A stretch of 64,000 nucleotides of DNA from an uncultured Bryobacteraceae bacterium (lineage in GTDB: Bacteria > Acidobacteriota > Terriglobia > Bryobacterales > Bryobacteraceae): assembly GCA_938003835.1 (NCBI GenBank), contig CALKXJ010000020.1, forward strand, positions 1 through 64,000. Reading direction: 5' to 3'. The notes beneath the pieces were generated by a model. That model did no database searches and was not told where the DNA came from. It was given only the letters and a program-made list of their open reading frames with translations. Positions within the stretch are counted from its first letter, which is position 1; each line of letters begins with the position of its first letter. The translations under genes and the position numbers were made by a program. Positions 1 through 64,000 of the stretch are shown in pieces.

Positions 1-285
1 GTCGCCATCCCTGAAGTGGCGCATGTGCAGCTGGCAAACCGTCGTGCCGCGCTCCGGACCGTGCGGGATGCCGTTGATCATGAAGCCGCAGCAGCCGCAG
101 ATGCCTTCGCGGCAGTCGTGCTCGAACGTCACCGGGTCTTCGCCCTTGCGCGTCAGCTCTTCGTTGAGCACGTCCAGCATCTCGAGAAACGACATGTGCT
201 CGTTCACGTTGTCGAGCTCGTAGCGCACCATCTTGCCGGGGCTCGAAGAGTTCTTCTGACGCCAGATGTTCAGGATGATCTTCAT
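1..285 (-). CDS. sdhB: Succinate dehydrogenase/fumarate reductase iron-sulfur subunit, partial (C-terminus outside window)
   Basis: The first 95 residues are present; the gene runs off the left edge. The protein begins [10 protein letters not shown] and contains the [2Fe-2S] ferredoxin-type motif [11 protein letters not shown], which in SdhB carries electrons from the flavoprotein towards the quinone site. The two C-terminal cluster motifs lie outside the window. The ATG at 285 is preceded by a GGAG ribosome site. It is the last gene of an sdhC-sdhA-sdhB operon, 12 bases after the sdhA stop. Identity is firm from motif and context. Confidence 0.95.
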
Positions 286-297
286 CGCCAGTGCTCC

Positions 298-2211
<1,914 letters not shown>

Positions 2212-2230
2212 CGAAGGACTCCTCTTTGCT

Positions 2231-2917
2231 CTAGCGGACGATCCCCGCCAGCACGGCCACCGGGATGGAGATGTTGCCGGCCACGATCAGCACGGCCAGC
2301 ACGACGGCGGCCTTCTGAATCGGCGGCATAAAGCGGGGGTGATTCCAGCCCACGCTCTGGAACATGCTCCAGATGCCGTGGGAGAGATGAAAGCCCAGGA
2401 AGACCATGGCCGCGATGTACGCGAGCGAGGCCGGCACCTGCTGGAAGCCACGCACGACGTTGGCATAGACGTCGAGCTCATGGTTGAACTCCGGATGGAC
2501 GGTCCCAAAGGTGAGATGCAACAGGTGATAGAGCACGAACAGGCCGATCAGCGGGCCGGAGAGGATCATGGTGCGGGAGGAGAAGCTGCCCTCCACCCAG
2601 TTGCGCCGGATGTAGCCGACGGGCCGCGCGGCGCGGTTGGCCAGCCAGAGCTGGACGCCGGTGACGATGTGCAGGAGCACGCTCACCAGCAGAACGCCGC
2701 GGACCACCCAGAGCAGCGGTCCGAGCTCGCGCAGCTTGCGGGCGTAGGCGTTCAGGACCTCCGGGCCGAGGTACACCTGGAGGTTGCCAAGCAGGTGGCC
2801 GATCACGAACAGGAACAGGATCGCGCCCGTGACGGCCATGACGAGCTTCTTGCCGATCGAGGCCTCGTAAAAGCCGACCTCGCGTTTGAGTGAGGGTGCG
2901 ACGGCGGTGGCGCTCAT
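2231..2917 (-). CDS. sdhC: Succinate dehydrogenase cytochrome b558 subunit
   Basis: A 228-residue membrane protein with about five hydrophobic segments, matching the single-polypeptide (type B) di-haem anchor that passes electrons to quinone. Candidate haem-ligand histidines are H41, H83, H131/H134 and H177/H180, each inside or at the edge of a membrane segment. It is the first gene of the operon. A TTAGGA-like ribosome site lies just before the ATG. The 85 bases upstream, to 3002, must hold the operon promoter, but no strong consensus is visible there. Confidence 0.93.
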
Positions 2918-3002
2918 AGTCGTTCCTAAAGCAATAGATGCTAGCAGATCCCGGCCGATTTACGGACGGGCGGCTCCGGTAATCGGGCGCGGCGCGCGAT
3001 CC

Positions 3003-4406
3003 CTAACGCGGAGGCGCCACGCGGATTCGCCCCAGATGATACCAGCCGTCGCTTTTGAGGCCCGCGATCGCCAGCTTCACCTTCGGCTCTCCTGAGCGGG
3101 CATCGAGGATCGCCAGGTCGAGATCGTAGTCGCCGGGCGCCAGATCCGGCGGCACGAAGACGGCACCGTCGTAGAGGTTGTCGCCAGGAAGCCACGTGGT
3201 GATGTCGGCCTCCGTGGGGAGCACCGCGGTGGCCCGGTCACTGGTAAGCCGTAACGCCAGGGGAAACCGGCGGTAGCAGGGCGCCACGCCCTTGTTCTCC
3301 CACCAGCTCGTGAAGGCGAGCTTGCCGTTTTGCGTGACCTCGGAGGGATAGGTGAACTTGCGGAGTACGAACCGGTAGCCCATGCGCTTGAGCCAGCGCT
3401 CCACCTGCGGCTGCCACTGGCGCGGCACCGGCGAGGATTTCGCGTTGAAGGAGGAGATGTGCCACTTCAGCGACTGGTCGATGATGTAGTCCACGTCCCA
3501 GCCTTGATTTAACCAGTGCTGCATCACCCAGCAGACCTCGAGCGTCACCGGCGCCTTCTTCCAGGCGTCCCGCATGCCGAAGTGGATGATCGCCTGCGGG
3601 TAGTAGTCGTTCATGTGCGACCAGTTGGGGTTGAAGCCGCCCATGTCGCCCAGACAGTCCACGCGCCAGCCGACATGGGCTCGGGAGAGGCCGTACTTGT
3701 TCGTCTTTTCGTCGGTAAGCAGCATCACCAGCGGGGTCTTGCGGAAGCTGTCGATGTAGGCGTCGACCAGGGCCCGGCGAACCGGCTCGGAGAGCAGGTC
3801 CGAGCCGGCGCCTTCGCCCCAGGCGCCGACGATCGAAAGGTCGACGCTTTCAAGATCGGGATGCCCGTCGTAGCGCGCTCCGAGGGCGCGCACCATCGCC
3901 GTGAAATGTTTCACGTAGAGCGGATTCTCGGGATCGGTGCGCCATTTCGGAATGCGGCGTTTCTCTTCCGGCTCCTCGCCTGCCAGCTTGCGGTACCAGT
4001 CCGGCACGTCGTTGTCCGGGCCGGTGCCGTAAGGCGCGATGCGCAGCATCAGCGTCTGGCCGCGCTCGCGCGCGGTCGCCAGCGCCTTGTCGATCAGCTC
4101 CCAGCGATACTTTTCCTGTTCCGGCTCGAGGAACTTCCAGTACAGGCGGAAGTAGGCAATCGAGGTCATGGGGTGGTTTTCGTTTTCGAGCGTGCCGCGC
4201 AACGGCTGGTATTCGATCGGGTAGCCCTCGGTCCACTTGAGCCCTTCGTTCAGGCGGTCGCCGTTGAAGCGTTGAAAGGTCATGAAACCGATGCCGGGGT
4301 TGACGAGCACGTCGTCGATCTCCTGGGGGCGGACAATGACGGTCTGCTGCCCGGAACCGGGCCAGGCGACAAGCAGGGGGAGCCAAAACAGAGCATGGAG
4401 TCGCAT
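3003..4406 (-). CDS. Secreted DUF4832-type glycoside-hydrolase-like protein
   Basis: A protein of about 467 residues with an N-terminal signal peptide (MRLHALFWLPLLVAW) and a putative (beta/alpha)8-like core. The core includes NPGIGFMTFQ, a TLMLRIAPYG strand and the DLSIVGAWGEG segment with acidic residues placed as in clan GH-A-like domains. The C-terminal quarter looks like a beta-sandwich. The family is widespread in glycan-degrading bacteria but its substrate is not established. I chose the ATG at 4406 because it starts the signal peptide and follows AGGGGAA; the frame is open further upstream to 4451. It stands alone between sdhC and the FAD oxidoreductase. Confidence 0.75.
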   Translation of the reverse strand: MRLHALFWLPLLVAWPGSGQQTVIVRPQEIDDVLVNPGIGFMTFQRFNGDRLNEGLKWTEGYPIEYQPLRGTLENENHPMTSIAYFRLYWKFLEPEQEKYRWELIDKALATARERGQTLMLRIAPYGTGPDNDVPDWYRKLAGEEPEEKRRIPKWRTDPENPLYVKHFTAMVRALGARYDGHPDLESVDLSIVGAWGEGAGSDLLSEPVRRALVDAYIDSFRKTPLVMLLTDEKTNKYGLSRAHVGWRVDCLGDMGGFNPNWSHMNDYYPQAIIHFGMRDAWKKAPVTLEVCWVMQHWLNQGWDVDYIIDQSLKWHISSFNAKSSPVPRQWQPQVERWLKRMGYRFVLRKFTYPSEVTQNGKLAFTSWWENKGVAPCYRRFPLALRLTSDRATAVLPTEADITTWLPGDNLYDGAVFVPPDLAPGDYDLDLAILDARSGEPKVKLAIAGLKSDGWYHLGRIRVAPPR

Positions 4407-4474
4407 ACGAGTTCCCCTGCCATGATGGACCTCCGCGGCCGGAGAGGGCAAGGAGGAGGCGGCAGCGGAAGGCT

Positions 4475-5953
4475 TCAGCGATCGGTGAGGCGCACGGGGA
4501 CGGCAGGCTGCGTGGCTTCGAGCGCGGCCAGCTCCGCCTCGGAGATTTCGCCGCCTTCCTCGTGGTAGTCGGTGTCGGCGTTCACCGCCCAGAGGTCATA
4601 GCGGCGGTTCAGGGCGATGTTGCGTGCCGCCAGCACCGCGGTCAGCATCGAGTGGTCCTGGTTGTTGTAGCGGTGCATGCCGTTGCGGCCGACGAGCTGG
4701 AGATTGGGGACCTGTTCGAGGAACTCCCGGACGATCCTCAGGCCGCGCTGGTAGACGCTGTCGTAGACCGGGTAGGCCTTTTCGATGCGAAGCACGGTGC
4801 CGTCGACGACGGTTTCCGGGTCGACGAGTCCGAGGCGGGCCACCTCCCGGCGGCCGAGCTCGATCAGCTCCTGGTCCGGCATCGTCCAGAGCTCGTCGCC
4901 CTCGAAGCAGAAGTACTCTAGACCCAGGCAGGTCATCTCCGGGTCCGGCACCATCTCCGGGCTCCAGTTCTTGTAGTTCTGGATGCGGCCGACCTTGACG
5001 CCCGGATCATGGACGTAGATCCAGTTGTCGGGAAAGAGTTCCCGGGCGCGGATGATCAGCACGACGGTGAGGAAGTCGCGATAGTTGAAGTCGCAGGCGG
5101 CGCGGCGCACCTCGTCGGGCGGGGCCGGCTCGAGCGCTTCGATCAGCTCGCGGATGGGCATGCTGCTGATGAAATGGTCGCCCTCCCAGCGCCGGCCGCC
5201 CGCCTGGATCGCCAGGACCCGGCCGGGCTCCCAGAAGAGCGTCTCAACGGGGGCCTCGAAGACGACTGCGGAGCCGCGCTCTTCAATCCGTTCCCGAAAC
5301 CGCTGCCACATCATACCGGGGCCGCGGCGCGGGTACTGGAATTCGTGGATCAGGGTCTTGATAACCTTGTCCTTGTCTTGGTGGTTCGGCCGGAAGAGCG
5401 CGTTGCGGACCAGCGAGACGAGCGAGAGGCCGCGGATGCGCTGCGCTGCCCATTCCGCGCTGAGCTCGGTGCAGGGGATGCCCCAGACTTTTTCCGTGTA
5501 CGTTTTGAAGAAGATGTTGTAGAGCCTGCGGCCGAAGCGGTTCGACACCCAGGCTTCGAAATTGGTTTCCGGCCGGATGGGAAAGATGCGGGCCTGGAGG
5601 TAGCTCAGACCGCAGCGCAGCGATTCCCACAGGCCGAGCCCCTTGAGCGCGTCCCAAGGCACCAGGGGGTATTGGAAGAACTTCGAGTTGTAGTAGATGC
5701 GGGACAGGCGGGGCCGCGTGAGGAAGTCATCGCCCATGATCTCCTGCCACATCTTCTCGACGAGCGTGACCTTGGTGAAGAAGCGGTGCCCGCCGATGTC
5801 GAACAGAAAGCCTTTGTATTCGGCGGTTTGCGCCAGGCCGCCAACCGTGTTGCTCTTCTCGAGAACGACGGCCCTAATGTCGTGTTTGGCCAGCTCATAG
5901 GCGGCGGTCAGGCCGGCAGGCCCCGCCCCGATGATCACGACGGGATACTTCAC
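4475..5953 (-). CDS. NAD(P)/FAD-dependent amine-oxidase-type oxidoreductase (UDP-galactopyranose-mutase-like)
   Basis: A 492-residue flavoprotein. The N-terminus has a Rossmann FAD site, VVIIGAGPAGLTAAYELA, followed by VGGLAQT and IGGHRFFTK, an arrangement shared by protoporphyrinogen-oxidase-like and UDP-galactopyranose-mutase-like proteins. Such enzymes are often found in polysaccharide or lipid glycosylation loci. Here the neighbours are a DUF4832 protein and trehalose/glycogen enzymes, so the reaction cannot be fixed. A GGAGGAG stretch lies about 13 bases before the ATG. No truncation is apparent. Confidence 0.8.
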   Translation of the reverse strand: MKYPVVIIGAGPAGLTAAYELAKHDIRAVVLEKSNTVGGLAQTAEYKGFLFDIGGHRFFTKVTLVEKMWQEIMGDDFLTRPRLSRIYYNSKFFQYPLVPWDALKGLGLWESLRCGLSYLQARIFPIRPETNFEAWVSNRFGRRLYNIFFKTYTEKVWGIPCTELSAEWAAQRIRGLSLVSLVRNALFRPNHQDKDKVIKTLIHEFQYPRRGPGMMWQRFRERIEERGSAVVFEAPVETLFWEPGRVLAIQAGGRRWEGDHFISSMPIRELIEALEPAPPDEVRRAACDFNYRDFLTVVLIIRARELFPDNWIYVHDPGVKVGRIQNYKNWSPEMVPDPEMTCLGLEYFCFEGDELWTMPDQELIELGRREVARLGLVDPETVVDGTVLRIEKAYPVYDSVYQRGLRIVREFLEQVPNLQLVGRNGMHRYNNQDHSMLTAVLAARNIALNRRYDLWAVNADTDYHEEGGEISEAELAALEATQPAVPVRLTDR

Positions 5954-6025
5954 GCGACGCTCCTCCCCCCAGTAATCCGGAATCCGGAAGCAGATCCTTC
6001 AGTTTAGCATTTAAGCCGCCACGCT

Positions 6026-7920
6026 CTAAACAGTGCTGCTGGTCTTATCGGCATTCTGCGCCTGCGCCGTGGTAAAGACAGCGGCGCCCGGACGAGCAAA
6101 GTGCAGGATCTCGCCGCCGGCGGCGATCCGCAGCGGCGCCGGATGGGGCGCGAACTCGACGTCCTCGGTGGTGAGGAGAAGCTGCCAGCGGCGCCCGGAG
6201 CCGGGGGCGGCCTCCGGCAGGCGCCTCAAGTCGGCCATGCCCGCTCCGCGCAGGCGGATGACGGCGAGCAATGCGGCCCCGTCGGGGGCCTCGCGCCGCA
6301 CGAGCAGCGTGGAGTGATCGAGCGGCCGCACGGTGAACGAATCACGGCCCGCCGCGCGAAGCGCCGGTTCCCGGGCGCGCAGGGCCAGCAACCTCCGATA
6401 CAGGGTCAGGGTGGCCTGATGCGCCGGGCGAGAAATCTCGCTCCAGTCCAGGCGGCTGGCGGTGAAAGCGGCAGGCGATTGGGGTTCCGGGACGCTCTTG
6501 AGAAGATCGGAGTCGCGCCCTTGCAGAACGCGGGCCAGCTCCCGCTTCCTTCCCTCCCGGATACGCCGGCCCAACTCCGGGGTGTGATCGGTGAAGAACA
6601 GAAACGGGGTCGAGGCGGCCCACTCCTGGCCCATGAACAGCAAAGGGGTCTCGGGCGCCACCAGCAGCAGGACGCTGGCAGCGCGCCAGGCGGCCGCCGA
6701 GATCTGATGATGGAGCCGCTCGCCAAAGGGCCGGTTGCCGACCTGATCATGGTTTTGCAGATAGAAGACGCACTGCGCCGGGCTGATGACCTCCGCACAG
6801 GTGCCGCGCGGGCGGCCGTAATGGCGGGAAAACTGGCCGGTGAAGAACCAGCCCTGGCGCAAGGTCCGGGCGATGTCCTCCACGGTGCCGCTGAAATCGG
6901 CGAAGTAGGAGTGCCGGTCGCCTGCCAGGAGGCGACGCACCTGATGGTGGAAGTCATCCGACCAGATGGCGTCCAGGCCCCAGCCCCCTTGCGACGGGTC
7001 CAGGAGCATGACGTTCAGGTTGCGGATATCTTCGGCGATGAGCAGGGCAGGTCTCGGCCCGGCGTGAACCGCGGCGGCGAGCTCGGCCAGGAAGGGCGTC
7101 CCACTCTCACCGGCCAGGGTGTGGGTCGCATCCAGCCGGAGCCCGTCGATGTGATACTCGCCGATCCAGTGCAGGGCGTTCTCGATCAGGAATCGCCGCA
7201 CTTGATCGCTGCCCTCGCCGTCAAGGTTGACGGCCGGGCCCCACGGGGTCCTGTGCCTTTGCGAGAGATAGCGCCGGCTGAAAAGGGGGCCGTAAAAGCC
7301 GTCCGGCCCGAAATGGTTGTAGACGACGTCGAGGTGAACCGCCAGGCCGAGGCGGTGAGCCTCGTTAACGAAGGCGCGCAGCTCGTCCGGCGTGCCGTAA
7401 CAGCGGGAGGGGGCGAACAGCGCCACCCCGTCGTAGCCCCAGTTGCGGGAGCCGACAAAGTCGGCCAACGGCATCAGCTCGACGGCGGTCACCCCCAGCT
7501 CTTTCAGATAAGGGAGCCTCGTACGGGCCGCGGCGAAGGTGCCCTCGGGGGTGAAGGCGCCGACGTGGAGCTCGTAGAGCACGAGGCGCTCGAGCGCGAC
7601 GTTGCGGAACTGCTGATCGGTCCAGGGGAAGCGATCGGGATCGACGACTTGGGAGGGGCCGTGAACGCCGAGGGGCTGGAAGCGCGAGGCGGGGTCCGGG
7701 TACGGCCCGGCACCGTCGATCCGGTAGCGATAGAGGTCACCGGCGTGAATTTCTTCCACAAAGCCCCGAAATAGACCCCTGCTGTCGCGCTCGAGCCTCC
7801 AAGCCCGCTCGGACTTGCCCGGAGTTTCCCGGAGGACTTCGAGGCGGCGCGCTTCCGGCGCCCAGACCTCGAAATGTGTACCTCCGGGGGTGGGGCGGGC
7901 GCCGAGTCCGATGCGCAGGC

Positions 7921-7924
<4 letters not shown>
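6026..7924 (-). CDS. treZ: Malto-oligosyltrehalose trehalohydrolase
   Basis: A 632-residue GH13 enzyme that releases trehalose from maltooligosyl-trehalose. It carries an N-terminal beta domain (about 1-100) and the GH13 catalytic blocks: [19 protein letters not shown] with the nucleophile Asp, LIAEDIRN with the acid Glu, and QNHDQVGNR with the third carboxylate. The start is a GTG at 7924 that overlaps the glgX stop as GTGA, so translation is probably coupled. The partner treY (maltooligosyl trehalose synthase) is not in this window. Confidence 0.93.
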
Positions 7925-10056
<2,132 letters not shown>

Positions 10057-10145
10057 CGACAGGCTACGAGCATAGCGCATTCGCCTGAGCGCCGAGACGC
10101 CGGCGACAATTCAGAGCGGCCGACCGGCCGCCGCATCTAACGGGC

Positions 10146-10325
10146 TCAGGTGAAACCGCCGGAGGGGGCGCCGCAGCCGCCCGCGGTGGCGAAGGCCGAC
10201 AGGAGCCTCTCGACCTCATCTGCGCCACAGTACGGGCACTGAAGGTCGCGATCGGCGTCCGCGATCCGGCGCAGTTGCTCGTACTTGGCGCCGCAGCGGC
10301 GGCACCGGTACTCGTACATGGGCAT
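10146..10325 (-). CDS. FmdB-type small zinc ribbon protein
   Basis: A 59-residue protein starting MPMYEYRCRRCG. It has two CxxC pairs (C8/C11 and C30/C33), which form the zinc ribbon typical of the FmdB regulatory-protein family. The C-terminus is the Gly-rich tail (GGCGAPSGGFT) common in that family. The molecular role of the family is poorly defined. It lies 65 bases upstream of the chosen glgX start (10080 if the alternative glgX start is used), on the same strand, with a separate stop. The call rests on the conserved N-terminus and Cys spacing. Confidence 0.85.
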   Translation of the reverse strand: MPMYEYRCRRCGAKYEQLRRIADADRDLQCPYCGADEVERLLSAFATAGGCGAPSGGFT

Positions 10326-10421
10326 AGGCTTGCTTTTCCCTATGTTTGATGCAAAAGCAGGGGCTGAGGCGACCGGTGAATCAGCGGAGAAAAAGCGTTA
10401 AATCGCCCCCATAAATTCTCC

Positions 10422-10450
10422 TTGACACGCCATGGGGCTTGTGATAGAGG
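10422..10450 (+). promoter_or_regulatory. Putative sigma-70 promoter for the TonB-dependent receptor
   Basis: A perfect -35 TTGACA at 10422-10427 is followed by a 17-base spacer and TAGAGG at 10445-10450 as a weak -10. It lies about 75 bases before the receptor start at 10525. The spacing and -35 match are good but the -10 is poor. The rest of 10326-10524 shows no gene. Confidence 0.4.
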
Positions 10451-10524
10451 ATTGGGAGGAAGGATAGGAAGCGGACGGGGTGTAACGGGACAAGCGGGCG
10501 AAAGCCGTCCGCGCGAGGGTCAAC

Positions 10525-13500
10525 ATGCAGCGCAGGGGCAAGATGTTAATCTACGGGGCCAGGGTGTGGCTGCTGGCCGCCTTGGTCGTCCTTCAAGCGG
10601 ATCTCTCCGCTCAAAGTCTTGGATCGATCGTGGGGCTGGTGACGGATGCCACGAACGCCGTCGTACCCGGCGCCACGGTCCGAGTGACTCAGCAAGAGAC
10701 GGGGGTGACGCGCACCTTTCAGACGGATTCGACCGGCACCTACCTGGCGCCGGCGCTCAACGTGGGCACTTACACCGTCGAGGTGAGCGCCCCAGGCTTT
10801 AAAGCCTTTCGGCGAACCGACATCATCCTGAACGTCCGCGATCAGATCCGCGTCGATGTCCGCCTGGAGTTGGGCGACGTAGCCGAGACGGTGGAGGTGG
10901 TCGGCCAAGTGGTGAGTTTGCAGACGGAGAGCGCGGCGGTGGAGGAGATCGTCTCGGGCACGCAGGTGCAGAACATCGCCATGAACGGCCGGAACTTCCT
11001 CCAGCTGGCGGCGCTTGTACCCGGTGCGGCCTCCACCCAGCCGGCCTTCAACACGCCGGTTGGCGTGAGCGCCAGCGCGGCCATCAATTTTAACGGCCTG
11101 CGGACGGCGCACAACGTCTGGCGCGTGGACGGGCAGGAAAACTACGACCGCGGCTGCGGCGGCTGCATCGCCGTGTTGCCGTCGATCGACGCGATTGCCG
11201 AGTTCAAGGTGAGCACGGCCAACGCCGAGGCGGACCTGGGATTCGGGGCCGCCGGCCAGATCAACGTCTCGATCAAGTCCGGCACCCGGGAGTTTCACGG
11301 CACCTTTTACGAGTTCCTGCGGAACGACAAGTTGGACGCCAAGAACTTCTTCGCCAATCTGGCGGGCCGGCCCAAGCCGAAGCTGCGGTTCAACAATTTC
11401 GGCTACAACGTCGGCGGACCGGTGCTCCTGCCGGGCTACAACAAGAACCGAGACAAAACCTTCTTCTTCTGGAACCACGAATGGCGCAAGCTGCGCCGCG
11501 AAGCCGTCTACTTTCTCCCGGCGATCCCGGCCGACTGGCGGCGCGGCGACTTCAGCCGGTTTGCCCGGCCGGTGCTGGACCCCACGACCGGACAGCCCTT
11601 TGCCAATAACCAGATTCCGGCGGCACGGATCGATCCGAACGCCACGATCCTCGCGGATCCGAACCTGGTGTTTCCGCTCCCGAACGTGGCGGGGGATAAC
11701 TGGTCCGGCGTGGGCGGCGAGCCGTTGAACGTGCACGAGGAGATCCTCCGGGTCGACCACAACTTCAACGAGCGCAATCAGGTGTTCTTCCGCTTCGTGA
11801 TGGATTTCATCTCCCAGCACTTGCCGACCACGATGTGGACCGGCTCGAGCTATCCGACCGTAGGCACGCTATTCACCAACCAGCCCAAGGCCTTTCACGG
11901 ACAATGGACGTCGACGATTACGCCCAATGTGGTCAATGAGTTCTCGATGAGCTTCACGCGGCAGCCGCTTCAGCTCAACCCGACGGGCAACTACCGGCGG
12001 CCGGCGAATCTGAAGATTCCCGAACTCTACCCGGACAACCGCGCCAACCGGCTGCCGAACATCACCTTTAGCGGTGTCCTGGGAGTAAACATCAACCTGG
12101 GCTCCTGGCCCTGGACGAATAACGCGGACACCTGGATCTTCCGCAACAACGTGCTCTGGAATCGCGGCAACCATACGCTGCGGTTCGGCGGAGAGCTGAT
12201 GCCTTTCGGCAAGCGCCAGGATTTGTTCGGGCCGACGCAGGGCTCTTTTGAGTTCACGACCGCGGGCACCAACAATGAATTCGCGAACTTCCTGCTCGGG
12301 CGCTCGTTCCAGTACACGGAGATGGAGTTGCAAACTTCACCGCTGTACCTGGCGCGGAGCGGAAGCCTGTTTGTCAGCGATACCTGGCGCGCGACGCCGC
12401 GATTGACTTTGAACCTGAGCCTGCGCTGGGACGCGCTGCCCCATGCGTATGAGGAAAAGGACCGTGTGGCGGTCTTCTACGCCGGGCTGTGGGATCCGGC
12501 CAAAGCGCCCGAGGTTCTGCCGAACGGGCAGCTTCGGGGCGGCGATCCGCTCAACGGCATCGCGCAGGCGGGCAAGGGCGGCATTCCGCGGGGCCTCGTG
12601 CAGAACCACTGGCTGAACTTCATGCCGCGCCTGGGCATTGCCTGGCGGCCGTTCGGCGAGGCGACGGTGATTCGCCTCGGCTATGGGCTCTATACGGAGC
12701 GCATCCAGGGCAACGACATCTACAACGTCGGTCCGAATCCACCGAACTCCTTCACGGCGCAGATCTTCGACGCGCCGCTCAGCAATCCGGGCGGCGGGGC
12801 GGCAGCACGGTTCCCAGGCAACTTGCAGACCTACGACGGCGTCTACAAGCTGCCGCAGATTCACCAGTACAATTTCGGCATCCAGCGGCGGCTGGCTCCA
12901 GGCGTGGTGATGACGGTAGGCTACGTGGGCACCAAAGGCACCTACCTGCAAACCACCCGGAACATCAACCAGCCGACGCCCGAGGGCGCCGCGCGCGTCC
13001 TGGCCGGGCAGGCGATCGTCAACCAGGTGCGGCCGTTCCGGGGTTGGGCGAACATCAACATGTACGAGAACGCAACCAACTCCAACTACAACTCGCTTCA
13101 GGTGAGCCTCCGGACGGAGAACTACCGTGGGCTGACGCTTCAGACCTCCTACACCTGGTCGCACTCGATCGATTACGTCAGCTCCGACGTACCGGGCAAC
13201 GCCCATCAGGACGCTTACAACCCGAAAGCGGAGCGCGGCAACTCGAGCTTCGACCGGCGGCACATGCTGATCTTCAGCTACGTCTACGACCTGCCGGCGC
13301 CGCGAAACTGGGGGCGCGCAGCCCAATATGTTCTGGGCGGCTGGACTGTTTCCGGCATCACGTCGTTTCAGAGCGGCACGCCACTTAACATCTCGCTCCC
13401 CGGCGACAATGCCGGCGTCGGCGGCGCGCCGTATCGGCCGGACTGGGTACGCAATCCCAACCTGCCCTCAGGGCAGCGAGTGCGGGAGCGGTACTTCGAT

Positions 13501-13779
13501 GCGGAGGCATTCGCGGCGCCACCGCGAGGCCGATTCGGCAACGCCGGCCGCAACATCGTCCGCGGCGGCGGTCTGAACAACTGGGATCTGTCGCTTTTCA
13601 AATCGTTCCCGCTCGGCTGGGAGAGCGGCAGTCTTCAGTTCCGCCTCGAGGCGTTTAACGCCTTCAACCACACGCAGTGGAGCTCTTATCGGACGGCGTT
13701 CGGAGCGGCCGGGTTCGGCAGCGCCATCGGCGCCCGCGATGCTCGCGTGGTGCAGCTCGGCTTGAAGCTGTTTTGGTGA
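10525..13779 (+). CDS. Oar-like TonB-dependent receptor with carboxypeptidase-regulatory domain
   Basis: A 1084-residue outer-membrane protein. After a signal peptide (about 1-30, ending DLSAQ) comes a carboxypeptidase-regulatory-like beta-sandwich (about 31-115: GSIVGLVTDATNAVVPGA, then GTYTVEVSAPGFK), then a plug (NGRNFLQLAALVPGA) and a long beta barrel. The last residues, LGLKLFW, end in an aromatic residue as expected for outer-membrane insertion. Such receptors are greatly expanded in Acidobacteriota and are presumed to import oligosaccharides or peptides with TonB energy; the ligand is unknown. The ATG at 10525 follows GAGGG, and a second ATG at 10543 is also plausible. Unlike its relative at 31564-35021, this copy is intact. 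Confidence 0.92.
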   Translation: MQRRGKMLIYGARVWLLAALVVLQADLSAQSLGSIVGLVTDATNAVVPGATVRVTQQETGVTRTFQTDSTGTYLAPALNVGTYTVEVSAPGFKAFRRTDIILNVRDQIRVDVRLELGDVAETVEVVGQVVSLQTESAAVEEIVSGTQVQNIAMNGRNFLQLAALVPGAASTQPAFNTPVGVSASAAINFNGLRTAHNVWRVDGQENYDRGCGGCIAVLPSIDAIAEFKVSTANAEADLGFGAAGQINVSIKSGTREFHGTFYEFLRNDKLDAKNFFANLAGRPKPKLRFNNFGYNVGGPVLLPGYNKNRDKTFFFWNHEWRKLRREAVYFLPAIPADWRRGDFSRFARPVLDPTTGQPFANNQIPAARIDPNATILADPNLVFPLPNVAGDNWSGVGGEPLNVHEEILRVDHNFNERNQVFFRFVMDFISQHLPTTMWTGSSYPTVGTLFTNQPKAFHGQWTSTITPNVVNEFSMSFTRQPLQLNPTGNYRRPANLKIPELYPDNRANRLPNITFSGVLGVNINLGSWPWTNNADTWIFRNNVLWNRGNHTLRFGGELMPFGKRQDLFGPTQGSFEFTTAGTNNEFANFLLGRSFQYTEMELQTSPLYLARSGSLFVSDTWRATPRLTLNLSLRWDALPHAYEEKDRVAVFYAGLWDPAKAPEVLPNGQLRGGDPLNGIAQAGKGGIPRGLVQNHWLNFMPRLGIAWRPFGEATVIRLGYGLYTERIQGNDIYNVGPNPPNSFTAQIFDAPLSNPGGGAAARFPGNLQTYDGVYKLPQIHQYNFGIQRRLAPGVVMTVGYVGTKGTYLQTTRNINQPTPEGAARVLAGQAIVNQVRPFRGWANINMYENATNSNYNSLQVSLRTENYRGLTLQTSYTWSHSIDYVSSDVPGNAHQDAYNPKAERGNSSFDRRHMLIFSYVYDLPAPRNWGRAAQYVLGGWTVSGITSFQSGTPLNISLPGDNAGVGGAPYRPDWVRNPNLPSGQRVRERYFDAEAFAAPPRGRFGNAGRNIVRGGGLNNWDLSLFKSFPLGWESGSLQFRLEAFNAFNHTQWSSYRTAFGAAGFGSAIGARDARVVQLGLKLFW

Positions 13780-13824
13780 TCGGCGGCGTCGGCGGGCCTG
13801 AGCGTTCCCGGTCCGAGGGGAGGC

Positions 13825-14915
13825 TCAGGGCATGCGCTGCTCCGGTTTCGGCGGGGCCGGTTGAAAGCACTCGTAGGCGAGTTCCTGGACTTGGCCGGGG
13901 AGAAGCGCCAAGGCGCCTCGGAGCGCCGCTTCAAGCAAGGAGGGTGCCGCCCGCGCCCGCAGATTGAGCGTGAGGGTGCGGCGCCTCGAGGGCGCGGCCA
14001 TGAGGTCGCCCTCGATATCGAGTTCAGCTCGATTGGCGCAGATCGTGGCTTTTACCCAGCCGGGGCCGGCCACGGCCAGGCCCTTCAGATGCGCGATGAG
14101 GGCGCCTGCCTCGGTGAGGCGTCGATCCATTTCCTCGAGCACAGGACCAAGAACATGGGCCGGTGAGGCGGCCCGGCGGAGCCGGCCTTCACCCCGCCAG
14201 TTCAGCCAGCCAAGAGCGGCTTCCGCTTCGGTGTGGGCCTGAGAGTCGACTTCGAGCGACCGGCTTCCGGCAAGGCGACTTTCCGAGGACACCTCGGCCA
14301 GCCACTCGGAAATCGCCTAGCCCGTCCGGGCGCTGAGCCGGTAGTCGACCGGGCGCCCGGGACCCGGAAGAGCCAGGGCAAGGTCGGCCTTGCTGGTGCA
14401 GAGGATGTCCGCCTCGGCGATCTGCTGGCGCCAGAGATAGGCCAGGTGGGCATCGGCCTCCGGCGCTGCAAGCCTCCATGCCGTGGCGGGATCGACCAGA
14501 ACCGTTAACGGACGACCTCGAGCCGGGAAGCGTACAAGGCCCGCAGGGGGCGGATCACCGTCGCGGCCAGATCGATGCAGCTCCCCACCGGCTCAGCGAG
14601 AATCACCTCCGGGGAGAACTCCATCAGGCCGGCGGCGGCGCCGGCAAAATCGGAAAACCGGCAGCAGAAGCAGCCGCCGGTAACTTCGCGCACGGCGAAG
14701 CCTGTCGCCGCCGCCAGTTGCGTGTCGACGAGATCGGCGCCCTGATCGTTGGTGATCAACGCGACACGACCGCCGTTGTCGCGGATTCGCCGCGCCGCGG
14801 CGACGAGTAGCGTGGTTTTTCCAGCGCCCAGAAACCCGCCGACAAGGACAAGCCGGGGCGCCGGTGGCCCGCGCCGATTCGATGCTGTTGGTGCCGGCAT
14901 GTGCGGGGCGGTCAT
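13825..14915 (-). pseudogene. CobW/COG0523-like GTPase, disrupted by a frameshift and an amber codon
   Basis: The N-terminal part (14915 down to about 14510) encodes a CobW-type P-loop, [10 protein letters not shown], and the metal-binding GGCFCC motif. These GTPases deliver or insert metals such as zinc or cobalt. Near 14511 one base appears to be missing. Restoring it turns LEVVR-stop into [16 protein letters not shown] and lets the normal CobW continuation (TSKAD, YRLSARTG) be read. That frame then meets a TAG at 14319-14317 where homologues usually have Glu or Gln (RTG-stop-AISEWLAEV), and continues open to a stop at 13825. Two independent lesions make a functional full-length product unlikely. 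The start at 14915 is approximate; 14900 is an alternative. Confidence 0.8.
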
Positions 14916-14996
14916 TTTACAGCATTCCGGCCGCTCCCCATTTTTCGGGCTACGGCGGCCGAATCTCGCGTACCATGAAAGCAGGGAGCGGAGTCG

Positions 14997-16178
14997 ATGG
15001 TGGAGGCGACCGAACTGCGGGTGGCGGGTGAGGCGGCGCTGTCGGCCGAGGACCAGCGACGGCTGGAGCAGATGCTCCAATATATACGGGCGCAGGCAGA
15101 GACCTTCATCGGATATCCCTGCAACGGCTACTTCGATTATTCGGCCTTGCATGAATTCCTGAAGTATCCGGTCAACAACGTCGGCGACCCGTTTGCGCCG
15201 TGCACTTACCGGGTCCATACACGGGAAATCGAGCGAGAAGTTCTGGCGTGGTTTGCCGAATTGACGCACATTCCGCCGTCAGATTATTGGGGCTACGTCA
15301 CCAACGGCGGCACCGAGGGCAACATTTACGGGCTGTTTTTGGCGCGCGAGCTGTTCCCGCAGGGATTGGTGTATTATTCCGAAGACACGCATTACAGTGT
15401 GGCAAAGAACCTGCGCGTGCTGAATATGAAGCACATCATGATCCGTTCGCAGCCGAACGGCGAAATCGACTACGACGACCTCTACGAGACGATCCGCATA
15501 CACCGGGATGTGCCGCCGATCATTTTTGCCAATATCGGCACCACGATGACCGAGGCGATCGACGACATCGTGCGGATCCGCAAGATTCTGTCGGATCTGG
15601 CGATCCCGGAATCATACATTCACTGCGATGCGGCCCTGAGCGGGATGACCCTGCCGTTCATCGACGGGGCGCCGTTGTACGACTTCCGCGCCGGCATCGA
15701 CAGCATCTCCATCAGCGGGCACAAGTTCATCGGCTCGCCCATGCCTTGCGGGATCGTGCTGGCCAAGAAGCGCTACGTGGAGCGAATCGCCCGCTCCATC
15801 GAGTACATCGGGACGCTGGACACGACGCTGACGGGGTCGCGCAACGGGATTGCGCCGCTCATCCTCTGGTACGCCATACGAACCCGGGGTGCGGATGGGT
15901 TCCGCCGCGAGGTGGCCGATTGTCTCGAAAAAGCGCGATATGCCGTCGAGCGTTTTCGGGCTCGCGGCATCGAGGCCTGGCGAAACCCGTTCGCCGTCAC
16001 CGTGGTCTTCCCGCGGCCGCCGGAGGTGGTGCTCGAGAAGTGGCAGATCGCGGTGCACCGGAACCGCGCCCACATTATCACCATGCAGACGGTGCGGCGC
16101 GAGCAGATCGACGCCGTTATCGACGATGTGGTCGCCTCCTGCGAGGCGGCCGCCGGCCCGGCCGAGATCAAGGGATAA
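14997..16178 (+). CDS. hdc: Histidine-decarboxylase-like PLP enzyme (group II decarboxylase)
   Basis: A 393-residue pyridoxal-phosphate enzyme. It has the block [12 protein letters not shown] followed by [38 protein letters not shown] and [15 protein letters not shown], in which K243 is the expected PLP lysine. These blocks closely follow what I recall of Gram-negative PLP-dependent histidine decarboxylase (about 378 residues), which converts histidine to histamine. Related serine or other amino-acid decarboxylases share the fold, so the substrate is probable rather than proven. The ATG follows AGGGAG. The next gene, 7 bases downstream, encodes an ACT-domain protein. Confidence 0.82.
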
Positions 16179-16185
16179 AAGAATT

Positions 16186-16605
16186 ATGAAAGAGATCGTG
16201 ATTGTCACGCAGAACCGAGCCGGCCTGCTTGCCGATATTGCCGAAATTCTGGCCCGCAAGAACATCAATATCGAGATGTTCGACGCCGAAGAGGTCCATG
16301 ACACGGCGGTGATCGAACTGACGGTGGACCGCTACGACGAGGCGCTCCAGAGCCTGCGCGATGCCGGCTTCGATGCGGTGACCGAGGATGCGTTTCTGAT
16401 CCGGCTCAAGGACGAGCCGGGCGCCCTGGCCCGGGTGGCCAAGCGTTTTAAGGACGCAAATATCGACCTTCGGAGCGTGCGGATCGTGCGCCGCCTGGAG
16501 GATTGTGCGATCGTGGCCGTCGCGACGGCGCGCACGGAGGAGGCGAAGGCCCTCGTCAGGGAGTACTTGGTCGTAGGAGAAGGCATCGATAGCGAGACGG
16601 ATTGA
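16186..16605 (+). CDS. Tandem ACT-domain protein
   Basis: A 139-residue protein made of two ACT modules: residues 1-65 (MKEIVIVTQNRAGLLADIAEILA) and about 66-130 (LIRLKDEPGALARVAKRF). Both show the Gly-Leu/Ala helix start typical of amino-acid-binding ACT folds. No catalytic domain is attached, so it is probably a ligand sensor or a trans-acting allosteric subunit. It begins 7 bases after the histidine-decarboxylase-like gene, with which it is likely co-transcribed and perhaps physically paired. The ligand is unknown; an amino acid is the usual choice for the family. Confidence 0.88.
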   Translation: MKEIVIVTQNRAGLLADIAEILARKNINIEMFDAEEVHDTAVIELTVDRYDEALQSLRDAGFDAVTEDAFLIRLKDEPGALARVAKRFKDANIDLRSVRIVRRLEDCAIVAVATARTEEAKALVREYLVVGEGIDSETD

Positions 16606-16836
16606 ACCGGCCGATGGAACCGGATTTGCGCAGGCAATTTGTGCTAATCTAAAAAAGGTTGGCTGAACTGGCACGGGGCGAGACGCTGAGTGCGCTCTTG
16701 TCGCTTGCCAGCAAGGAGGGCCGGGCCCGTACGTGTGGGCCCCAAAAAGGCGCACTTCGAAGCGGTCGAGCTCTTCCATCGCCCTCGCTTGCGTCGCAGC
16801 CTGCGGCTTGGCAAGGCGCCTTCCGAGACGAAGCTG
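16606..16836 (+). other. 231-base leader with hairpins before the receiver-domain gene
   Basis: There is no convincing gene here. A -10-like TAATCT lies at 16645-16650. Two compact hairpins follow: CTTGC/GCAAG at 16704-16715 and GGGCCC/GGGCCC at 16723-16742 with an 8-base loop. The reading frame of the downstream gene is open back to about 16690, so an N-terminal extension cannot be excluded, but the residues it would encode are Arg-rich and unlike a receiver domain. Confidence 0.35.
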
Positions 16837-17307
16837 ATGAGTAGACCTTCGGTACAATTTCCCGATCCCACTCGCCGAGTAAGTGTGCTGTTAATCAGCC
16901 CCGACTCGCGCGATCATACGCTGCTTCGGCACGTCTTCAATCATTCCAACTGGGTGCTCCATCAGTGTCGGAGCATCGAAGAAGGGCTGCGCTTCCTGGC
17001 GCGCCAGCCGATACCCGTCGTGATTACGGAGGAGCGTTTGGTAGGCGGCGCCGATTGGAAATCGGTTCTCTCGGCCACCAGCAATCTTCCGAGAGCGCCG
17101 AAACTGATTGTCACCAGCCATAACGTGGATTCCACGCTCTGGGCCGAGGTGATCAATCTGGGCGGCTACGACGTTTTGGCCAAGCCCTGGAACGAGCACG
17201 AGGTTTACCACGCGGTCAGCCAGGCGTGGCTGGCCTGGAAGCACGAGGCGGAACGACCCGCTCACGCGCCCGCCCAGCCACCGCAATACCGTCGCGCGGC
17301 GGTCTAG
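16837..17307 (+). CDS. Single-domain receiver-like protein with Glu at the phosphoacceptor position
   Basis: A 156-residue protein with a CheY-like fold: strand VSVLLISPDSRD (residues about 13-24), strand VVITEERLVGG (61-71), strand KLIVTSHN and the conserved Lys-Pro turn VLAKPW (K116). In ordinary receivers the residue after VVIT is the phosphorylated Asp; here it is E65. The paired acidic residues at the end of strand 1 are reduced to SPDS. It is therefore probably not phosphorylated in the normal way. The C-terminus (about 130-156) is Pro/Ala-rich and no output domain is present. I chose the ATG at 16837 because it begins the conserved part. Confidence 0.75.
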   Translation: MSRPSVQFPDPTRRVSVLLISPDSRDHTLLRHVFNHSNWVLHQCRSIEEGLRFLARQPIPVVITEERLVGGADWKSVLSATSNLPRAPKLIVTSHNVDSTLWAEVINLGGYDVLAKPWNEHEVYHAVSQAWLAWKHEAERPAHAPAQPPQYRRAAV

Positions 17308-17325
17308 GTAGGCTGATGCCGTGCG

Positions 17326-18714
17326 TCAGACCAGCGTAAGCCAGGCGTAATAAAGCATCATCAGCATCGTCAGAACGGAGGCCGCCCACAGGCCCAGGGT
17401 GATCCATGGACGGGGAACCACCTCGGGCGGAAGCCGCCGGTAACGCATGTAAAGGGCGCCGATGGCGATGACCGGCAGCATCAGTGCTTGTGCCACGCCG
17501 CCCACCTTCACCATGGTGACCGGGGACTTGAAGATGAGGAAGAGCCCCGCGCCGACCACCGTCAGCGCCCAGACGAGCCGCCTCCGGTAGCGCACGCGCG
17601 CCGCATAATCGTCGGCGCGAAACAGCCCCAGCAAGCGGCACAGATCGGCGCCCACGCGGGATTCGGCGGCCGTGGCCGCGAAGATGGTGCCGTAAAGCGT
17701 CACCATGGCGCCGGGGTAGAAAAGATAGACGGCCCAGGGCCCGAGCGTCTCCGTATACATGTTCGACAGCCGGGGAATCATCTCCGTGGCATTGGGAACC
17801 AGGCCGCGCTTGTGGAGGATGCCGGCGCCGAGCAGATAGAAGGCGATGGTGGCGAACGTGTAGATCACCATCGAGGCCAGGATGTCCACGTGCATCACCT
17901 TGATCCAGCCCAGCGCGCGGGCGCGCCAGGCCGGCGTAGGCTCGCGTTTGCCGGTGAAGCGGGCATAGCCCTTCTCGACGCACCAGTACGGGTACATGAA
18001 CAGCTCGGAAGCCCCGACGCCGGTGATGCCGAAGACGGCGACCGCGCTGGCCAGCCCCCCGGCCGGCATCTGAAACTTCAGCCCGTCGGCCAGCTCGGCC
18101 CAGGAGAAATCCTCCGGGCGGCGCGTCAGCAGGATGGCGCACAGTACGGTGAGCATCGTGAAGAGCACCACCTTGACCAGCGCCAGCTTCTCGATGCGCT
18201 CGTAGCCGCCCCCAAGCAGCAGCGCCAGCGTCAGCGCCAGCAAGCCGAGCACCCAGGCGGTGACCGGGACGGCGGGGAAGATTTGATGGAGCGCCTGGGC
18301 GACGCCGCCGTACATGGCGCCCACCTGGAAGCGGGTCATCATGATCATCAGGACCCATCCCCAGACGATCCAGTTCACCTTCCAGCGCGGGCCGGGGACG
18401 TGATTGAAGCCTTCCAGACCCGTGGCGCCGGTGGCGATGCTGTGGCGGCCGATCTCGGCCTGGATGGCGGGCTTGAGCGCGCAGCTCAGCAGGATCACCC
18501 ACAGGGCCGCGTAGCCCACTTCAGCGCCGAGCGTCGTGGTGGCGATCAGCTCGCCCGAGCCGACGATGGAGGCAGCCAGGATCATCCCTGGACCGATGCG
18601 CCGGAAGATCTGCCAAAGAGTGCGGGGCGGCTCGGAGACGTCGGCGGTGTGGTAGCTATAGGGATCTTTTAGCGGCGGCCGGGCGGTCTCGGCGGCTGGC
18701 ATCGGGTTACTCAA
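17326..18714 (-). CDS. Nramp-family transporter, divergent metal site
   Basis: A 462-residue polytopic membrane protein with about 11 hydrophobic segments. The first segment, GPGMILAASIVGSGELIATT (41-60), aligns with TM1 of Nramp divalent metal transporters, and the family fold continues throughout. The canonical TM1 metal-binding DPGN is replaced here by GSGE, and the TM6 MPH-like site reads FMYPYWCVEKG. The ion may therefore not be manganese or iron. No ribosome site stands out before the ATG. A TAGAAT lies about 30 bases upstream. It converges on the receiver gene, with 18 bases between. Confidence 0.85.
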   Translation of the reverse strand: MSNPMPAAETARPPLKDPYSYHTADVSEPPRTLWQIFRRIGPGMILAASIVGSGELIATTTLGAEVGYAALWVILLSCALKPAIQAEIGRHSIATGATGLEGFNHVPGPRWKVNWIVWGWVLMIMMTRFQVGAMYGGVAQALHQIFPAVPVTAWVLGLLALTLALLLGGGYERIEKLALVKVVLFTMLTVLCAILLTRRPEDFSWAELADGLKFQMPAGGLASAVAVFGITGVGASELFMYPYWCVEKGYARFTGKREPTPAWRARALGWIKVMHVDILASMVIYTFATIAFYLLGAGILHKRGLVPNATEMIPRLSNMYTETLGPWAVYLFYPGAMVTLYGTIFAATAAESRVGADLCRLLGLFRADDYAARVRYRRRLVWALTVVGAGLFLIFKSPVTMVKVGGVAQALMLPVIAIGALYMRYRRLPPEVVPRPWITLGLWAASVLTMLMMLYYAWLTLV

Positions 18715-18776
18715 TCACCGGGGGGCGGTCGACTTCCGCTCATTCTACCCCAATCCCGCCGGCTCAAGTTCGGAGC

Positions 18777-19733
18777 TCAGCGGATGGGGACGGCGTTCTT
18801 GCCGATGTAGTCGTCGAGGTCGGAGGGGCGCGGGCCGATGTAATGGAACGCCTCGGCGTACCGCAGCCCGTGGCGCCGGCCGATCTCCTCCTCGTCCTTG
18901 AGCAGGAAGTGGCGGACATACTCCCGGTTGGCCGTGCGGTCGTCGTCGCCCAGGATCGGCAAGCGCAAACCCTTCTCGGCCAGCCGGGCCCGCAGGCGCG
19001 CGCCGCTATCCCCGCCGGGTCCCTGTGCCTTGTTCACCAGGATGGCGTCGATCTTCTCCTCGATCGTCTCCGAGATGTCGACGATCCGGTTGATGAGCTG
19101 GGGCCCGCGGGCGAAGTAGTACTTCTCGCTGACGCTCTTCGGCTTGAGCCCTGCGGCGAAGTGCTCGGGGTAGTCCTTGTCCATGCCAGCCATCCAGCAG
19201 GCGCTCTCCAAGGCCATCGCCGTGACGTAGTGGTCCGGATTCTCTTCGTAGTGGCCCCAGGGATCGTAGGAGATGATCGTGTCGATCTGAAGCAGCCGGA
19301 TCAGGAAGATGAACCGGCAGCGCAGCTCGACCGGCGAGACGTCGTCCATGCGGTGGTTGTTGTAGTTGAGGTCGAAGACGCCCTTGAAGCCCATCACGCG
19401 CGCCAGCTCCTGGTTATCCCGTTCGTTGGCGAGCACGGTCTGGCCGACGGTTCCCGGACCGGCCATGTCGTCGTTGGTGACGCGGATCAGATAGCCGGTG
19501 TAGCCCTCCTTCAGCAGCTTGGCGACGGTGCCGGCGGCAAACAGGGGGATGTCGTCGGCATGCGGCTGCACGGCGGCGAGCACCTTGCCCTGATGCGGTC
19601 TGCCCGGCCGGAAACGTTCGATGACGATCTCGTCACCGCCCGAGGTGCCGAGCTGGGTGCGCGCGGGACGCATCTGGAAACCCGCGGCCGTGAAGGCGAG
19701 CGGACCGGTGGAGAAAAAGTCTCGTCTGCGCAT
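18777..19733 (-). CDS. PIG-L/LmbE-family deacetylase, exported
   Basis: A protein of about 318 residues beginning with a Tat-like leader (MRRRDFFSTG...AFTAAGF). The catalytic zinc motif, normally HPDDE, appears as VQPHADDIPLFAAG. The second His lies in NPDHYVTA, after WGHYEENPDHY. The family removes N-acetyl groups from sugars or glycosylated cofactors using zinc. Export suggests a periplasmic glycan substrate, which is inference. I selected the ATG at 19733 for the leader and an AAGGA ribosome site. The frame is open upstream to 19778, where it would overlap the next gene. Confidence 0.85.
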   Translation of the reverse strand: MRRRDFFSTGPLAFTAAGFQMRPARTQLGTSGGDEIVIERFRPGRPHQGKVLAAVQPHADDIPLFAAGTVAKLLKEGYTGYLIRVTNDDMAGPGTVGQTVLANERDNQELARVMGFKGVFDLNYNNHRMDDVSPVELRCRFIFLIRLLQIDTIISYDPWGHYEENPDHYVTAMALESACWMAGMDKDYPEHFAAGLKPKSVSEKYYFARGPQLINRIVDISETIEEKIDAILVNKAQGPGGDSGARLRARLAEKGLRLPILGDDDRTANREYVRHFLLKDEEEIGRRHGLRYAEAFHYIGPRPSDLDDYIGKNAVPIR

Positions 19734-19774
19734 GGGGATTTTCCTTCTTCGGCGCCAGCATAACAGGCCGGCCC

Positions 19775-20470
19775 TCACCGCAGATAAAAGAGGCTGAGCC
19801 GGGGCAGGCCCGCTGCCTCGAGCAGCCGCCGGTCCAGGTACTGCTTTTCGAGCAGGGCAAGCTGCGCTGCGGTCATCTTCGAGCGCCAGGGGCGGAGCTC
19901 GGCCTCCAGGCGCCTCCGCGCCTCGAACAGCTCCTGCTCGGTCTGCGCGGCGCGGGCGATCGCCGCCATCTTCTCCTCGAGGGCGGTGAGGCGTTGCTCG
20001 AGCTGCTCGAGGTCCTGGTAGTGGCTTTCCAGTTCCGCAAGGATCCGCTCGAGGGCCTCAGCCACCGCGTGATAGGCGGGATCCGGGTGCTCGCGGAGCG
20101 CCTTTCGGCCCGCTTCGAGATAGCTGCGGATCTCTTCGAGGGAGAACGGCGCCGGAGCCTGGCGCGGCGGCTGCGCCTCAACGAGGCCCGCCATGGCTTC
20201 CGCCTCCTCCATCACCGCCTGAGCACAATAGGCCAGCGAGTTAATCTGCCGGAATTTCGATTGGCGGCTGCGCCACTTCTCGAAGGCGGCGTCGATGCCG
20301 CGCAGAACCGCCTCGAGCGGAATGCCGGCGTTTTTCCAGCTTTCCACCAGCGCCCAGTCGAGCGGCGAAAGCAGGAACAGACCCGTGCCGCGCGCCTTCT
20401 GAAAGTGCTCCTCGACCTCGGTGAAATAGTTGAAGTAATTCAGCCGCCAGTCGCTTTCCGAGCCGTTCAC
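19775..20470 (-). CDS. Conserved coiled-coil protein of unknown function
   Basis: I do not recognise the family. The 231-residue product is almost entirely helical by composition. Residues about 1-75 form an aromatic-rich N-terminal part (WRLNYFNYFTEVEEHF). A Pro-rich linker follows near 100, then a long Glu/Leu/Arg heptad-like stretch (about 125-190) that should form a coiled coil. No signal peptide or membrane segment is seen. The ATG overlaps the coaX stop as ATGA, so it is translationally coupled to pantothenate kinase. The coupling is evidence that the gene is real. Confidence 0.7.
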   Translation of the reverse strand: MNGSESDWRLNYFNYFTEVEEHFQKARGTGLFLLSPLDWALVESWKNAGIPLEAVLRGIDAAFEKWRSRQSKFRQINSLAYCAQAVMEEAEAMAGLVEAQPPRQAPAPFSLEEIRSYLEAGRKALREHPDPAYHAVAEALERILAELESHYQDLEQLEQRLTALEEKMAAIARAAQTEQELFEARRRLEAELRPWRSKMTAAQLALLEKQYLDRRLLEAAGLPRLSLFYLR

Positions 20471-21237
20471 CGCTGCCGATTGCGCTCCCAGATGAGTTCG
20501 AGGCCGCGGAGGGTGAGGTCAGGATCGGCCCGCTTGAGATAGCGGGAACCGCGGACGATCAGCTCGGCCTCGCCGCCGGTGGCGATGAAACGGGTGTCCG
20601 AGCCCAGCTCGGCGGCCAGCCGCTCGATCAACCCGTCGATCATGCTGATCAGGCCGTAGTAGAGGCCGCTTTGAATGCTGCCGACGGTGTTGGTGCCGAT
20701 CAGCCGGCCCGGGTCGCGGAAGTCGACCATGGGCAGGCGGGCGGTCTTGACAAACAGCGCCTGGATGGAGATGCCGATGCCGGGGCAGATGATGCCGCCC
20801 AGGTATTCGCCCTGGGGCGAGACGGCGTCGAAGGTGATGGCGGTGCCCAGGTCGACGACCACACACGGGCCGCCCAGATCATGAAAAGCGGCGACGCTGT
20901 TGACGATGCGATCGGCGCCCACCTCGCGCGGGTTCTCGTAAAGAATGCGCAGGCCGGTGTCGGTCTCCGAGGTGACAAAGATCGGCTCGCGATGAAAGTA
21001 CTGGCGTGACATCTCCGAAAGCGAGGCATCGAGCGGCGGCACGACGCTGGAGATGATCACGCCGTCTATGATCGAGAAGTCCAGGCCGGCCAGCGAGAAC
21101 AGGTTGCGCAGCAGCACGCCCCACTCGTCGGCGGTCTGGCCGTGCACGGTGCGCAAGCGCCAGCGGCTGACCAGCGAGCCGTTGCGGAAGACGCCGATGG
21201 TGATGTTGGTGTTGCCCGCATCGAGGGCCAGGAGCAT
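20467..21237 (-). CDS. coaX: Type III pantothenate kinase
   Basis: A 256-residue ASKHA-fold kinase for the first step of coenzyme A synthesis. It starts with the phosphate-binding motif LALDAGNTNITIGVF. It also has GADRIVNSVAA, VVDLGTAITFDAV and GIICPGIGIS, all characteristic of the type III enzyme, which needs a monovalent cation and is not inhibited by CoA. A TACACT hexamer ends 9 bases before the ATG and there is no ribosome site, which suggests a leaderless message. Confidence 0.95.
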   Translation of the reverse strand: MLLALDAGNTNITIGVFRNGSLVSRWRLRTVHGQTADEWGVLLRNLFSLAGLDFSIIDGVIISSVVPPLDASLSEMSRQYFHREPIFVTSETDTGLRILYENPREVGADRIVNSVAAFHDLGGPCVVVDLGTAITFDAVSPQGEYLGGIICPGIGISIQALFVKTARLPMVDFRDPGRLIGTNTVGSIQSGLYYGLISMIDGLIERLAAELGSDTRFIATGGEAELIVRGSRYLKRADPDLTLRGLELIWERNRQR

Positions 21238-21246
21238 ACCAGAATC

Positions 21247-21252
21247 AGTGTA
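21247..21252 (-). promoter_or_regulatory. Putative -10 element for coaX (leaderless-type spacing)
   Basis: TACACT on the minus strand is separated from the coaX ATG by 9 bases, so transcription would begin at or next to the start codon. No Shine-Dalgarno sequence lies between them. It sits just beyond the stop of the preceding M28 gene. Confidence 0.4.
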
Positions 21253-21255
21253 CGG

Positions 21256-23259
21256 CTAACGCGTCGTCTCGACGATTTCGACGTAGCCTTTGCGGCTGAG
21301 GAAGCGGAAATAGCCCAGGAAGTCGAACTCATCGGGGCCGAGCTCGAGCCGCGTCAGGCGGACGGCCTCGGCCAGCGTGCGCTTACCGTCGCACCAATAA
21401 AGCGCGGTGGCCAGGCGGGTGTCCCAGGCGCCGGAGGGCCAGCCCTCCCGTTCCGGCACCGGCAGATCATCCAGAGGAAGCGTCCCCGGCCGCTTGCGCT
21501 TGACGATGATCCGCTCGGCGCCGGCAAGTTTGGGGTCGGCTGGAGGGGGGATGGCCTGGATGGCGTCCAAGCCGAGTGCGGCGGCGCGATCCTTGACGGC
21601 CCGGTCCAGACGCGCGCCCTGCTCGCGCCGGAAGCTCTCGAGCGAGGCAAGGAACGGTTTGAGGTCCGGGCGGGGCGCCAGGCGCTGGACGCTCTCGACG
21701 GCCTCGATCTGGCGAGCCACGGTGTAGGCGAGCCGCTCCCGGGCGTCGTAGAGTGCCCGGCCGAGCGCGTGCCGGTCGGAGGCGGAGAGCATGCCTTCGA
21801 GGGCCGAATCGACTGCGGCGAGCGTCTGGCGGTAGCCGCGCGCCAGCGCCAGCTCGGCCAGCCAGCGAGCGTCGAGCTCGTCTGCGGAGGCCAAAAAGTA
21901 GACGAAGGCGGCCGTGACCACGCTCAGGTCGCGCAGCGAGCGGGGATCGACGTCGTCCGGGGTGTCCTCGCTGTTGTGATGGGTGTGCACGCCGCTCGAG
22001 CCGTAGGGCCAGACGGTGGGCACACCGATGGTCGGATCCGCTAGAAATGTGTCCGTGCCCATCATGTAGCGGGCTTCGTGGAAGCGACGCGGGGGATCGA
22101 GCCGGGAGAAATAGGCCGCGGCCAGCCGCAGGGAGAAGGCGTCGACGTAGGAGCTGGCCACATGCGGGTTCAGGTAGAACGTGTACTCGGTTCCGGCCAA
22201 GTGGTAGAAGCCGGCGGGCGTGTCGATGCAGATGGCGGCGATGGTGTTGCGGATGCGCTCGGGGTTGGCGACGACGTAATGCATCGAACCGTAGACTTCG
22301 CCCATGGCGAGCAGCCGGATCGAGCGGCGAGGGCGGGCGAGTTTGCCGGCCTCCACGAGGCGGTTGAGCACGATCATCGCCTCGGCCATGGCCGCAATGC
22401 CGGTGGCGTTGTCCTGGGCCCCCTGCTCGGCCGTGTGCCCGAGCATCAGCACCTCCTCGTTGCCCGGCGCCCCCTTGAGCAACGCGGTGGCGTAGGCGTA
22501 GCTGCCCTCCCAGTAGCGACTGTCCACGGTGGCGCGCAGGCGCACCCGCCGGCCCGCGGCAAGCAACGAGCGCAGCCAGGCGCCCTGGCGCGGCGTGACG
22601 GTGAAGCCCGGCAGGTACGAGTCGTTTTTGGTGACGCCCCAGCCGCGGTCTCCCCAGGAATTCACCCAATCGTAGGCATCGACCAGGTCCCGATTCTCGG
22701 TGTCGCTGCTCACCACGGCGGCCACGCCCTTGCGTGCCAGCAGCCACTTGATCCCCGAGGGACGGCGGCTGGTCAGCACGATCTTGCCGGCCAGCTCCAT
22801 CTTCTCCACTTCGGCTTGCCGGCCCGCGCCGATGTCGACGAGCTCCGCCGTGACGCCCTCGGGCGGTGTCGGTCCGCTCCACATCACCAGCGAGGCAGGC
22901 ACCACATGGTAGTCGGCCAGCAGGCGGTATTCGGGCTCGACGAGCTCCAGGCGGGCCGCGCGGACGTCCCAGGCAAGCGGCATCGTCCAGAAGCCGACCT
23001 GGGTGGCGCCGTCGGCGGGCGGGTGGATCACCTGCGCCTCGCTGAGCCCGGCTTTCTCGAGCGTCGTCGCGACGTAGCGCGCCGTTTCTTCGATCTTGGG
23101 AAAGGTGAACCAGCGGTCGCGCTCCCAAACCTCGCGCATCATTTCCATGGCGCGGTCCGGATTGACTTCGCCCTGAACGGCCCGGATCACCGTATTCAGG
23201 CGCAGCTCCGCCTGGGCCATCAGCGCGGCGGGAATCAGCAGAAAAGCAGCGAAACGCAT
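21256..23259 (-). CDS. Secreted M28-family peptidase-like protein with PA-type insert
   Basis: A protein of about 667 residues with a signal peptide (MRFAAFLLIPAALMAQ). Residues about 130-260 resemble a protease-associated insert (LVDIGAGRQAEVEKMELAGKIVL), followed by an M28 metallopeptidase core: LGHTAEQGAQDNATG supplies His and the bridging Asp, ICIDTPAG another Asp, and GVHTHHNSEDTP a C-terminal His. The usual GluGlu pair (general base plus metal ligand) reads MGEVYGS, with only one Glu clearly placed, so catalysis may be altered. The ATG at 23259 follows GAGGGGG and overlaps the stop of the upstream gene (TAATG). It is third in a three-gene run of secreted proteins. Confidence 0.82.
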   Translation of the reverse strand: MRFAAFLLIPAALMAQAELRLNTVIRAVQGEVNPDRAMEMMREVWERDRWFTFPKIEETARYVATTLEKAGLSEAQVIHPPADGATQVGFWTMPLAWDVRAARLELVEPEYRLLADYHVVPASLVMWSGPTPPEGVTAELVDIGAGRQAEVEKMELAGKIVLTSRRPSGIKWLLARKGVAAVVSSDTENRDLVDAYDWVNSWGDRGWGVTKNDSYLPGFTVTPRQGAWLRSLLAAGRRVRLRATVDSRYWEGSYAYATALLKGAPGNEEVLMLGHTAEQGAQDNATGIAAMAEAMIVLNRLVEAGKLARPRRSIRLLAMGEVYGSMHYVVANPERIRNTIAAICIDTPAGFYHLAGTEYTFYLNPHVASSYVDAFSLRLAAAYFSRLDPPRRFHEARYMMGTDTFLADPTIGVPTVWPYGSSGVHTHHNSEDTPDDVDPRSLRDLSVVTAAFVYFLASADELDARWLAELALARGYRQTLAAVDSALEGMLSASDRHALGRALYDARERLAYTVARQIEAVESVQRLAPRPDLKPFLASLESFRREQGARLDRAVKDRAAALGLDAIQAIPPPADPKLAGAERIIVKRKRPGTLPLDDLPVPEREGWPSGAWDTRLATALYWCDGKRTLAEAVRLTRLELGPDEFDFLGYFRFLSRKGYVEIVETTR

Positions 23260-24395
23260 TAAAGCCCCCTCGATGCGGCCAGTTCCACGCGCCGGCCGTT
23301 CACGCGGTCTTCGATCACCAGACGAGCGCCTTCCAGGCGCACGTCGTCGACTTTTCGCAAACCTTCGGGCACGCGCGTCAGGAAAACGAGAAAACGGGCG
23401 CCGATCTTGGATCGGGCCGGAAGCCAACGGTAGGTCGGCGCGCCGAACATCTTCGCCAGAGAGATGGCCTCGCGGCGCGGCACGTCATAGGGTTGCGTGG
23501 AGAATTCCAGGCCGCGCGCCAGAGTCCGGCCCTCGGGGTAGTGCTCCCAGATCTGGAGCCACGGAAACTCTTCGCGCCGGAACAGGTAGCCGATGAGCAG
23601 GCGCTTCTGGAGATTGAGCGCCGTGACGAAGGCCGTCTCCCGGTTGGGATCGAGGAGCGTCGTGGTGTGGTCGAGCAGATCGGGACTGGCGGGCGCGGCG
23701 CGCACATCGACCAGTTCGCCGGACTTGGTGGGGGCGAGCGGCCAGGTGAAGTCCTGGCCCGAGGCCAGCCGGCGGCGCGAAGCCTGCCCCGGAGGGTAAG
23801 GTCGCGTTTGCGAAGGTCCGGCCGCGAGATCCACCACGGTGACTTGCGGGGCGAGAAAGGGCGCGCCGATGGTGGCATGCTCAGCCCAGACCACGGGCCG
23901 GTCGAAGCCGAGCAGGCTCTCAAGCTCGCTTTCGACATAGACGACGTTTTCGCCGGGGACCAGCCGGTGCGCGCGCGTGAGGATCTCCTGGACGATGGGA
24001 AGCCGCGCCCGTAACGTCGCCGCCAAAGGCGCGGCTTCGATCACCTCGAACGTCTGCCGGTGCGCCTCGCCGTGACCGGGAAGGCCGGCGGCGCGTTCCT
24101 CGGGCGAGACGCCGCCGAAGCCGTCGACGCAGACGAAGTGGCCGGTGCCCGCGCCGAAGCGGTTGGGTTGACCCAGCTCGCGGGCCAGGCGCGCAGGCTC
24201 CCAGAGGGGATTGAGCCGCTCGGGGTCGTCCTTGAGCACGATACGGGCGAGCGCACCGCCGTCGGTGAGAACGGTGAGCTCCAGCCGGTCATTCTCGAGA
24301 ACGAGCGCGGGCCGGCCTTCGAATTCCGTTCTCCGCTGGGCGGAGAGATTGGCGGCGAACAGAGCAGAGAGGGCGAACGCGAAGAGGCGGCGCAT
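23259..24395 (-). CDS. Secreted galactose-mutarotase-like (aldose-1-epimerase-fold) protein
   Basis: A 378-residue protein with a signal peptide (MRRLFAFALSALFAANLSAQ). The mature part begins RPALVLENDRLELTVLTDGGALARIVLK, the opening strand pattern of mutarotase-like beta-sandwich domains. Later segments such as PVVWAEHATIGAPFL fit the same superfamily, in which a His near this point contacts the sugar. The specific substrate is unknown. Its stop overlaps the next start by one base. It lies 7 bases after the upstream gene. Confidence 0.6.
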   Translation of the reverse strand: MRRLFAFALSALFAANLSAQRRTEFEGRPALVLENDRLELTVLTDGGALARIVLKDDPERLNPLWEPARLARELGQPNRFGAGTGHFVCVDGFGGVSPEERAAGLPGHGEAHRQTFEVIEAAPLAATLRARLPIVQEILTRAHRLVPGENVVYVESELESLLGFDRPVVWAEHATIGAPFLAPQVTVVDLAAGPSQTRPYPPGQASRRRLASGQDFTWPLAPTKSGELVDVRAAPASPDLLDHTTTLLDPNRETAFVTALNLQKRLLIGYLFRREEFPWLQIWEHYPEGRTLARGLEFSTQPYDVPRREAISLAKMFGAPTYRWLPARSKIGARFLVFLTRVPEGLRKVDDVRLEGARLVIEDRVNGRRVELAASRGL

Positions 24396-24402
24396 TCCAG
24401 GT

Positions 24403-25767
24403 TCACTCCAATACCAGCGTGGCGACGCTGCGGACCAGATCGATATCGACGCCGGAGCCTTCGCCGTGAGGATAGACCGGAAGCGTCTTGGGCGGCGAGT
24501 CCGGATCGAGCAGTTGCGCCTTTTCGAACTTTTCGAGCAGGTGAACGGTGACGTGTTCGACCGGGTAGTCGGAATAGTTGACCAGGTGCAGCAGGACGGG
24601 GCGGCCGGCGGGCGCGGCGATGAGCTCGGAGCGCATGCTAGAGACGTTAAACAGCCGCACCCCGAGATTCTCGCGGCCCACCATGGAGTTGACCCCGCGC
24701 CAGATGTCGTCCAGGCGCGGCACTTCGCTTTTGTCCAGCGTTATCTGGCCGGGCCGGATCTCGGGAAACCTCCAGCCGGGGGGCGCCGACAACAGCGACG
24801 CGCCGCCGCGTGTGAAGCGACGCAGGATCTCCTTCTGCTCGGGCGTCAGCGCCGCCGGATCGACGCTCACGGCCATTCTTGCGCCGGCGAGGGCCTCCTC
24901 GCTCAGGCGGGGAACGGGGATTGAGCGCAGCGGCGTATGGCGGGCGGAGATCATGTCCAGGATGCTGTTTGAGAGAAGGGCGCCGTTTCGGACGTCGTGG
25001 AGGACGGCCAGACCCAGGTAAGGCCGAAACTGACGCCACTCTTTGTGCTCGTGCCAGTACGCAAGATGCCGGCCGATGCGCCGCCAGTCCTCGAGCGCCA
25101 CGTCGTCGCGGCGCCCCAGGCGCGCCGCGAAGTCGGCGTCGAAAGCGAAGATCCAGGCGCCGCCCACCATCGCCGCGTCGGCGATCGCTTGAAGATAGCG
25201 CGCCAGGGGGATGACGGTGCCGGCGGGCGGGAGGTTGCCGAGCCAGATGCGGGCCTCGGTGACTCCCCGAAGGAACCGCAGCAGCCCGGTGTTGGTATCG
25301 ATCCACGGGCTGCCAGTGGGCGCGGCCTTGGCGGAGCCGTCGTCGGCGACATTGATACCGGGCCAGACGCCCTGGTACGTGCCGAGGATGGGGTCGGTGG
25401 TGTCCAGCCGCATCGAAGTGCGCGGAAGCAACTCGACGACGATGCGGTCGGCCCGCGCGGCCACCTTCCGCGCCTCGTCGAGCACCGCGCGCGAGAAGTC
25501 CCCTTCGTAGACGACGCCGGTGAAGTCGAGCTCGACAGCCTGGCCGGTGGCGCTGATCGGATCAACCTCCGGCCGGATGACGCCGAGCGTGGCCACGCCG
25601 TTGAGGCGGGCCTGGCGGTTGAGCTGAGCGTCCCAGGCAGGACGCTCGACGAGCAGGCAGTTGACCGGCGTGCCGGCGAGCAGCTCGAGCGTGGCGGGAT
25701 CGGACCAGGGCCAGCGCACGGGAACCCACTCCGCAGCCGCCACCACCATGAGCAGGGCGAACAACAT
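24403..25767 (-). CDS. Secreted protein of unknown function, possibly glycoside-hydrolase-like
   Basis: I do not recognise the family with confidence. The 454-residue product starts with a short hydrophobic leader (MLFALLMVVAAAEW). It contains strand-helix alternation (IVVELLPRTSMRLD, ARIWLGNLPPAGT, GAWIFAFDADFA) that could be a barrel. After about 300 comes a C-terminal portion resembling a glutamine-amidotransferase-like or beta-galactosidase-trimerisation fold (MAVSVDPAALTPEQKEIL). It is first in a tight three-gene unit with the mutarotase-like and M28-like genes. The ATG at 25767 is chosen because it starts the leader; TACAGT lies 6 bases upstream. Confidence 0.65.
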   Translation of the reverse strand: MLFALLMVVAAAEWVPVRWPWSDPATLELLAGTPVNCLLVERPAWDAQLNRQARLNGVATLGVIRPEVDPISATGQAVELDFTGVVYEGDFSRAVLDEARKVAARADRIVVELLPRTSMRLDTTDPILGTYQGVWPGINVADDGSAKAAPTGSPWIDTNTGLLRFLRGVTEARIWLGNLPPAGTVIPLARYLQAIADAAMVGGAWIFAFDADFAARLGRRDDVALEDWRRIGRHLAYWHEHKEWRQFRPYLGLAVLHDVRNGALLSNSILDMISARHTPLRSIPVPRLSEEALAGARMAVSVDPAALTPEQKEILRRFTRGGASLLSAPPGWRFPEIRPGQITLDKSEVPRLDDIWRGVNSMVGRENLGVRLFNVSSMRSELIAAPAGRPVLLHLVNYSDYPVEHVTVHLLEKFEKAQLLDPDSPPKTLPVYPHGEGSGVDIDLVRSVATLVLE

Positions 25768-25773
25768 ATTGCC

Positions 25774-25779
25774 ACTGTA
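25774..25779 (-). promoter_or_regulatory. Putative -10 element before the three-gene secreted-protein unit
   Basis: TACAGT on the minus strand ends 6 bases before the ATG at 25767, with no ribosome site between. The position fits a leaderless start. Confidence 0.3.
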
Positions 25780-25819
25780 ACGGAACGCCTCCGGGCTTTG
25801 GCGGTCGCCGGGCGGCCGA

Positions 25820-27019
25820 TTAGAAAAAAATTCCCCCCAGCAGCTCGGCTTGTGAACGGCGGAACTGCTCCCCCCATGGCAGCCGGGGCGGCCCCCAGCG
25901 AGTAAGGCGGATCCCCGGAGCGATCTCGACCGAGCCGGCGCGCCAGACGACCCCGGCTGCCGCGGTCCAGCCGAAGGGCGAGACCTTGCGGTAGGCTTGG
26001 CGCAGGCGGAAGGCGGGGCCGAAGCCGAAAAAGGGTTCGGCGCCTCGACGCCCGAACGGGTAGCGCACCAGAACGGGGAAACTCCAGTTGCCTGGCCGGT
26101 GGCTCCCGGCGGGCATGCGCTTGCCGCCGGGGTAGGTGACCTCCGCGGCGAAGGTCGCGACCGGGCGGTTGAGAGCGTCCGCCTGAAGCGAGAGGCGACG
26201 CGGCAGGTCAACCTTGATCGAGACCCCAGAAACGTGGGTCATGGGGCTGAAGGTGCGGATCTCGACCGGCCACTGCCCCGGAGGATAGATCTCGGGCGCC
26301 GGACCGGTGGGTGTGGTTCGGGCAGGCGAGTCGCGCGTCAGGGTTGTGCCGAGCGTCAACTCAAGCGCCAGGCGCCTGCCGAGGGGCCGCCAACCGGACT
26401 CCGAAGCCCGGCCGAAACCCGCCACGAGCTCGACCTGATGGAGTTGCGTCGGTGTGGCGTTGAGCTTGTCACGGCCCCAGCGGGTGTACCGGATCGGATG
26501 GCCGGTGAGATCCTGAGCGTGCGCGCGCGGATTTCAAAACCTGCCCCGGCCGTGACGCCGACCTGGGAGGGGTCATTCGTGTTGAGATTGCCCGTCGTTC
26601 GAAACGAAGGGCCCGCGACAAGAAACGGCCGGATGCGTTCGCCGGGCCAGCGGTGCTTGACGAGCACCGCAAACTGCCAGGTGACGACGGGATTCGGAGA
26701 AATCGAGTGCAGGGAGCCGTCGGCAAACACCGTCGCGATGTGGCCGCCAAGCTGCCGAAAGATGGCATTTGCTTCAAGCGACCAGCGGGGCGCAAGATCG
26801 ATTTCGAGCACTCCGCCGCCGAGCAGATCCTTCGAAGACGACCAGGTCAGGACGGGAAGGGCCGCCGGCGAACTTTGCCGGATCACGTCGGGAAAACCGC
26901 CGGTAAGGCTCCCGCCGCCGATGACGCCGGCAGTCCTTTTGCGCCCAGGCCTGGATCACGGGCAACAGCAAGGCAGCGAGCAGCAGGAACCGCCGGAGCG
27001 ACCGCTCTGCGGAGCGCAT
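25820..27019 (-). pseudogene. Outer-membrane beta-barrel protein with two homologous repeats, disrupted by two frameshifts
   Basis: The start at 27019 begins a signal peptide (RFLLLAALLLPVIQAWAQK). One extra base near 26935-26940 shifts the frame; removing it gives QKTAGVIGGGSLTGGF. The second frame runs to about 26500, where a 5-base tandem repeat (CGGAT CGGAT on the plus strand at 26490-26499) shifts it again. Deleting one unit restores AIRYTRWGRDKLNATP. The reading then continues to the stop at 25820, ending GGIFF. The protein holds two similar barrel-like halves (VLVKHRWPGERIRPFLVAGPSFR and VLVRYPFGRRGAEPFFGFGPAFR). The intact gene would encode about 400 residues. Confidence 0.8.
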
Positions 27020-27098
27020 CCTGTCAAGACGCGGCGGGGCTTCGGCGCGGTTTCCCGGCCGCACGTCGCCGGAATGTCATAATGCGCTTTTGGCCTAG

Positions 27099-28604
27099 AT
27101 GAACCTGCTGCTGCGCAATGGCATCCTGATCGACGGCGCGGGCCGCGACGGCCGGCGCGCCGACGTGCTGGTGATCGGCGAGGGCATCGCCGAGGTGGGC
27201 GTCTTCGAGCCTCCCGAGGGAGTCCGGGTGATCGACTGCACCGGGATGGTCGTGAGCCCGGGCTTCGTCGATGCGCACAGCCACTCCGACCTTCAGGTGC
27301 TCGAAGACCGCCTGGAGAAAGTGCGCCAGGGCGTCACCACGGAGGTGGTGGGCAACTGCGGCTTCTCCCCTTACCCGGCGCCGGCTGATCCGAAGCCGCT
27401 GCGCGAGTTCGCCAATGGCGTTTTCTGCGGGGACGAGAGCTGGGGCTGGCCGTCGGCCAGGGCGTATCTCGCGGAGGCCGCGCGCAGCCCGGCGGTGAAC
27501 GTGGCCTCCCTGGTCGGGCACGGCAGCCTGCGCATCGCTGTGGCAGGGCATCGGCTCGGGCCGCTCACGGCGCGCGAGATGGAGCGTATGGAGGGGCTGC
27601 TCGAGGAGTCGCTCACGGGCGGCGCCTGCGGTTTCTCGACGGGCCTGATGTACGCGCCCGGCTCGAGCGCGCCGCGCGAGGAGCTGGAGCGGCTGTGCCG
27701 CATCGTCGGCCGGCACGAGAAGATCTACGCGACGCACATGCGCAGCTACACCTCGGGCCTGGTGGCGGCGGTGGAGGAGCAGCTCGAGCTGGCGCGGCGC
27801 ACCGGCTGCCGGCTCCAGATTTCGCACTTTCAGGCGGCGGCTGCGTCCAACTGGCGGCTTCAGAGGCCGGCGCTCGACCGCATCGAGCAGGCCGCGCGGG
27901 ACGGGCTCGATGTCGCCTTCGATTGCTACCCCTACGTGGCCGGCAGCACCGTGCTGACGCAGCTGCTGCCCCAGGCGGCGCTCGAGGGCGGCCGGGAGGC
28001 TTTGCTCGCGCGGCTGGCCGATCCGCACGAGCGGGCGCGCATCGAACGCGAGACCGAGGCCGCTTTCGAGTGGCGCTGGAGCGATATCTACATTTCCGCC
28101 GTGGGCTCTGCGCGGAACCGGGCGGCGGTAGGCCGCAACCTGGCCCAGCTCGCCGCGGAGCGCGGGCGCAAGCCGGTCGAAGTGATCACCGACCTGCTCG
28201 TCGAGGAACGGGCTCAGGTCAACATCATCGCCTTCAACCAGAGCGAAGAGAACCTGCGCGAGACGCTGACCCACCCGCTCTCGATGGTGGTGAGCGATGG
28301 CTTCTATGTGCGGGGGCGGCCGCACCCCCGCCTTTTTGGGACCTTCCCGTTGTGGCTCGGGACCTTTGTGAGAGAGCGGCGGTGGCTGAGCCTGCCGGAG
28401 GCGATCGCCAGGATCACCTGGCGGCCCGCGGAGCGCTTCGGGCTGAAGCAGCGGGGGCGGCTCGAGCCGGGCTACTTGGCCGATCTGACGGTGTTCGATC
28501 CGCATGCCATCGACAGCCCGGCCACCTATGAGGAGCCGGAACGGCCGCCCGTGGGCATCCGCTACGTCATCCGGAACGGCAAGCTGCAATACAGCGCTTC
28601 GTAG
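27099..28604 (+). CDS. N-acyl-D-amino-acid deacylase (D-aminoacylase)
   Basis: A 501-residue amidohydrolase that hydrolyses N-acyl-D-amino acids. The metal-binding motif VSPGFVDAHSHSD (H60, H62) is followed by VVGNCGFSPYP, whose C87 is the bridging metal ligand in D-aminoacylases. Further conserved blocks are THMRSYTSGL, LQISHFQAAA, DCYPYVAGST and VVSDGFYV with the catalytic Asp. The product lacks a signal peptide. A CATAAT lies 15 bases before the ATG. It converges on ridA, 18 bases apart. Confidence 0.92.
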   Translation: MNLLLRNGILIDGAGRDGRRADVLVIGEGIAEVGVFEPPEGVRVIDCTGMVVSPGFVDAHSHSDLQVLEDRLEKVRQGVTTEVVGNCGFSPYPAPADPKPLREFANGVFCGDESWGWPSARAYLAEAARSPAVNVASLVGHGSLRIAVAGHRLGPLTAREMERMEGLLEESLTGGACGFSTGLMYAPGSSAPREELERLCRIVGRHEKIYATHMRSYTSGLVAAVEEQLELARRTGCRLQISHFQAAAASNWRLQRPALDRIEQAARDGLDVAFDCYPYVAGSTVLTQLLPQAALEGGREALLARLADPHERARIERETEAAFEWRWSDIYISAVGSARNRAAVGRNLAQLAAERGRKPVEVITDLLVEERAQVNIIAFNQSEENLRETLTHPLSMVVSDGFYVRGRPHPRLFGTFPLWLGTFVRERRWLSLPEAIARITWRPAERFGLKQRGRLEPGYLADLTVFDPHAIDSPATYEEPERPPVGIRYVIRNGKLQYSAS

Positions 28605-28622
28605 GCCGCGCCGCGGCGGGCC

Positions 28623-29009
28623 TTACCGGGAGGGGATGCGCGCAATGGCGTCGATCTCCACTTTGATGCCTCCCCAGAGCACGCTTTGGACCGTCGTGCG
28701 CGCCGGGCGGACGCCCGGGAAGAATTCGGCGTAGACCCGATTGAAGGCGTCGAAATCGGCGATATCGCTCAGGTGGCAGGTGCACTTGACGACGTCTTCG
28801 AAACCGCAGCCGGCGGCCGCAAGAATCTTGCCGATGTGCTCGAGCGTCAGCCGCGTCTGCTCCTCGATCGTGCCCTCGACCACCTGGCCGGTCTTCAGAT
28901 CGAGCGGGCCCTGACCACTGATGAACAGCCACCCGTCAACTGCCACGCCAGCCGAATATGCGCCTGTGGAAACCGTCTTGTCAGGATGCTTGATCTCGAC
29001 TTTCGTCAT
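28623..29009 (-). CDS. ridA: RidA-family reactive enamine/imine deaminase
   Basis: A 128-residue protein of the YjgF/RidA family, which hydrolyses reactive 2-aminoacrylate and related imines released by PLP enzymes. Conserved parts are STGAYSAGVAVDGWLFISGQ and the C-terminal PARTTVQ segment, whose Arg binds the substrate carboxylate, followed by VEIDAIA. The frame is open upstream, but MTKVEIKHP at 29009 is the natural family start. The neighbours D-aminoacylase and DapA-like lyase give a plausible source of imines. Confidence 0.9.
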   Translation of the reverse strand: MTKVEIKHPDKTVSTGAYSAGVAVDGWLFISGQGPLDLKTGQVVEGTIEEQTRLTLEHIGKILAAAGCGFEDVVKCTCHLSDIADFDAFNRVYAEFFPGVRPARTTVQSVLWGGIKVEIDAIARIPSR

Positions 29010-29057
29010 GAGATGAATTTTCGCCCAGGCGCGAATGACCGGGCAAGAGGCGGCGCA

Positions 29058-29063
29058 TACACT
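29058..29063 (+). promoter_or_regulatory. Putative -10 element before the DapA-like gene
   Basis: TACACT ends 7 bases before the ATG at 29071, the same hexamer and nearly the same spacing as at coaX. The intervening GGGAAAG could instead act as a weak ribosome site. Confidence 0.35.
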
Positions 29064-29070
29064 GGGAAAG

Positions 29071-30021
29071 ATGCACGGCGACTTCACGATCGACGGAATC
29101 GTGCCGGTGGTGCCTACACCGTTCACCGCCGAAGAAGCAGTGGACTGGGCCGCACTCGCTCGTCTGGTCGAGTTCGCCATCGCCTGCGGCGCTTCGGCCG
29201 TCTGCCTGCCGGCCTATGGCAGCGAGTTCTATAAACTCTCGGAGGCGGAACGCCTCCGGCTGGTCGAGGAGGCGGTCGCTGCGGCGCGCGGGCGTATCCC
29301 GGTGGTGGCGCAGGTGAACTATCCCTCGGCGCGCCAGGCGGCGGAAGTTGCGCGGGCCTGCGCGAGTGCGGGGGCAGCGGCAATCTCGACCGCCGTGCCG
29401 AGACTCTTTCCGCTCGGCGAGGCCGACCTGGCGCGCTACTTCGGACGGCTGCTCGAGGCGATCGACGTTCCGCTGCTCATGCAGGATTTCAATCCCGGCG
29501 GGCCGACCGTGCGGCCGGAGTTCGTCCGTGATCTGCACCGGAGCCATCCGCACTTCCGGTATGTGAAGCTCGAAGAGCCGCTGATGGCTGCCAAGGTGGA
29601 GAGAATTCTCGAAGAGACCTCGGGCGGCGTGGGAGTGCTGACCGGATGGGGCGGCATGTATCTGCTCGAGCTGGCCGATGCCGGGATCGCTGGCGCGATG
29701 CCGGGCTTGGCGCTCACCGATCTGCTCGAAAGGGTCTTTCGCCTCGCGCGTGCCGGCGAGAAAGCGCGCGCCGCGGAGATCTTCGAGGGCCTGTTGCCGC
29801 AGATCGTCTACAGCTTGCAGAACCTCGAGCTCTATCACCACGCGGAGAAGTCTTTGCTTCAGGCGCGGGGCGTACTTGCCGAGGCGCATGTGCGAGAGGC
29901 GCGGCTCGAGCCCGGCGCGCGCGAGAGGGAGCATCTGGAATTCCTCAACGGCCGGATCCTAGCGCTGCTCGAAAGGCTCGGTTTGCCGGCGAATCCGGCT
30001 TCAGCTCCGGGGCGGGAATAG
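29071..30021 (+). CDS. Dihydrodipicolinate-synthase-family aldolase/lyase
   Basis: A 316-residue class I aldolase of the DapA/NanA superfamily. It starts with IVPVVPTPFT and has the Schiff-base lysine in RYVKLEEP (K166) and a GVLTGWGGMYLLELADAG segment near the C-terminal barrel strands. The superfamily includes dihydrodipicolinate synthase, N-acetylneuraminate lyase and keto-deoxy-sugar aldolases. The sequence alone does not decide between them, and the lack of lysine-pathway neighbours argues against DapA proper. The last 21 bases overlap the convergent Uma2 gene. An upstream ATG at 29035 is in frame but less likely. Confidence 0.85.
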   Translation: MHGDFTIDGIVPVVPTPFTAEEAVDWAALARLVEFAIACGASAVCLPAYGSEFYKLSEAERLRLVEEAVAAARGRIPVVAQVNYPSARQAAEVARACASAGAAAISTAVPRLFPLGEADLARYFGRLLEAIDVPLLMQDFNPGGPTVRPEFVRDLHRSHPHFRYVKLEEPLMAAKVERILEETSGGVGVLTGWGGMYLLELADAGIAGAMPGLALTDLLERVFRLARAGEKARAAEIFEGLLPQIVYSLQNLELYHHAEKSLLQARGVLAEAHVREARLEPGAREREHLEFLNGRILALLERLGLPANPASAPGRE

Positions 30022-30555
30022 CTCGGCGACGGGGATCTTGACGTCCGCGAGCAGCTCGGGAAGCTCGATGACGTCGGCCGCGCCCAGCCGCCGCGCCTCG
30101 CCCTCGGGCCGGCAGATGCGTACGTGCCGGGAGTCAGGATAAAGGAGCACGACCGCCTGGGCGCCCGCGGCCAGGTACTGATCGATCTTGCGCTCCACCT
30201 CGGCGGCGCTATCGGCCGGTGAGATGATCTCGACGGCCAGATCCGGCGCACCGCGGCGCGAGCCGTGGAAGATCTCCATCGCCGCCGCCTTGTCGCGCCG
30301 GAGCACGCTGATGTCCGGGATGCGCTCCACCTCGGGCGCCAGCCAGAAGCCCGTCGGCCCGGCAACGATGTACGGAAGACCGGCCTTGCGCACTGCGGCG
30401 CGCAAAGCCTCTCCCACGATCATTTGGATCTCGGCATTTTCCAGGCTCTGGGCGGGCACCTCGATGACTCTCCCGTTGTCGTACTCGTAGGCGACGCCCT
30501 GCTTGCGCGGCAGCGCCAGATAGTCCTCCAGACTGACCAAGGTTGCGGTCGCCAC
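30001..30555 (-). CDS. Uma2-family PD-(D/E)xK endonuclease-like protein
   Basis: A 184-residue protein of the Uma2 (DUF820) family, which has a restriction-endonuclease fold. Visible are PDISVLRRDK, the active-site-like PDLAVEIISP and the following KIDQYLAAGAQAVVLLYP. The biological role of Uma2 is unsettled; the genes are abundant in cyanobacteria and Acidobacteriota. I chose the GTG at 30555 because GAGGGG lies 4 bases before it and the conserved domain begins there. Its 3' end overlaps the DapA-like gene by 21 bases. Confidence 0.85.
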   Translation of the reverse strand: MATATLVSLEDYLALPRKQGVAYEYDNGRVIEVPAQSLENAEIQMIVGEALRAAVRKAGLPYIVAGPTGFWLAPEVERIPDISVLRRDKAAAMEIFHGSRRGAPDLAVEIISPADSAAEVERKIDQYLAAGAQAVVLLYPDSRHVRICRPEGEARRLGAADVIELPELLADVKIPVAELFPPRS

Positions 30556-30613
30556 CGAACCCCTCGATCGCAGTCTATCACGCAAGGCCGGCTTCGCCGT
30601 GCCCGCCGGCCGC

Positions 30614-31379
30614 TCACCGCAGCTTGAACGCCGGTTTGAGGACGGCGCGGCGGGGCGGCTGCTTGGGCTTCTCGATGCGCTCGATCAACAGCCGCGCGGC
30701 CGCCTCACCGATTTCCCGGCTCGGTTGCAGCACCACGGAAATGCGTGGCTCGAACACATCCAGCCACTCCGAGTCGTCCGAGCTCGTGAGCTCGATCTCG
30801 TCGGGCACCCGCAGGCCTCGTTCGCGCAAGCCGGCGAGCACGCCGGTCATCAGGAAATTCGCGGCGAAGATGGCCGTGGGCGGCTCGGGCAAGTCCATCA
30901 GCTCGAGCGTGGGCCGGCGCGCCGACTCCGCCGTCCAGTCGGCCTCCCGGACGTAGTCGCGCGGCGCGGGCGCCGGCCCACGAAGACCACGGGAGGTCCC
31001 TTTTTGAGGAGGGGAACGAACTGTTCCTCGGCGCCCGGGGCGAGAAAAGCAAGCAGGCCGTCCACGCGATGGGAGCGGAAGAGCGTGAGGCAACGCTGCT
31101 GGAGTTCGGCCTGGTCATGAGTGTTGCCCAGCAGCAGCGAGTAGCCATGCTCGCGGCAGATGTCCTCGACGCCCCGCACCACCTTGGCGAACCAATGGTG
31201 AGCGTGCGGCGGGTCTGCAACCCGCGTGCGAGGAAGCTGATGGTGTAGTCGAGCTGGCGCGCGACGCGCAGCACGCGCTTGGTGAGCTCGGGGCTCACCC
31301 GCGCGGACTGGTTCAGCACTGCCGAGACGGTATAGATCGAGACGCCGGCCTTGCGGGCGACGTCGTGAATGGTGGCCAT
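30614..31379 (-). pseudogene. LacI-family transcriptional regulator, decayed
   Basis: The N-terminus (from ATG 31379) is a clear LacI helix-turn-helix: MATIHDVARKAGVSIYTVSA. After TRRTLTIG, near 31195, the frame is lost. The next LacI block (FAKVVRGVEDI) resumes in another frame, and the usual strand (V-I-V-P-D-I-x-N-P) is absent, so a short deletion is implied. A second break near 30975 follows VVFVGR. The text resumes at READWTAES...PPTAIFAANF, which lacks roughly 60-70 residues normally found between. The last part ends normally at 30614. Deletions plus two frame changes indicate a dead gene and not a single sequencing error. Confidence 0.85.
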
Positions 31380-31502
31380 GCCGCTTCCGCGAATCGCCGC
31401 GGTGCGCCGGCCGGGGCCCGCGGACCGGGCAGGCAGCTCTTCCCGCTCCGGCTTCAGTTCGCAGAGACTTGCTCGAAGGCCCGTCAATCGGCCACCTAAA
31501 CA

Positions 31503-31530
31503 TTAAGGAGAAACCGCATTTTTCTCTTAA
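31503..31530. promoter_or_regulatory. Imperfect inverted repeat, possible operator
   Basis: TTAAGGAGAAA at 31503-31513 and TTTCTCTTAA at 31521-31530 form an inverted repeat with a 7-base centre; one C is missing in the right arm. It lies between the divergent LacI and TonB-receptor pseudogenes, 33 bases before the receptor start. This is where a LacI-type operator would be expected. Confidence 0.35.
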
Positions 31531-31563
31531 CGCCGCCGGGGGATCGGAGTAATATCCGAGACA

Positions 31564-34500
31564 ATGAGGTCAAACTCTGAATTCCTTGGCGTGTCGCCGG
31601 TATCAAGCGCGCTTCGGCTTGCCGGCTTTCTGCTCATCCTCCTCGCCACGACGGCAGCGGCCCAGGACTACCGTGCCCGCGTGCAGGGCACGGTGACCGA
31701 CTCCAGCCAGGCGTTGGTCGTCGGGGCCCGCGTCACCTTGCTCAATCCGGCAACCGGTATCAGCGCGCAGAAGTCCACCGACGAAGTGGGCCGGTATCTG
31801 TTCGATTTCGTCGAGCCCGGCCCATACCAGCTCCGGGTCGAGATGCCGGGCTTCGCCACTGTCATCCAGGAGAACATACAGGTGTAGGTGCGGGGCGATG
31901 TCGCCGTCGATGCGGTGCTTCAGCCGAGCAGCGTCTCCGAGCAGATCGTCGTGAGCGAGACGCCGGTAGCCGTGCAGTTCACCACCAGCAGCATCGAGAC
32001 GATCATCGACAGCAAGATGTTGAGCGAGTTGCCGATCCTGGCGCGCAACCCGTTCAGCCTGGCGCTGCTTGACACCTCGGTGGTCAACCGCTACCCCCAT
32101 GAGCGGAATCCTTTCTACCTGTATTCGTCCTCACAGATCGACATCGGCGGCACGACCACCACCTCCGGTATCAACGCGGGCGGCCAAAACGACCTGCTGC
32201 TTGATGGGACTCCGATCCAGCTCGGCAACAAAGGCTCCTATGCCCCGCCCATGGACGCGGTTCAGGAGTTTAGCGTTCAGCAGACCAGCGTGGACGCCGA
32301 GTTTGGCCACTCGGCCGGCGGCATCATGAGCGTCTCGATGAAGTCGGGCGCGAACGATCTGTGGGGCACGCTCTCTTACTTCGGCCGGAATCCCAGGTCG
32401 AATGCCGTCTCCAAGGCGCTGTCGCGGACGTCCAACACGGTCCGGAATCATGTGTACGGTTTCAGCGCCGGAGGACCGATCCGCCGGAACCGCCTCTTCA
32501 ACTTCGCGACTTTCAAGCGCTGGACGACGCGCGATCCGCGCGAGTACGTGGGCACGTAACCCACGGATCTGGAGCGGACGGGGGACTTTTCGCAGTCCCG
32601 GAATATGTACGGGGGCCTGAGAGTGATCTACGATCGCCAGACCACGGTCCTCAATGTGGCGGCCAACCGCGCCCCGCGCCAGCCGTTTCCAGGCAACCGG
32701 ATTCCCGCCAGTCGCATTGATCCGGTCGCCCGCGTCTTCATGAGCAAGTACATCTGGGGACCGAACAATCCGGGCGCCGACATCACCGGAATGCAGAATT
32801 TCCCAGCCACATACAGCTGGATCAACCCTTACTGGAACTTTTCCGACCGCCTGGACTGGAATCCCGGCGAGAAGTGGCGCCTGTTCGGCCGTTACAGCCG
32901 TTTCCGCGCCCAGCTCGATCTGAGCCGCTTTGTCGACTCCATTGCCGTAAACAACACCATCGGCGGGCAGATGAACTCGCGCAACATCGCTCTGGATGCG
33001 CTCTACACGGTCAGCCCCGCAACGGTGTTGAGCCTGCGTTGGAGCTATGGCTCGCTTCAGGACGACTACGACCCCACTTGGACGGAGGCCACGCGCGAGC
33101 AGTGGCTGGAGGTCTGGGGCGGGCGGCTGTGGGAGGAGCCCTACACGCCGAAGATTCCCAAACGCATGCTGCCGGCCACGGCCATCTCCGGGAAGGGAAA
33201 CTTCGGGCGGTGCTCGATGTGGTTCCAGCGGCCGCACCAGTCTAGCTGGCACGCGCGGCTCGCATTACCTCAAGTGGGGCTCCGAGGCGCGCCACCACAC
33301 CGGCTACGTCTACTTTCCCAACCCGATGTCGTTCAGTTTCGCGGCCGGTCCCACCCAGGACAGCGCCATCGGGCCGGACGCGCGCCGCACCGGGGATGCC
33401 TACGCCACCTTCCTGCTGGGGGTCATCGACCAGAACTCGTGGGCGCGGTATACCGAACCCCAGAACGTCAAGGTGGATTACTACGCCGCCTATTTCCAGG
33501 ACGACTGGCGCGTAACGGGACGGCTGACGCTGAACCTGGGTCTGCGCTGGGAGTACGAGACGCCGCCCTGGGACACCGAGTGCCGGCTGTCGCGGCTGCT
33601 CGATCTCGGCGATCCGATTCCCGAGATGCAGAGCAGCCCGCCACGGTTTCCCGCGGAGGTGCTCGCTTACCGCTCGGTGCCGCAGTGCACCGGCGCCTGG
33701 CACTTCACCTCGCCCGAGGACCGCGGAATCTACAACACGAGCGCGCGCGTCTCCAGCCCGCGACTCGATCTGGCGTTCCGCCTGGACCGGGCCTCGGCGC
33801 TACGGTACAGTCGGGCGCGGTTCGTCACACCGGTGGTAAGCATGACCGACACGCAGCGCCCCATGGAGCTTTACGGCTTTACGGTCACCACCAACGCGCT
33901 GCCCCTGGCGGAAGGACGGCCCCAGGCCTATCTGCGCGATCCGTTCCCGCCCGACAAGAACCCGTTGATCCTGCCGCGGGGTAAGGGCCTTGGTCGCTAT
34001 CAGAATCTGGGCGACAGCGCGGTCTGGTCCAAACAGGATTTCGAGCGGCCGCGCAGCGACCGGCTGGCGGCCTCCTACCAGCGGGAGCTGCCGCAGCGCA
34101 TCCTGCTGGACATCACTTACTACTCCAACTGGATCCGCTCGCTTTGGGCGCCGGACGTCAACATGGCACCCCAATCTCAGCCTGACTCACAAGCCCTTGC
34201 TGGCCCGGAACGTAACCAATCCTTTCTACCGGTACGGCACGGAGGATACGTTTCCGGGCCAGCTTCGCAACCGCGCCACGGTCTCGATTGCGAGCCTCCT
34301 GCGGCCGTATCCTCACTGTCTGGGCCTCACCGGGAGGAACAACGAGGGCGGGCGCACGCGATATCGGTCGGTGCAGTTGCGGGCGCGGCGGCAGTTCGCC
34401 TCGGGCTACATGTTTCTGCTGTCTTACAACTACAACCGCGAACGGCTCCTCGAATTCTGGGACGAGGTCGACGAGTAGGCCCGCCTGTTCTTCTGGCGCG

Positions 34501-35021
34501 AGGGCGCCGAGGCGCGCCACCGGCTCAGCCTGACCGGAAGCCTCGATTTCCCTTTCGGCAAGGGCCGGCGGTGGCTGCGGGCGATGCCCGCCTGGGCTGA
34601 GGCGGTGCTCGGCGGCTGGTCGGTGGCGAACGTCTTTACCTGGGACCAGGGTTCGCTGCTGACCTTCGGCCAGATGAAGCTGCTAGAGAACGTCAGCCCG
34701 AAGCTTGACCGGCCCACGCTCGAGCGCTGGTTCGACACCTCGATCTTCGCGCCGGCCGATCCCTACACGCGGCGCACCAACCCGAAAGAGTACGACGGCC
34801 TGCGCGGCCCGGGGCGCTGGAATTTCGACACGACGCTCTCGAAGAGCTTTGCGCTCACCGAGCGCGTCAGGCTCGAGTTCCGCATGGAGGCTTACAAGCT
34901 GACGAACAGCATCATGCGGGGGACTCCGAACACCTCGGTGGCCAGCTCGCTGTTCGGCCGCATCAACTCGCAGGTCAACCGGGGCCGCGAGTTGCAAGAC
35001 GCGGCCAGAATTCATTTCTGA
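31564..35021 (+). pseudogene. Oar-like TonB-dependent receptor, disrupted by three stops and two frameshifts
   Basis: Signal peptide (LLILLATTAAAQ), carboxypeptidase-regulatory domain (VQGTVTDSSQALVVGARVTL), plug and barrel can be followed along 3.46 kb. A TAG at 31885 interrupts IQV-stop-VRGDVAVDAVLQP, and a TAA at 32557 interrupts VGT-stop-PTDLERTGDFSQ in the same frame. Near 33260 a base is lost and the text moves to the next frame (GSHYLKWGSEARHHTGYVYF). Near 34168 it moves again (PNLSLTHKPLLARNVTNPFY). A TAG at 34476 then breaks DEVDE-stop-ARLFFWREG. The end, ARIHF at 35021, is normal. With five lesions it cannot make a receptor. The original protein would have been about 1150 residues. 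Confidence 0.92.
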
Positions 35022-35037
35022 CGGGCCGGGCGGCCCG

Positions 35038-35997
35038 CTAGGACGGCTGGCGCCGGCGGCGTTGCCCCTTGAGAAACTCGAGCACGAAATTGTCCCGGCG
35101 CGCGCGAACCTCCTCGGGATCCCGCTTTGACCAGTCGTAAAAGCCCTTGCCGGTCTTGACGCCAAGCTCGCCGCGCTCGACCATCTCGCGCATCAGGCGC
35201 GGGGCACCCGGCTCGTTGTTGAGATCGCGCGTGACGTAGTCGACAACGCGGATGCCGAGGTCGAGGCCCACCATGTCCTGGTGCTCGAGAATGCCGTACA
35301 CGGGCAGGCGGAGGCCGAAGCCGGTGCGCGCCGCCAGATCGACCGCCTCGGCGTCGGCGATGCCGCGTTCGACGATGTTCACCGCCTCGCGAACGAGCGC
35401 CATCTGGAGACGGTTGCCGAGCTGGCCGGGCGTGTCCTTGTTGATGATGACCGGGACCTTGCCGCAGTGCTCGAGCAGGCGGCGGACCTCCTCGACGATC
35501 TCCGGCGAGCTCCGCTCGCCCTTGACGATCTCCACCAGAGGCATCAGATGCGGCGGGTTCCAGAAGTGGGTCGTGAGGACGCGCTCCGGGCGCCGGCAGC
35601 CAGAGGCGATCTCGGTGATGCTCAAGCCGGAGGTGTTGCTGGCCAGCACGACGTCGGCGCCGGCGATGGCGTCCATGCGAGCGAAGATCTCCTGCTTGTA
35701 CTCCATGGTCTCCGGGCCGGACTCGATGACCAAGCTGACCCGGCCGACGGTCTCTGCGAAGGCCGTCGAGGCGGCAAGCAGCTCGCGGGCGTGCCGCGCA
35801 CGCTCCGACTCGGCCAGCCCGTGCGTCTCGAGCAGCTCGACCTGGGCGAGCGCCCTGGCGAGGCCGGCTCGGGCGGTCTCCTCGCGCCGGCTCAGGATCG
35901 TCGTTTGGAGGCCGCCCAGGGCAAGCGTGACCGCGATGCCCGGGCCCATCATTCCCGTGCCGATGACGGCGGCGGATTCAAATCTGGGGATGCTCAT
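35038..35997 (-). CDS. 3-hydroxyacyl-CoA dehydrogenase family protein
   Basis: A 319-residue NAD-dependent enzyme. The Rossmann site is AAVIGTGMMGPGIAVTLAL. SNTSGLSI and THFWNPPHLMPLVEI contain the catalytic His and binding residues of 3-hydroxyacyl-CoA or 3-hydroxybutyryl-CoA dehydrogenases. The C-terminal dimerisation domain ends TGKGFYDWSKRDPEE. No enoyl-CoA hydratase is fused, and related L-gulonate dehydrogenases share this architecture, so the substrate is open. It starts 3 bases after the stop of the cupin-like gene and is presumably co-transcribed. Confidence 0.87.
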   Translation of the reverse strand: MSIPRFESAAVIGTGMMGPGIAVTLALGGLQTTILSRREETARAGLARALAQVELLETHGLAESERARHARELLAASTAFAETVGRVSLVIESGPETMEYKQEIFARMDAIAGADVVLASNTSGLSITEIASGCRRPERVLTTHFWNPPHLMPLVEIVKGERSSPEIVEEVRRLLEHCGKVPVIINKDTPGQLGNRLQMALVREAVNIVERGIADAEAVDLAARTGFGLRLPVYGILEHQDMVGLDLGIRVVDYVTRDLNNEPGAPRLMREMVERGELGVKTGKGFYDWSKRDPEEVRARRDNFVLEFLKGQRRRRQPS

Positions 35998-36000
35998 GCG

Positions 36001-36360
36001 CTATTTCAGTTCGATGGTGAGGGTGCGATAGGGTTTCGAGCCGGCGTTGATCAGAACGGGTGCGTCCTCGCCGCGGTCGTGCCAGAGCACCTCGCCCGCC
36101 TTTCGCTCCCGGACGACCTTTTCACCGGTCTTCGAATCGATCCGCTCGTAGCGGCAATCCTCGAGAAAGACGATCACCTGGTCGGTGGGGCGGATGTAGC
36201 GCTCGCGGGGAACGCCGGGCAGGTAGGTCACCTCGGTGACACGCACGCGGGCGTTCTCGAGCAGAACGCGCCTGGGCAGCGACGCTCCGCTCGCGCCCCA
36301 GACAGCGAGCAGCGTGAGCGCGCTCGAGGCGGCGGCGGTGAGCAAGAGCAGTTTTTTCAT
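36001..36360 (-). CDS. Small secreted cupin-like protein
   Basis: A 119-residue protein with a signal peptide (MKKLLLLTAAASSALTLLA) and a short beta-rich domain: RVLLENARVRVTEVTYLPG, DQVIVFLEDC and AGEVLWHDRGEDAPVLINAG. This resembles single-domain cupins. A His in WHDRG is the only obvious candidate metal ligand, so binding is uncertain. GGAGG lies 7 bases before the ATG at 36360. It is the first gene of a two-gene unit with the dehydrogenase. Confidence 0.65.
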   Translation of the reverse strand: MKKLLLLTAAASSALTLLAVWGASGASLPRRVLLENARVRVTEVTYLPGVPRERYIRPTDQVIVFLEDCRYERIDSKTGEKVVRERKAGEVLWHDRGEDAPVLINAGSKPYRTLTIELK

Positions 36361-36524
36361 CTGGTGCCTCCGGTAAGTTCCTGACGATAGCACAGCCGGA
36401 GATCCCCGCGAGCCGGCAGCGCCGGCCGAAACGGAGCCGTAACTCAAGTTTTGCTTGCCACTCCGCCGCGGGATTGCGAGAATGTTATCTCCTGCGCTCC
36501 ACGGCGCGGCGAGAGGATCAGGCG

Positions 36525-37778
36525 ATGGATTTGCGAGTGTTGGCGTTCGTTCTGGCCGGAGGCAAAGGCACGCGGTTGTACCCGCTGACGAAGGAGCGAG
36601 CCAAACCGGCCGTGCCGTTCGGCGGCCGTTATCGCATCATCGATTTCGTCCTGAGCAATCTCGTGAACTCGGGGATCTACTCGATCTACGTGCTGATCCA
36701 GTTCAAGAGCCAGTCGCTGCTCCAACACATTCGCGACGGCTGGGAGTCGAGCGGCATCCTCAAGCACCATTTCATCATCCCGGTGCCCGCGCAGATGCGT
36801 TCGGGCGACGAGACCTGGTACCGCGGCACAGCCGACGCCATCTGGCAGAACATCAATTTGATTGAGCAGGCTGACCCGCACGTGGTGGCGATCTTCGGCG
36901 CCGACCACATCTACCGGATGAACATCCGGCAGATGATCGAGTTCCACGAGCAGAAGCGCGCCGATGTCACGGTGGCGGCCGTCCCGGTGCCGCGCGAAGA
37001 GGCGCGCCATTTCGGGGTGATCGAGGCGGCGCGCGACGGCCGGATCGTGGGCTTTCACGAGAAGCGGGCCGAGGCGCCGACCATGCCCTCGGACCCGACG
37101 CGCGTCTACGCCTCGATGGGCAACTATATCTTCTCCACCCACTCGCTGCTCGAAGAGCTGCGGCGGGACGCCGAGGATCCGGACAGCACCCATGACTTCG
37201 GCCGCGACATCTTGCCGTCGATGGTGCGACGCTGCCGCGTCTTCTCCTACGACTTCCAGATGAATCGCATTCCGGGCGATCCGCCGGACGCAGTGCCCTA
37301 CTGGCGGGATGTGGGCACCATCGACGCCTATTATGAGGCCAGCATGGACCTGCGCGCCATCTCGCCCGCGCTCAATCTCTACAACAAGAACTGGCCGCTC
37401 ATCACGGCCGGCTACTTCGATCCCCCAGCCAAGTTCAGCTTCGACGACGAGGGGCGCCGGGGCCACGCCATCGATTCGATCGTCGCCGGCGGATCGATCC
37501 TCTCCGGGGGCGTGGTGCGCAACTCGGTGATCGGGCGGGGCTGCCGCATCCACACCGGCGCCGAGGTGGACGAATCGATCCTGTTCGATAACTGTGACAT
37601 CGGCCGGCACGCCAAGGTGCGCCGGGCGATCCTCGACAAGAACGTGCAGGTGCCGCCGGGCGAGATGATCGGCTACGATCTCGAGAAAGACCGCAAGCGC
37701 TTCCATGTGACCGAAAGCGGCATCGTGGTGATCGAGGGCAAGCGCTCGCGCGTGGAGATTGCGACCTTGCAGGTCTAA
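36525..37778 (+). CDS. glgC: Glucose-1-phosphate adenylyltransferase, paralogue 1
   Basis: A 417-residue nucleotidyltransferase that makes ADP-glucose for glycogen. The N-terminal site is VLAGGKGTRLYPLTKERAKPAVPFGG, followed by IIDFVLSNLVNS, WYRGTADAIWQN and the DHIYRMN Asp motif; YWRDVGTIDAYYEASMDL comes before a left-handed beta-helix C-terminal domain. The ATG at 36525 follows GAGG. An upstream in-frame start at 36474 would add 17 poorly conserved residues. It ends 9 bases from a second glgC on the opposite strand. Confidence 0.93.
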   Translation: MDLRVLAFVLAGGKGTRLYPLTKERAKPAVPFGGRYRIIDFVLSNLVNSGIYSIYVLIQFKSQSLLQHIRDGWESSGILKHHFIIPVPAQMRSGDETWYRGTADAIWQNINLIEQADPHVVAIFGADHIYRMNIRQMIEFHEQKRADVTVAAVPVPREEARHFGVIEAARDGRIVGFHEKRAEAPTMPSDPTRVYASMGNYIFSTHSLLEELRRDAEDPDSTHDFGRDILPSMVRRCRVFSYDFQMNRIPGDPPDAVPYWRDVGTIDAYYEASMDLRAISPALNLYNKNWPLITAGYFDPPAKFSFDDEGRRGHAIDSIVAGGSILSGGVVRNSVIGRGCRIHTGAEVDESILFDNCDIGRHAKVRRAILDKNVQVPPGEMIGYDLEKDRKRFHVTESGIVVIEGKRSRVEIATLQV

Positions 37779-37787
37779 GACGCCGGC

Positions 37788-39038
37788 TCAGGCGCCCGCG
37801 ACGGCGAAAGATTCCTGGCTCATGGGCACCACCACGATGCCGCTGTCGGTGACGTGGTAGCCCTTAGCCCGGTCCTCTTCGGGGTTGAAGCCGATGACGC
37901 TGCCCTCGGGAACCACCGTGCCGGTGTCGATGATGGCGCGGCGGATGCGCGAGTACCGGCCGATCTGCGCCCCGTCGAGCAGAATCGAATCCTGGACGTC
38001 ACAGTAGCTATTGACCCGCACGTGCGGGCTCAGCACGCAGCGGACGACGCGGCCGCCGGAGACGATGCAGCCGGGCGAAACGATCGAGTCGAGCGCCACC
38101 CCCATGCGCCGGCCCTCGTACGCGAAAACGAACTTGGCCGGCGGGCTCTGCTGCGGCCGCGTCCGGATCGGCCAGTTCGAATCATAAAGGTTGAGCTCCG
38201 GGGTGATCGAGACCAGATCCATGTTGGCTTCGTAATAGGCGTCAAGCGTTCCCACGTCGCGCCAGTACTTGGCGGCCTTCATGTTCAGGTCATGGAAGTC
38301 GTAGGCGATGACGCGCGCCTGACGGATGAGCTTGGGCAGCACGTCGTTGCCGAAGTCGTGGGAAGAGTGCGGATTGGTGGCATCCTCCCGGAGCGCCTTG
38401 AGCAGCACCTCGGTCTCGAACAGGTAGACGCCCATCGAAGCGCTGACCATCTCGGGGTTGAAGCGCGAGCGGAAGGGATTGCCGTGCCTGGGCTTCTCCT
38501 CGAAGCCGACGATCTGATAGTGCTCGTCGATTTCCACCACGCCGAAGCGGTAAGCCTCGCCCGGGTCGATCTGGATGGTGGCGAGCGTGGCGTCGGCGCG
38601 GTTGCGCCTGTGCCATTCGAGCATCTCACGGTAATCCATCTTATAGATGTGATCGCCCGAGAGAATCAGCACCTGCGAAGGCCGCTCGGCGATGATGCTT
38701 TCGATGTTCTGATAAACGGCGTCCGCCGTGCCGCGGTACCAGTCCTCATGCACCCGCTTCATGGGCGGAATGACTTCGATAAATTCGCCGAGTTCCGCGG
38801 AAAAGATGTTCCAGCCGTCACGGATATGGCGCGTGAGCTCAAGCGCCTTGTACTGGGTCAGCACGAAGATGCGGCGGATGTGGGAGTTGACGCAGTTGGA
38901 GAGGATAAAGTCGATGATCCGGTAGGTTCCACCAAACGGTACGGCCGGTTTGGCCAAGTGGCGCGTCAGCGGGTAGAGGCGCTCACCCGCGCCCCCCGCC
39001 AGCAAGATCCCCAAGACGTTCTGCACTGCTTTCTCCAT
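37788..39038 (-). CDS. glgC: Glucose-1-phosphate adenylyltransferase, paralogue 2
   Basis: A 416-residue relative of the gene next to it. The catalytic start is ILLAGGAGERLYPLTRHLAKPAVPFGG. WYRGTADAVYQNIES, GDHIYKMDYREML and YWRDVGTLDAYYEANMDL are all intact, as is the beta-helix domain. The loop after GGAG differs from paralogue 1 (GERL against GTRL), and the regulatory segments diverge, so the two enzymes may differ in allostery or form mixed tetramers. I chose the ATG at 39038 because it opens the conserved region directly. Confidence 0.93.
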   Translation of the reverse strand: MEKAVQNVLGILLAGGAGERLYPLTRHLAKPAVPFGGTYRIIDFILSNCVNSHIRRIFVLTQYKALELTRHIRDGWNIFSAELGEFIEVIPPMKRVHEDWYRGTADAVYQNIESIIAERPSQVLILSGDHIYKMDYREMLEWHRRNRADATLATIQIDPGEAYRFGVVEIDEHYQIVGFEEKPRHGNPFRSRFNPEMVSASMGVYLFETEVLLKALREDATNPHSSHDFGNDVLPKLIRQARVIAYDFHDLNMKAAKYWRDVGTLDAYYEANMDLVSITPELNLYDSNWPIRTRPQQSPPAKFVFAYEGRRMGVALDSIVSPGCIVSGGRVVRCVLSPHVRVNSYCDVQDSILLDGAQIGRYSRIRRAIIDTGTVVPEGSVIGFNPEEDRAKGYHVTDSGIVVVPMSQESFAVAGA

Positions 39039-39111
39039 AAAAGTATCCCACAGCGACGGGCCGCCACGACGGCCAGTTGCCCGGCGGCGGTCGAGGCGCG
39101 ACAATGGCGGC

Positions 39112-40464
39112 ATGAGACGCAGGGACTTTCTCGCCGCAGGCGGCGCTGCCGCCTTCGCAGCCCCGCAGAAGGCCAGCCGGCCCAACATCGTTTTGATCTT
39201 GGCCGACGACCTGGGCTATGGGGACCTGGGCTGCTACGGCCAGCGGCGGATCGAGACGCCCAACCTGGACCGGATGGCCGCCGAGGGAGTGCGTTTCACG
39301 CAGGCCTACGCCGGAAGCACCGTCTGCGCGCCCTCGCGGTGTGCGCTCGAGACGGGCCTGCACACCGGGCACGCGCGTGTGCGCGGCAACCGCTATCCGG
39401 ACATGCCGCTGGCGCCGGGGGACGCGACCCTCGGAAAGCTCCTCCAGCAGGCCGGCTACCGGACGGGCCTGTTCGGCAAGTGGTCGCTCGGGGGCCTGGG
39501 CACCACGGGCTTTCCGCTCCGGCAAGGCTACGACGAATTCTTCGGCTTTTTCAGCCAGACGCACGCGCACAATTACTATCCCGAGCATCTGCTCGAAAAC
39601 GAGCAAGCTTACCTTCTGCGGGGGAATTTCGGCGCCAAGCGCACCGAATATGCGCACGATCTTTTCACCGAGCGGGCGCTCCGCTTTCTGGAGAAATCCG
39701 ATTCCCGGCCGTTCTTCCTCTATGTGGCCTACACGATTCCGCACGCCAACAACGAAATGGGGCGTGATACGGGCGACGGCATGCAAGTACCCGACTACGG
39801 CGCCTATGGCGGGCAGGACTGGCCCAATCCGGAGAAAGGCTTCGCGGCGATGATCTCACGGATGGACCGCGACGTGGGGCGCATCTTAGCGAAGCTCGGC
39901 GAGCGCGGTCTGGCCGAAAACACGCTCGTGGTCTTCTCCAGCGACAACGGTCCGCACCAGGAGGGCGGGCACCGGGCCGATTTCTTTGAAAGCAGCGGGC
40001 CTCTGCGCGGCATCAAGCGGGATCTTTACGAAGGCGGGATCCGCGTTCCCACGCTGGCCTGGTGGCCGGGGACGATCCGGGCGGCTCAGGTGAGCGACCA
40101 TGTCTGGGCGTTCTGGGATATCCTGGCGACCTGCGCCGAGCTGGCCGGCGTGGCGGCGCCCCGGGCGACCGACGGCGTCTCGATCGTTCCGGCGCTCACC
40201 GGAGGAAAGCAGCCCCGGCACGAGTACCTTTACTGGGAGTTTCACGAACGGAGATTTCACCAGGCGGCCCGCATGGGGCCGTGGAAGGCGGTGCGCCTCG
40301 GCCGACGGCGGCCGATCGAGCTCTACAACCTCGAGGAGGACCTCGGCGAGAAGCGCGACGTGGCGGCGCGGCACCCGGGCGTGGTCAAGCAGATGGAGGA
40401 GATCCTCGAGTGGGCTCGCACCGATACGCCCGACTGGCCGGTGCGCGAGGCCTCTGCCGAGTGA
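39112..40464 (+). CDS. Arylsulfatase-type sulfatase (Cys-type), Tat-like leader
   Basis: A 450-residue sulfatase beginning MRRRDFLAAGGAAAFAA, a twin-arginine-like signal. The metal site NIVLILADDLGYGDLGCYG is followed by the formylglycine motif VCAPSRCALETG, where the first Cys should be converted to formylglycine. GKWSLGG and FSSDNGPHQEGG complete the active site. It would remove sulfate from a glycan or aryl ester outside the cytoplasm; the substrate is not evident. It diverges from glgC paralogue 2 and converges on the manC-type gene 7 bases away. Confidence 0.92.
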   Translation: MRRRDFLAAGGAAAFAAPQKASRPNIVLILADDLGYGDLGCYGQRRIETPNLDRMAAEGVRFTQAYAGSTVCAPSRCALETGLHTGHARVRGNRYPDMPLAPGDATLGKLLQQAGYRTGLFGKWSLGGLGTTGFPLRQGYDEFFGFFSQTHAHNYYPEHLLENEQAYLLRGNFGAKRTEYAHDLFTERALRFLEKSDSRPFFLYVAYTIPHANNEMGRDTGDGMQVPDYGAYGGQDWPNPEKGFAAMISRMDRDVGRILAKLGERGLAENTLVVFSSDNGPHQEGGHRADFFESSGPLRGIKRDLYEGGIRVPTLAWWPGTIRAAQVSDHVWAFWDILATCAELAGVAAPRATDGVSIVPALTGGKQPRHEYLYWEFHERRFHQAARMGPWKAVRLGRRRPIELYNLEEDLGEKRDVAARHPGVVKQMEEILEWARTDTPDWPVREASAE

Positions 40465-40471
40465 GCCGGGG

Positions 40472-41551
40472 CTACAGCAGCCCGTCGCGCCCGGTCGCTT
40501 CCAGGCGCTTGACCACGTCGCCGACCTGCTGGGCGCGGCTGCGGGGAACGATCAACAGGGCGTCGGGCGTGTCGACGACGACCAGATCCTCAACGCCCAC
40601 GAGGGCGACGAGTTTGCCCGGCGCTTCGACATAGTTGCCGCGCGAATCGAGCAGGAGAGCCTCGGTGCGCAACACGTTCGCCGCGGCGTCCTTCGGCATC
40701 AACTCGTAGACGGCGTTCCAACTGCCCAGATCGTTCCAGCCGATGTCCTCGGCGGCAAGCCCGACCACGTTGGAAGCCCTCTCGAGCACCGCGTAATCGA
40801 CCGAGATGTTTTCCGCGCGCGGATAGGACTCGCACAACTGTTTGTGAAACCCCCGGCTGCCGAATGGGGGCAGGGAAGCGAGCAGGGCAGCGGTCCGGGG
40901 AAGGTGGCGGCGGAAGGCTTCGAGAAACACCTCGGCGCGCCAGAAGAACATGCCCGAGTTCCAGTAGAAGCGGCCGGCGGCAAGGTACTGCGTGGCCGTC
41001 TCCAGGTCAGGCTTTTCGCGGAAGCGCAGCACCGGATAGGGCTCGAGGCTGCCGGGGACGACCCCCTCCGGGAATTCGATGTAGCCGTAGCCGGTCTCGG
41101 GCCAGCGCGGCGGGATGCCGATGACGACCAGCGCCTGGGACTCGGCGGCGCGGTACGCGGCCTCGATGAGCCGGCGGAAAGCCTCGGGCCGGCCGATGCG
41201 GTGATCTGCCGGGAAAACGCCGAGCACCGCTTCCGGATCGAGCTGGGCGAGGATCTGGGCGGCCAGGCCGAGGCAGGGGGCGGTGTTGCACTGGGCCGGC
41301 TCGGCCAGGATCTGCGCCCGGGGCACCTCGGGGAGCTGGCGCACGATCTGGTGCCGGAGCTCCTCGCTGGTCAGCACCCAGGTCCTCTCCGGTCCGACGA
41401 GAGGCCGGAGGCGCTCGGCTGTCTGCTGGAGCAGCGACGTTTCGTCGAACAGCGCGAGCAGTTGCTTGGGTGTGCGCCTGCGGCTGCGCGGCCAGAAGCG
41501 TGTGCCTCGCCCTCCGGCCAGGATGAGGGCGTATCTGCGAGAGGATGCCAT
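40472..41551 (-). CDS. manC: Mannose-1-phosphate guanylyltransferase
   Basis: A 359-residue nucleotidyltransferase starting with the signature ALILAGGRGTRFWPRSRRRTPKQLL and containing FPADHRIG, YGYIEFPEG, WNSGMFFWRAEVF and DLGSWNAVYEL. It makes GDP-mannose for glycan and exopolysaccharide synthesis. The length matches the single-domain form without a fused isomerase. It begins just downstream of lepB on the same strand, with 20 bases between, and may be read from the housekeeping operon. Confidence 0.93.
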   Translation of the reverse strand: MASSRRYALILAGGRGTRFWPRSRRRTPKQLLALFDETSLLQQTAERLRPLVGPERTWVLTSEELRHQIVRQLPEVPRAQILAEPAQCNTAPCLGLAAQILAQLDPEAVLGVFPADHRIGRPEAFRRLIEAAYRAAESQALVVIGIPPRWPETGYGYIEFPEGVVPGSLEPYPVLRFREKPDLETATQYLAAGRFYWNSGMFFWRAEVFLEAFRRHLPRTAALLASLPPFGSRGFHKQLCESYPRAENISVDYAVLERASNVVGLAAEDIGWNDLGSWNAVYELMPKDAAANVLRTEALLLDSRGNYVEAPGKLVALVGVEDLVVVDTPDALLIVPRSRAQQVGDVVKRLEATGRDGLL

Positions 41552-41571
41552 CGCCTTTGTCGCCGGCCCGC

Positions 41572-42381
41572 TTACGGATCCGCGATCGCGTGCGCCCGGA
41601 TCAGCTTGAAGGTGCGCCGCCAGCGGGTCTTCGTGAAGAAGTTCTGCACCAGGTCGAGCAGGTGATCGAAGCCGATGGTCGAACCGACCAGCCGCTCGGT
41701 GACCGTCTCGTAGGACCAGTAAATGATCAGGGGCTTGCCGATGATGTTCTCGCGCGGTACGAAACCCCAGTAGCGGCTGTCGAGCGAGGAATCGCGATTG
41801 TCCCCCAGCGCGAAGTAATGGCCCGGCGGCACGACCACCTCGCCGTTGACCACGTGGTTCTCCAGCATCTCCCGGGCCTGTTCATAAAGCCGCACGTTGG
41901 GTTCGCCGGGGAAGTTGTCCCGGTAGGAGTCGATGTAGTCGGTCTTGTGATACTTGTACGGCTCCTCGAGCGGCTTGCCGTTCAGGAAGACCTGCTTGTT
42001 GACGATCCGGATCCGGTCGCCGGGGATGCCGATCACCCGCTTGACGAAGGTCTGCTGGATATCGACCGGATAGCGGAAGACGATAATGTCGCCCCGCTTG
42101 ACCTGCTGGTAGGGAAGCAGGTACCGGCTGATGGGCCCGGCCGGAGCGTAGGCGAGCTTGTCGACCAGCAGGTGGTCGCCGATGAGGAGGGTGTCCTCCA
42201 TCGAGCCGGTCGGAATCACGAACGCCTGCACCAGCGTGGTGGTGCCGAACAGCAGCAGGAGGATGGTGACCGTCCACTCGGCGATGGTGCCGCGGGGTGG
42301 CTCCGCCTTCTTGGCCGGCTCTTGAGCCTTGGCCGGGGGCGCGCCGGCGTTCACGGCGACGTTCTGCTCACTCACAGACAA
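41572..42381 (-). CDS. lepB: Signal peptidase I
   Basis: A 269-residue membrane protease that removes signal peptides from exported proteins. One membrane segment (about 36-56) precedes the catalytic serine motif FVIPTGSMEDTLL (S60). The general-base lysine lies in TFVKRVIGIPGD (K114), and GDNRDSSLDSRYWGF is the third conserved box. The start is a TTG at 42381: a perfect AGGAGG lies 8 bases before it, whereas the in-frame GTG at 42375 would be too far from that site. It is at the distal end of the ffh-rplS-rnhB operon. Confidence 0.95.
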   Translation of the reverse strand: MSVSEQNVAVNAGAPPAKAQEPAKKAEPPRGTIAEWTVTILLLLFGTTTLVQAFVIPTGSMEDTLLIGDHLLVDKLAYAPAGPISRYLLPYQQVKRGDIIVFRYPVDIQQTFVKRVIGIPGDRIRIVNKQVFLNGKPLEEPYKYHKTDYIDSYRDNFPGEPNVRLYEQAREMLENHVVNGEVVVPPGHYFALGDNRDSSLDSRYWGFVPRENIIGKPLIIYWSYETVTERLVGSTIGFDHLLDLVQNFFTKTRWRRTFKLIRAHAIADP

Positions 42382-42432
42382 CCTCGTTACCTCCTCATTG
42401 TAGAAAATTGCATGCGGCCGCCCCGAACGTCC

Positions 42433-42774
42433 TCAGCTCTGATCGGCGCCCCGGCGCAGCGCCGCGCTCAGGTCCTGAAGCCGGAAGACCTCGAGCACCG
42501 ACAGGCACAGGTTCACCATCCCCAGGCCGCTCACCGCCCCGCGGAAGTAAGGGTTGATCCACAGGTCGCGCCAGGCCGGGGAGAGCCAGGAGAAGTAGTT
42601 GTTGTTCCAGTATGGCGACCAGGGGAATGCCAGAAGGAAGATGCCGACCTGGAAGCACAGAATCACCAGCAGCATCCCCACCAGCTTGTGGTGCCAGCGT
42701 ACGGGCGCCGCTCGAAGGCGATTGCGGGCGCCGCCGATCGCCGGCGCCGCCTGTTGCTGGTCGGCTGACGACAT
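42433..42774 (-). CDS. Small two-helix membrane protein of unknown function
   Basis: I do not recognise this family. The 113-residue product has a hydrophilic N-terminus, a membrane segment at about 31-50 (LVGMLLVILCFQVGIFLLAF), a Trp/Tyr-rich loop (SPYWNNNYFSWLSPAWRDLW) and a second segment at about 78-95. It starts 8 bases after the rnhB stop and ends 51 bases before lepB. Its position between two operon genes suggests a membrane function tied to export, but that is only context. Confidence 0.7.
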   Translation of the reverse strand: MSSADQQQAAPAIGGARNRLRAAPVRWHHKLVGMLLVILCFQVGIFLLAFPWSPYWNNNYFSWLSPAWRDLWINPYFRGAVSGLGMVNLCLSVLEVFRLQDLSAALRRGADQS

Positions 42775-42782
42775 GCGTGAAT

Positions 42783-43454
42783 TTAAGCTTCCTCGAAGAG
42801 CGCCTTCTGGTATCCTAACAGCCGCACGGGAGCGAAGCTGGTCCGGTGCTGCGGCGTGGGGCCGTAGCGGCGCAGCGCGGCCAGGTGCTCGGGCGAGGCG
42901 TAGCCCTTGTTGCGCGCGAGACCATACTCCGGGTAGATGCGATCCCATTCGGCGAGCGCCCGGTCCCGCTCCACCTTGGCGAGGATCGAGGCTGCGGCGA
43001 TCGAACGGCAGCGCGCGTCGCCGCGGATGAGCGCCTGCTGCGGAATCGGAACGTCGAGCCTGAGCGCGTCCACCAGCAGGAAATCCGGGGGCGGTTCGAG
43101 CTTTGCGGCGGCCAGCTTCATGGCCAGGCGCGACGCCTCGAGAATGTTGATCCGGTCGATGACCTCCGCCTCCACCCAGGCGACCGCCCAGGCCTCCGCC
43201 CACTGCTTGATCTGGGCGGCCAGCTCCTCGCGCCGCTCAGGGGCGAGCTGCTTGCTGTCACGCAGCCCGCGGATCGGCCGCGCCGGGTTGAGCACCACGG
43301 CGGCGGCGTAGACCGAACCGAACAGGCATCCCCGCCCGGCCTCGTCCAGCCCCGCGATGCGCAAAAAGCCGCGCTTGCGTGCCGCCGCCTCCCAATCCGA
43401 GCGGCAGCGCTCAGCAAGTCTGCCGGCCGGGTGGGCGGGGGGCTTCCGGGGCAC
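42783..43454 (-). CDS. rnhB: Ribonuclease HII
   Basis: A 223-residue enzyme that cuts the RNA strand of RNA-DNA hybrids and single ribonucleotides in DNA. The catalytic motif LRIAGLDEAGRG (D37, E38) is followed by LRDSKQL, DFLLVDALRLD and AAASILAKVERD. The start is a GTG at 43454, 2 bases after the rplS stop. Order trmD-rplS-rnhB is the usual one in many bacteria. Confidence 0.95.
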   Translation of the reverse strand: MPRKPPAHPAGRLAERCRSDWEAAARKRGFLRIAGLDEAGRGCLFGSVYAAAVVLNPARPIRGLRDSKQLAPERREELAAQIKQWAEAWAVAWVEAEVIDRINILEASRLAMKLAAAKLEPPPDFLLVDALRLDVPIPQQALIRGDARCRSIAAASILAKVERDRALAEWDRIYPEYGLARNKGYASPEHLAALRRYGPTPQHRTSFAPVRLLGYQKALFEEA

Positions 43455-43456
43455 AG

Positions 43457-43840
43457 TTACTGGCCGGCGGGCGTCTCGGCAGCGGGCTGTTTGGCGGTCC
43501 GCTCCTTCAAACGCGCCGCCTTGCCCCGCAGGCCGCGCAGGTAGTACAGCTTGGCGCGCCGCGCCCGGCCGGTGCGCACGACGTCGATGTGATCGATCAC
43601 CGGCGCATGCAGCGGGAAGATGCGCTCGACGCCGTGGCCGAAGCTGATCTTCCGCACGGTCACCGTTTCGGAAATGCCGCGGTTGTTACGGGCGATCACG
43701 ACGCCTTCGAAGGCCTGAAGGCGTTCCTTGTCGCCTTCCTTGATCTTGACGTGCACGCGGATGGTGTCGCCGGGCCGAAAATCCGGCAGATCCTTTCGCA
43801 GGTATTTCTCGGTCGCTTTCTCAATCAACGGATTGCTCAT
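43457..43840 (-). CDS. rplS: 50S ribosomal protein L19
   Basis: A 127-residue protein with the L19 signature: [43 protein letters not shown] and [14 protein letters not shown]. It ends with a slightly extended Ala/Lys/Pro-rich tail ([14 protein letters not shown]). The ATG at 43840 overlaps the trmD stop as ATGA. The frame is open upstream but the upstream residues are not L19. Confidence 0.97.
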
Positions 43841-44592
43841 GGTCGTAATTCCTTTTCGATGGATGCCGTGGCGCCGGTGTGGGCCGGGTTGCGGAGCCGG
43901 CCGAGGAGGTCGGGCCTGAGGCGCGCGGTCTTCTCGAGCGCCGCCTGCCGGCGCCAGCGCCGGATTTCGGCGTGGTTGCCGCTCAGCAGCACGGCCGGCA
44001 CGCCCCAGCCGCGGAAGACGGCCGGACGGGTATAGTGCGGGCAATCGAGCAGCAGGCCCTCGGGCTCGCCGAGGCCGGTGAAAGACTCTGAAACGACGGA
44101 GCGCTCGTTGCCGACCACGCCGGGCACCAGCCGCGCGACGGCATCGATGATGACGGCGGCGGCCAGCTCGCCTCCGCTCAAGACGTAATCGCCGATCGAG
44201 AGCTCCTCATCGGCCAGGTGCTCGGCCACCCGCTCATCGACGCCTTCATAACGCCCGCAGATGAGCAGCAGACCTTCGAGCCGGCTGTACTCCCAGGCCT
44301 TGGCCTGATCGAAGAGCCGTCCCTGCGCCGATAGCAGGACGATGCGTTGCGCCGGCGAGCGCTCGGGCCAGATCTCCTCGGCGGCCTGGAAGATGGGTTC
44401 GGGTTTGAGCACCATGCCCTCGCCACCCCCGAACGGGCGATCGTCTACAGTCCGATGGCGGTCCGAGGTCCACCGCCGCAGGTCGTGCACCTGGACCCGG
44501 ATGCGGCCCGAAGCAATAGCACGCCCGACGACGCCGTGTTCGAACGGGCCGCGGAAAAAGTCCGGGAAGATCGTCAGGACGTGAAACTCCAT
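43837..44592 (-). CDS. trmD: tRNA (guanine-37-N1)-methyltransferase
   Basis: A 251-residue SPOUT-fold enzyme that methylates G37 of tRNAs and so prevents frameshifting. The start [40 protein letters not shown] and the knot motif [13 protein letters not shown] are diagnostic, as is [12 protein letters not shown]. Its ATG overlaps the rimM stop by one base (TAATG). Length and motifs are normal. Confidence 0.97.
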
Positions 44593-45164
44593 TACCTGTT
44601 CAGGTCTTTGAGGCCGTCTGGAAGCTCAACGACGATCCGCCGGCCTGCGGTGTCCACTTCGCGGCAGATCGAGGCGGCGAAAGGGACCAGCATCTCATCG
44701 CCGGGCGCGCCCGTAACCACCTCGAGCAGGATGCCGCCGGGCAGCTCGATCCAGGCCGTCACGCGTCCGATCGGCTGGCCGGTCCGGTCCACCATCTCGC
44801 AGCCGATCAGGTCCGACAGATAGACCTCCCCTTCCGGCAGAGGCATCCGCTCGGCGAGCGGAATCTGGACCTCCGCGCCCTGCCACGGCTCGGCTTGGTC
44901 TATCGAATCCACGGTCTCAAACTTGAAAATCAACCGCCGGCCGTGCCGGCGGATGCGCTCGACTTTGAAGCGGCGCGGGCTTCCGGCAGGGCCTCCGGCC
45001 GGGCGGAGGACCACTTCCGTGAGGTGTCCGAACCGTTCGGGATGACTGCTCAGCGGAACCGCTGCCAGCTCGCCCCGGTTGCCCCACGTCCGCGTCAGCC
45101 GGGCCACCGTCACCCAGTCCTCGGTCCGGACCGGGTCCGAACCTCCAGAATCTCCCCTGAGCAC
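44592..45164 (-). CDS. rimM: 16S rRNA-processing protein RimM
   Basis: Up to 190 residues. The N-terminal beta barrel begins [23 protein letters not shown], and the C-terminal PRC-barrel follows ([19 protein letters not shown]). RimM binds S19 during 30S maturation. The start is uncertain. A GTG at 45164 gives the longest form but has no clear ribosome site. A GTG at 45113, just before TVARL, has GAGG 5 bases upstream. The stop overlaps the trmD start. Confidence 0.92.
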
Positions 45165-45173
45165 CAGCCGGCG

Positions 45174-45413
45174 CTACTCAAGAATCTCCAGCGTGAACCG
45201 GCGATTCAGTTTCATGCCGGCCGCGCCCAGCAGCGTCCGGATCGATCGGGCCGTTCTGCCCTGCTTGCCGATCACCTTGCCCAGGTCACTCGGCGCGACG
45301 CGCAACTCGAGGACGGTCACCTGCTCCCCTTGCACCTCACGCACGCTGACCTGCTCCGGGATGTCCACGAGAGCCTTCGCGATGTCCTCGACGAGTTCCT
45401 TCATCCCTGCCAT
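45174..45413 (-). CDS. khpA: KH-domain RNA-binding protein (KhpA type)
   Basis: A 79-residue single KH domain. The GKQG loop in [20 protein letters not shown] is the RNA-binding GxxG. It lies between rpsP and rimM, the classic position of KhpA/YlqC, a partner of KhpB in RNA chaperoning and cell-size control in Firmicutes. The ATG has TAGGACAGGAG-like sequence upstream. Confidence 0.93.
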
Positions 45414-45495
45414 GACAGCGACTCCTGTCCTAGCTTGATGATAGCACCTGGGGCCGAAGCCGAACCCGCCGGATCGCGAGGCGCGGAGCCCGGCG

Positions 45496-45738
45496 TCAGG
45501 CCGACTTGGGGTAGCTCTTCATCAGGCGCACCACCGTGTCCGAAGGTTGCGCCCCCAGTCGCATCCAGTGTTCGATGCGGTCATGCTTGAGCTCGACTAC
45601 CGCCGGATCGGCAACGGGATTGTAATGCCCCACCACCTCGACGCAGTCGCTGTCGCGGGCTTTTCGCTGGTCAATGACCACTACCCGGTAGGTAGGTTTC
45701 TTCTTGGCGCCGAAGCGGGCCAGCCGAATTCGCAACAT
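45496..45738 (-). CDS. rpsP: 30S ribosomal protein S16
   Basis: An 80-residue protein starting [23 protein letters not shown], which is the S16 signature, followed by EVVGHYNP and [17 protein letters not shown]. Normal length. It is 40 bases downstream of ffh on the same strand. Confidence 0.97.
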
Positions 45739-45778
45739 AAGAATTTCCAGTTCTCTCGAAGTCTTTCCTGCTCCGTTG

Positions 45779-47146
<1,368 letters not shown>

Positions 47147-47254
47147 GGCTTGACGGGAACCGCTGGGGCTAACCTCGGCGCGGTTCTGCCTCGGCGAGAC
47201 CCGCCGGCGCGCCGTGCGGCGCCTCCGGCAGGCAATTCCAAGGTGCTCCAGTCG

Positions 47255-47263
47255 ATTATATCA
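47255..47263 (-). promoter_or_regulatory. Extended -10 promoter for the ffh operon
   Basis: TGATATAAT on the minus strand is a perfect TATAAT preceded by TGn, the extended -10 form that does not need a good -35. Initiation near 47248 would give a leader of about 100 bases before ffh. It overlaps the stop codon of the upstream protease gene. Confidence 0.55.
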
Positions 47264-48121
47264 ATTCCGGCCGGCTCCCGGCTCCGGCAGCGGAGCCTGC
47301 GGGTCCGGCGAGAGCACGCAGACGAATTCGCCGATGACGCGGAACCGCTGCTCCTCCGGAACGAGCTCGAAAGCTTCGAACTCCGGGTTGAGGGGTTCCA
47401 GGCGGATCCGTTCGTGCTCCCAGGTGCCGTCTTCGCGGACGCGTTTCACAGACCGGTAGATCTTCACCGTGTAGCGCTGGCCCCCCTCCTCGGATTCGCC
47501 CAGATCCTCGATGAGGAGCTTGCGGCCCTGGCGCGAGCCGGCGACGCCCGCGCGGAAGACGCAGAGCGAGCCGTCGGGGATCTCCGGCTCCATGGAGCGC
47601 CCCACCACGCGCGCGACGAACATGTTCTGCTCCAGCCGCAGACCGGGCGGCGCCTCGATCCAGCCCTCGGCCTCGACCTCCATGAGGTCGCCAAAACGCC
47701 CGGCGGCGGCCCGGCAGGAGTAAACCGGAAGGTGCGTGCGAAACGGCTGCACGGTGGCCGAGACGTGCTTGTTGTAGAGCCACTGAAGCGTCGTTTCCGG
47801 ATTGCCGAGAAGGATCGGTCGGCGCTCGGAGATGCGCAGCGTGTTCGATAGCGTCTCCTCGAGCCAGCCGAGAAACTCCTCCGGGGTCTGCTCGCGGCTC
47901 TTGACGCGCAGGTCGTCCTCGAGTAACTTGAGGAGCTCGGCATCCTCGGGAGCGGCGATGCGGTCCCAGTCGCGCCGAAGCCGCACGCTGATCTGGCGCC
48001 CCTCCGGATCGTAGAGGAGGACGCCGGCCGCCTCCGCCGGACGGCCCGGCAGCGCGATCTCGAGCACCGAGTACTCCCCCAGCCGGGTGGCGACGACTGT
48101 CGAGGGTATGCTCCGGGGCAC
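47261..48121 (-). CDS. LexA-like S24 autoprotease with a non-HTH N-terminal domain
   Basis: A protein of about 286 residues. The C-terminal half is an S24/LexA-UmuD peptidase: VVGRSMEPEIPDG carries the Ser (S176) and YTVKIYRS the Lys (K220). A likely self-cleavage Ala-Gly (A140-G141 in RAAAGRFG) lies 35 residues before the Ser, almost the spacing in LexA. The N-terminal 135 residues (LGEYSVLEIALPGRP, VLLYDPEGRQISVRL, EETLSNTLRI) show no helix-turn-helix and are unfamiliar to me. The GTG at 48121 is a best guess; the frame is open further upstream, under the VWFA gene. It sits between that gene and ffh. Confidence 0.75.
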   Translation of the reverse strand: MPRSIPSTVVATRLGEYSVLEIALPGRPAEAAGVLLYDPEGRQISVRLRRDWDRIAAPEDAELLKLLEDDLRVKSREQTPEEFLGWLEETLSNTLRISERRPILLGNPETTLQWLYNKHVSATVQPFRTHLPVYSCRAAAGRFGDLMEVEAEGWIEAPPGLRLEQNMFVARVVGRSMEPEIPDGSLCVFRAGVAGSRQGRKLLIEDLGESEEGGQRYTVKIYRSVKRVREDGTWEHERIRLEPLNPEFEAFELVPEEQRFRVIGEFVCVLSPDPQAPLPEPGAGRN

Positions 48122-48159
48122 CGTCTCGCTTATGTTATCGGCAAAGCCGGGCGCCCGCT

Positions 48160-49179
48160 TCAAGGGGCATACGGGTAGTACCCCTTGCGGTGCCTGACGA
48201 TGACATTCGGCAGCGCCACCTCGACCCGGAGCTGGCGAAAGATGCGGGGCTCGTCGGTCGAAGTCGGCACGTAGCGCAGGATGTATTGCGTGGTGATCTC
48301 GCCCTGGAGCGCCGCGATGGAGTTGAAGACGGCCCGGGCGATCTGACTGGCGTAGCCGCCCGTGCCTACTGTGATAGCGTAATTGCCGGCGTCGGAGGGT
48401 TTCGACAGATAGCCGGAAACGTCCTGATACGGGTTGTCGAGCGGGTATTCGACGCGGCCGCCCGTCTCGCGCGCCAGCTTCAGCAGGTTGCTCTCCTCCT
48501 CGGCGTAGAAGGAGAACGAGACCGTGCTCATGGCGTGAATCGTCACCAGGTTGCGCTGGGCCAGCTCGAGCACCTCGGCGAGCGTCTTCGAGGAGGCGTT
48601 GTCGTGCCCGTCGCCGATGATGACGATCACGCGGCGCGGCTCGATCGGCTCGCCCTCGACCAGTTGCCGATTGGTGCACGCCATGTAGATGGCGTCGAAC
48701 AGCGCCGCGCCGCCGCCCGGCTTCATCTTGCGGATCTGCTCGACGATCTCGCTCGGGTCGTGCGTGGTGTTCACCAGCAGCTCGGGCTGGTTGCTGTAAG
48801 CGATCAGGTAGCCGCTGAAGCGCGGGTCTTCGGGCATCAGGGCCAGCACCAGATCCTGCGCCGCGCTCTGGAACGTCTTCCAGTGCAGCCGCTGGGCGTT
48901 ACTCTGATCGATCAGGAAGCCGATCACCACCGGCTGGTTGCGCTCGGCGCTGAAGTAAGCGATCTTCTGCTCGACGCCCTGGTCGAAGATCTTGAAATCT
49001 TTCTCGGTGAGGTTGGAGACGAAGCGGCCCTGCTGGTCGGTCACGGTGACCGGGACGACCACTTCGTTGACGTGGACGCGTATCGGCCCGGGCGCCTGCT
49101 GGGAGCTCTGGCCGGCGAGGCCCCCCTGATAAATCAGGAGCGCCACCGCCACCGCGACCGGAAGGAATCGCCCCAGCAT
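48160..49179 (-). CDS. VWFA-related acidobacterial secreted protein
   Basis: A protein of about 339 residues with a signal peptide (LPVAVAVALLIYQGGLAG). The N-terminal strand region (VHVNEVVVPVTVTDQQGRFVSNL, then DFKIFDQGVEQKI) precedes a von Willebrand A domain whose MIDAS starts GFLIDQSNAQ, with the second Ser of DxSxS replaced by Ala. VIVIIGDGHDNAS supplies the later Asp. It ends with the HRKGYYPYAP motif typical of the acidobacterial VWFA-related family, whose function is unknown. I chose the ATG at 49179 for the signal peptide and a nearby AAGGA. Confidence 0.88.
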   Translation of the reverse strand: MLGRFLPVAVAVALLIYQGGLAGQSSQQAPGPIRVHVNEVVVPVTVTDQQGRFVSNLTEKDFKIFDQGVEQKIAYFSAERNQPVVIGFLIDQSNAQRLHWKTFQSAAQDLVLALMPEDPRFSGYLIAYSNQPELLVNTTHDPSEIVEQIRKMKPGGGAALFDAIYMACTNRQLVEGEPIEPRRVIVIIGDGHDNASSKTLAEVLELAQRNLVTIHAMSTVSFSFYAEEESNLLKLARETGGRVEYPLDNPYQDVSGYLSKPSDAGNYAITVGTGGYASQIARAVFNSIAALQGEITTQYILRYVPTSTDEPRIFRQLRVEVALPNVIVRHRKGYYPYAP

Positions 49180-49203
49180 GGAGATCCGGTTTCCTTGCCC
49201 ACA

Positions 49204-49209
49204 ATTATA
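49204..49209 (-). promoter_or_regulatory. Perfect -10 (TATAAT) for the VWFA gene
   Basis: TATAAT on the minus strand, 24 bases before the ATG at 49179, with AAGGA between. No convincing -35 is seen. It is paired with a divergent promoter at 49262-49291. Confidence 0.5.
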
Positions 49210-49261
49210 ACGCGCTGCTCTGCCGCTCCGTTGCACCGCAGCGGGGACGGGAGGCGGGCAC

Positions 49262-49291
49262 TTGTGGGAAAGGGGGCAACAAATCTATAAT
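49262..49291 (+). promoter_or_regulatory. Sigma-70-like promoter for korAB
   Basis: TTGTGG at 49262-49267, an 18-base spacer and a perfect TATAAT at 49286-49291. Initiation near 49298 places an in-frame TTG at 49291 outside the transcript and supports the korA start at 49339. Confidence 0.55.
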
Positions 49292-49338
49292 TGGGCGCAA
49301 GAGGGGATGCAAATCCTGGCTCTGCATTCAAAATCCCA

Positions 49339-51183
49339 ATGTCCATCACCGAAGTAAGCCCCCGTGCCGCGGGGCGCTCCCAGGAGCGCGAGCGCATCGT
49401 CAACGATTTCAGCATACAGGTCGCCACCGTCAACGGCTCCGGCAGCCAGACGGCGAACCTGGTGCTGATGCGGTCCATCTTTCAGATGGGCGTGCCGGTC
49501 TCGGGAAAGAACCTGTTTCCTTCCAACATCCAGGGCCTGCCCACCTGGTTTACCATCCGCGCCAGCAAGTACGGCTACATCGGGCGGAAGAAGGAAATCG
49601 ACTTTCTGGTGGCGATGAACCCCGAGACGGTCCGCGAGGACGTCGAGAGTCTCGAGGCCGGCGCGGCCGTGCTCTATGACGAGCCGCTCGGCGCCGACCG
49701 CTTCCGCTCGGATCTTCACTTCTACCCGGTGCCCTTCGACAAGCTGGTGGCCCCGGTCTGTCCCCAGCCCAAGCTGCGCAAGCTGGTGCGCAACATGATC
49801 TATGACGGTGCGCTGGCCTGGCTGCTGGGGATCGATCTCGAAGAGATTCGCAAGGCGCTGTTCAAGCAGTTCGGGCCGAGGAAGGCGAAGGCGGCCGAGC
49901 TGAACTGGGGAGCGGTGCTGGCCGGGGCCGAATACGCTGAGAAGCATTTGACCAAGACGGACCCCTACCGCATCGAGCGGATGGACCGCACCCGGGGCAA
50001 GATCATCATCGACGGCAACACAGCCACGGCGCTCGGAGCGATCTTTGCCGGCGTCACGGTGGTCACCTGGTACCCGATTACGCCGAGCTCCTCCCTGGTG
50101 GAGTCGATGATGGGATACCTGAAGCGCTACCGCACGGATCCGGAGACGGGCAAGGCGACCTATGCCGTCTTGCAGGCCGAGGACGAGCTGGCGGCGATCG
50201 GCATGGTGATCGGCGCCGGCTGGGCGGGCGCCAGGGCGATGACGGCCACAGCCGGCCCGGGCATCTCGCTGATGAGCGAGTTTGTCGGGCTGGGCTACTA
50301 CGCCGAGATCCCGGCGGTGATCGTCGATGTGCAGCGCGTGGGGCCCTCGACCGGGCTGCCCACGCGAACTCAGCAGGGCGACATTCTCTCCTGCGCCGTG
50401 CTCTCGCACGGCGACACGAAGCACCCCTTGCTGATTCCGGCTTCGCCCGAGGAATGCTTCACCATGATGGAGGAGGCCTTCAATCTGGCCGAGGAGTTCC
50501 AGACGCCCGTCTTCGTCATGACGGATCTCGACCTCGGCATGAATAGCTGGATGGCGGATCCGTTCCCCTACTCGGAGCGCCCGCTGCGGCGCGGCAAGGT
50601 GCTCACGGCGGAGGATCTCGAAAGGCTGGGAGGCTTTGCCCGCTACCGGGACGCCGACGGCACGGGCGTCGGCTGGCGCACGCTGCCCGGCACGCCGCAT
50701 CCGGCCGCAGCCTACTTCACGCGCGGCAGCGGCCACAACGAGCTGGCGCAATACAGCGAGCGGCCCGCCGACTACATCAACAATGTGGACCGGCTGGCGC
50801 GCAAGTTCGAGTCGATCCGCCGCGCCGTGCCCCGCCCCGAGGTCCTCATCGACGATGCCGCTTCCGTCGGCCTGATCGCTTACGGGACCTCGAAGTATGC
50901 CACCGAGGAGAGCCGGGACCAGCTGGCGACCGAGTACGGGCTTCGCTCGAGCTACCTGCGCCTGCGCGCCTACCCGTTCACTGAGGAACTGGTCGACTTC
51001 CTCGAGCGCCATGCCCGCGTCTACGTCATCGAGCAGAACCGGGACGCGCAGATGATGGCCTTGATGCGCATGGACCTCGCGCCGGAGCTGGCCGCGAAGC
51101 TCCGGAGCGTGCGCTATTACGGAGGCCTGCCGATCGACGCGCGCAGCATCACCGATGAAATCGTTCTTCAGGAGGGTTTATGA
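49339..51183 (+). CDS. korA: 2-oxoacid:acceptor oxidoreductase, fused gamma-alpha subunit
   Basis: A protein of about 614 residues. An N-terminal gamma-type domain (VATVNGSGSQTANLVLMRSIFQMGVPVSGKNLFPSNIQG) is fused to an alpha-type pyrimidine-binding domain (GNTATALGAIFAGVTVVTWYPITPSSSLVE) and a C-terminal transketolase-like domain. With KorB it should oxidise 2-oxoglutarate or a related 2-oxoacid to the acyl-CoA, reducing ferredoxin. The ATG at 49339 lies about 41 bases after the predicted transcription start; no strong ribosome site is visible. It overlaps korB by 4 bases (ATGA). Confidence 0.9.
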   Translation: MSITEVSPRAAGRSQERERIVNDFSIQVATVNGSGSQTANLVLMRSIFQMGVPVSGKNLFPSNIQGLPTWFTIRASKYGYIGRKKEIDFLVAMNPETVREDVESLEAGAAVLYDEPLGADRFRSDLHFYPVPFDKLVAPVCPQPKLRKLVRNMIYDGALAWLLGIDLEEIRKALFKQFGPRKAKAAELNWGAVLAGAEYAEKHLTKTDPYRIERMDRTRGKIIIDGNTATALGAIFAGVTVVTWYPITPSSSLVESMMGYLKRYRTDPETGKATYAVLQAEDELAAIGMVIGAGWAGARAMTATAGPGISLMSEFVGLGYYAEIPAVIVDVQRVGPSTGLPTRTQQGDILSCAVLSHGDTKHPLLIPASPEECFTMMEEAFNLAEEFQTPVFVMTDLDLGMNSWMADPFPYSERPLRRGKVLTAEDLERLGGFARYRDADGTGVGWRTLPGTPHPAAAYFTRGSGHNELAQYSERPADYINNVDRLARKFESIRRAVPRPEVLIDDAASVGLIAYGTSKYATEESRDQLATEYGLRSSYLRLRAYPFTEELVDFLERHARVYVIEQNRDAQMMALMRMDLAPELAAKLRSVRYYGGLPIDARSITDEIVLQEGL

Positions 51184-52229
51184 GCACCGCCACCGCGCCG
51201 CCGCCCAAGGCGCCGAATCTGAACCGGATCGGGCTCGAGGTCTCCAGCTACAAAGGCGGCAAGACCACCCTGTGCGCCGGTTGCGGCCACAACGCGATCT
51301 CGCAGCGCATCATCGAATGCTTCTTCGAGATGGGCATCCCGCCTTGGCAGGTGGCCAAGCTGAGCGGCATCGGCTGCTCGTCGAAGTCGCCGGCCTATTT
51401 CCTGAGCCAGGCGCACGGCTTCAACGGCGTGCACGGCCGCGCCTCGGCGACAGCGACCGGCGCCATTCTGGCCAACCGCCACCTGATCACCATGGTGGTC
51501 ACCGGCGACGGCGATACGGCCTCGATCGGGCTCGGCAACTTCATGCACATGCTGCGCCGGAACGTTCCCTGCATTTATGTCATCGAGAACAACGGAGTCT
51601 ACGGGCTGACCAAGGGACAGTTTTCGGCCACGGCCGACATCGGCTCGACGCTCAAGACGGGCGAGACGAACGAGCTGCCCCCGATCGACTGCTGTCTTTT
51701 GGGCATCGAGATGGGAGCGTCGCTGGTGGCGCGATCCTTCTCCGGGGACAAAAATCAAGTCGGCGCCGTGCTCAAGGCGGCGATCGCCCATCGCGGCATG
51801 TCGGTGATCGACATCATCTCGCCCTGCACCACCTTCAACGATCACGACGGCTCCACCAAGAGCTATGCCTACATGAAGGATCACGACGCGCCGCTGCATG
51901 CGGTCGATTTCGTGCCCTATTTCGAGGAGATCGACATCGAGATGGAGGCCGGCGAGGTGCGCGAAGTGGTGCTCCACGACGGCTCCCGCCTCCGGCTGCG
52001 GAAGCTGGACCGGGACTACGATCCGACCGACAAGCTCGCGGCCGTCCGGGCCATCCACGACTCCTACGCCCGCGGTGAGGTCCTCACTGGTATTCTTTAC
52101 ATCGAGAGCGCCAGAAAGACGCTGATCGATCATCTCAACCTGGTCGACGAGCCGCTGGCCACGCTGCCGGAATCGAAGGCGCGTCCGGGGCGGGCGGCGC
52201 TCGAGGAGATCATGGAAGAGCTGCGCTGA
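51180..52229 (+). CDS. korB: 2-oxoacid:ferredoxin oxidoreductase beta subunit
   Basis: A 349-residue TPP-binding subunit. TTLCAGCGHNAISQRI, GIGCSSKSPAYFLS, the TPP-Mg motif VVTGDGDTASIGLGNFMH and IENNGVYGLTKGQFS are all characteristic. The protein has no fused ferredoxin domain, so electrons go to a separate acceptor. Together with korA it could act as the ferredoxin-linked 2-oxoglutarate step of the citric acid cycle alongside succinate dehydrogenase elsewhere in the window. Confidence 0.93.
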   Translation: MSTATAPPPKAPNLNRIGLEVSSYKGGKTTLCAGCGHNAISQRIIECFFEMGIPPWQVAKLSGIGCSSKSPAYFLSQAHGFNGVHGRASATATGAILANRHLITMVVTGDGDTASIGLGNFMHMLRRNVPCIYVIENNGVYGLTKGQFSATADIGSTLKTGETNELPPIDCCLLGIEMGASLVARSFSGDKNQVGAVLKAAIAHRGMSVIDIISPCTTFNDHDGSTKSYAYMKDHDAPLHAVDFVPYFEEIDIEMEAGEVREVVLHDGSRLRLRKLDRDYDPTDKLAAVRAIHDSYARGEVLTGILYIESARKTLIDHLNLVDEPLATLPESKARPGRAALEEIMEELR

Positions 52230-52258
52230 AGCGAAACGAAGCTCACCAGGCCGGGCCG

Positions 52259-53020
52259 GTGGCCCCGGTCGAAGCCGATTCCTTTCCGTGGGGGGAGCTT
52301 CGCGTCGTTCTGGTGGAGCCCCGCAATCCGCTCAACATCGGCGCCGCGGCGCGCGCGATGAGCAACTTCGGCGTCAGGCGCCTGCGGCTGGTGAACCCTT
52401 ACGAGGTGGCTTTCGAGGAGGCCCGTTCGGCCGTCGGGGCTGCGGACCTCCTGAAATCCGCCGAGACCTATGGCGAGCTGGGCGAGGCGGTGGCCGACTG
52501 CTCGCTCGTGGTGGGCACCACGGCGGCCCATGGCCGCAAGCTCGAGCATCCGCTGCGGCGCCTGGAGTACGGCGCCCGGCTGATCCGGCGCCATCTGGCC
52601 GCCGCACCGGCGGCGCTTGTCTTCGGTTCGGAGAAGTACGGGCTGAGTACCGAGGACCTGGCGCACTGCCACTGGCTGATGCGCATCCCGACGCGGCGGG
52701 CACACGGCTCGATGAATCTGGGCCAGGCCGTGGCGGTCTGCCTCTATGAGCTGGTGAGAAACCCGCGCGCGGCCCTGGCGGCGCCCAAGCGGCCGAAGCC
52801 GGCGACGGCGGCGGATCTGGAGCGGCTGGACGGCCTGCTCCTGGAGATTCTCGAGCGGGCCGGCTACGTCAATCCGCCGACGGCCTCCTCGACGCGACTC
52901 AAGCTCAGGCGCCTGGTGCGGCGCATGAACCTGAGCGACCGCGACGCCCAGATGTGGCTGGGCATGGCGCGCCAGATTCTCTGGAAGTTGGGCGGCCCCG
53001 GACCGGAGTCCGGGTGGTAG
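52259..53020 (+). CDS. trmJ: TrmJ-type RNA 2'-O-methyltransferase (SPOUT/TrmH family)
   Basis: A 253-residue methyltransferase. VVLVEPRNPLNIGAAARAMSNFG is motif 1 of the SpoU/TrmJ class, ALVFGSEKYGLSTEDL motif 2 and GSMNLGQAVAVCLYELV motif 3 (usually SLNL). It is expected to methylate the ribose at position 32 of tRNA; the exact position is inferred from family. The start is a GTG at 52259, 29 bases after korB. The stop TAG forms part of the -10-like sequence of the next gene. Confidence 0.9.
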   Translation: MAPVEADSFPWGELRVVLVEPRNPLNIGAAARAMSNFGVRRLRLVNPYEVAFEEARSAVGAADLLKSAETYGELGEAVADCSLVVGTTAAHGRKLEHPLRRLEYGARLIRRHLAAAPAALVFGSEKYGLSTEDLAHCHWLMRIPTRRAHGSMNLGQAVAVCLYELVRNPRAALAAPKRPKPATAADLERLDGLLLEILERAGYVNPPTASSTRLKLRRLVRRMNLSDRDAQMWLGMARQILWKLGGPGPESGW

Positions 53021-53031
53021 ACTGTGCCGAG

Positions 53032-53250
53032 ATGACGAAGGTCGCTCTCCGCTACCGGTTGCTCAAGCCCCTCGATGAAACCCTGATGCGGCGCATCGCG
53101 AGCGCCCACTCCATCTACGGGCTGCTCGCGGTGAGGCTTGCGCCTTCGCTCGACCAGATCACGGTCGAGTACGATGCTTCGCGGCTGACTCCCGCCCAGG
53201 TCGAGGCCGCGCTGCACCGCGCCGGCATCCCGGTGGTGCGCGCCGCCTGA
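53032..53250 (+). CDS. 72-residue ferredoxin-like-fold protein of unknown function
   Basis: A small protein with an apparent beta-alpha-beta-beta-alpha-beta order: KVALRYRLLKPL, DETLMRRIASAHS, GLLAVRLAPSLDQITVEYDA, TPAQVEAALHRAG and IPVVRAA. This resembles heavy-metal-associated (HMA) domains, but the metal-binding CxxC is absent. The ATG at 53032 follows TAGACT by 8 bases. No neighbour indicates its role. It could be a truncated regulatory or assembly domain. Confidence 0.6.
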   Translation: MTKVALRYRLLKPLDETLMRRIASAHSIYGLLAVRLAPSLDQITVEYDASRLTPAQVEAALHRAGIPVVRAA

Positions 53251-53272
53251 TGGCGAGGCGCCGCGGGCGCGC

Positions 53273-54580
53273 TCAGGCTTCGATGATTCCCACCGGGGGC
53301 CGCTCCTTCCACTTTCCACGAGTGAAATCAGGGAAGTCGACGGTCTTGCCGCGGCCGGCGATCGAACGCTCGCTCAGCTCGATGACCGCGCTCAGGGCGG
53401 CGGCGTCATAGACATCCATCTCCATCGGCTCGCCGCGCAGCAGGCACTGGAGGATCCGGTAGTTCATGATGAAGTCCATGCCGCCGTGGCCGGCGCCGCG
53501 AGCCTTCTCCGAGAGCGCCTTCCAGAGCGGATGCTCGAACTCGGCGGCGTAGCGCTCGACGAGATCCTCCCACTCGTCGTCCGGGCTGCGGCCGTCCAGG
53601 TAGACGAGCGGCGTCGGATACTTCTGCAAGATGCCGCGGGTGCCTTGGATGAGATAGCGGCGGCTGTAAGGTCGCGGCGTGTTGGTGTCGTGCGTCACCA
53701 GGATCGTCTCGCCCGAGCGCGTGCGGATCAGCGTGCTGACCACGTCGCCCAGGGCGAACTTCCAGGCCGCCTGCGGGCTGTCCGGCCCGTAGCGCCGGAG
53801 GGCGAAATCGTGCAGGCTGACGCTTTTCGAAGCGAGCGAAACCATGTGGTCGAACAGGTTGCCGCGGTTGATATGGAGCGTCTGCGCCACCGGGCCCAAC
53901 CCGTGCGTCGGATACAGATCGGCGTTGCGGCGGAAGCTGTGTTCGGTTCGCCAGCCCGGCTTGCCATCCCGGAGGCGCAGTTTCGACTCGCGCAGGTCAT
54001 GCAGATAGCCGCACTCGGCGTGGACGAGTTCGCCGAGCAGGCCGCGGCGCGCCATCAGATGCGCCATCAACTCGATGCGGTCATAGTTGCAGTTCTCCAT
54101 CTGGATGCACTGGCGACCGGTCTTCTCGGCGGTCTCCACAAGCTGCCAGCACTCATCGAGCGTGATGGCGGCGGGAACCTCGACGGCGGCGTGTTTGCCG
54201 GCTTTCATGGCGTCGACGCACATCGGGGTGTGCCACTCCCAGGGTGTCGAGATGACGACGAGGTCGAGATCCTCGCGCGCGCACAGGCGCCGGTAGTCGT
54301 ATTCGCCGCGGGAGTAACCCTCGGGCGCCGGCCGGCCCGTCTTGGCAATCAGGGCCTGAGCCCGCTCGACCCGTTCCGGCACGATGTCGCAGACGGCCTT
54401 GAGAGCCGCCCGGTCCAACTTCAGGAACTCGCGGACGTGGCTTGTGCCGCGGGCCCCGACGCCGATGAAGCCGATGCCGACTTCTTCGAGCGGTTTCGCC
54501 AGCGCGGCGCCGAACGGGACGGCCGCGGCCGCAGTCGCGCCTTGCCGGATGAACTGCCTTCGAGAGATTGCCTGGTTCAT
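53273..54580 (-). CDS. GH109-like Gfo/Idh/MocA-family enzyme, Tat-exported
   Basis: A 435-residue protein. It opens with a twin-arginine leader (SRRQFIRQGATAAAAVPFGAALA) and a Rossmann NAD site (VGIGFIGVGARGTSHVREFL). EVPAAITLDECWQLVETAEKTGRQ, LYPTHGLGPVAQTLHINRGN and GGMDFIMNYRILQCL follow the pattern of family GH109 alpha-N-acetylgalactosaminidases, which use NAD in hydrolysis. Substrate is inferred from family. It diverges from the zinc dehydrogenase gene, with 61 bases between. TAGGAT lies 7 bases before the ATG. Confidence 0.85.
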   Translation of the reverse strand: MNQAISRRQFIRQGATAAAAVPFGAALAKPLEEVGIGFIGVGARGTSHVREFLKLDRAALKAVCDIVPERVERAQALIAKTGRPAPEGYSRGEYDYRRLCAREDLDLVVISTPWEWHTPMCVDAMKAGKHAAVEVPAAITLDECWQLVETAEKTGRQCIQMENCNYDRIELMAHLMARRGLLGELVHAECGYLHDLRESKLRLRDGKPGWRTEHSFRRNADLYPTHGLGPVAQTLHINRGNLFDHMVSLASKSVSLHDFALRRYGPDSPQAAWKFALGDVVSTLIRTRSGETILVTHDTNTPRPYSRRYLIQGTRGILQKYPTPLVYLDGRSPDDEWEDLVERYAAEFEHPLWKALSEKARGAGHGGMDFIMNYRILQCLLRGEPMEMDVYDAAALSAVIELSERSIAGRGKTVDFPDFTRGKWKERPPVGIIEA

Positions 54581-54587
54581 GCCCCCT

Positions 54588-54593
54588 ATCCTA
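54588..54593 (-). promoter_or_regulatory. Putative -10 element for the GH109-like gene
   Basis: TAGGAT on the minus strand ends 7 bases before the ATG at 54580. The intervening AGGGGGC could instead be a ribosome site. Confidence 0.3.
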
Positions 54594-54623
54594 TCGCCGG
54601 CGAGAGGGCCGCGCCCGGTTCGC

Positions 54624-54629
54624 TATACT
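54624..54629 (+). promoter_or_regulatory. Putative -10 element for the zinc dehydrogenase gene
   Basis: TATACT ends 12 bases before the ATG at 54642 and 6 bases before an in-frame GTG at 54636. No -35 is evident and no ribosome site lies between. Confidence 0.4.
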
Positions 54630-54641
54630 TGCCACGTGTCG

Positions 54642-55673
54642 ATGCAAGCTCTTCTGCTCAAGAACTACCTGGAGCTCGAGCTCACCGAGATGCCGGTGCC
54701 CGAACCCGGCCCGGACGAGGTTCTGGTGCGCGTGGCCGCCTGCGGGATCTGCGGCAGCGACGTGCACGGCCTGGACGGCAGCTCCGGCCGTCGCATCCCC
54801 CCGCTGGTGATGGGCCATGAGGCCGCGGGCGTCGTCGCCGCCACCGGTCGCCAGGTGCGCAGCGTGCGCGAAGGCGAGCGCGTCACCTTCGATTCCACCG
54901 TCTGGTGCGGGGCTTGCTTTTATTGCCGGCGCGGCGAGATCAACCTGTGCGACAACCGGCAGGTCCTCGGCGTCTCCTGCGGCGACTACCGCCGCCACGG
55001 CGCTTTCGCCGAATATGTCGTGGTGCCCGAGCGCATCGTCGCGCCGCTTCCGGACAACCTCTCTTTCGAAGAGGCGGCGATGATCGAACCGGCCTCGGTG
55101 GCCGTGCATGCCGTGAACCTGACGCCGGTGCGGCTGGGCGATACGGCGGTGGTGGTGGGCACGGGCATGATCGGGCTGCTCGTGGTTCAGGCGCTGCGGC
55201 TGGCCGGCTGCGGCCGGATCATCGCGGTCGATGTCGATGCGGCGCGGCTCGAGCTGGCGCGCCAGTTCGGCGCCGACGAGCTCATCAACGCGCGCGAGGC
55301 CGATCCAGTGGCGGCCGTCGCCGGTCTCACCTCCGGCCGCGGGGCGGATGTGGCTGTCGAGGCCGTCGGCGCCACCGAGCCGGTGGCCACTGCCGTCGCC
55401 TCTCTCCGCAAGGGCGGCGCCCTGACGCTGGTGGGTAACGTTACGCCGAAGATCGAGCTCGCGCTCCAGGCGGTGGTCACGCGCCAGCTTCGCCTTACCG
55501 GCTCCTGCGCCTCCTGCGGCGAATACCCGGCGGTGATCGAGCTCGTGGCGCGCGGCGCCATCCGCGTGCGGGAATTGATCAGCGCGACGGCGCCGCTCGC
55601 GGAGGGCCCGGTCTGGTTCGACCGGCTCTACCGCAGGGAGCCGAACCTGATGAAGGTGATCCTGAAGCCCTGA
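54642..55673 (+). CDS. Zinc-dependent medium-chain alcohol/sugar-alcohol dehydrogenase
   Basis: A 343-residue MDR enzyme. The catalytic zinc ligands lie in ACGICGSDVHG and GHEAAG. The structural zinc is bound by the four Cys of WCGACFYCRRGEINLC, and the NAD site is AVVVGTGMIGLLVVQALRLAG. The closest pattern is galactitol-1-phosphate or L-threonine/sorbitol-type dehydrogenases, so a polyol or sugar acid is the probable substrate. It probably processes sugars freed by the neighbouring glycan enzymes. The start could be the GTG at 54636. Confidence 0.87.
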   Translation: MQALLLKNYLELELTEMPVPEPGPDEVLVRVAACGICGSDVHGLDGSSGRRIPPLVMGHEAAGVVAATGRQVRSVREGERVTFDSTVWCGACFYCRRGEINLCDNRQVLGVSCGDYRRHGAFAEYVVVPERIVAPLPDNLSFEEAAMIEPASVAVHAVNLTPVRLGDTAVVVGTGMIGLLVVQALRLAGCGRIIAVDVDAARLELARQFGADELINAREADPVAAVAGLTSGRGADVAVEAVGATEPVATAVASLRKGGALTLVGNVTPKIELALQAVVTRQLRLTGSCASCGEYPAVIELVARGAIRVRELISATAPLAEGPVWFDRLYRREPNLMKVILKP

Positions 55674-55681
55674 CGGGCGTC

Positions 55682-56743
55682 CTATTTCTGTTCGAAGGTG
55701 AAGCTCACGCCGGTCGAGAGCAAAACGTCGTTCTTGCGGTTGCCGGGCAGCGGGTTCGACAGATACCGGTCCGCCAGCGTGATGTTCAGGCTCAGAAACC
55801 GGTTGAGCTGAATGACGAGGCCGCCGTCGAAGGCCAGCCGGTACTGGCCGGACTCCGACAGGTTCGGGTTCACCGTCAGCGACTGAAAGATCCGAAGCGA
55901 CTGGGTCAACTGATGCCGGGACTCCTCGCCCACGACGAGCTCGCCTGAATTCCGGACAAGACCGGTCGAAAACTTTTCACGATTCCAGGCGCCGCCAACG
56001 TCGACGTTCAGGAAGCTGCGGTCACTCTTGTAGGCGTGATAGCCGAGACCGCCGCCGAGCACGCTGCGCAGATCGAGATCCTGAAACTCGTCAAAATCGA
56101 ACTGGGACGAGCCGTAGGTGAACAGCCGGCCGCCGAAGTCGCGGTCGTAACGCGCGCCGCCGCTCACCCGGTTGGCGGTGACGCCGAAAGGCGCGCGGGT
56201 GCTTTGTGTGGAATAGATCTGCGAGTAGCGCAGGCCGATCTTGTCAAATCCGGTGGCGCGCTGGGCCGTCGCACCGCTCGTAAGCGTCGTCGTGCGGGCA
56301 TTGCCCCGCGCCGTGGCCAGGCCGAGGCTGATCGAGCCGGCCCAGAAATCGAGCAGTGGGGGATTCGTGCGCCGGCGCTGCTCGCGTTCCCAGGCGGCCT
56401 GAAGCTCCCGCGTGCGCGCGGCCTCGAGTGTCTCCGCCGGCACGCTCATTTCCGTGCGGTCGGGCTTGCGCACGCGCGCGGCGCTCTCCTCGACGGCCAG
56501 TTCCCCTTCGAGCCGTTCGCCCGTCTTGAGCGTCACGCTCAGCGGGCGGTCAGTCTCGATGGCGGCGACTCCGGCCCGGTTGATCTTCACCTCGCCCAGG
56601 AACTCCGTCTTCACGACGACCGCGGTCGCGTCCACCAGGAGAATCTCGCCGCTGATGCGGTCGCCGTTCTTCAGCGTCACCCGGTCTGCCCATAACCCCG
56701 CCGGCAGCGCGAGCACGGCCGCCACGCACAGAATCGATCTCAT
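55682..56743 (-). CDS. DUF481 outer-membrane protein with N-terminal repeat strands
   Basis: A 353-residue protein with a signal peptide (MRSILCVAAVLALPAGLWAD). The N-terminal part has repeated short strands, VTLKNGDRISGEILLVDATAVVVKT and VTLKTGERLEGEL. The C-terminal 230 residues form a DUF481 (YdiY-like) barrel: GSISLGLATARGNARTTTL, FLNVDVGGAWNREKF, ending VSFTFEQK. The function of the family is unknown. Its start overlaps the sugar-porter stop (ATGA), so the two are coupled. Confidence 0.85.
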   Translation of the reverse strand: MRSILCVAAVLALPAGLWADRVTLKNGDRISGEILLVDATAVVVKTEFLGEVKINRAGVAAIETDRPLSVTLKTGERLEGELAVEESAARVRKPDRTEMSVPAETLEAARTRELQAAWEREQRRRTNPPLLDFWAGSISLGLATARGNARTTTLTSGATAQRATGFDKIGLRYSQIYSTQSTRAPFGVTANRVSGGARYDRDFGGRLFTYGSSQFDFDEFQDLDLRSVLGGGLGYHAYKSDRSFLNVDVGGAWNREKFSTGLVRNSGELVVGEESRHQLTQSLRIFQSLTVNPNLSESGQYRLAFDGGLVIQLNRFLSLNITLADRYLSNPLPGNRKNDVLLSTGVSFTFEQK

Positions 56744-58146
56744 CGCGTACCCTTCTCCCTGAGAGCGGCCCGGCGCCAGAGCCGCTCGATTTCTTCGAGC
56801 GTTTTGCCTTTGGTCTCCGGCGTGGCGAGCCAGACCACCATGTACGTGATGACGCACATGGCGCCGTAGAGCCAGAAGGCGCCGGTGATCGTGATGGCCG
56901 AGACGAGCGAGAGGAACGTCATGGTCAGGGCGACGCAGGCCACCCAGAGACTCACGGTGGCGATCGACATCGCCCGGCCCCGGATGCGCGTGGGGAAGAT
57001 CTCGGCGAGCAGGACCCAGACGCCCGGGCCCAGACCCACGGCGAAAGCGGCCACGCAAGCCAGCATAATGGCCAGGATCAACACGAACGGGCGCGGCTCG
57101 ATCAGGAAGGCGGCGCCCAGGGCGAACTGGCACAGGGCCATGACGCCGCTCGAGACCATGAGCAGCCGCCGGCGCCCGCTGCGGTCGATGAGCCAGAGCG
57201 CCACGATGGTGGCGGCGAAGTTGATCAGCCCGATGATCACATTGGCGCCGATGGCGGAGGTTTCGCTGTGGCCGCCCACCTGCTCGCGGAAGATGACCGA
57301 GCCGTAGAAGAGCACGGTGTTGATGCCGGTGATCTGCTGCAAGACGGCCAGCGCCACGGCGATCGCCAGCGCGCGGCGGAAACCCGGCTGGAAGAGCTCG
57401 CCGAGAGAGCCGGTCTCCTCGGCAACTACTTCCTTGATCTGGGCGAGTTCCCGGAGAGCCTGCGCGCGGCCGTTGACCCGCGCCAGCACCTCGAGCGCCT
57501 CCTCCTCGCGTCCCTGCTCGGTGAGCCAGCGCGGGCTTTCCGGAACGAAGAACAGCGCGGCGAAGAAGGCGAGCGAGGGGATCGCGGCGGAGGCGAACAT
57601 CCAGCGCCAGCTTTCTGGACCGAGGTAGGAAAGCAGCCAGTTGACCAGATACGCCAGCAGGATGCCGGTGACGATCGCCATCTGGTTGAGCGAAACCAGC
57701 CGGCCGCGGATCCGCGCCGGCGAGACTTCGGCGATGTAGAGCGGCGCCAGCAGCGAGGCCATGCCGATGGCCAGGCCTCCGGCGAAGCGCGCGGCGACGA
57801 ATTCCGTCATGTTCCGGGGCAGCGCCGCGCCCACGGCCGACAGCGCGAACAGGAGCGCGCAGACGACGAGAACCCGCCGGCGGCCGAAGCGGTCGCTCAA
57901 TGCCCCGGCGAAGGCGGCGCCGAAGACGCAGCCGATGAGCAGGCTGCTCGCAGCAACTTCGGTTTCCACCTCGCTCAGGCCAAACTGCTGCCTCAGGAAA
58001 AGAATGGCGCCGTTGATGACGGCGATGTCGAAGCCGAACAGCAGGCCGGAAGTGGCGGCGACGACCGAGGCCAGCAGAACGTAAAGCGTGCTGCCGCGCT
58101 CCGGTGCAACTTCCGATGCCGGCGCCGGCGGCCATTTCGAGGACAT
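56740..58146 (-). CDS. MFS sugar porter
   Basis: A 468-residue, 12-segment transporter. Sugar-porter signatures are complete: SDRFGRRR after TM2, RFAGGLAIGMASLLAPLYIAEVSPARIRGRLV, PESPRWL at the end of TM6, LQQITGINTVLFYG in TM7, DRSGRRRL and PETKGKTLEEIE after TM12. It should carry a hexose or pentose, probably by proton symport, across the inner membrane. I chose the ATG at 58146; TACCAT lies 9 bases upstream. It diverges from the sulfatase gene at 58240. Confidence 0.92.
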   Translation of the reverse strand: MSSKWPPAPASEVAPERGSTLYVLLASVVAATSGLLFGFDIAVINGAILFLRQQFGLSEVETEVAASSLLIGCVFGAAFAGALSDRFGRRRVLVVCALLFALSAVGAALPRNMTEFVAARFAGGLAIGMASLLAPLYIAEVSPARIRGRLVSLNQMAIVTGILLAYLVNWLLSYLGPESWRWMFASAAIPSLAFFAALFFVPESPRWLTEQGREEEALEVLARVNGRAQALRELAQIKEVVAEETGSLGELFQPGFRRALAIAVALAVLQQITGINTVLFYGSVIFREQVGGHSETSAIGANVIIGLINFAATIVALWLIDRSGRRRLLMVSSGVMALCQFALGAAFLIEPRPFVLILAIMLACVAAFAVGLGPGVWVLLAEIFPTRIRGRAMSIATVSLWVACVALTMTFLSLVSAITITGAFWLYGAMCVITYMVVWLATPETKGKTLEEIERLWRRAALREKGTR

Positions 58147-58155
58147 ACGCCTGGC

Positions 58156-58161
58156 ATGGTA
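58156..58161 (-). promoter_or_regulatory. Putative -10 element for the sugar porter
   Basis: TACCAT on the minus strand ends 9 bases before the ATG at 58146, without a ribosome site between. Confidence 0.35.
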
Positions 58162-58224
58162 GCATCCAGGGTGCGCTTCGGAGCAGAAAGTCGGTCGAGG
58201 CGCGCGGCGCGAGCGGAGGCTCGA

Positions 58225-58230
58225 TAAAAT
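58225..58230 (+). promoter_or_regulatory. Putative -10 element for the second sulfatase
   Basis: TAAAAT ends 9 bases before the ATG at 58240. No Shine-Dalgarno sequence is present. It is divergent to the sugar-porter element. Confidence 0.45.
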
Positions 58231-58239
58231 GGGCTCGCT

Positions 58240-59889
58240 ATGACGCCAACCACCCGGCGGGCCTTCCTCGCCGCGGCCGCCTCTCCGCCCTGGTTGCTCG
58301 AGGCCGCGCCACGGCCGCCCAACATCGTCCTCATCATTACCGACGATCAGGGCTATGGCGATCTCTCGCTCCACGGCAACCCGCATCTCAAGACGCCGCA
58401 TCTCGACCGCATCGGGCGGGAGGGCGTGCAGTTCACCCAGTTCCAGGTGACGCCCGTCTGTTCACCGACGCGCGCCGGCCTGCTCACGGGGCGCTACAAC
58501 TACCGCACGGGTGTGGTCGATACCTATCTCGGCCGCTCGATGATGTACCCCGACGAAGTCACTCTGGCCGAGCTGCTGCGCGACGGCGGCTACCGTACCG
58601 GGCTGTTCGGCAAGTGGCACCTGGGGGACAACTACCCGCTGCGCGCCATCGACCAGGGCTTCGAGACGGTGCTCTGCCATAAAGGCGGCGGCATCGGCCA
58701 GCCCTCGGACCCACCGGGTAACAGCTATTTCGATCCCGTCCTCCAGGAGAATGGCCGCGAGGTGCGGCTCAAGGGGTACTGCACGGACATCTTCTTCGAG
58801 CGGGCGCTCGAGTTCATCGAAGACAACCGCGGCGGGCCCTTTTTCGCCTACATCGCGACGAACGCGCCGCACACGCCGCTCGAGGTGGCCGAGGAGCTGG
58901 TGGCGCCCTTCCGGGCCCAGGGCTTGGACGAGACGACGGCCCGGGTCTACGGCATGGTGCGCAATATCGACGACAACGTGGGGCGGCTGCTCGCGCACCT
59001 GAAGCGGCTCGATCTCGAGCAAGACACGCTGGTCGTGTTTTTGACCGACAACGGCCCGCAACAGCGCCGCTACAACGCGCGGATGCGGGGACTCAAAGGT
59101 TCGGTCTATCAGGGCGGGATCCGGGTCCCGTTGTTCCTGCGCTGGCCGCGCCTCTTTCAGGCGGGCGTGACCGTGGAGGCGCTCGCGGCGCAGATCGATC
59201 TGGTTCCCACGCTGCTCGAAGCCTGCGGCTTGCGCCCGCCGAGGGGCCTCAATCTTGACGGCCGGAGCCTGCTCGGGCTCGCCGCGGGCCGGGAGGTGGT
59301 GTGGCCGGAGCGCACGCTGTTCGTCCAATGGCATCGCGGCGATGCGCCGGAGCCGTTCCGCAACGCCGCCGTGCGCACCAGCCGCTACAAGCTCGTCGAT
59401 GGCAAGGAGCTTTACGACCTGGTGAACGATCCGGGCGAGGAGCACGACATGGCAGGCGCGCAGCCAAAAACGGTCGCCGCGCTGCGTGCCGCTTACGAGA
59501 GATGGTTCCGGGATGTTTCCTCCACGCGTGGCTATGCGCCCCCGCGGATCTGGCTGGGGACCGATTTCGAGAACCCGGTGACCCTGACGCGGCAGGACTG
59601 GCGCGGTCCGAAGGCAAGCTGGGAGCCCGGTGGCCTCGGCCATTGGGAAGTGGAGGTGCGCCGCAAAGGCCGCTACGACATCCGGTTGCGTATGCCGCCG
59701 GCGCCGGCCGACGGCGTGGCGCGCTTCCGGCTGAACAACGTCACCCTGGAGGTGCCCGTCAAGCAAGGAGCCACCGAGTGCGTGTTTCGCGCAGTCGAGC
59801 TCGAGCCCGGACCGGGGCGCGCCGAGCCGGTTTTGGTGTTCGGCGACACCGAGGTCGGCGCACACTACGTCGACGTGTTGAGACTCTAA
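58240..59889 (+). CDS. Sulfatase (Cys-type) with C-terminal beta domain
   Basis: A 549-residue sulfatase with a Tat-like leader (TRRAFLAAAA). The metal site is NIVLIITDDQGYGDLSLHG, the formylglycine motif is VCSPTRAGLLTGR, and GKWHLGD and FLTDNGPQQRR complete the active site. An additional domain from about residue 440 (HWEVEVRRKGRYDIRLRMP) resembles a carbohydrate-binding-like beta-sandwich seen in some exported sulfatases. It lies in the glycan locus and converges on the ADP-ribosylglycohydrolase-like gene, 7 bases apart. Confidence 0.92.
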   Translation: MTPTTRRAFLAAAASPPWLLEAAPRPPNIVLIITDDQGYGDLSLHGNPHLKTPHLDRIGREGVQFTQFQVTPVCSPTRAGLLTGRYNYRTGVVDTYLGRSMMYPDEVTLAELLRDGGYRTGLFGKWHLGDNYPLRAIDQGFETVLCHKGGGIGQPSDPPGNSYFDPVLQENGREVRLKGYCTDIFFERALEFIEDNRGGPFFAYIATNAPHTPLEVAEELVAPFRAQGLDETTARVYGMVRNIDDNVGRLLAHLKRLDLEQDTLVVFLTDNGPQQRRYNARMRGLKGSVYQGGIRVPLFLRWPRLFQAGVTVEALAAQIDLVPTLLEACGLRPPRGLNLDGRSLLGLAAGREVVWPERTLFVQWHRGDAPEPFRNAAVRTSRYKLVDGKELYDLVNDPGEEHDMAGAQPKTVAALRAAYERWFRDVSSTRGYAPPRIWLGTDFENPVTLTRQDWRGPKASWEPGGLGHWEVEVRRKGRYDIRLRMPPAPADGVARFRLNNVTLEVPVKQGATECVFRAVELEPGPGRAEPVLVFGDTEVGAHYVDVLRL

Positions 59890-59896
59890 GCCGTTG

Positions 59897-61471
59897 TCAG
59901 CGCTCCAGCCGGATAGCCCGCCAGTAGGCCGGGCTCGGCAGCCGGTCTGGCAGTAGCGTGCGTTGATAAAGGCGCAGTTCGACCACTTGGCCGGCCAGGT
60001 GCTCCACCGGGACGTGAACGGTCCGCCAGGCGAGGCCGCTTGTGCCGCCTTCGATGAGCTCGCTGAGCAACCGGTCGTTGTTGGCGAATGCCTCCAGCCG
60101 CCAGGCGCGTCCCGGCTCGGCCGCCACCTCGAGGTCAAGCGACGGCCCGCAGCCGAAGTTCACGTGCGTGCGCAAGACCACGCCGCGCAGCTCGTCGCGC
60201 GGGAAGGTGACCAGCACGTCGCCGTCGAGGTAGCTATTGGCTCTGGCGTGGCTGATGCCGCCGAGGCCCGCCCCTTCGAGTCTCCAGTCAGGGTTCCAGT
60301 AGCGCATCAGATCCGCGGGCCGGAACAGCTCCGCCGGCTGCGTGGCCACCTCCTGGCGGGGAAGATAGAGAGCGTCACCGTCGATGCGCACCCCTTGCGC
60401 CTTGAGCAGGGAGAGTCCGACGGCGGCGGTGCGCGCGGCAAGATCCGCGATCGACTCGTCGACCGGGGGCGTCAGCTTCACCCCGCCCATCTCCTCGCCG
60501 ACGATCCGGTCGCTCATCTGGCGGCGGAGCTCCGCCGGGATTGCTTTCATCCCATGCATGGCGCCCACCACGGCGGCGGCATTCGAGGCGTTGCAATCGG
60601 CGTCGGTAAAGTCGGCGGCGCGTACGGCTTCCTTGATCGTCTCGAGCAAGTCGCCCTCGCCGAACCACAGGCTCAGGGCGACGATGCCGGCATTGACCAC
60701 CGCGCCGTTGGTGGCGCGGTACTCGAGGTTCCAGCGGTCGAGCACGGCCGAGGCGATCTCGGCGGCCGACCGGCCGACCGTGGCCATCTCGATCACCTGA
60801 TCGAGGCACTGGCGCAGAGGCGAGGAGGGGTGGATCAGACGCGCGGCCTGGCGCACGATCGCCCTGGGATCCGATTCGATGAAGGCCAGGCTCACCAGCC
60901 CGGCCTGAAAGACGCCGCCGTCGGAGCCTTCGGCATAGCCGTGTATATGATTCAGGCGCCGCGCCACGCTTCCGGCCAGGTTGGGCATTCCGGGCGCGAT
61001 CAGGCCGTAAAGATCGCCGGCGAACTGAGGTCCGAGCGTGAACCAGTAGCGGTTGTAACGGGGATGGCCGGTGTCCGGAGGGCGGATGCCGCGCCCCAGA
61101 AGCAGCCGCGTCTGCTCGCTCGAGCCCCAGGAGCCCGCCGAGTTCTCCCGCCACTGCTCGCCGAGCTGTTCGACGGTGAGATCGACGCCGTATTTCTCGA
61201 AGGCGCGGAGCGCGACGATCTCGTAATAGTAATCGTCGTCGATGGCCACCGCCTCGCTCACGCGCAGGCCCCGAAAGTTTTCCGGCAGGCTCGCGACCGG
61301 CACAACCGCTGCCGGCTTGTGCTCGAAGGCGTAGCCCATCAGCATGCCCATCACCTGGGCGGTCCAGGCGGCGCGCACGCGGTCTTCGTAATCGAATCGG
61401 GACAGCCGGATCTCGGCGCCCCACAGGGTCGCCACCGAGCCCAGCAGCGCGACCGGCCACCGGTAGCGCAT
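59897..61471 (-). CDS. Secreted ADP-ribosylglycohydrolase-fold protein with C-terminal domain
   Basis: A 524-residue protein with a signal peptide (YRWPVALLGSVATLWGA). The helical ADP-ribosylglycohydrolase fold is suggested by MGMLMGYAFEHK, the paired Asp in AIDDDYYYEIVALRAF and DADCNASNAAAVVGAMHG, which matches the second metal-binding helix. In exported proteins of glycan loci this fold probably acts on a non-ADP-ribose substrate. Residues after about 390 form a beta-sandwich-like domain (SYLDGDVLVTFPRDELRGVVL). The start lies 4 bases after the upstream gene's stop. Confidence 0.82.
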   Translation of the reverse strand: MRYRWPVALLGSVATLWGAEIRLSRFDYEDRVRAAWTAQVMGMLMGYAFEHKPAAVVPVASLPENFRGLRVSEAVAIDDDYYYEIVALRAFEKYGVDLTVEQLGEQWRENSAGSWGSSEQTRLLLGRGIRPPDTGHPRYNRYWFTLGPQFAGDLYGLIAPGMPNLAGSVARRLNHIHGYAEGSDGGVFQAGLVSLAFIESDPRAIVRQAARLIHPSSPLRQCLDQVIEMATVGRSAAEIASAVLDRWNLEYRATNGAVVNAGIVALSLWFGEGDLLETIKEAVRAADFTDADCNASNAAAVVGAMHGMKAIPAELRRQMSDRIVGEEMGGVKLTPPVDESIADLAARTAAVGLSLLKAQGVRIDGDALYLPRQEVATQPAELFRPADLMRYWNPDWRLEGAGLGGISHARANSYLDGDVLVTFPRDELRGVVLRTHVNFGCGPSLDLEVAAEPGRAWRLEAFANNDRLLSELIEGGTSGLAWRTVHVPVEHLAGQVVELRLYQRTLLPDRLPSPAYWRAIRLER

Positions 61472-61475
61472 GGCG

Positions 61476-63350
61476 TCAGCGGGGCGCCTGGCGGCGACGA
61501 TCCCAGGGCGGCGCGAGGGTGGGCGGATTGGCGTAGCGGCGCATGGCGAACTCGATCCGCGCGCCGCAGCCGGGTTCGAGACGCACGTGGATGAAGGGCC
61601 GGTCGATCGCGATCGTCCGCCCGTCGAGCCGGGCGGAAACCAACTGGTGCTCGGCGTAGGCGCCCGCCTGCACGATGAGCTCGGTCGGGTTGACCGGATC
61701 GGTGTTCACCAGCGTGACGGTCGCGGAATCGGCCGAAAGCTTCTCCACCAGCGCGCCGATGTGGGGCGGAACTCCGGCGCGCCGGCGCACCGGGTCGAAG
61801 TACCGGAAGCGGCTGTGCAACATCCAGAGCTTGCCGCGCGAGAAGTAGCCGCCGAGCATCAGTTCCACCAACTCATCCGTCTGCGCCGGGTTGAAGCCGA
61901 GCAGGTAGTCGGCCAGCCGCGTGCCCGGCGTCGTCTCGTCGTTGCGCATCTCCTCGACGGTGCGGCGCAGGCGCGCAAAGGCGCCCTCGAGCGCGCGGAC
62001 GGGATAGTCCGGATTCTGCCCCTCGAGAAAGCCGATCCAGCCCTCTTTGGGAATGCGCTCCAGATCGCGGCGGTCCATCGACCAGAGGTAGATCTCCGTC
62101 AGCCGGTCGATGAATAGGTCCGGGGTGTAGTGATACCACTCTTCGCGCCCGACATATTTGTAGCCGCGCGGGTCGCCGAACATCTTGGGCAGGAGCACCC
62201 GCCCGTTTTCGACCTTCTTCTGCGCGTAGATGTTGTCCATCTGCCGCCTCAGGACGTCGATGTAGGCCTGGTCTCCGGTGAGCAGCAGCGCGTTGGCGAA
62301 CCCAGGGAAGAGACCCGCATCGAAGGTATTCCGATGCGCGATCTGCTCGATCTCACCGTCGTAGATGGTGAAGTTCCAACCGTAGGTGCCCTTGTACCAG
62401 CGCCCTCCGTACTCGCCTCCCGGCGTGCCGTCCAGCCCGACGTTGGTCGGCACGTTGCCGCCCGTGGCCGCGATCCGCTCCTTCCAGGCGTTCACGTATT
62501 CGAGCACCCAGTCGCGGTATTTCTGCTCGCCCGTGAGCATGTAGGCGTTGGTGGCCAGGATCGTCGTGCCGAGGTTGAGCGGGTGATCGCCGACGCTGTC
62601 CAGGTACTCCGTGCAGTGGGCCAGCATCTTCGGGTAGTAGGTCATCAGATCGAGCATCTTGCTGCGGCCGGCCGGATTATGCAGCAGGTGGAAGCGGCCC
62701 GGCACGGGGTCGCCCACCCAGTCATACACCGTCGCCTTGTGCAGCATCGGCCCTTTGCTGCCCGTCCAGAGGCTGCGGATGAGCTTGTGCTTCGGGTCGT
62801 AGTTAGGCGCGTCCGGATCCTCGTTCATGTACAGGCCGGCGAACCGCTTCATGCGCTGGATGAGCTTCTCGTCGTGCGGGTCCGAGAGGCCCTGGAGGAA
62901 GAAGGCGCGCAGCCCTTCGCCCGTGTGGAACCAGTCGGACTGGGTGATGAATTCGTTGAAATAGGCGCCGTTTTCAGCGAGCTTCGTCTTAGTGGTGCGC
63001 AGCTCGCTGTACTGGAGCAGATGGCCGTCGTAGGCCTTGCGCCACATCTCGAGCAGCGAATCTTTGCCCCCGAGGGCATGCAGCAACGTCCAGTTGAAGA
63101 ACGTCTCGACGGCGTCGTCCGGGCCGTCGAGCGTGCCCCAGCGCGGCGTATGTAGCAGGTAACCGCGGGCGTCGACGTACTTCTCATAGAAGCGCTCGCA
63201 GGCGGCGGAGTTGGCTTTGAGCAGCTCCTGCTCGAGCAGCGCCCAGGCCGGCGGGCGCATGGGCGTGTTCACCCGAAGGGTCAGGTCCTGGCCGGCGAAC
63301 GCCATCGCGCCTGCCGCCAGAAAGGTCAGGCTCCAGAGTCGGTGCAGCAT
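61476..63350 (-). CDS. Secreted alpha/alpha-barrel-like protein, tandem paralogue A
   Basis: A 624-residue protein with a signal peptide (LWSLTFLAAGAMAFAGQ). The large helical part (about 60-480) has features of alpha/alpha toroid glycan lyases or unsaturated-glycoside hydrolases: DAVETFFNWTLLHALGG, NLGTTILATNAYMLTGEQKYRDWV, FDAGLFPGFANALLLTGD. A C-terminal beta domain follows (ADSATVTLVNTDPVNPTELIVQAGAYAEHQ). I do not know the family name or substrate. The next gene upstream is a close paralogue. Confidence 0.72.
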   Translation of the reverse strand: MLHRLWSLTFLAAGAMAFAGQDLTLRVNTPMRPPAWALLEQELLKANSAACERFYEKYVDARGYLLHTPRWGTLDGPDDAVETFFNWTLLHALGGKDSLLEMWRKAYDGHLLQYSELRTTKTKLAENGAYFNEFITQSDWFHTGEGLRAFFLQGLSDPHDEKLIQRMKRFAGLYMNEDPDAPNYDPKHKLIRSLWTGSKGPMLHKATVYDWVGDPVPGRFHLLHNPAGRSKMLDLMTYYPKMLAHCTEYLDSVGDHPLNLGTTILATNAYMLTGEQKYRDWVLEYVNAWKERIAATGGNVPTNVGLDGTPGGEYGGRWYKGTYGWNFTIYDGEIEQIAHRNTFDAGLFPGFANALLLTGDQAYIDVLRRQMDNIYAQKKVENGRVLLPKMFGDPRGYKYVGREEWYHYTPDLFIDRLTEIYLWSMDRRDLERIPKEGWIGFLEGQNPDYPVRALEGAFARLRRTVEEMRNDETTPGTRLADYLLGFNPAQTDELVELMLGGYFSRGKLWMLHSRFRYFDPVRRRAGVPPHIGALVEKLSADSATVTLVNTDPVNPTELIVQAGAYAEHQLVSARLDGRTIAIDRPFIHVRLEPGCGARIEFAMRRYANPPTLAPPWDRRRQAPR

Positions 63351-63365
63351 CGGGGAAGAAGGCTC

Positions 63366-64000
63366 CTATTGTTTAGCCATCCAGCCGCGGTCCCAGGGCT
63401 GGACGAGCGTCGGCTGGTTGGCGTAGCGCTTCATCGTGAAGACCACGCGCGCGCCGCAGCCCGGCTCCAGCCGGACCGTGAGGTAAGGGTGGTCGATCGG
63501 GATCTCTTTGCCGTCCAGGCGCGCGCTCACGAAGTGATGCTCGGCGTAGCCGCCGGCCTGAACGATGACGTCGATCGGATGGACCGGGTCGGTGTTGACG
63601 AAGGTGACCGTGGCAGAGTCGGCAGCAAGCTTCTCCACCAGGGCGCCGAAGCTCTCCGGGGGACCCGCGCGGCGGCGCACCGGGTCGAAGTAGCGGAAGC
63701 GGCTGTGCAGCATCCAGATCCGGCCGCGGGGGAAATAGCCGCCGAGCATGAGATTCGTCAGCGCGTCCGTCTGCGCCGGGCTCATCGCCAGCAACCAGTC
63801 CGCCAGGCGCGTGGTCGGCGTGGTCGGATCGGTGCGGATGCGCTCCACCGCTCGCCGCAGCTCCTCGAACTCCTGCTCGAGCGCCTTAACCGGGTAGTCC
63901 GGGTCGCGGCCCTCCAGAAACCCGATCCAGCCCTCGATGGGGACACGCTCGAGATCCTTGCGGTCCATCGACCACAGATAGATCTCCGTGAGGCGGTCGG
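63366..64000 (-). CDS. Tandem paralogue B of the secreted alpha/alpha-barrel-like protein, partial
   Basis: The C-terminal 211 residues are present; the rest lies beyond the right edge. Segments such as EGWIGFLEGRDPDYPVKALE, LHSRFRYFDPVRRRAG and DSATVTFVNTDPVHP match paralogue A nearly residue by residue, so this is a recent-looking tandem duplication. It ends 15 bases before paralogue A and both are on the minus strand. Confidence 0.75.
   Translation of the reverse strand, partial: DRLTEIYLWSMDRKDLERVPIEGWIGFLEGRDPDYPVKALEQEFEELRRAVERIRTDPTTPTTRLADWLLAMSPAQTDALTNLMLGGYFPRGRIWMLHSRFRYFDPVRRRAGPPESFGALVEKLAADSATVTFVNTDPVHPIDVIVQAGGYAEHHFVSARLDGKEIPIDHPYLTVRLEPGCGARVVFTMKRYANQPTLVQPWDRGWMAKQ

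Follow-up and report, generated by a model that had tools for sequence, protein, structure and literature searches.

A DUF3037 protein with a LexA-type C-terminal domain in Bryobacteraceae: a candidate self-cleaving partner of an unlinked HipA-like kinase

LexA, UmuD and the lambda CI repressor share a C-terminal domain fold in which a Ser-Lys dyad and a GxSMxP motif are combined with an Ala-Gly pair located 35 residues before the serine. LexA and CI carry a helix-turn-helix (HTH) at the N-terminus, whereas UmuD has a short N-terminal arm, lacks an HTH and is activated by self-cleavage. In Escherichia coli LexA, the serine and the lysine are separated by 37 residues. The Ser-Lys chemistry of this peptidase family (S24) is shared by signal peptidases (S26). 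Proteins with a DUF3037 domain have been described in another context, as partners of HipA-like kinases. The DS-6 system, which is the same as HipAD and PDC-M66, consists of a HipA-like kinase and a DUF3037/DUF1829 protein and was proposed to be a toxin-antitoxin system, according to the accessible part of the report (PMC13092281). For Retron-Sda1, the HipA-DUF3037 pair is reported to be sufficient for defence, and removing DUF3037 is toxic (PMC12548924). In the open-licence literature, we recognised no report of a fusion between DUF3037 and S24 domains or of a self-cleaving antitoxin of such a type.

We analysed a stretch of 64,000 nucleotides (hereafter the window) from an uncultured bacterium of the Bryobacteraceae. 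On its minus strand, a gene (47261..48121, with a GTG start at 48121 and the stop at 47261) encodes a protein of 286 amino acids in which two Pfam domains were detected. Residues 32-120 (47762..48028, minus strand) match DUF3037 (PF11236, E 1.1e-6), modestly, with 29.3 bits for a cut-off of 22.6, and residues 132-267 (47321..47728, minus strand) match the Peptidase_S24 module, corresponding to the LexA C-domain (PF00717, E 1.1e-9), with 38.5 bits for a cut-off of 23.3. The protein is thus a LexA-type Peptidase_S24 C-domain joined to DUF3037, a domain partnering HipA-like kinases, and the N-terminal part, which a first-pass annotation made from the sequence alone had called an unknown domain, can now be named. 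This fusion is the sole DUF3037 match in its own genome, which encodes two S24 proteins, the fusion and an ordinary LexA specified by a separate gene. The likeness to the HipAD/PDC-M66 systems lies in the DUF3037 domain, in the presence of a HipA_2 kinase in the same genome and in the existence of S24-less paralogues located beside HipA. The fusion differs from them in that the S24 domain replaces the usual C-terminal half of the protein, and the PADLOC model PDC-M66B left it unmatched, as did every other PADLOC family (0 families matched). It also differs in that its gene is not linked to hipA and is nearly universal in the window's family.

The LexA-type geometry proposed in the first-pass annotation was borne out, with all residues as it had placed them. 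The predicted self-cleavage site Ala140-Gly141 (47699..47704), the predicted nucleophile Ser176 (47594..47596) and the predicted general base Lys220 (47462..47464), all on the minus strand, are spaced by 35 residues from the site to the serine and by 44 from the serine to the lysine, as compared with 37 for the latter distance in E. coli LexA. We aligned 90 nearly full-length homologues from 139 matching genomes, including the window's own copy. They comprised 30 initial loci and 60 of the 109 remaining genomes, chosen for complete matches, and split or partial matches were excluded. Apart from the window's own copy, these homologues are 37-64% identical to the window protein (tblastn). Residues A139, A140, G174, S176, M177, P179 and K220 are invariant (90/90), and position 141 is occupied by Gly in 81 sequences and by Thr in nine, so that the expected conservation of the Ala-Gly pair was found with a Thr variant at its second position. 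Among the 286 columns, 18 are at least 97% identical, and G33, S92 and P132, all before the cleavage site, belong to them. Within the DUF3037 part, G33 is kept in 89/90 and S92 in 88/90 homologues; with an N-domain constrained in this way, the earlier suggestion of a protein that lost its target domain is unlikely.

That none of the sequences has lost the site, the nucleophile or the base favours an active self-protease, because plain dimerisation would not require that the site and the dyad be kept. We consider it probable that the fusion protein cleaves itself. The same observation bears on the reading in which the S24 domain works constitutively in processing or folding, or serves for plain dimerisation, and answers to no stress signal. 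Such a reading would fit with the LexA box that was not found before these genes (see below) and with a trigger that we infer, and a site and dyad present in 90/90 sequences argue against its dimerisation variant; on balance we regard it as unlikely.

A structural model of the fusion protein was built from 78 sequences (the window's and 77 relatives) and reached a mean pLDDT of 88.5 over the full length. The C-domain matches the LexA mutant 1jhe_A with a Z score of 15.0 and an rmsd of 2.3 Å over 121 of 124 residues, and the match spans the cleavage region, with residues 130-272 of the model aligned on residues 75-198 of LexA. Z scores of 14.4 were obtained with RecA-bound LexA chains, 14.1 with lambda CI and 10.6 with UmuD'. 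A signal-peptidase-like relative (S26) had been put forward as the alternative identity of the protein. The shared chemistry of the two families is accompanied by a weak fold similarity, with Z scores for signal peptidases of at most 6.9. However, the LexA match at Z 15.0 includes the cleavage region, the Ala-Gly/Thr site is conserved, and the NCBIfam model sigpep_I_arch gave 11 bits, below its cut-off of 51.85, which makes the S26 assignment extremely improbable.

Where UmuD has its short arm, the fusion has a domain that is folded over about 128 residues, with a pLDDT above 90 in most ten-residue blocks, and that precedes the S24 part. Modelled alone (pLDDT 85.4), this N-domain adopts an alpha/beta arrangement in the order strand-strand-strand-helix-helix-strand-strand-helix. 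No HTH or winged helix was seen in either the full-length or the N-domain-only model, in agreement with the absence of a DNA-binding N-domain claimed in the first-pass annotation. With DUF3037 in the place of the HTH of LexA and CI, the protein is not a LexA repressor proper. The N-domain model had no match in the PDB at E ≤0.001, a result that does not show a new fold. Searched by sequence, the PDB contained no relatives of the single fusion protein, and the fusion profile retrieved weak LexA matches only (3k2z, E 0.049).

Homologues of the fusion were detected in 139 of the 150 genomes of the window's family, and in 104 of the 108 good ones, mostly with a single match per genome. One named member of the family, Acidobacteriaceae bacterium KBS 96, has such a homologue. 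Among 396 genomes drawn across the phylum, of which 296 gave no match, both domains were matched only in three members of the window's family by a hand count of the rows, one of these being the window's own genome, and 30 more genomes matched the S24 part alone with more than 100 bits. In a second family of the same class (family f2, which we take to be Acidobacteriaceae), 38 of 46 listed genomes matched the fusion over the DUF3037 part alone. We also considered whether the fusion came from a phage or a plasmid and rejected this on the database matches: phages gave no match (tblastn), plasmids gave one that covered the S24 part only, and none of the 23 matches on viral contigs extended into the DUF3037 domain.

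We then looked at HipA-like kinases in the same genomes. HipA_2 was matched in 93 of 101 genomes of the family (70/74 good ones), mostly in one frame of about 280-300 amino acids, the count of 93 mixing core and accessory copies. Eight genomes have no HipA_2 match and five of the same 100 have no fusion, and the absences do not coincide; since both genes are near-universal, their co-occurrence within the family carries little weight. The window's own genome has one HipA_2 match, on contig C13 (L292:4721-5563, minus strand), and the fusion gene lies on contig C20, so the two are unlinked. We compared 36 HipA_2 loci (20 + 16) and eight best-scoring, accessory loci with flanks of about 4 kb, or shorter where a contig ended. 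A DUF3037 gene was next door to the accessory HipA_2 gene in all eight fetched loci, and the flanks fetched around the 35 core-type loci contained none; near one of these loci, L342, a weak match (E 0.012) corresponds to a low-complexity frame. L293, the remaining one of the 36, holds a divergent paralogue, and its genome (G001) has another HipA_2 match. The motif residues K37, D139, N144 and D178 of the core kinase are kept in at least 95% of the 36 sequences, L293 included. The same genomes therefore contain two orphans, a core kinase with no partner gene linked to it and a core partner domain with no kinase gene linked to it.

Family f2 presents the linked arrangement. A HipA-like gene directly precedes the DUF3037 gene in 20/20 fetched loci, and all 12 f2 kinases searched match the core-kinase profile with E 1e-81 or better. 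The one f2 kinase scanned, from locus L217, matches HipA_2 (Pfam) and PDC-M66A (PADLOC). On the partner side, the f2 proteins of L207 and L204 are recognised as DUF3037 by Pfam, the latter, the one scanned with PADLOC, also matches PDC-M66B, and a profile of the f2 DUF3037 proteins aligns with that of the fusions over 116 columns with 98.8% probability. The surroundings of the f2 pair (L204-L223) include a terminase-like cluster upstream in 16/20 loci and a portal cluster downstream in 16/20, as if the pair were carried by a prophage or an element resembling a gene-transfer agent. In one of these loci (L218), the portal passed its Pfam cut-off, which the terminase did not reach. DUF3037 relatives were also seen on three viral contigs.

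The genomes of the window's family contain five DUF3037 matches of the fusion's type that lack the S24 part, a number that excludes two matches cut by contig ends (G005 and G056). One of the five (L341) is a broken frame with no HipA, and all four intact ones of the fusion's clade (L293, L338, L339 and L340) adjoin a HipA-like gene. In a maximum-likelihood tree, the S24-less DUF3037 proteins group with the fusions (support 100/99), away from the accessory and f2 ones. In the kinase tree, the paralogues fall with the core and f2 kinases, apart from the accessory kinases (100/99); the grouping of core and paralogue kinases as one branch is weakly supported (89/51, in a tree whose bootstrap had not settled), and the divergent paralogue L293 is included under the core label in these trees. 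L339 and L340 are near-identical and come from one genus, and L338 groups with L339/L340 in both trees, so the paralogue pairs count as at least two independent places and not three. Judging from the trees, paralogues of two unlinked core genes thus appear to sit side by side at at least two independent places. Against this, catalytic-loop residues are altered in the kinases from L338 and L339, which score below the Pfam cut-off and are possibly pseudokinases; the kinase of L293 scores above it. A second HipA-like frame is present in L338. Three of the standalone DUF3037 proteins were scanned, and they were matched by the fusion profile and by no Pfam family.

We tentatively propose, with confidence a little short of even, that the fusion is a LexA-type self-cleaving partner, probably an antitoxin, acting in trans on the core HipA_2 kinase, and that stress cuts it and so eases the restraint. 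The DUF3037 domain (residues ~13-128) would bind and restrain the cell's single, unlinked HipA_2 kinase, by analogy with the way in which DUF3037 proteins are thought to act in HipAD/PDC-M66 systems. The C-domain would be a LexA/UmuD-type serine-lysine self-protease and a probable dimeriser. Under stress, most likely signalled by RecA-ssDNA filaments, the chain would be cut at Ala140-Gly141 (Ala-Thr in some species), separating DUF3037 from the C-domain and weakening or removing the restraint on the kinase. The cleaved partner would lose dimerisation or be degraded, and the kinase would then act. The cleavage, the kinase as partner, the role of RecA in triggering it and the sense in which the kinase is affected are what we infer here, next to the observed domains, site, dyad, LexA fold, near-universality, orphan kinase and paralogue pairs. 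Several points weigh against the proposal: the fusion gene lies away from hipA and beside vwa, no LexA box was found before the operon or the core hipA genes, the DUF3037 score is modest and PDC-M66B does not match, two paralogous kinases have altered catalytic loops, and position 141 is Thr in 9/90 sequences. The effect could also run in the opposite direction, with the fusion as an activator of HipA and cleavage freeing an active DUF3037 fragment, in the manner of UmuD', instead of destroying an inhibitor. The precedent of UmuD and the fold match to UmuD' (Z 10.6) agree with this idea; the published DUF3037 protein nevertheless acts as an inhibitor whose deletion is toxic, in the accessible text of that study (PMC12548924), and we hold activation to be improbable. 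As for the signal, RecA is not necessarily the trigger, because a LexA-like protein exempt from RecA control is reported in the available part of another study (PMC7101444). The stress-triggered switch imagined in the first-pass annotation can be counted as plausible, and our preferred reading, that of a restraining partner, suggests that stress may turn on a dormancy-type kinase by making its partner cut itself.

The genes beside the fusion gene in the window are vwa and ffh, and there is no hipA at the locus. The vwa gene (48160..49236, minus strand), 38 nt upstream of the fusion gene, encodes a probably exported VWFA-domain protein of the TIGR03436 family (159.8 bits, cut-off 81.25). A VWFA homologue is located upstream on the same strand in 82/90 fusion loci; the gap between the genes has a median of 49 nt, is 150 nt or less in 72 loci and exceeds 1 kb in five. 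In 60 loci with longer flanks, the VWFA gene is far ahead of all other neighbours in conservation. We therefore considered that the fusion might self-cleave on DNA damage with the upstream VWFA protein, or some other envelope process, as its partner and DUF3037 as a generic protein-binding domain. The tight association with vwa, which no other neighbour comes near, would be accounted for, as would the unlinked position of core hipA. On the other hand, the N-terminus of the VWFA protein is signal-peptide-like by eye and that of the fusion is not, which would place the two in different compartments, and the S24-less relatives of the fusion's DUF3037 domain accompany HipA. An envelope partner thus seems rather unlikely to us, and the probably exported VWFA protein has no obvious place in the HipA-partner scheme. 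The downstream gene ffh was rejected as a functional neighbour, being found in 0/169 relative loci (flanks of 1.5 to 6 kb, some genomes represented twice).

S24 modules related to that of the fusion also occur on other proteins. We collected 20 loci matching the S24 part only, from 18 genomes of other Acidobacteriota families, and a stretch of a Halomonas plasmid (L173). The serine and the lysine are present in 21/21 of these modules, and the site reads Ala-Ala-Gly in 20/21 and Ala-Ala-Ser in L227. The module of L225 is 39-65% identical to 16 others, the window's included. Most of these relatives are modules of large proteins, and 12 of the 20 were scanned with Pfam. Five are HsdR types (L225, L233, L235, L237 and L240, by Pfam), two are Type ISP proteins (L224 and L232, by Pfam) and one is a ResIII helicase (L227, by Pfam). 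In L229, the module is carried by a DEAD/MZB helicase that PADLOC matches best to Druantia DruE models, and L241-L243 are Schlafen-g3 helicases. The module is usually the last one of the protein; exceptions are L224, where it is internal, and L233, where it lies near the N-terminus. One further relative (L231) is a short frame of 177 amino acids.

These S24-tailed restriction enzymes and defence helicases share a related S24 module with the fusion and differ from it by their partners, which are HsdR, Type ISP, ResIII, DruE-like and Schlafen-g3 proteins and not DUF3037. On this sequence comparison, the window's protein belongs to a group of proteins, most of them linked to defence, that carry a putative LexA-type self-cleaving module. 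S24 tails on HsdR or on defence helicases were not the subject of any report that we recognised in the open-licence literature, and the accessible part of the Druantia paper makes no mention of S24 (PMC13192584). For the type I enzyme EcoKI, the known route of restriction alleviation is through ClpXP, according to the available text of a further article (PMC11109961). A broader picture, possible in our view yet doubtful, is that of a newly designed toxin-antitoxin switch operated by DNA damage. A core HipA-type kinase would have an antitoxin that contains a LexA-type fuse, RecA filaments would make this antitoxin cut itself, and LexA, Lon and ClpP would not be needed to free the kinase. On restriction enzymes and anti-phage helicases of related bacteria, the same fuse would make activity depend on the state of the chromosome, as restriction alleviation or as activation on damage. 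If true, DNA damage would be coupled to a growth-stopping kinase through a fuse inside the antitoxin itself. A testable function would also be gained for the DUF3037-S24 proteins of this large family of soil bacteria, and for the restriction enzymes and defence helicases with their otherwise unexplained S24 tails.

We also examined the promoters. The lexA promoter motif of the window's family is TTTCNNNTTTTNTTCGCC, conserved in 18 parsed lexA upstream regions; these came from 30 fetched lexA loci (L244-L273), 12 of which were lost to the start-finding pattern. No LexA box was found with the TTTCNNNTTTTNTTCGCC matrix in up to 1800 bp upstream of the 90 fusion genes. The best score there was 12.9, below all 18 lexA promoters (19.6-51.1), from which the matrix itself had been built, and on average the upstream regions scored close to shuffled sequences (-6.0 vs -7.5). 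The core hipA genes likewise had no LexA box upstream, with a best score of 16.0 in 36 loci vs 19.6-51.1 for lexA. SOS control of the vwa-fusion operon by a TTTCNNNTTTTNTTCGCC box was rejected on these scores, all of them below those of the lexA promoters. In the window's own genome, the TTTCNNNTTTTNTTCGCC pattern has nine matches, and a reversed-pattern control gave two. By eye, five of the nine precede lexA and frames resembling imuA, dnaE2, DUF72 and radical-SAM genes, and the remaining four have no such gene behind them. The motif observation covers loci L275-L280 besides the lexA upstream regions. RecA is encoded as well, with two strong matches (L409 and L410) in frames of 376 and 362 amino acids, one of which is on contig C31, where lexA lies about 3 kb away.
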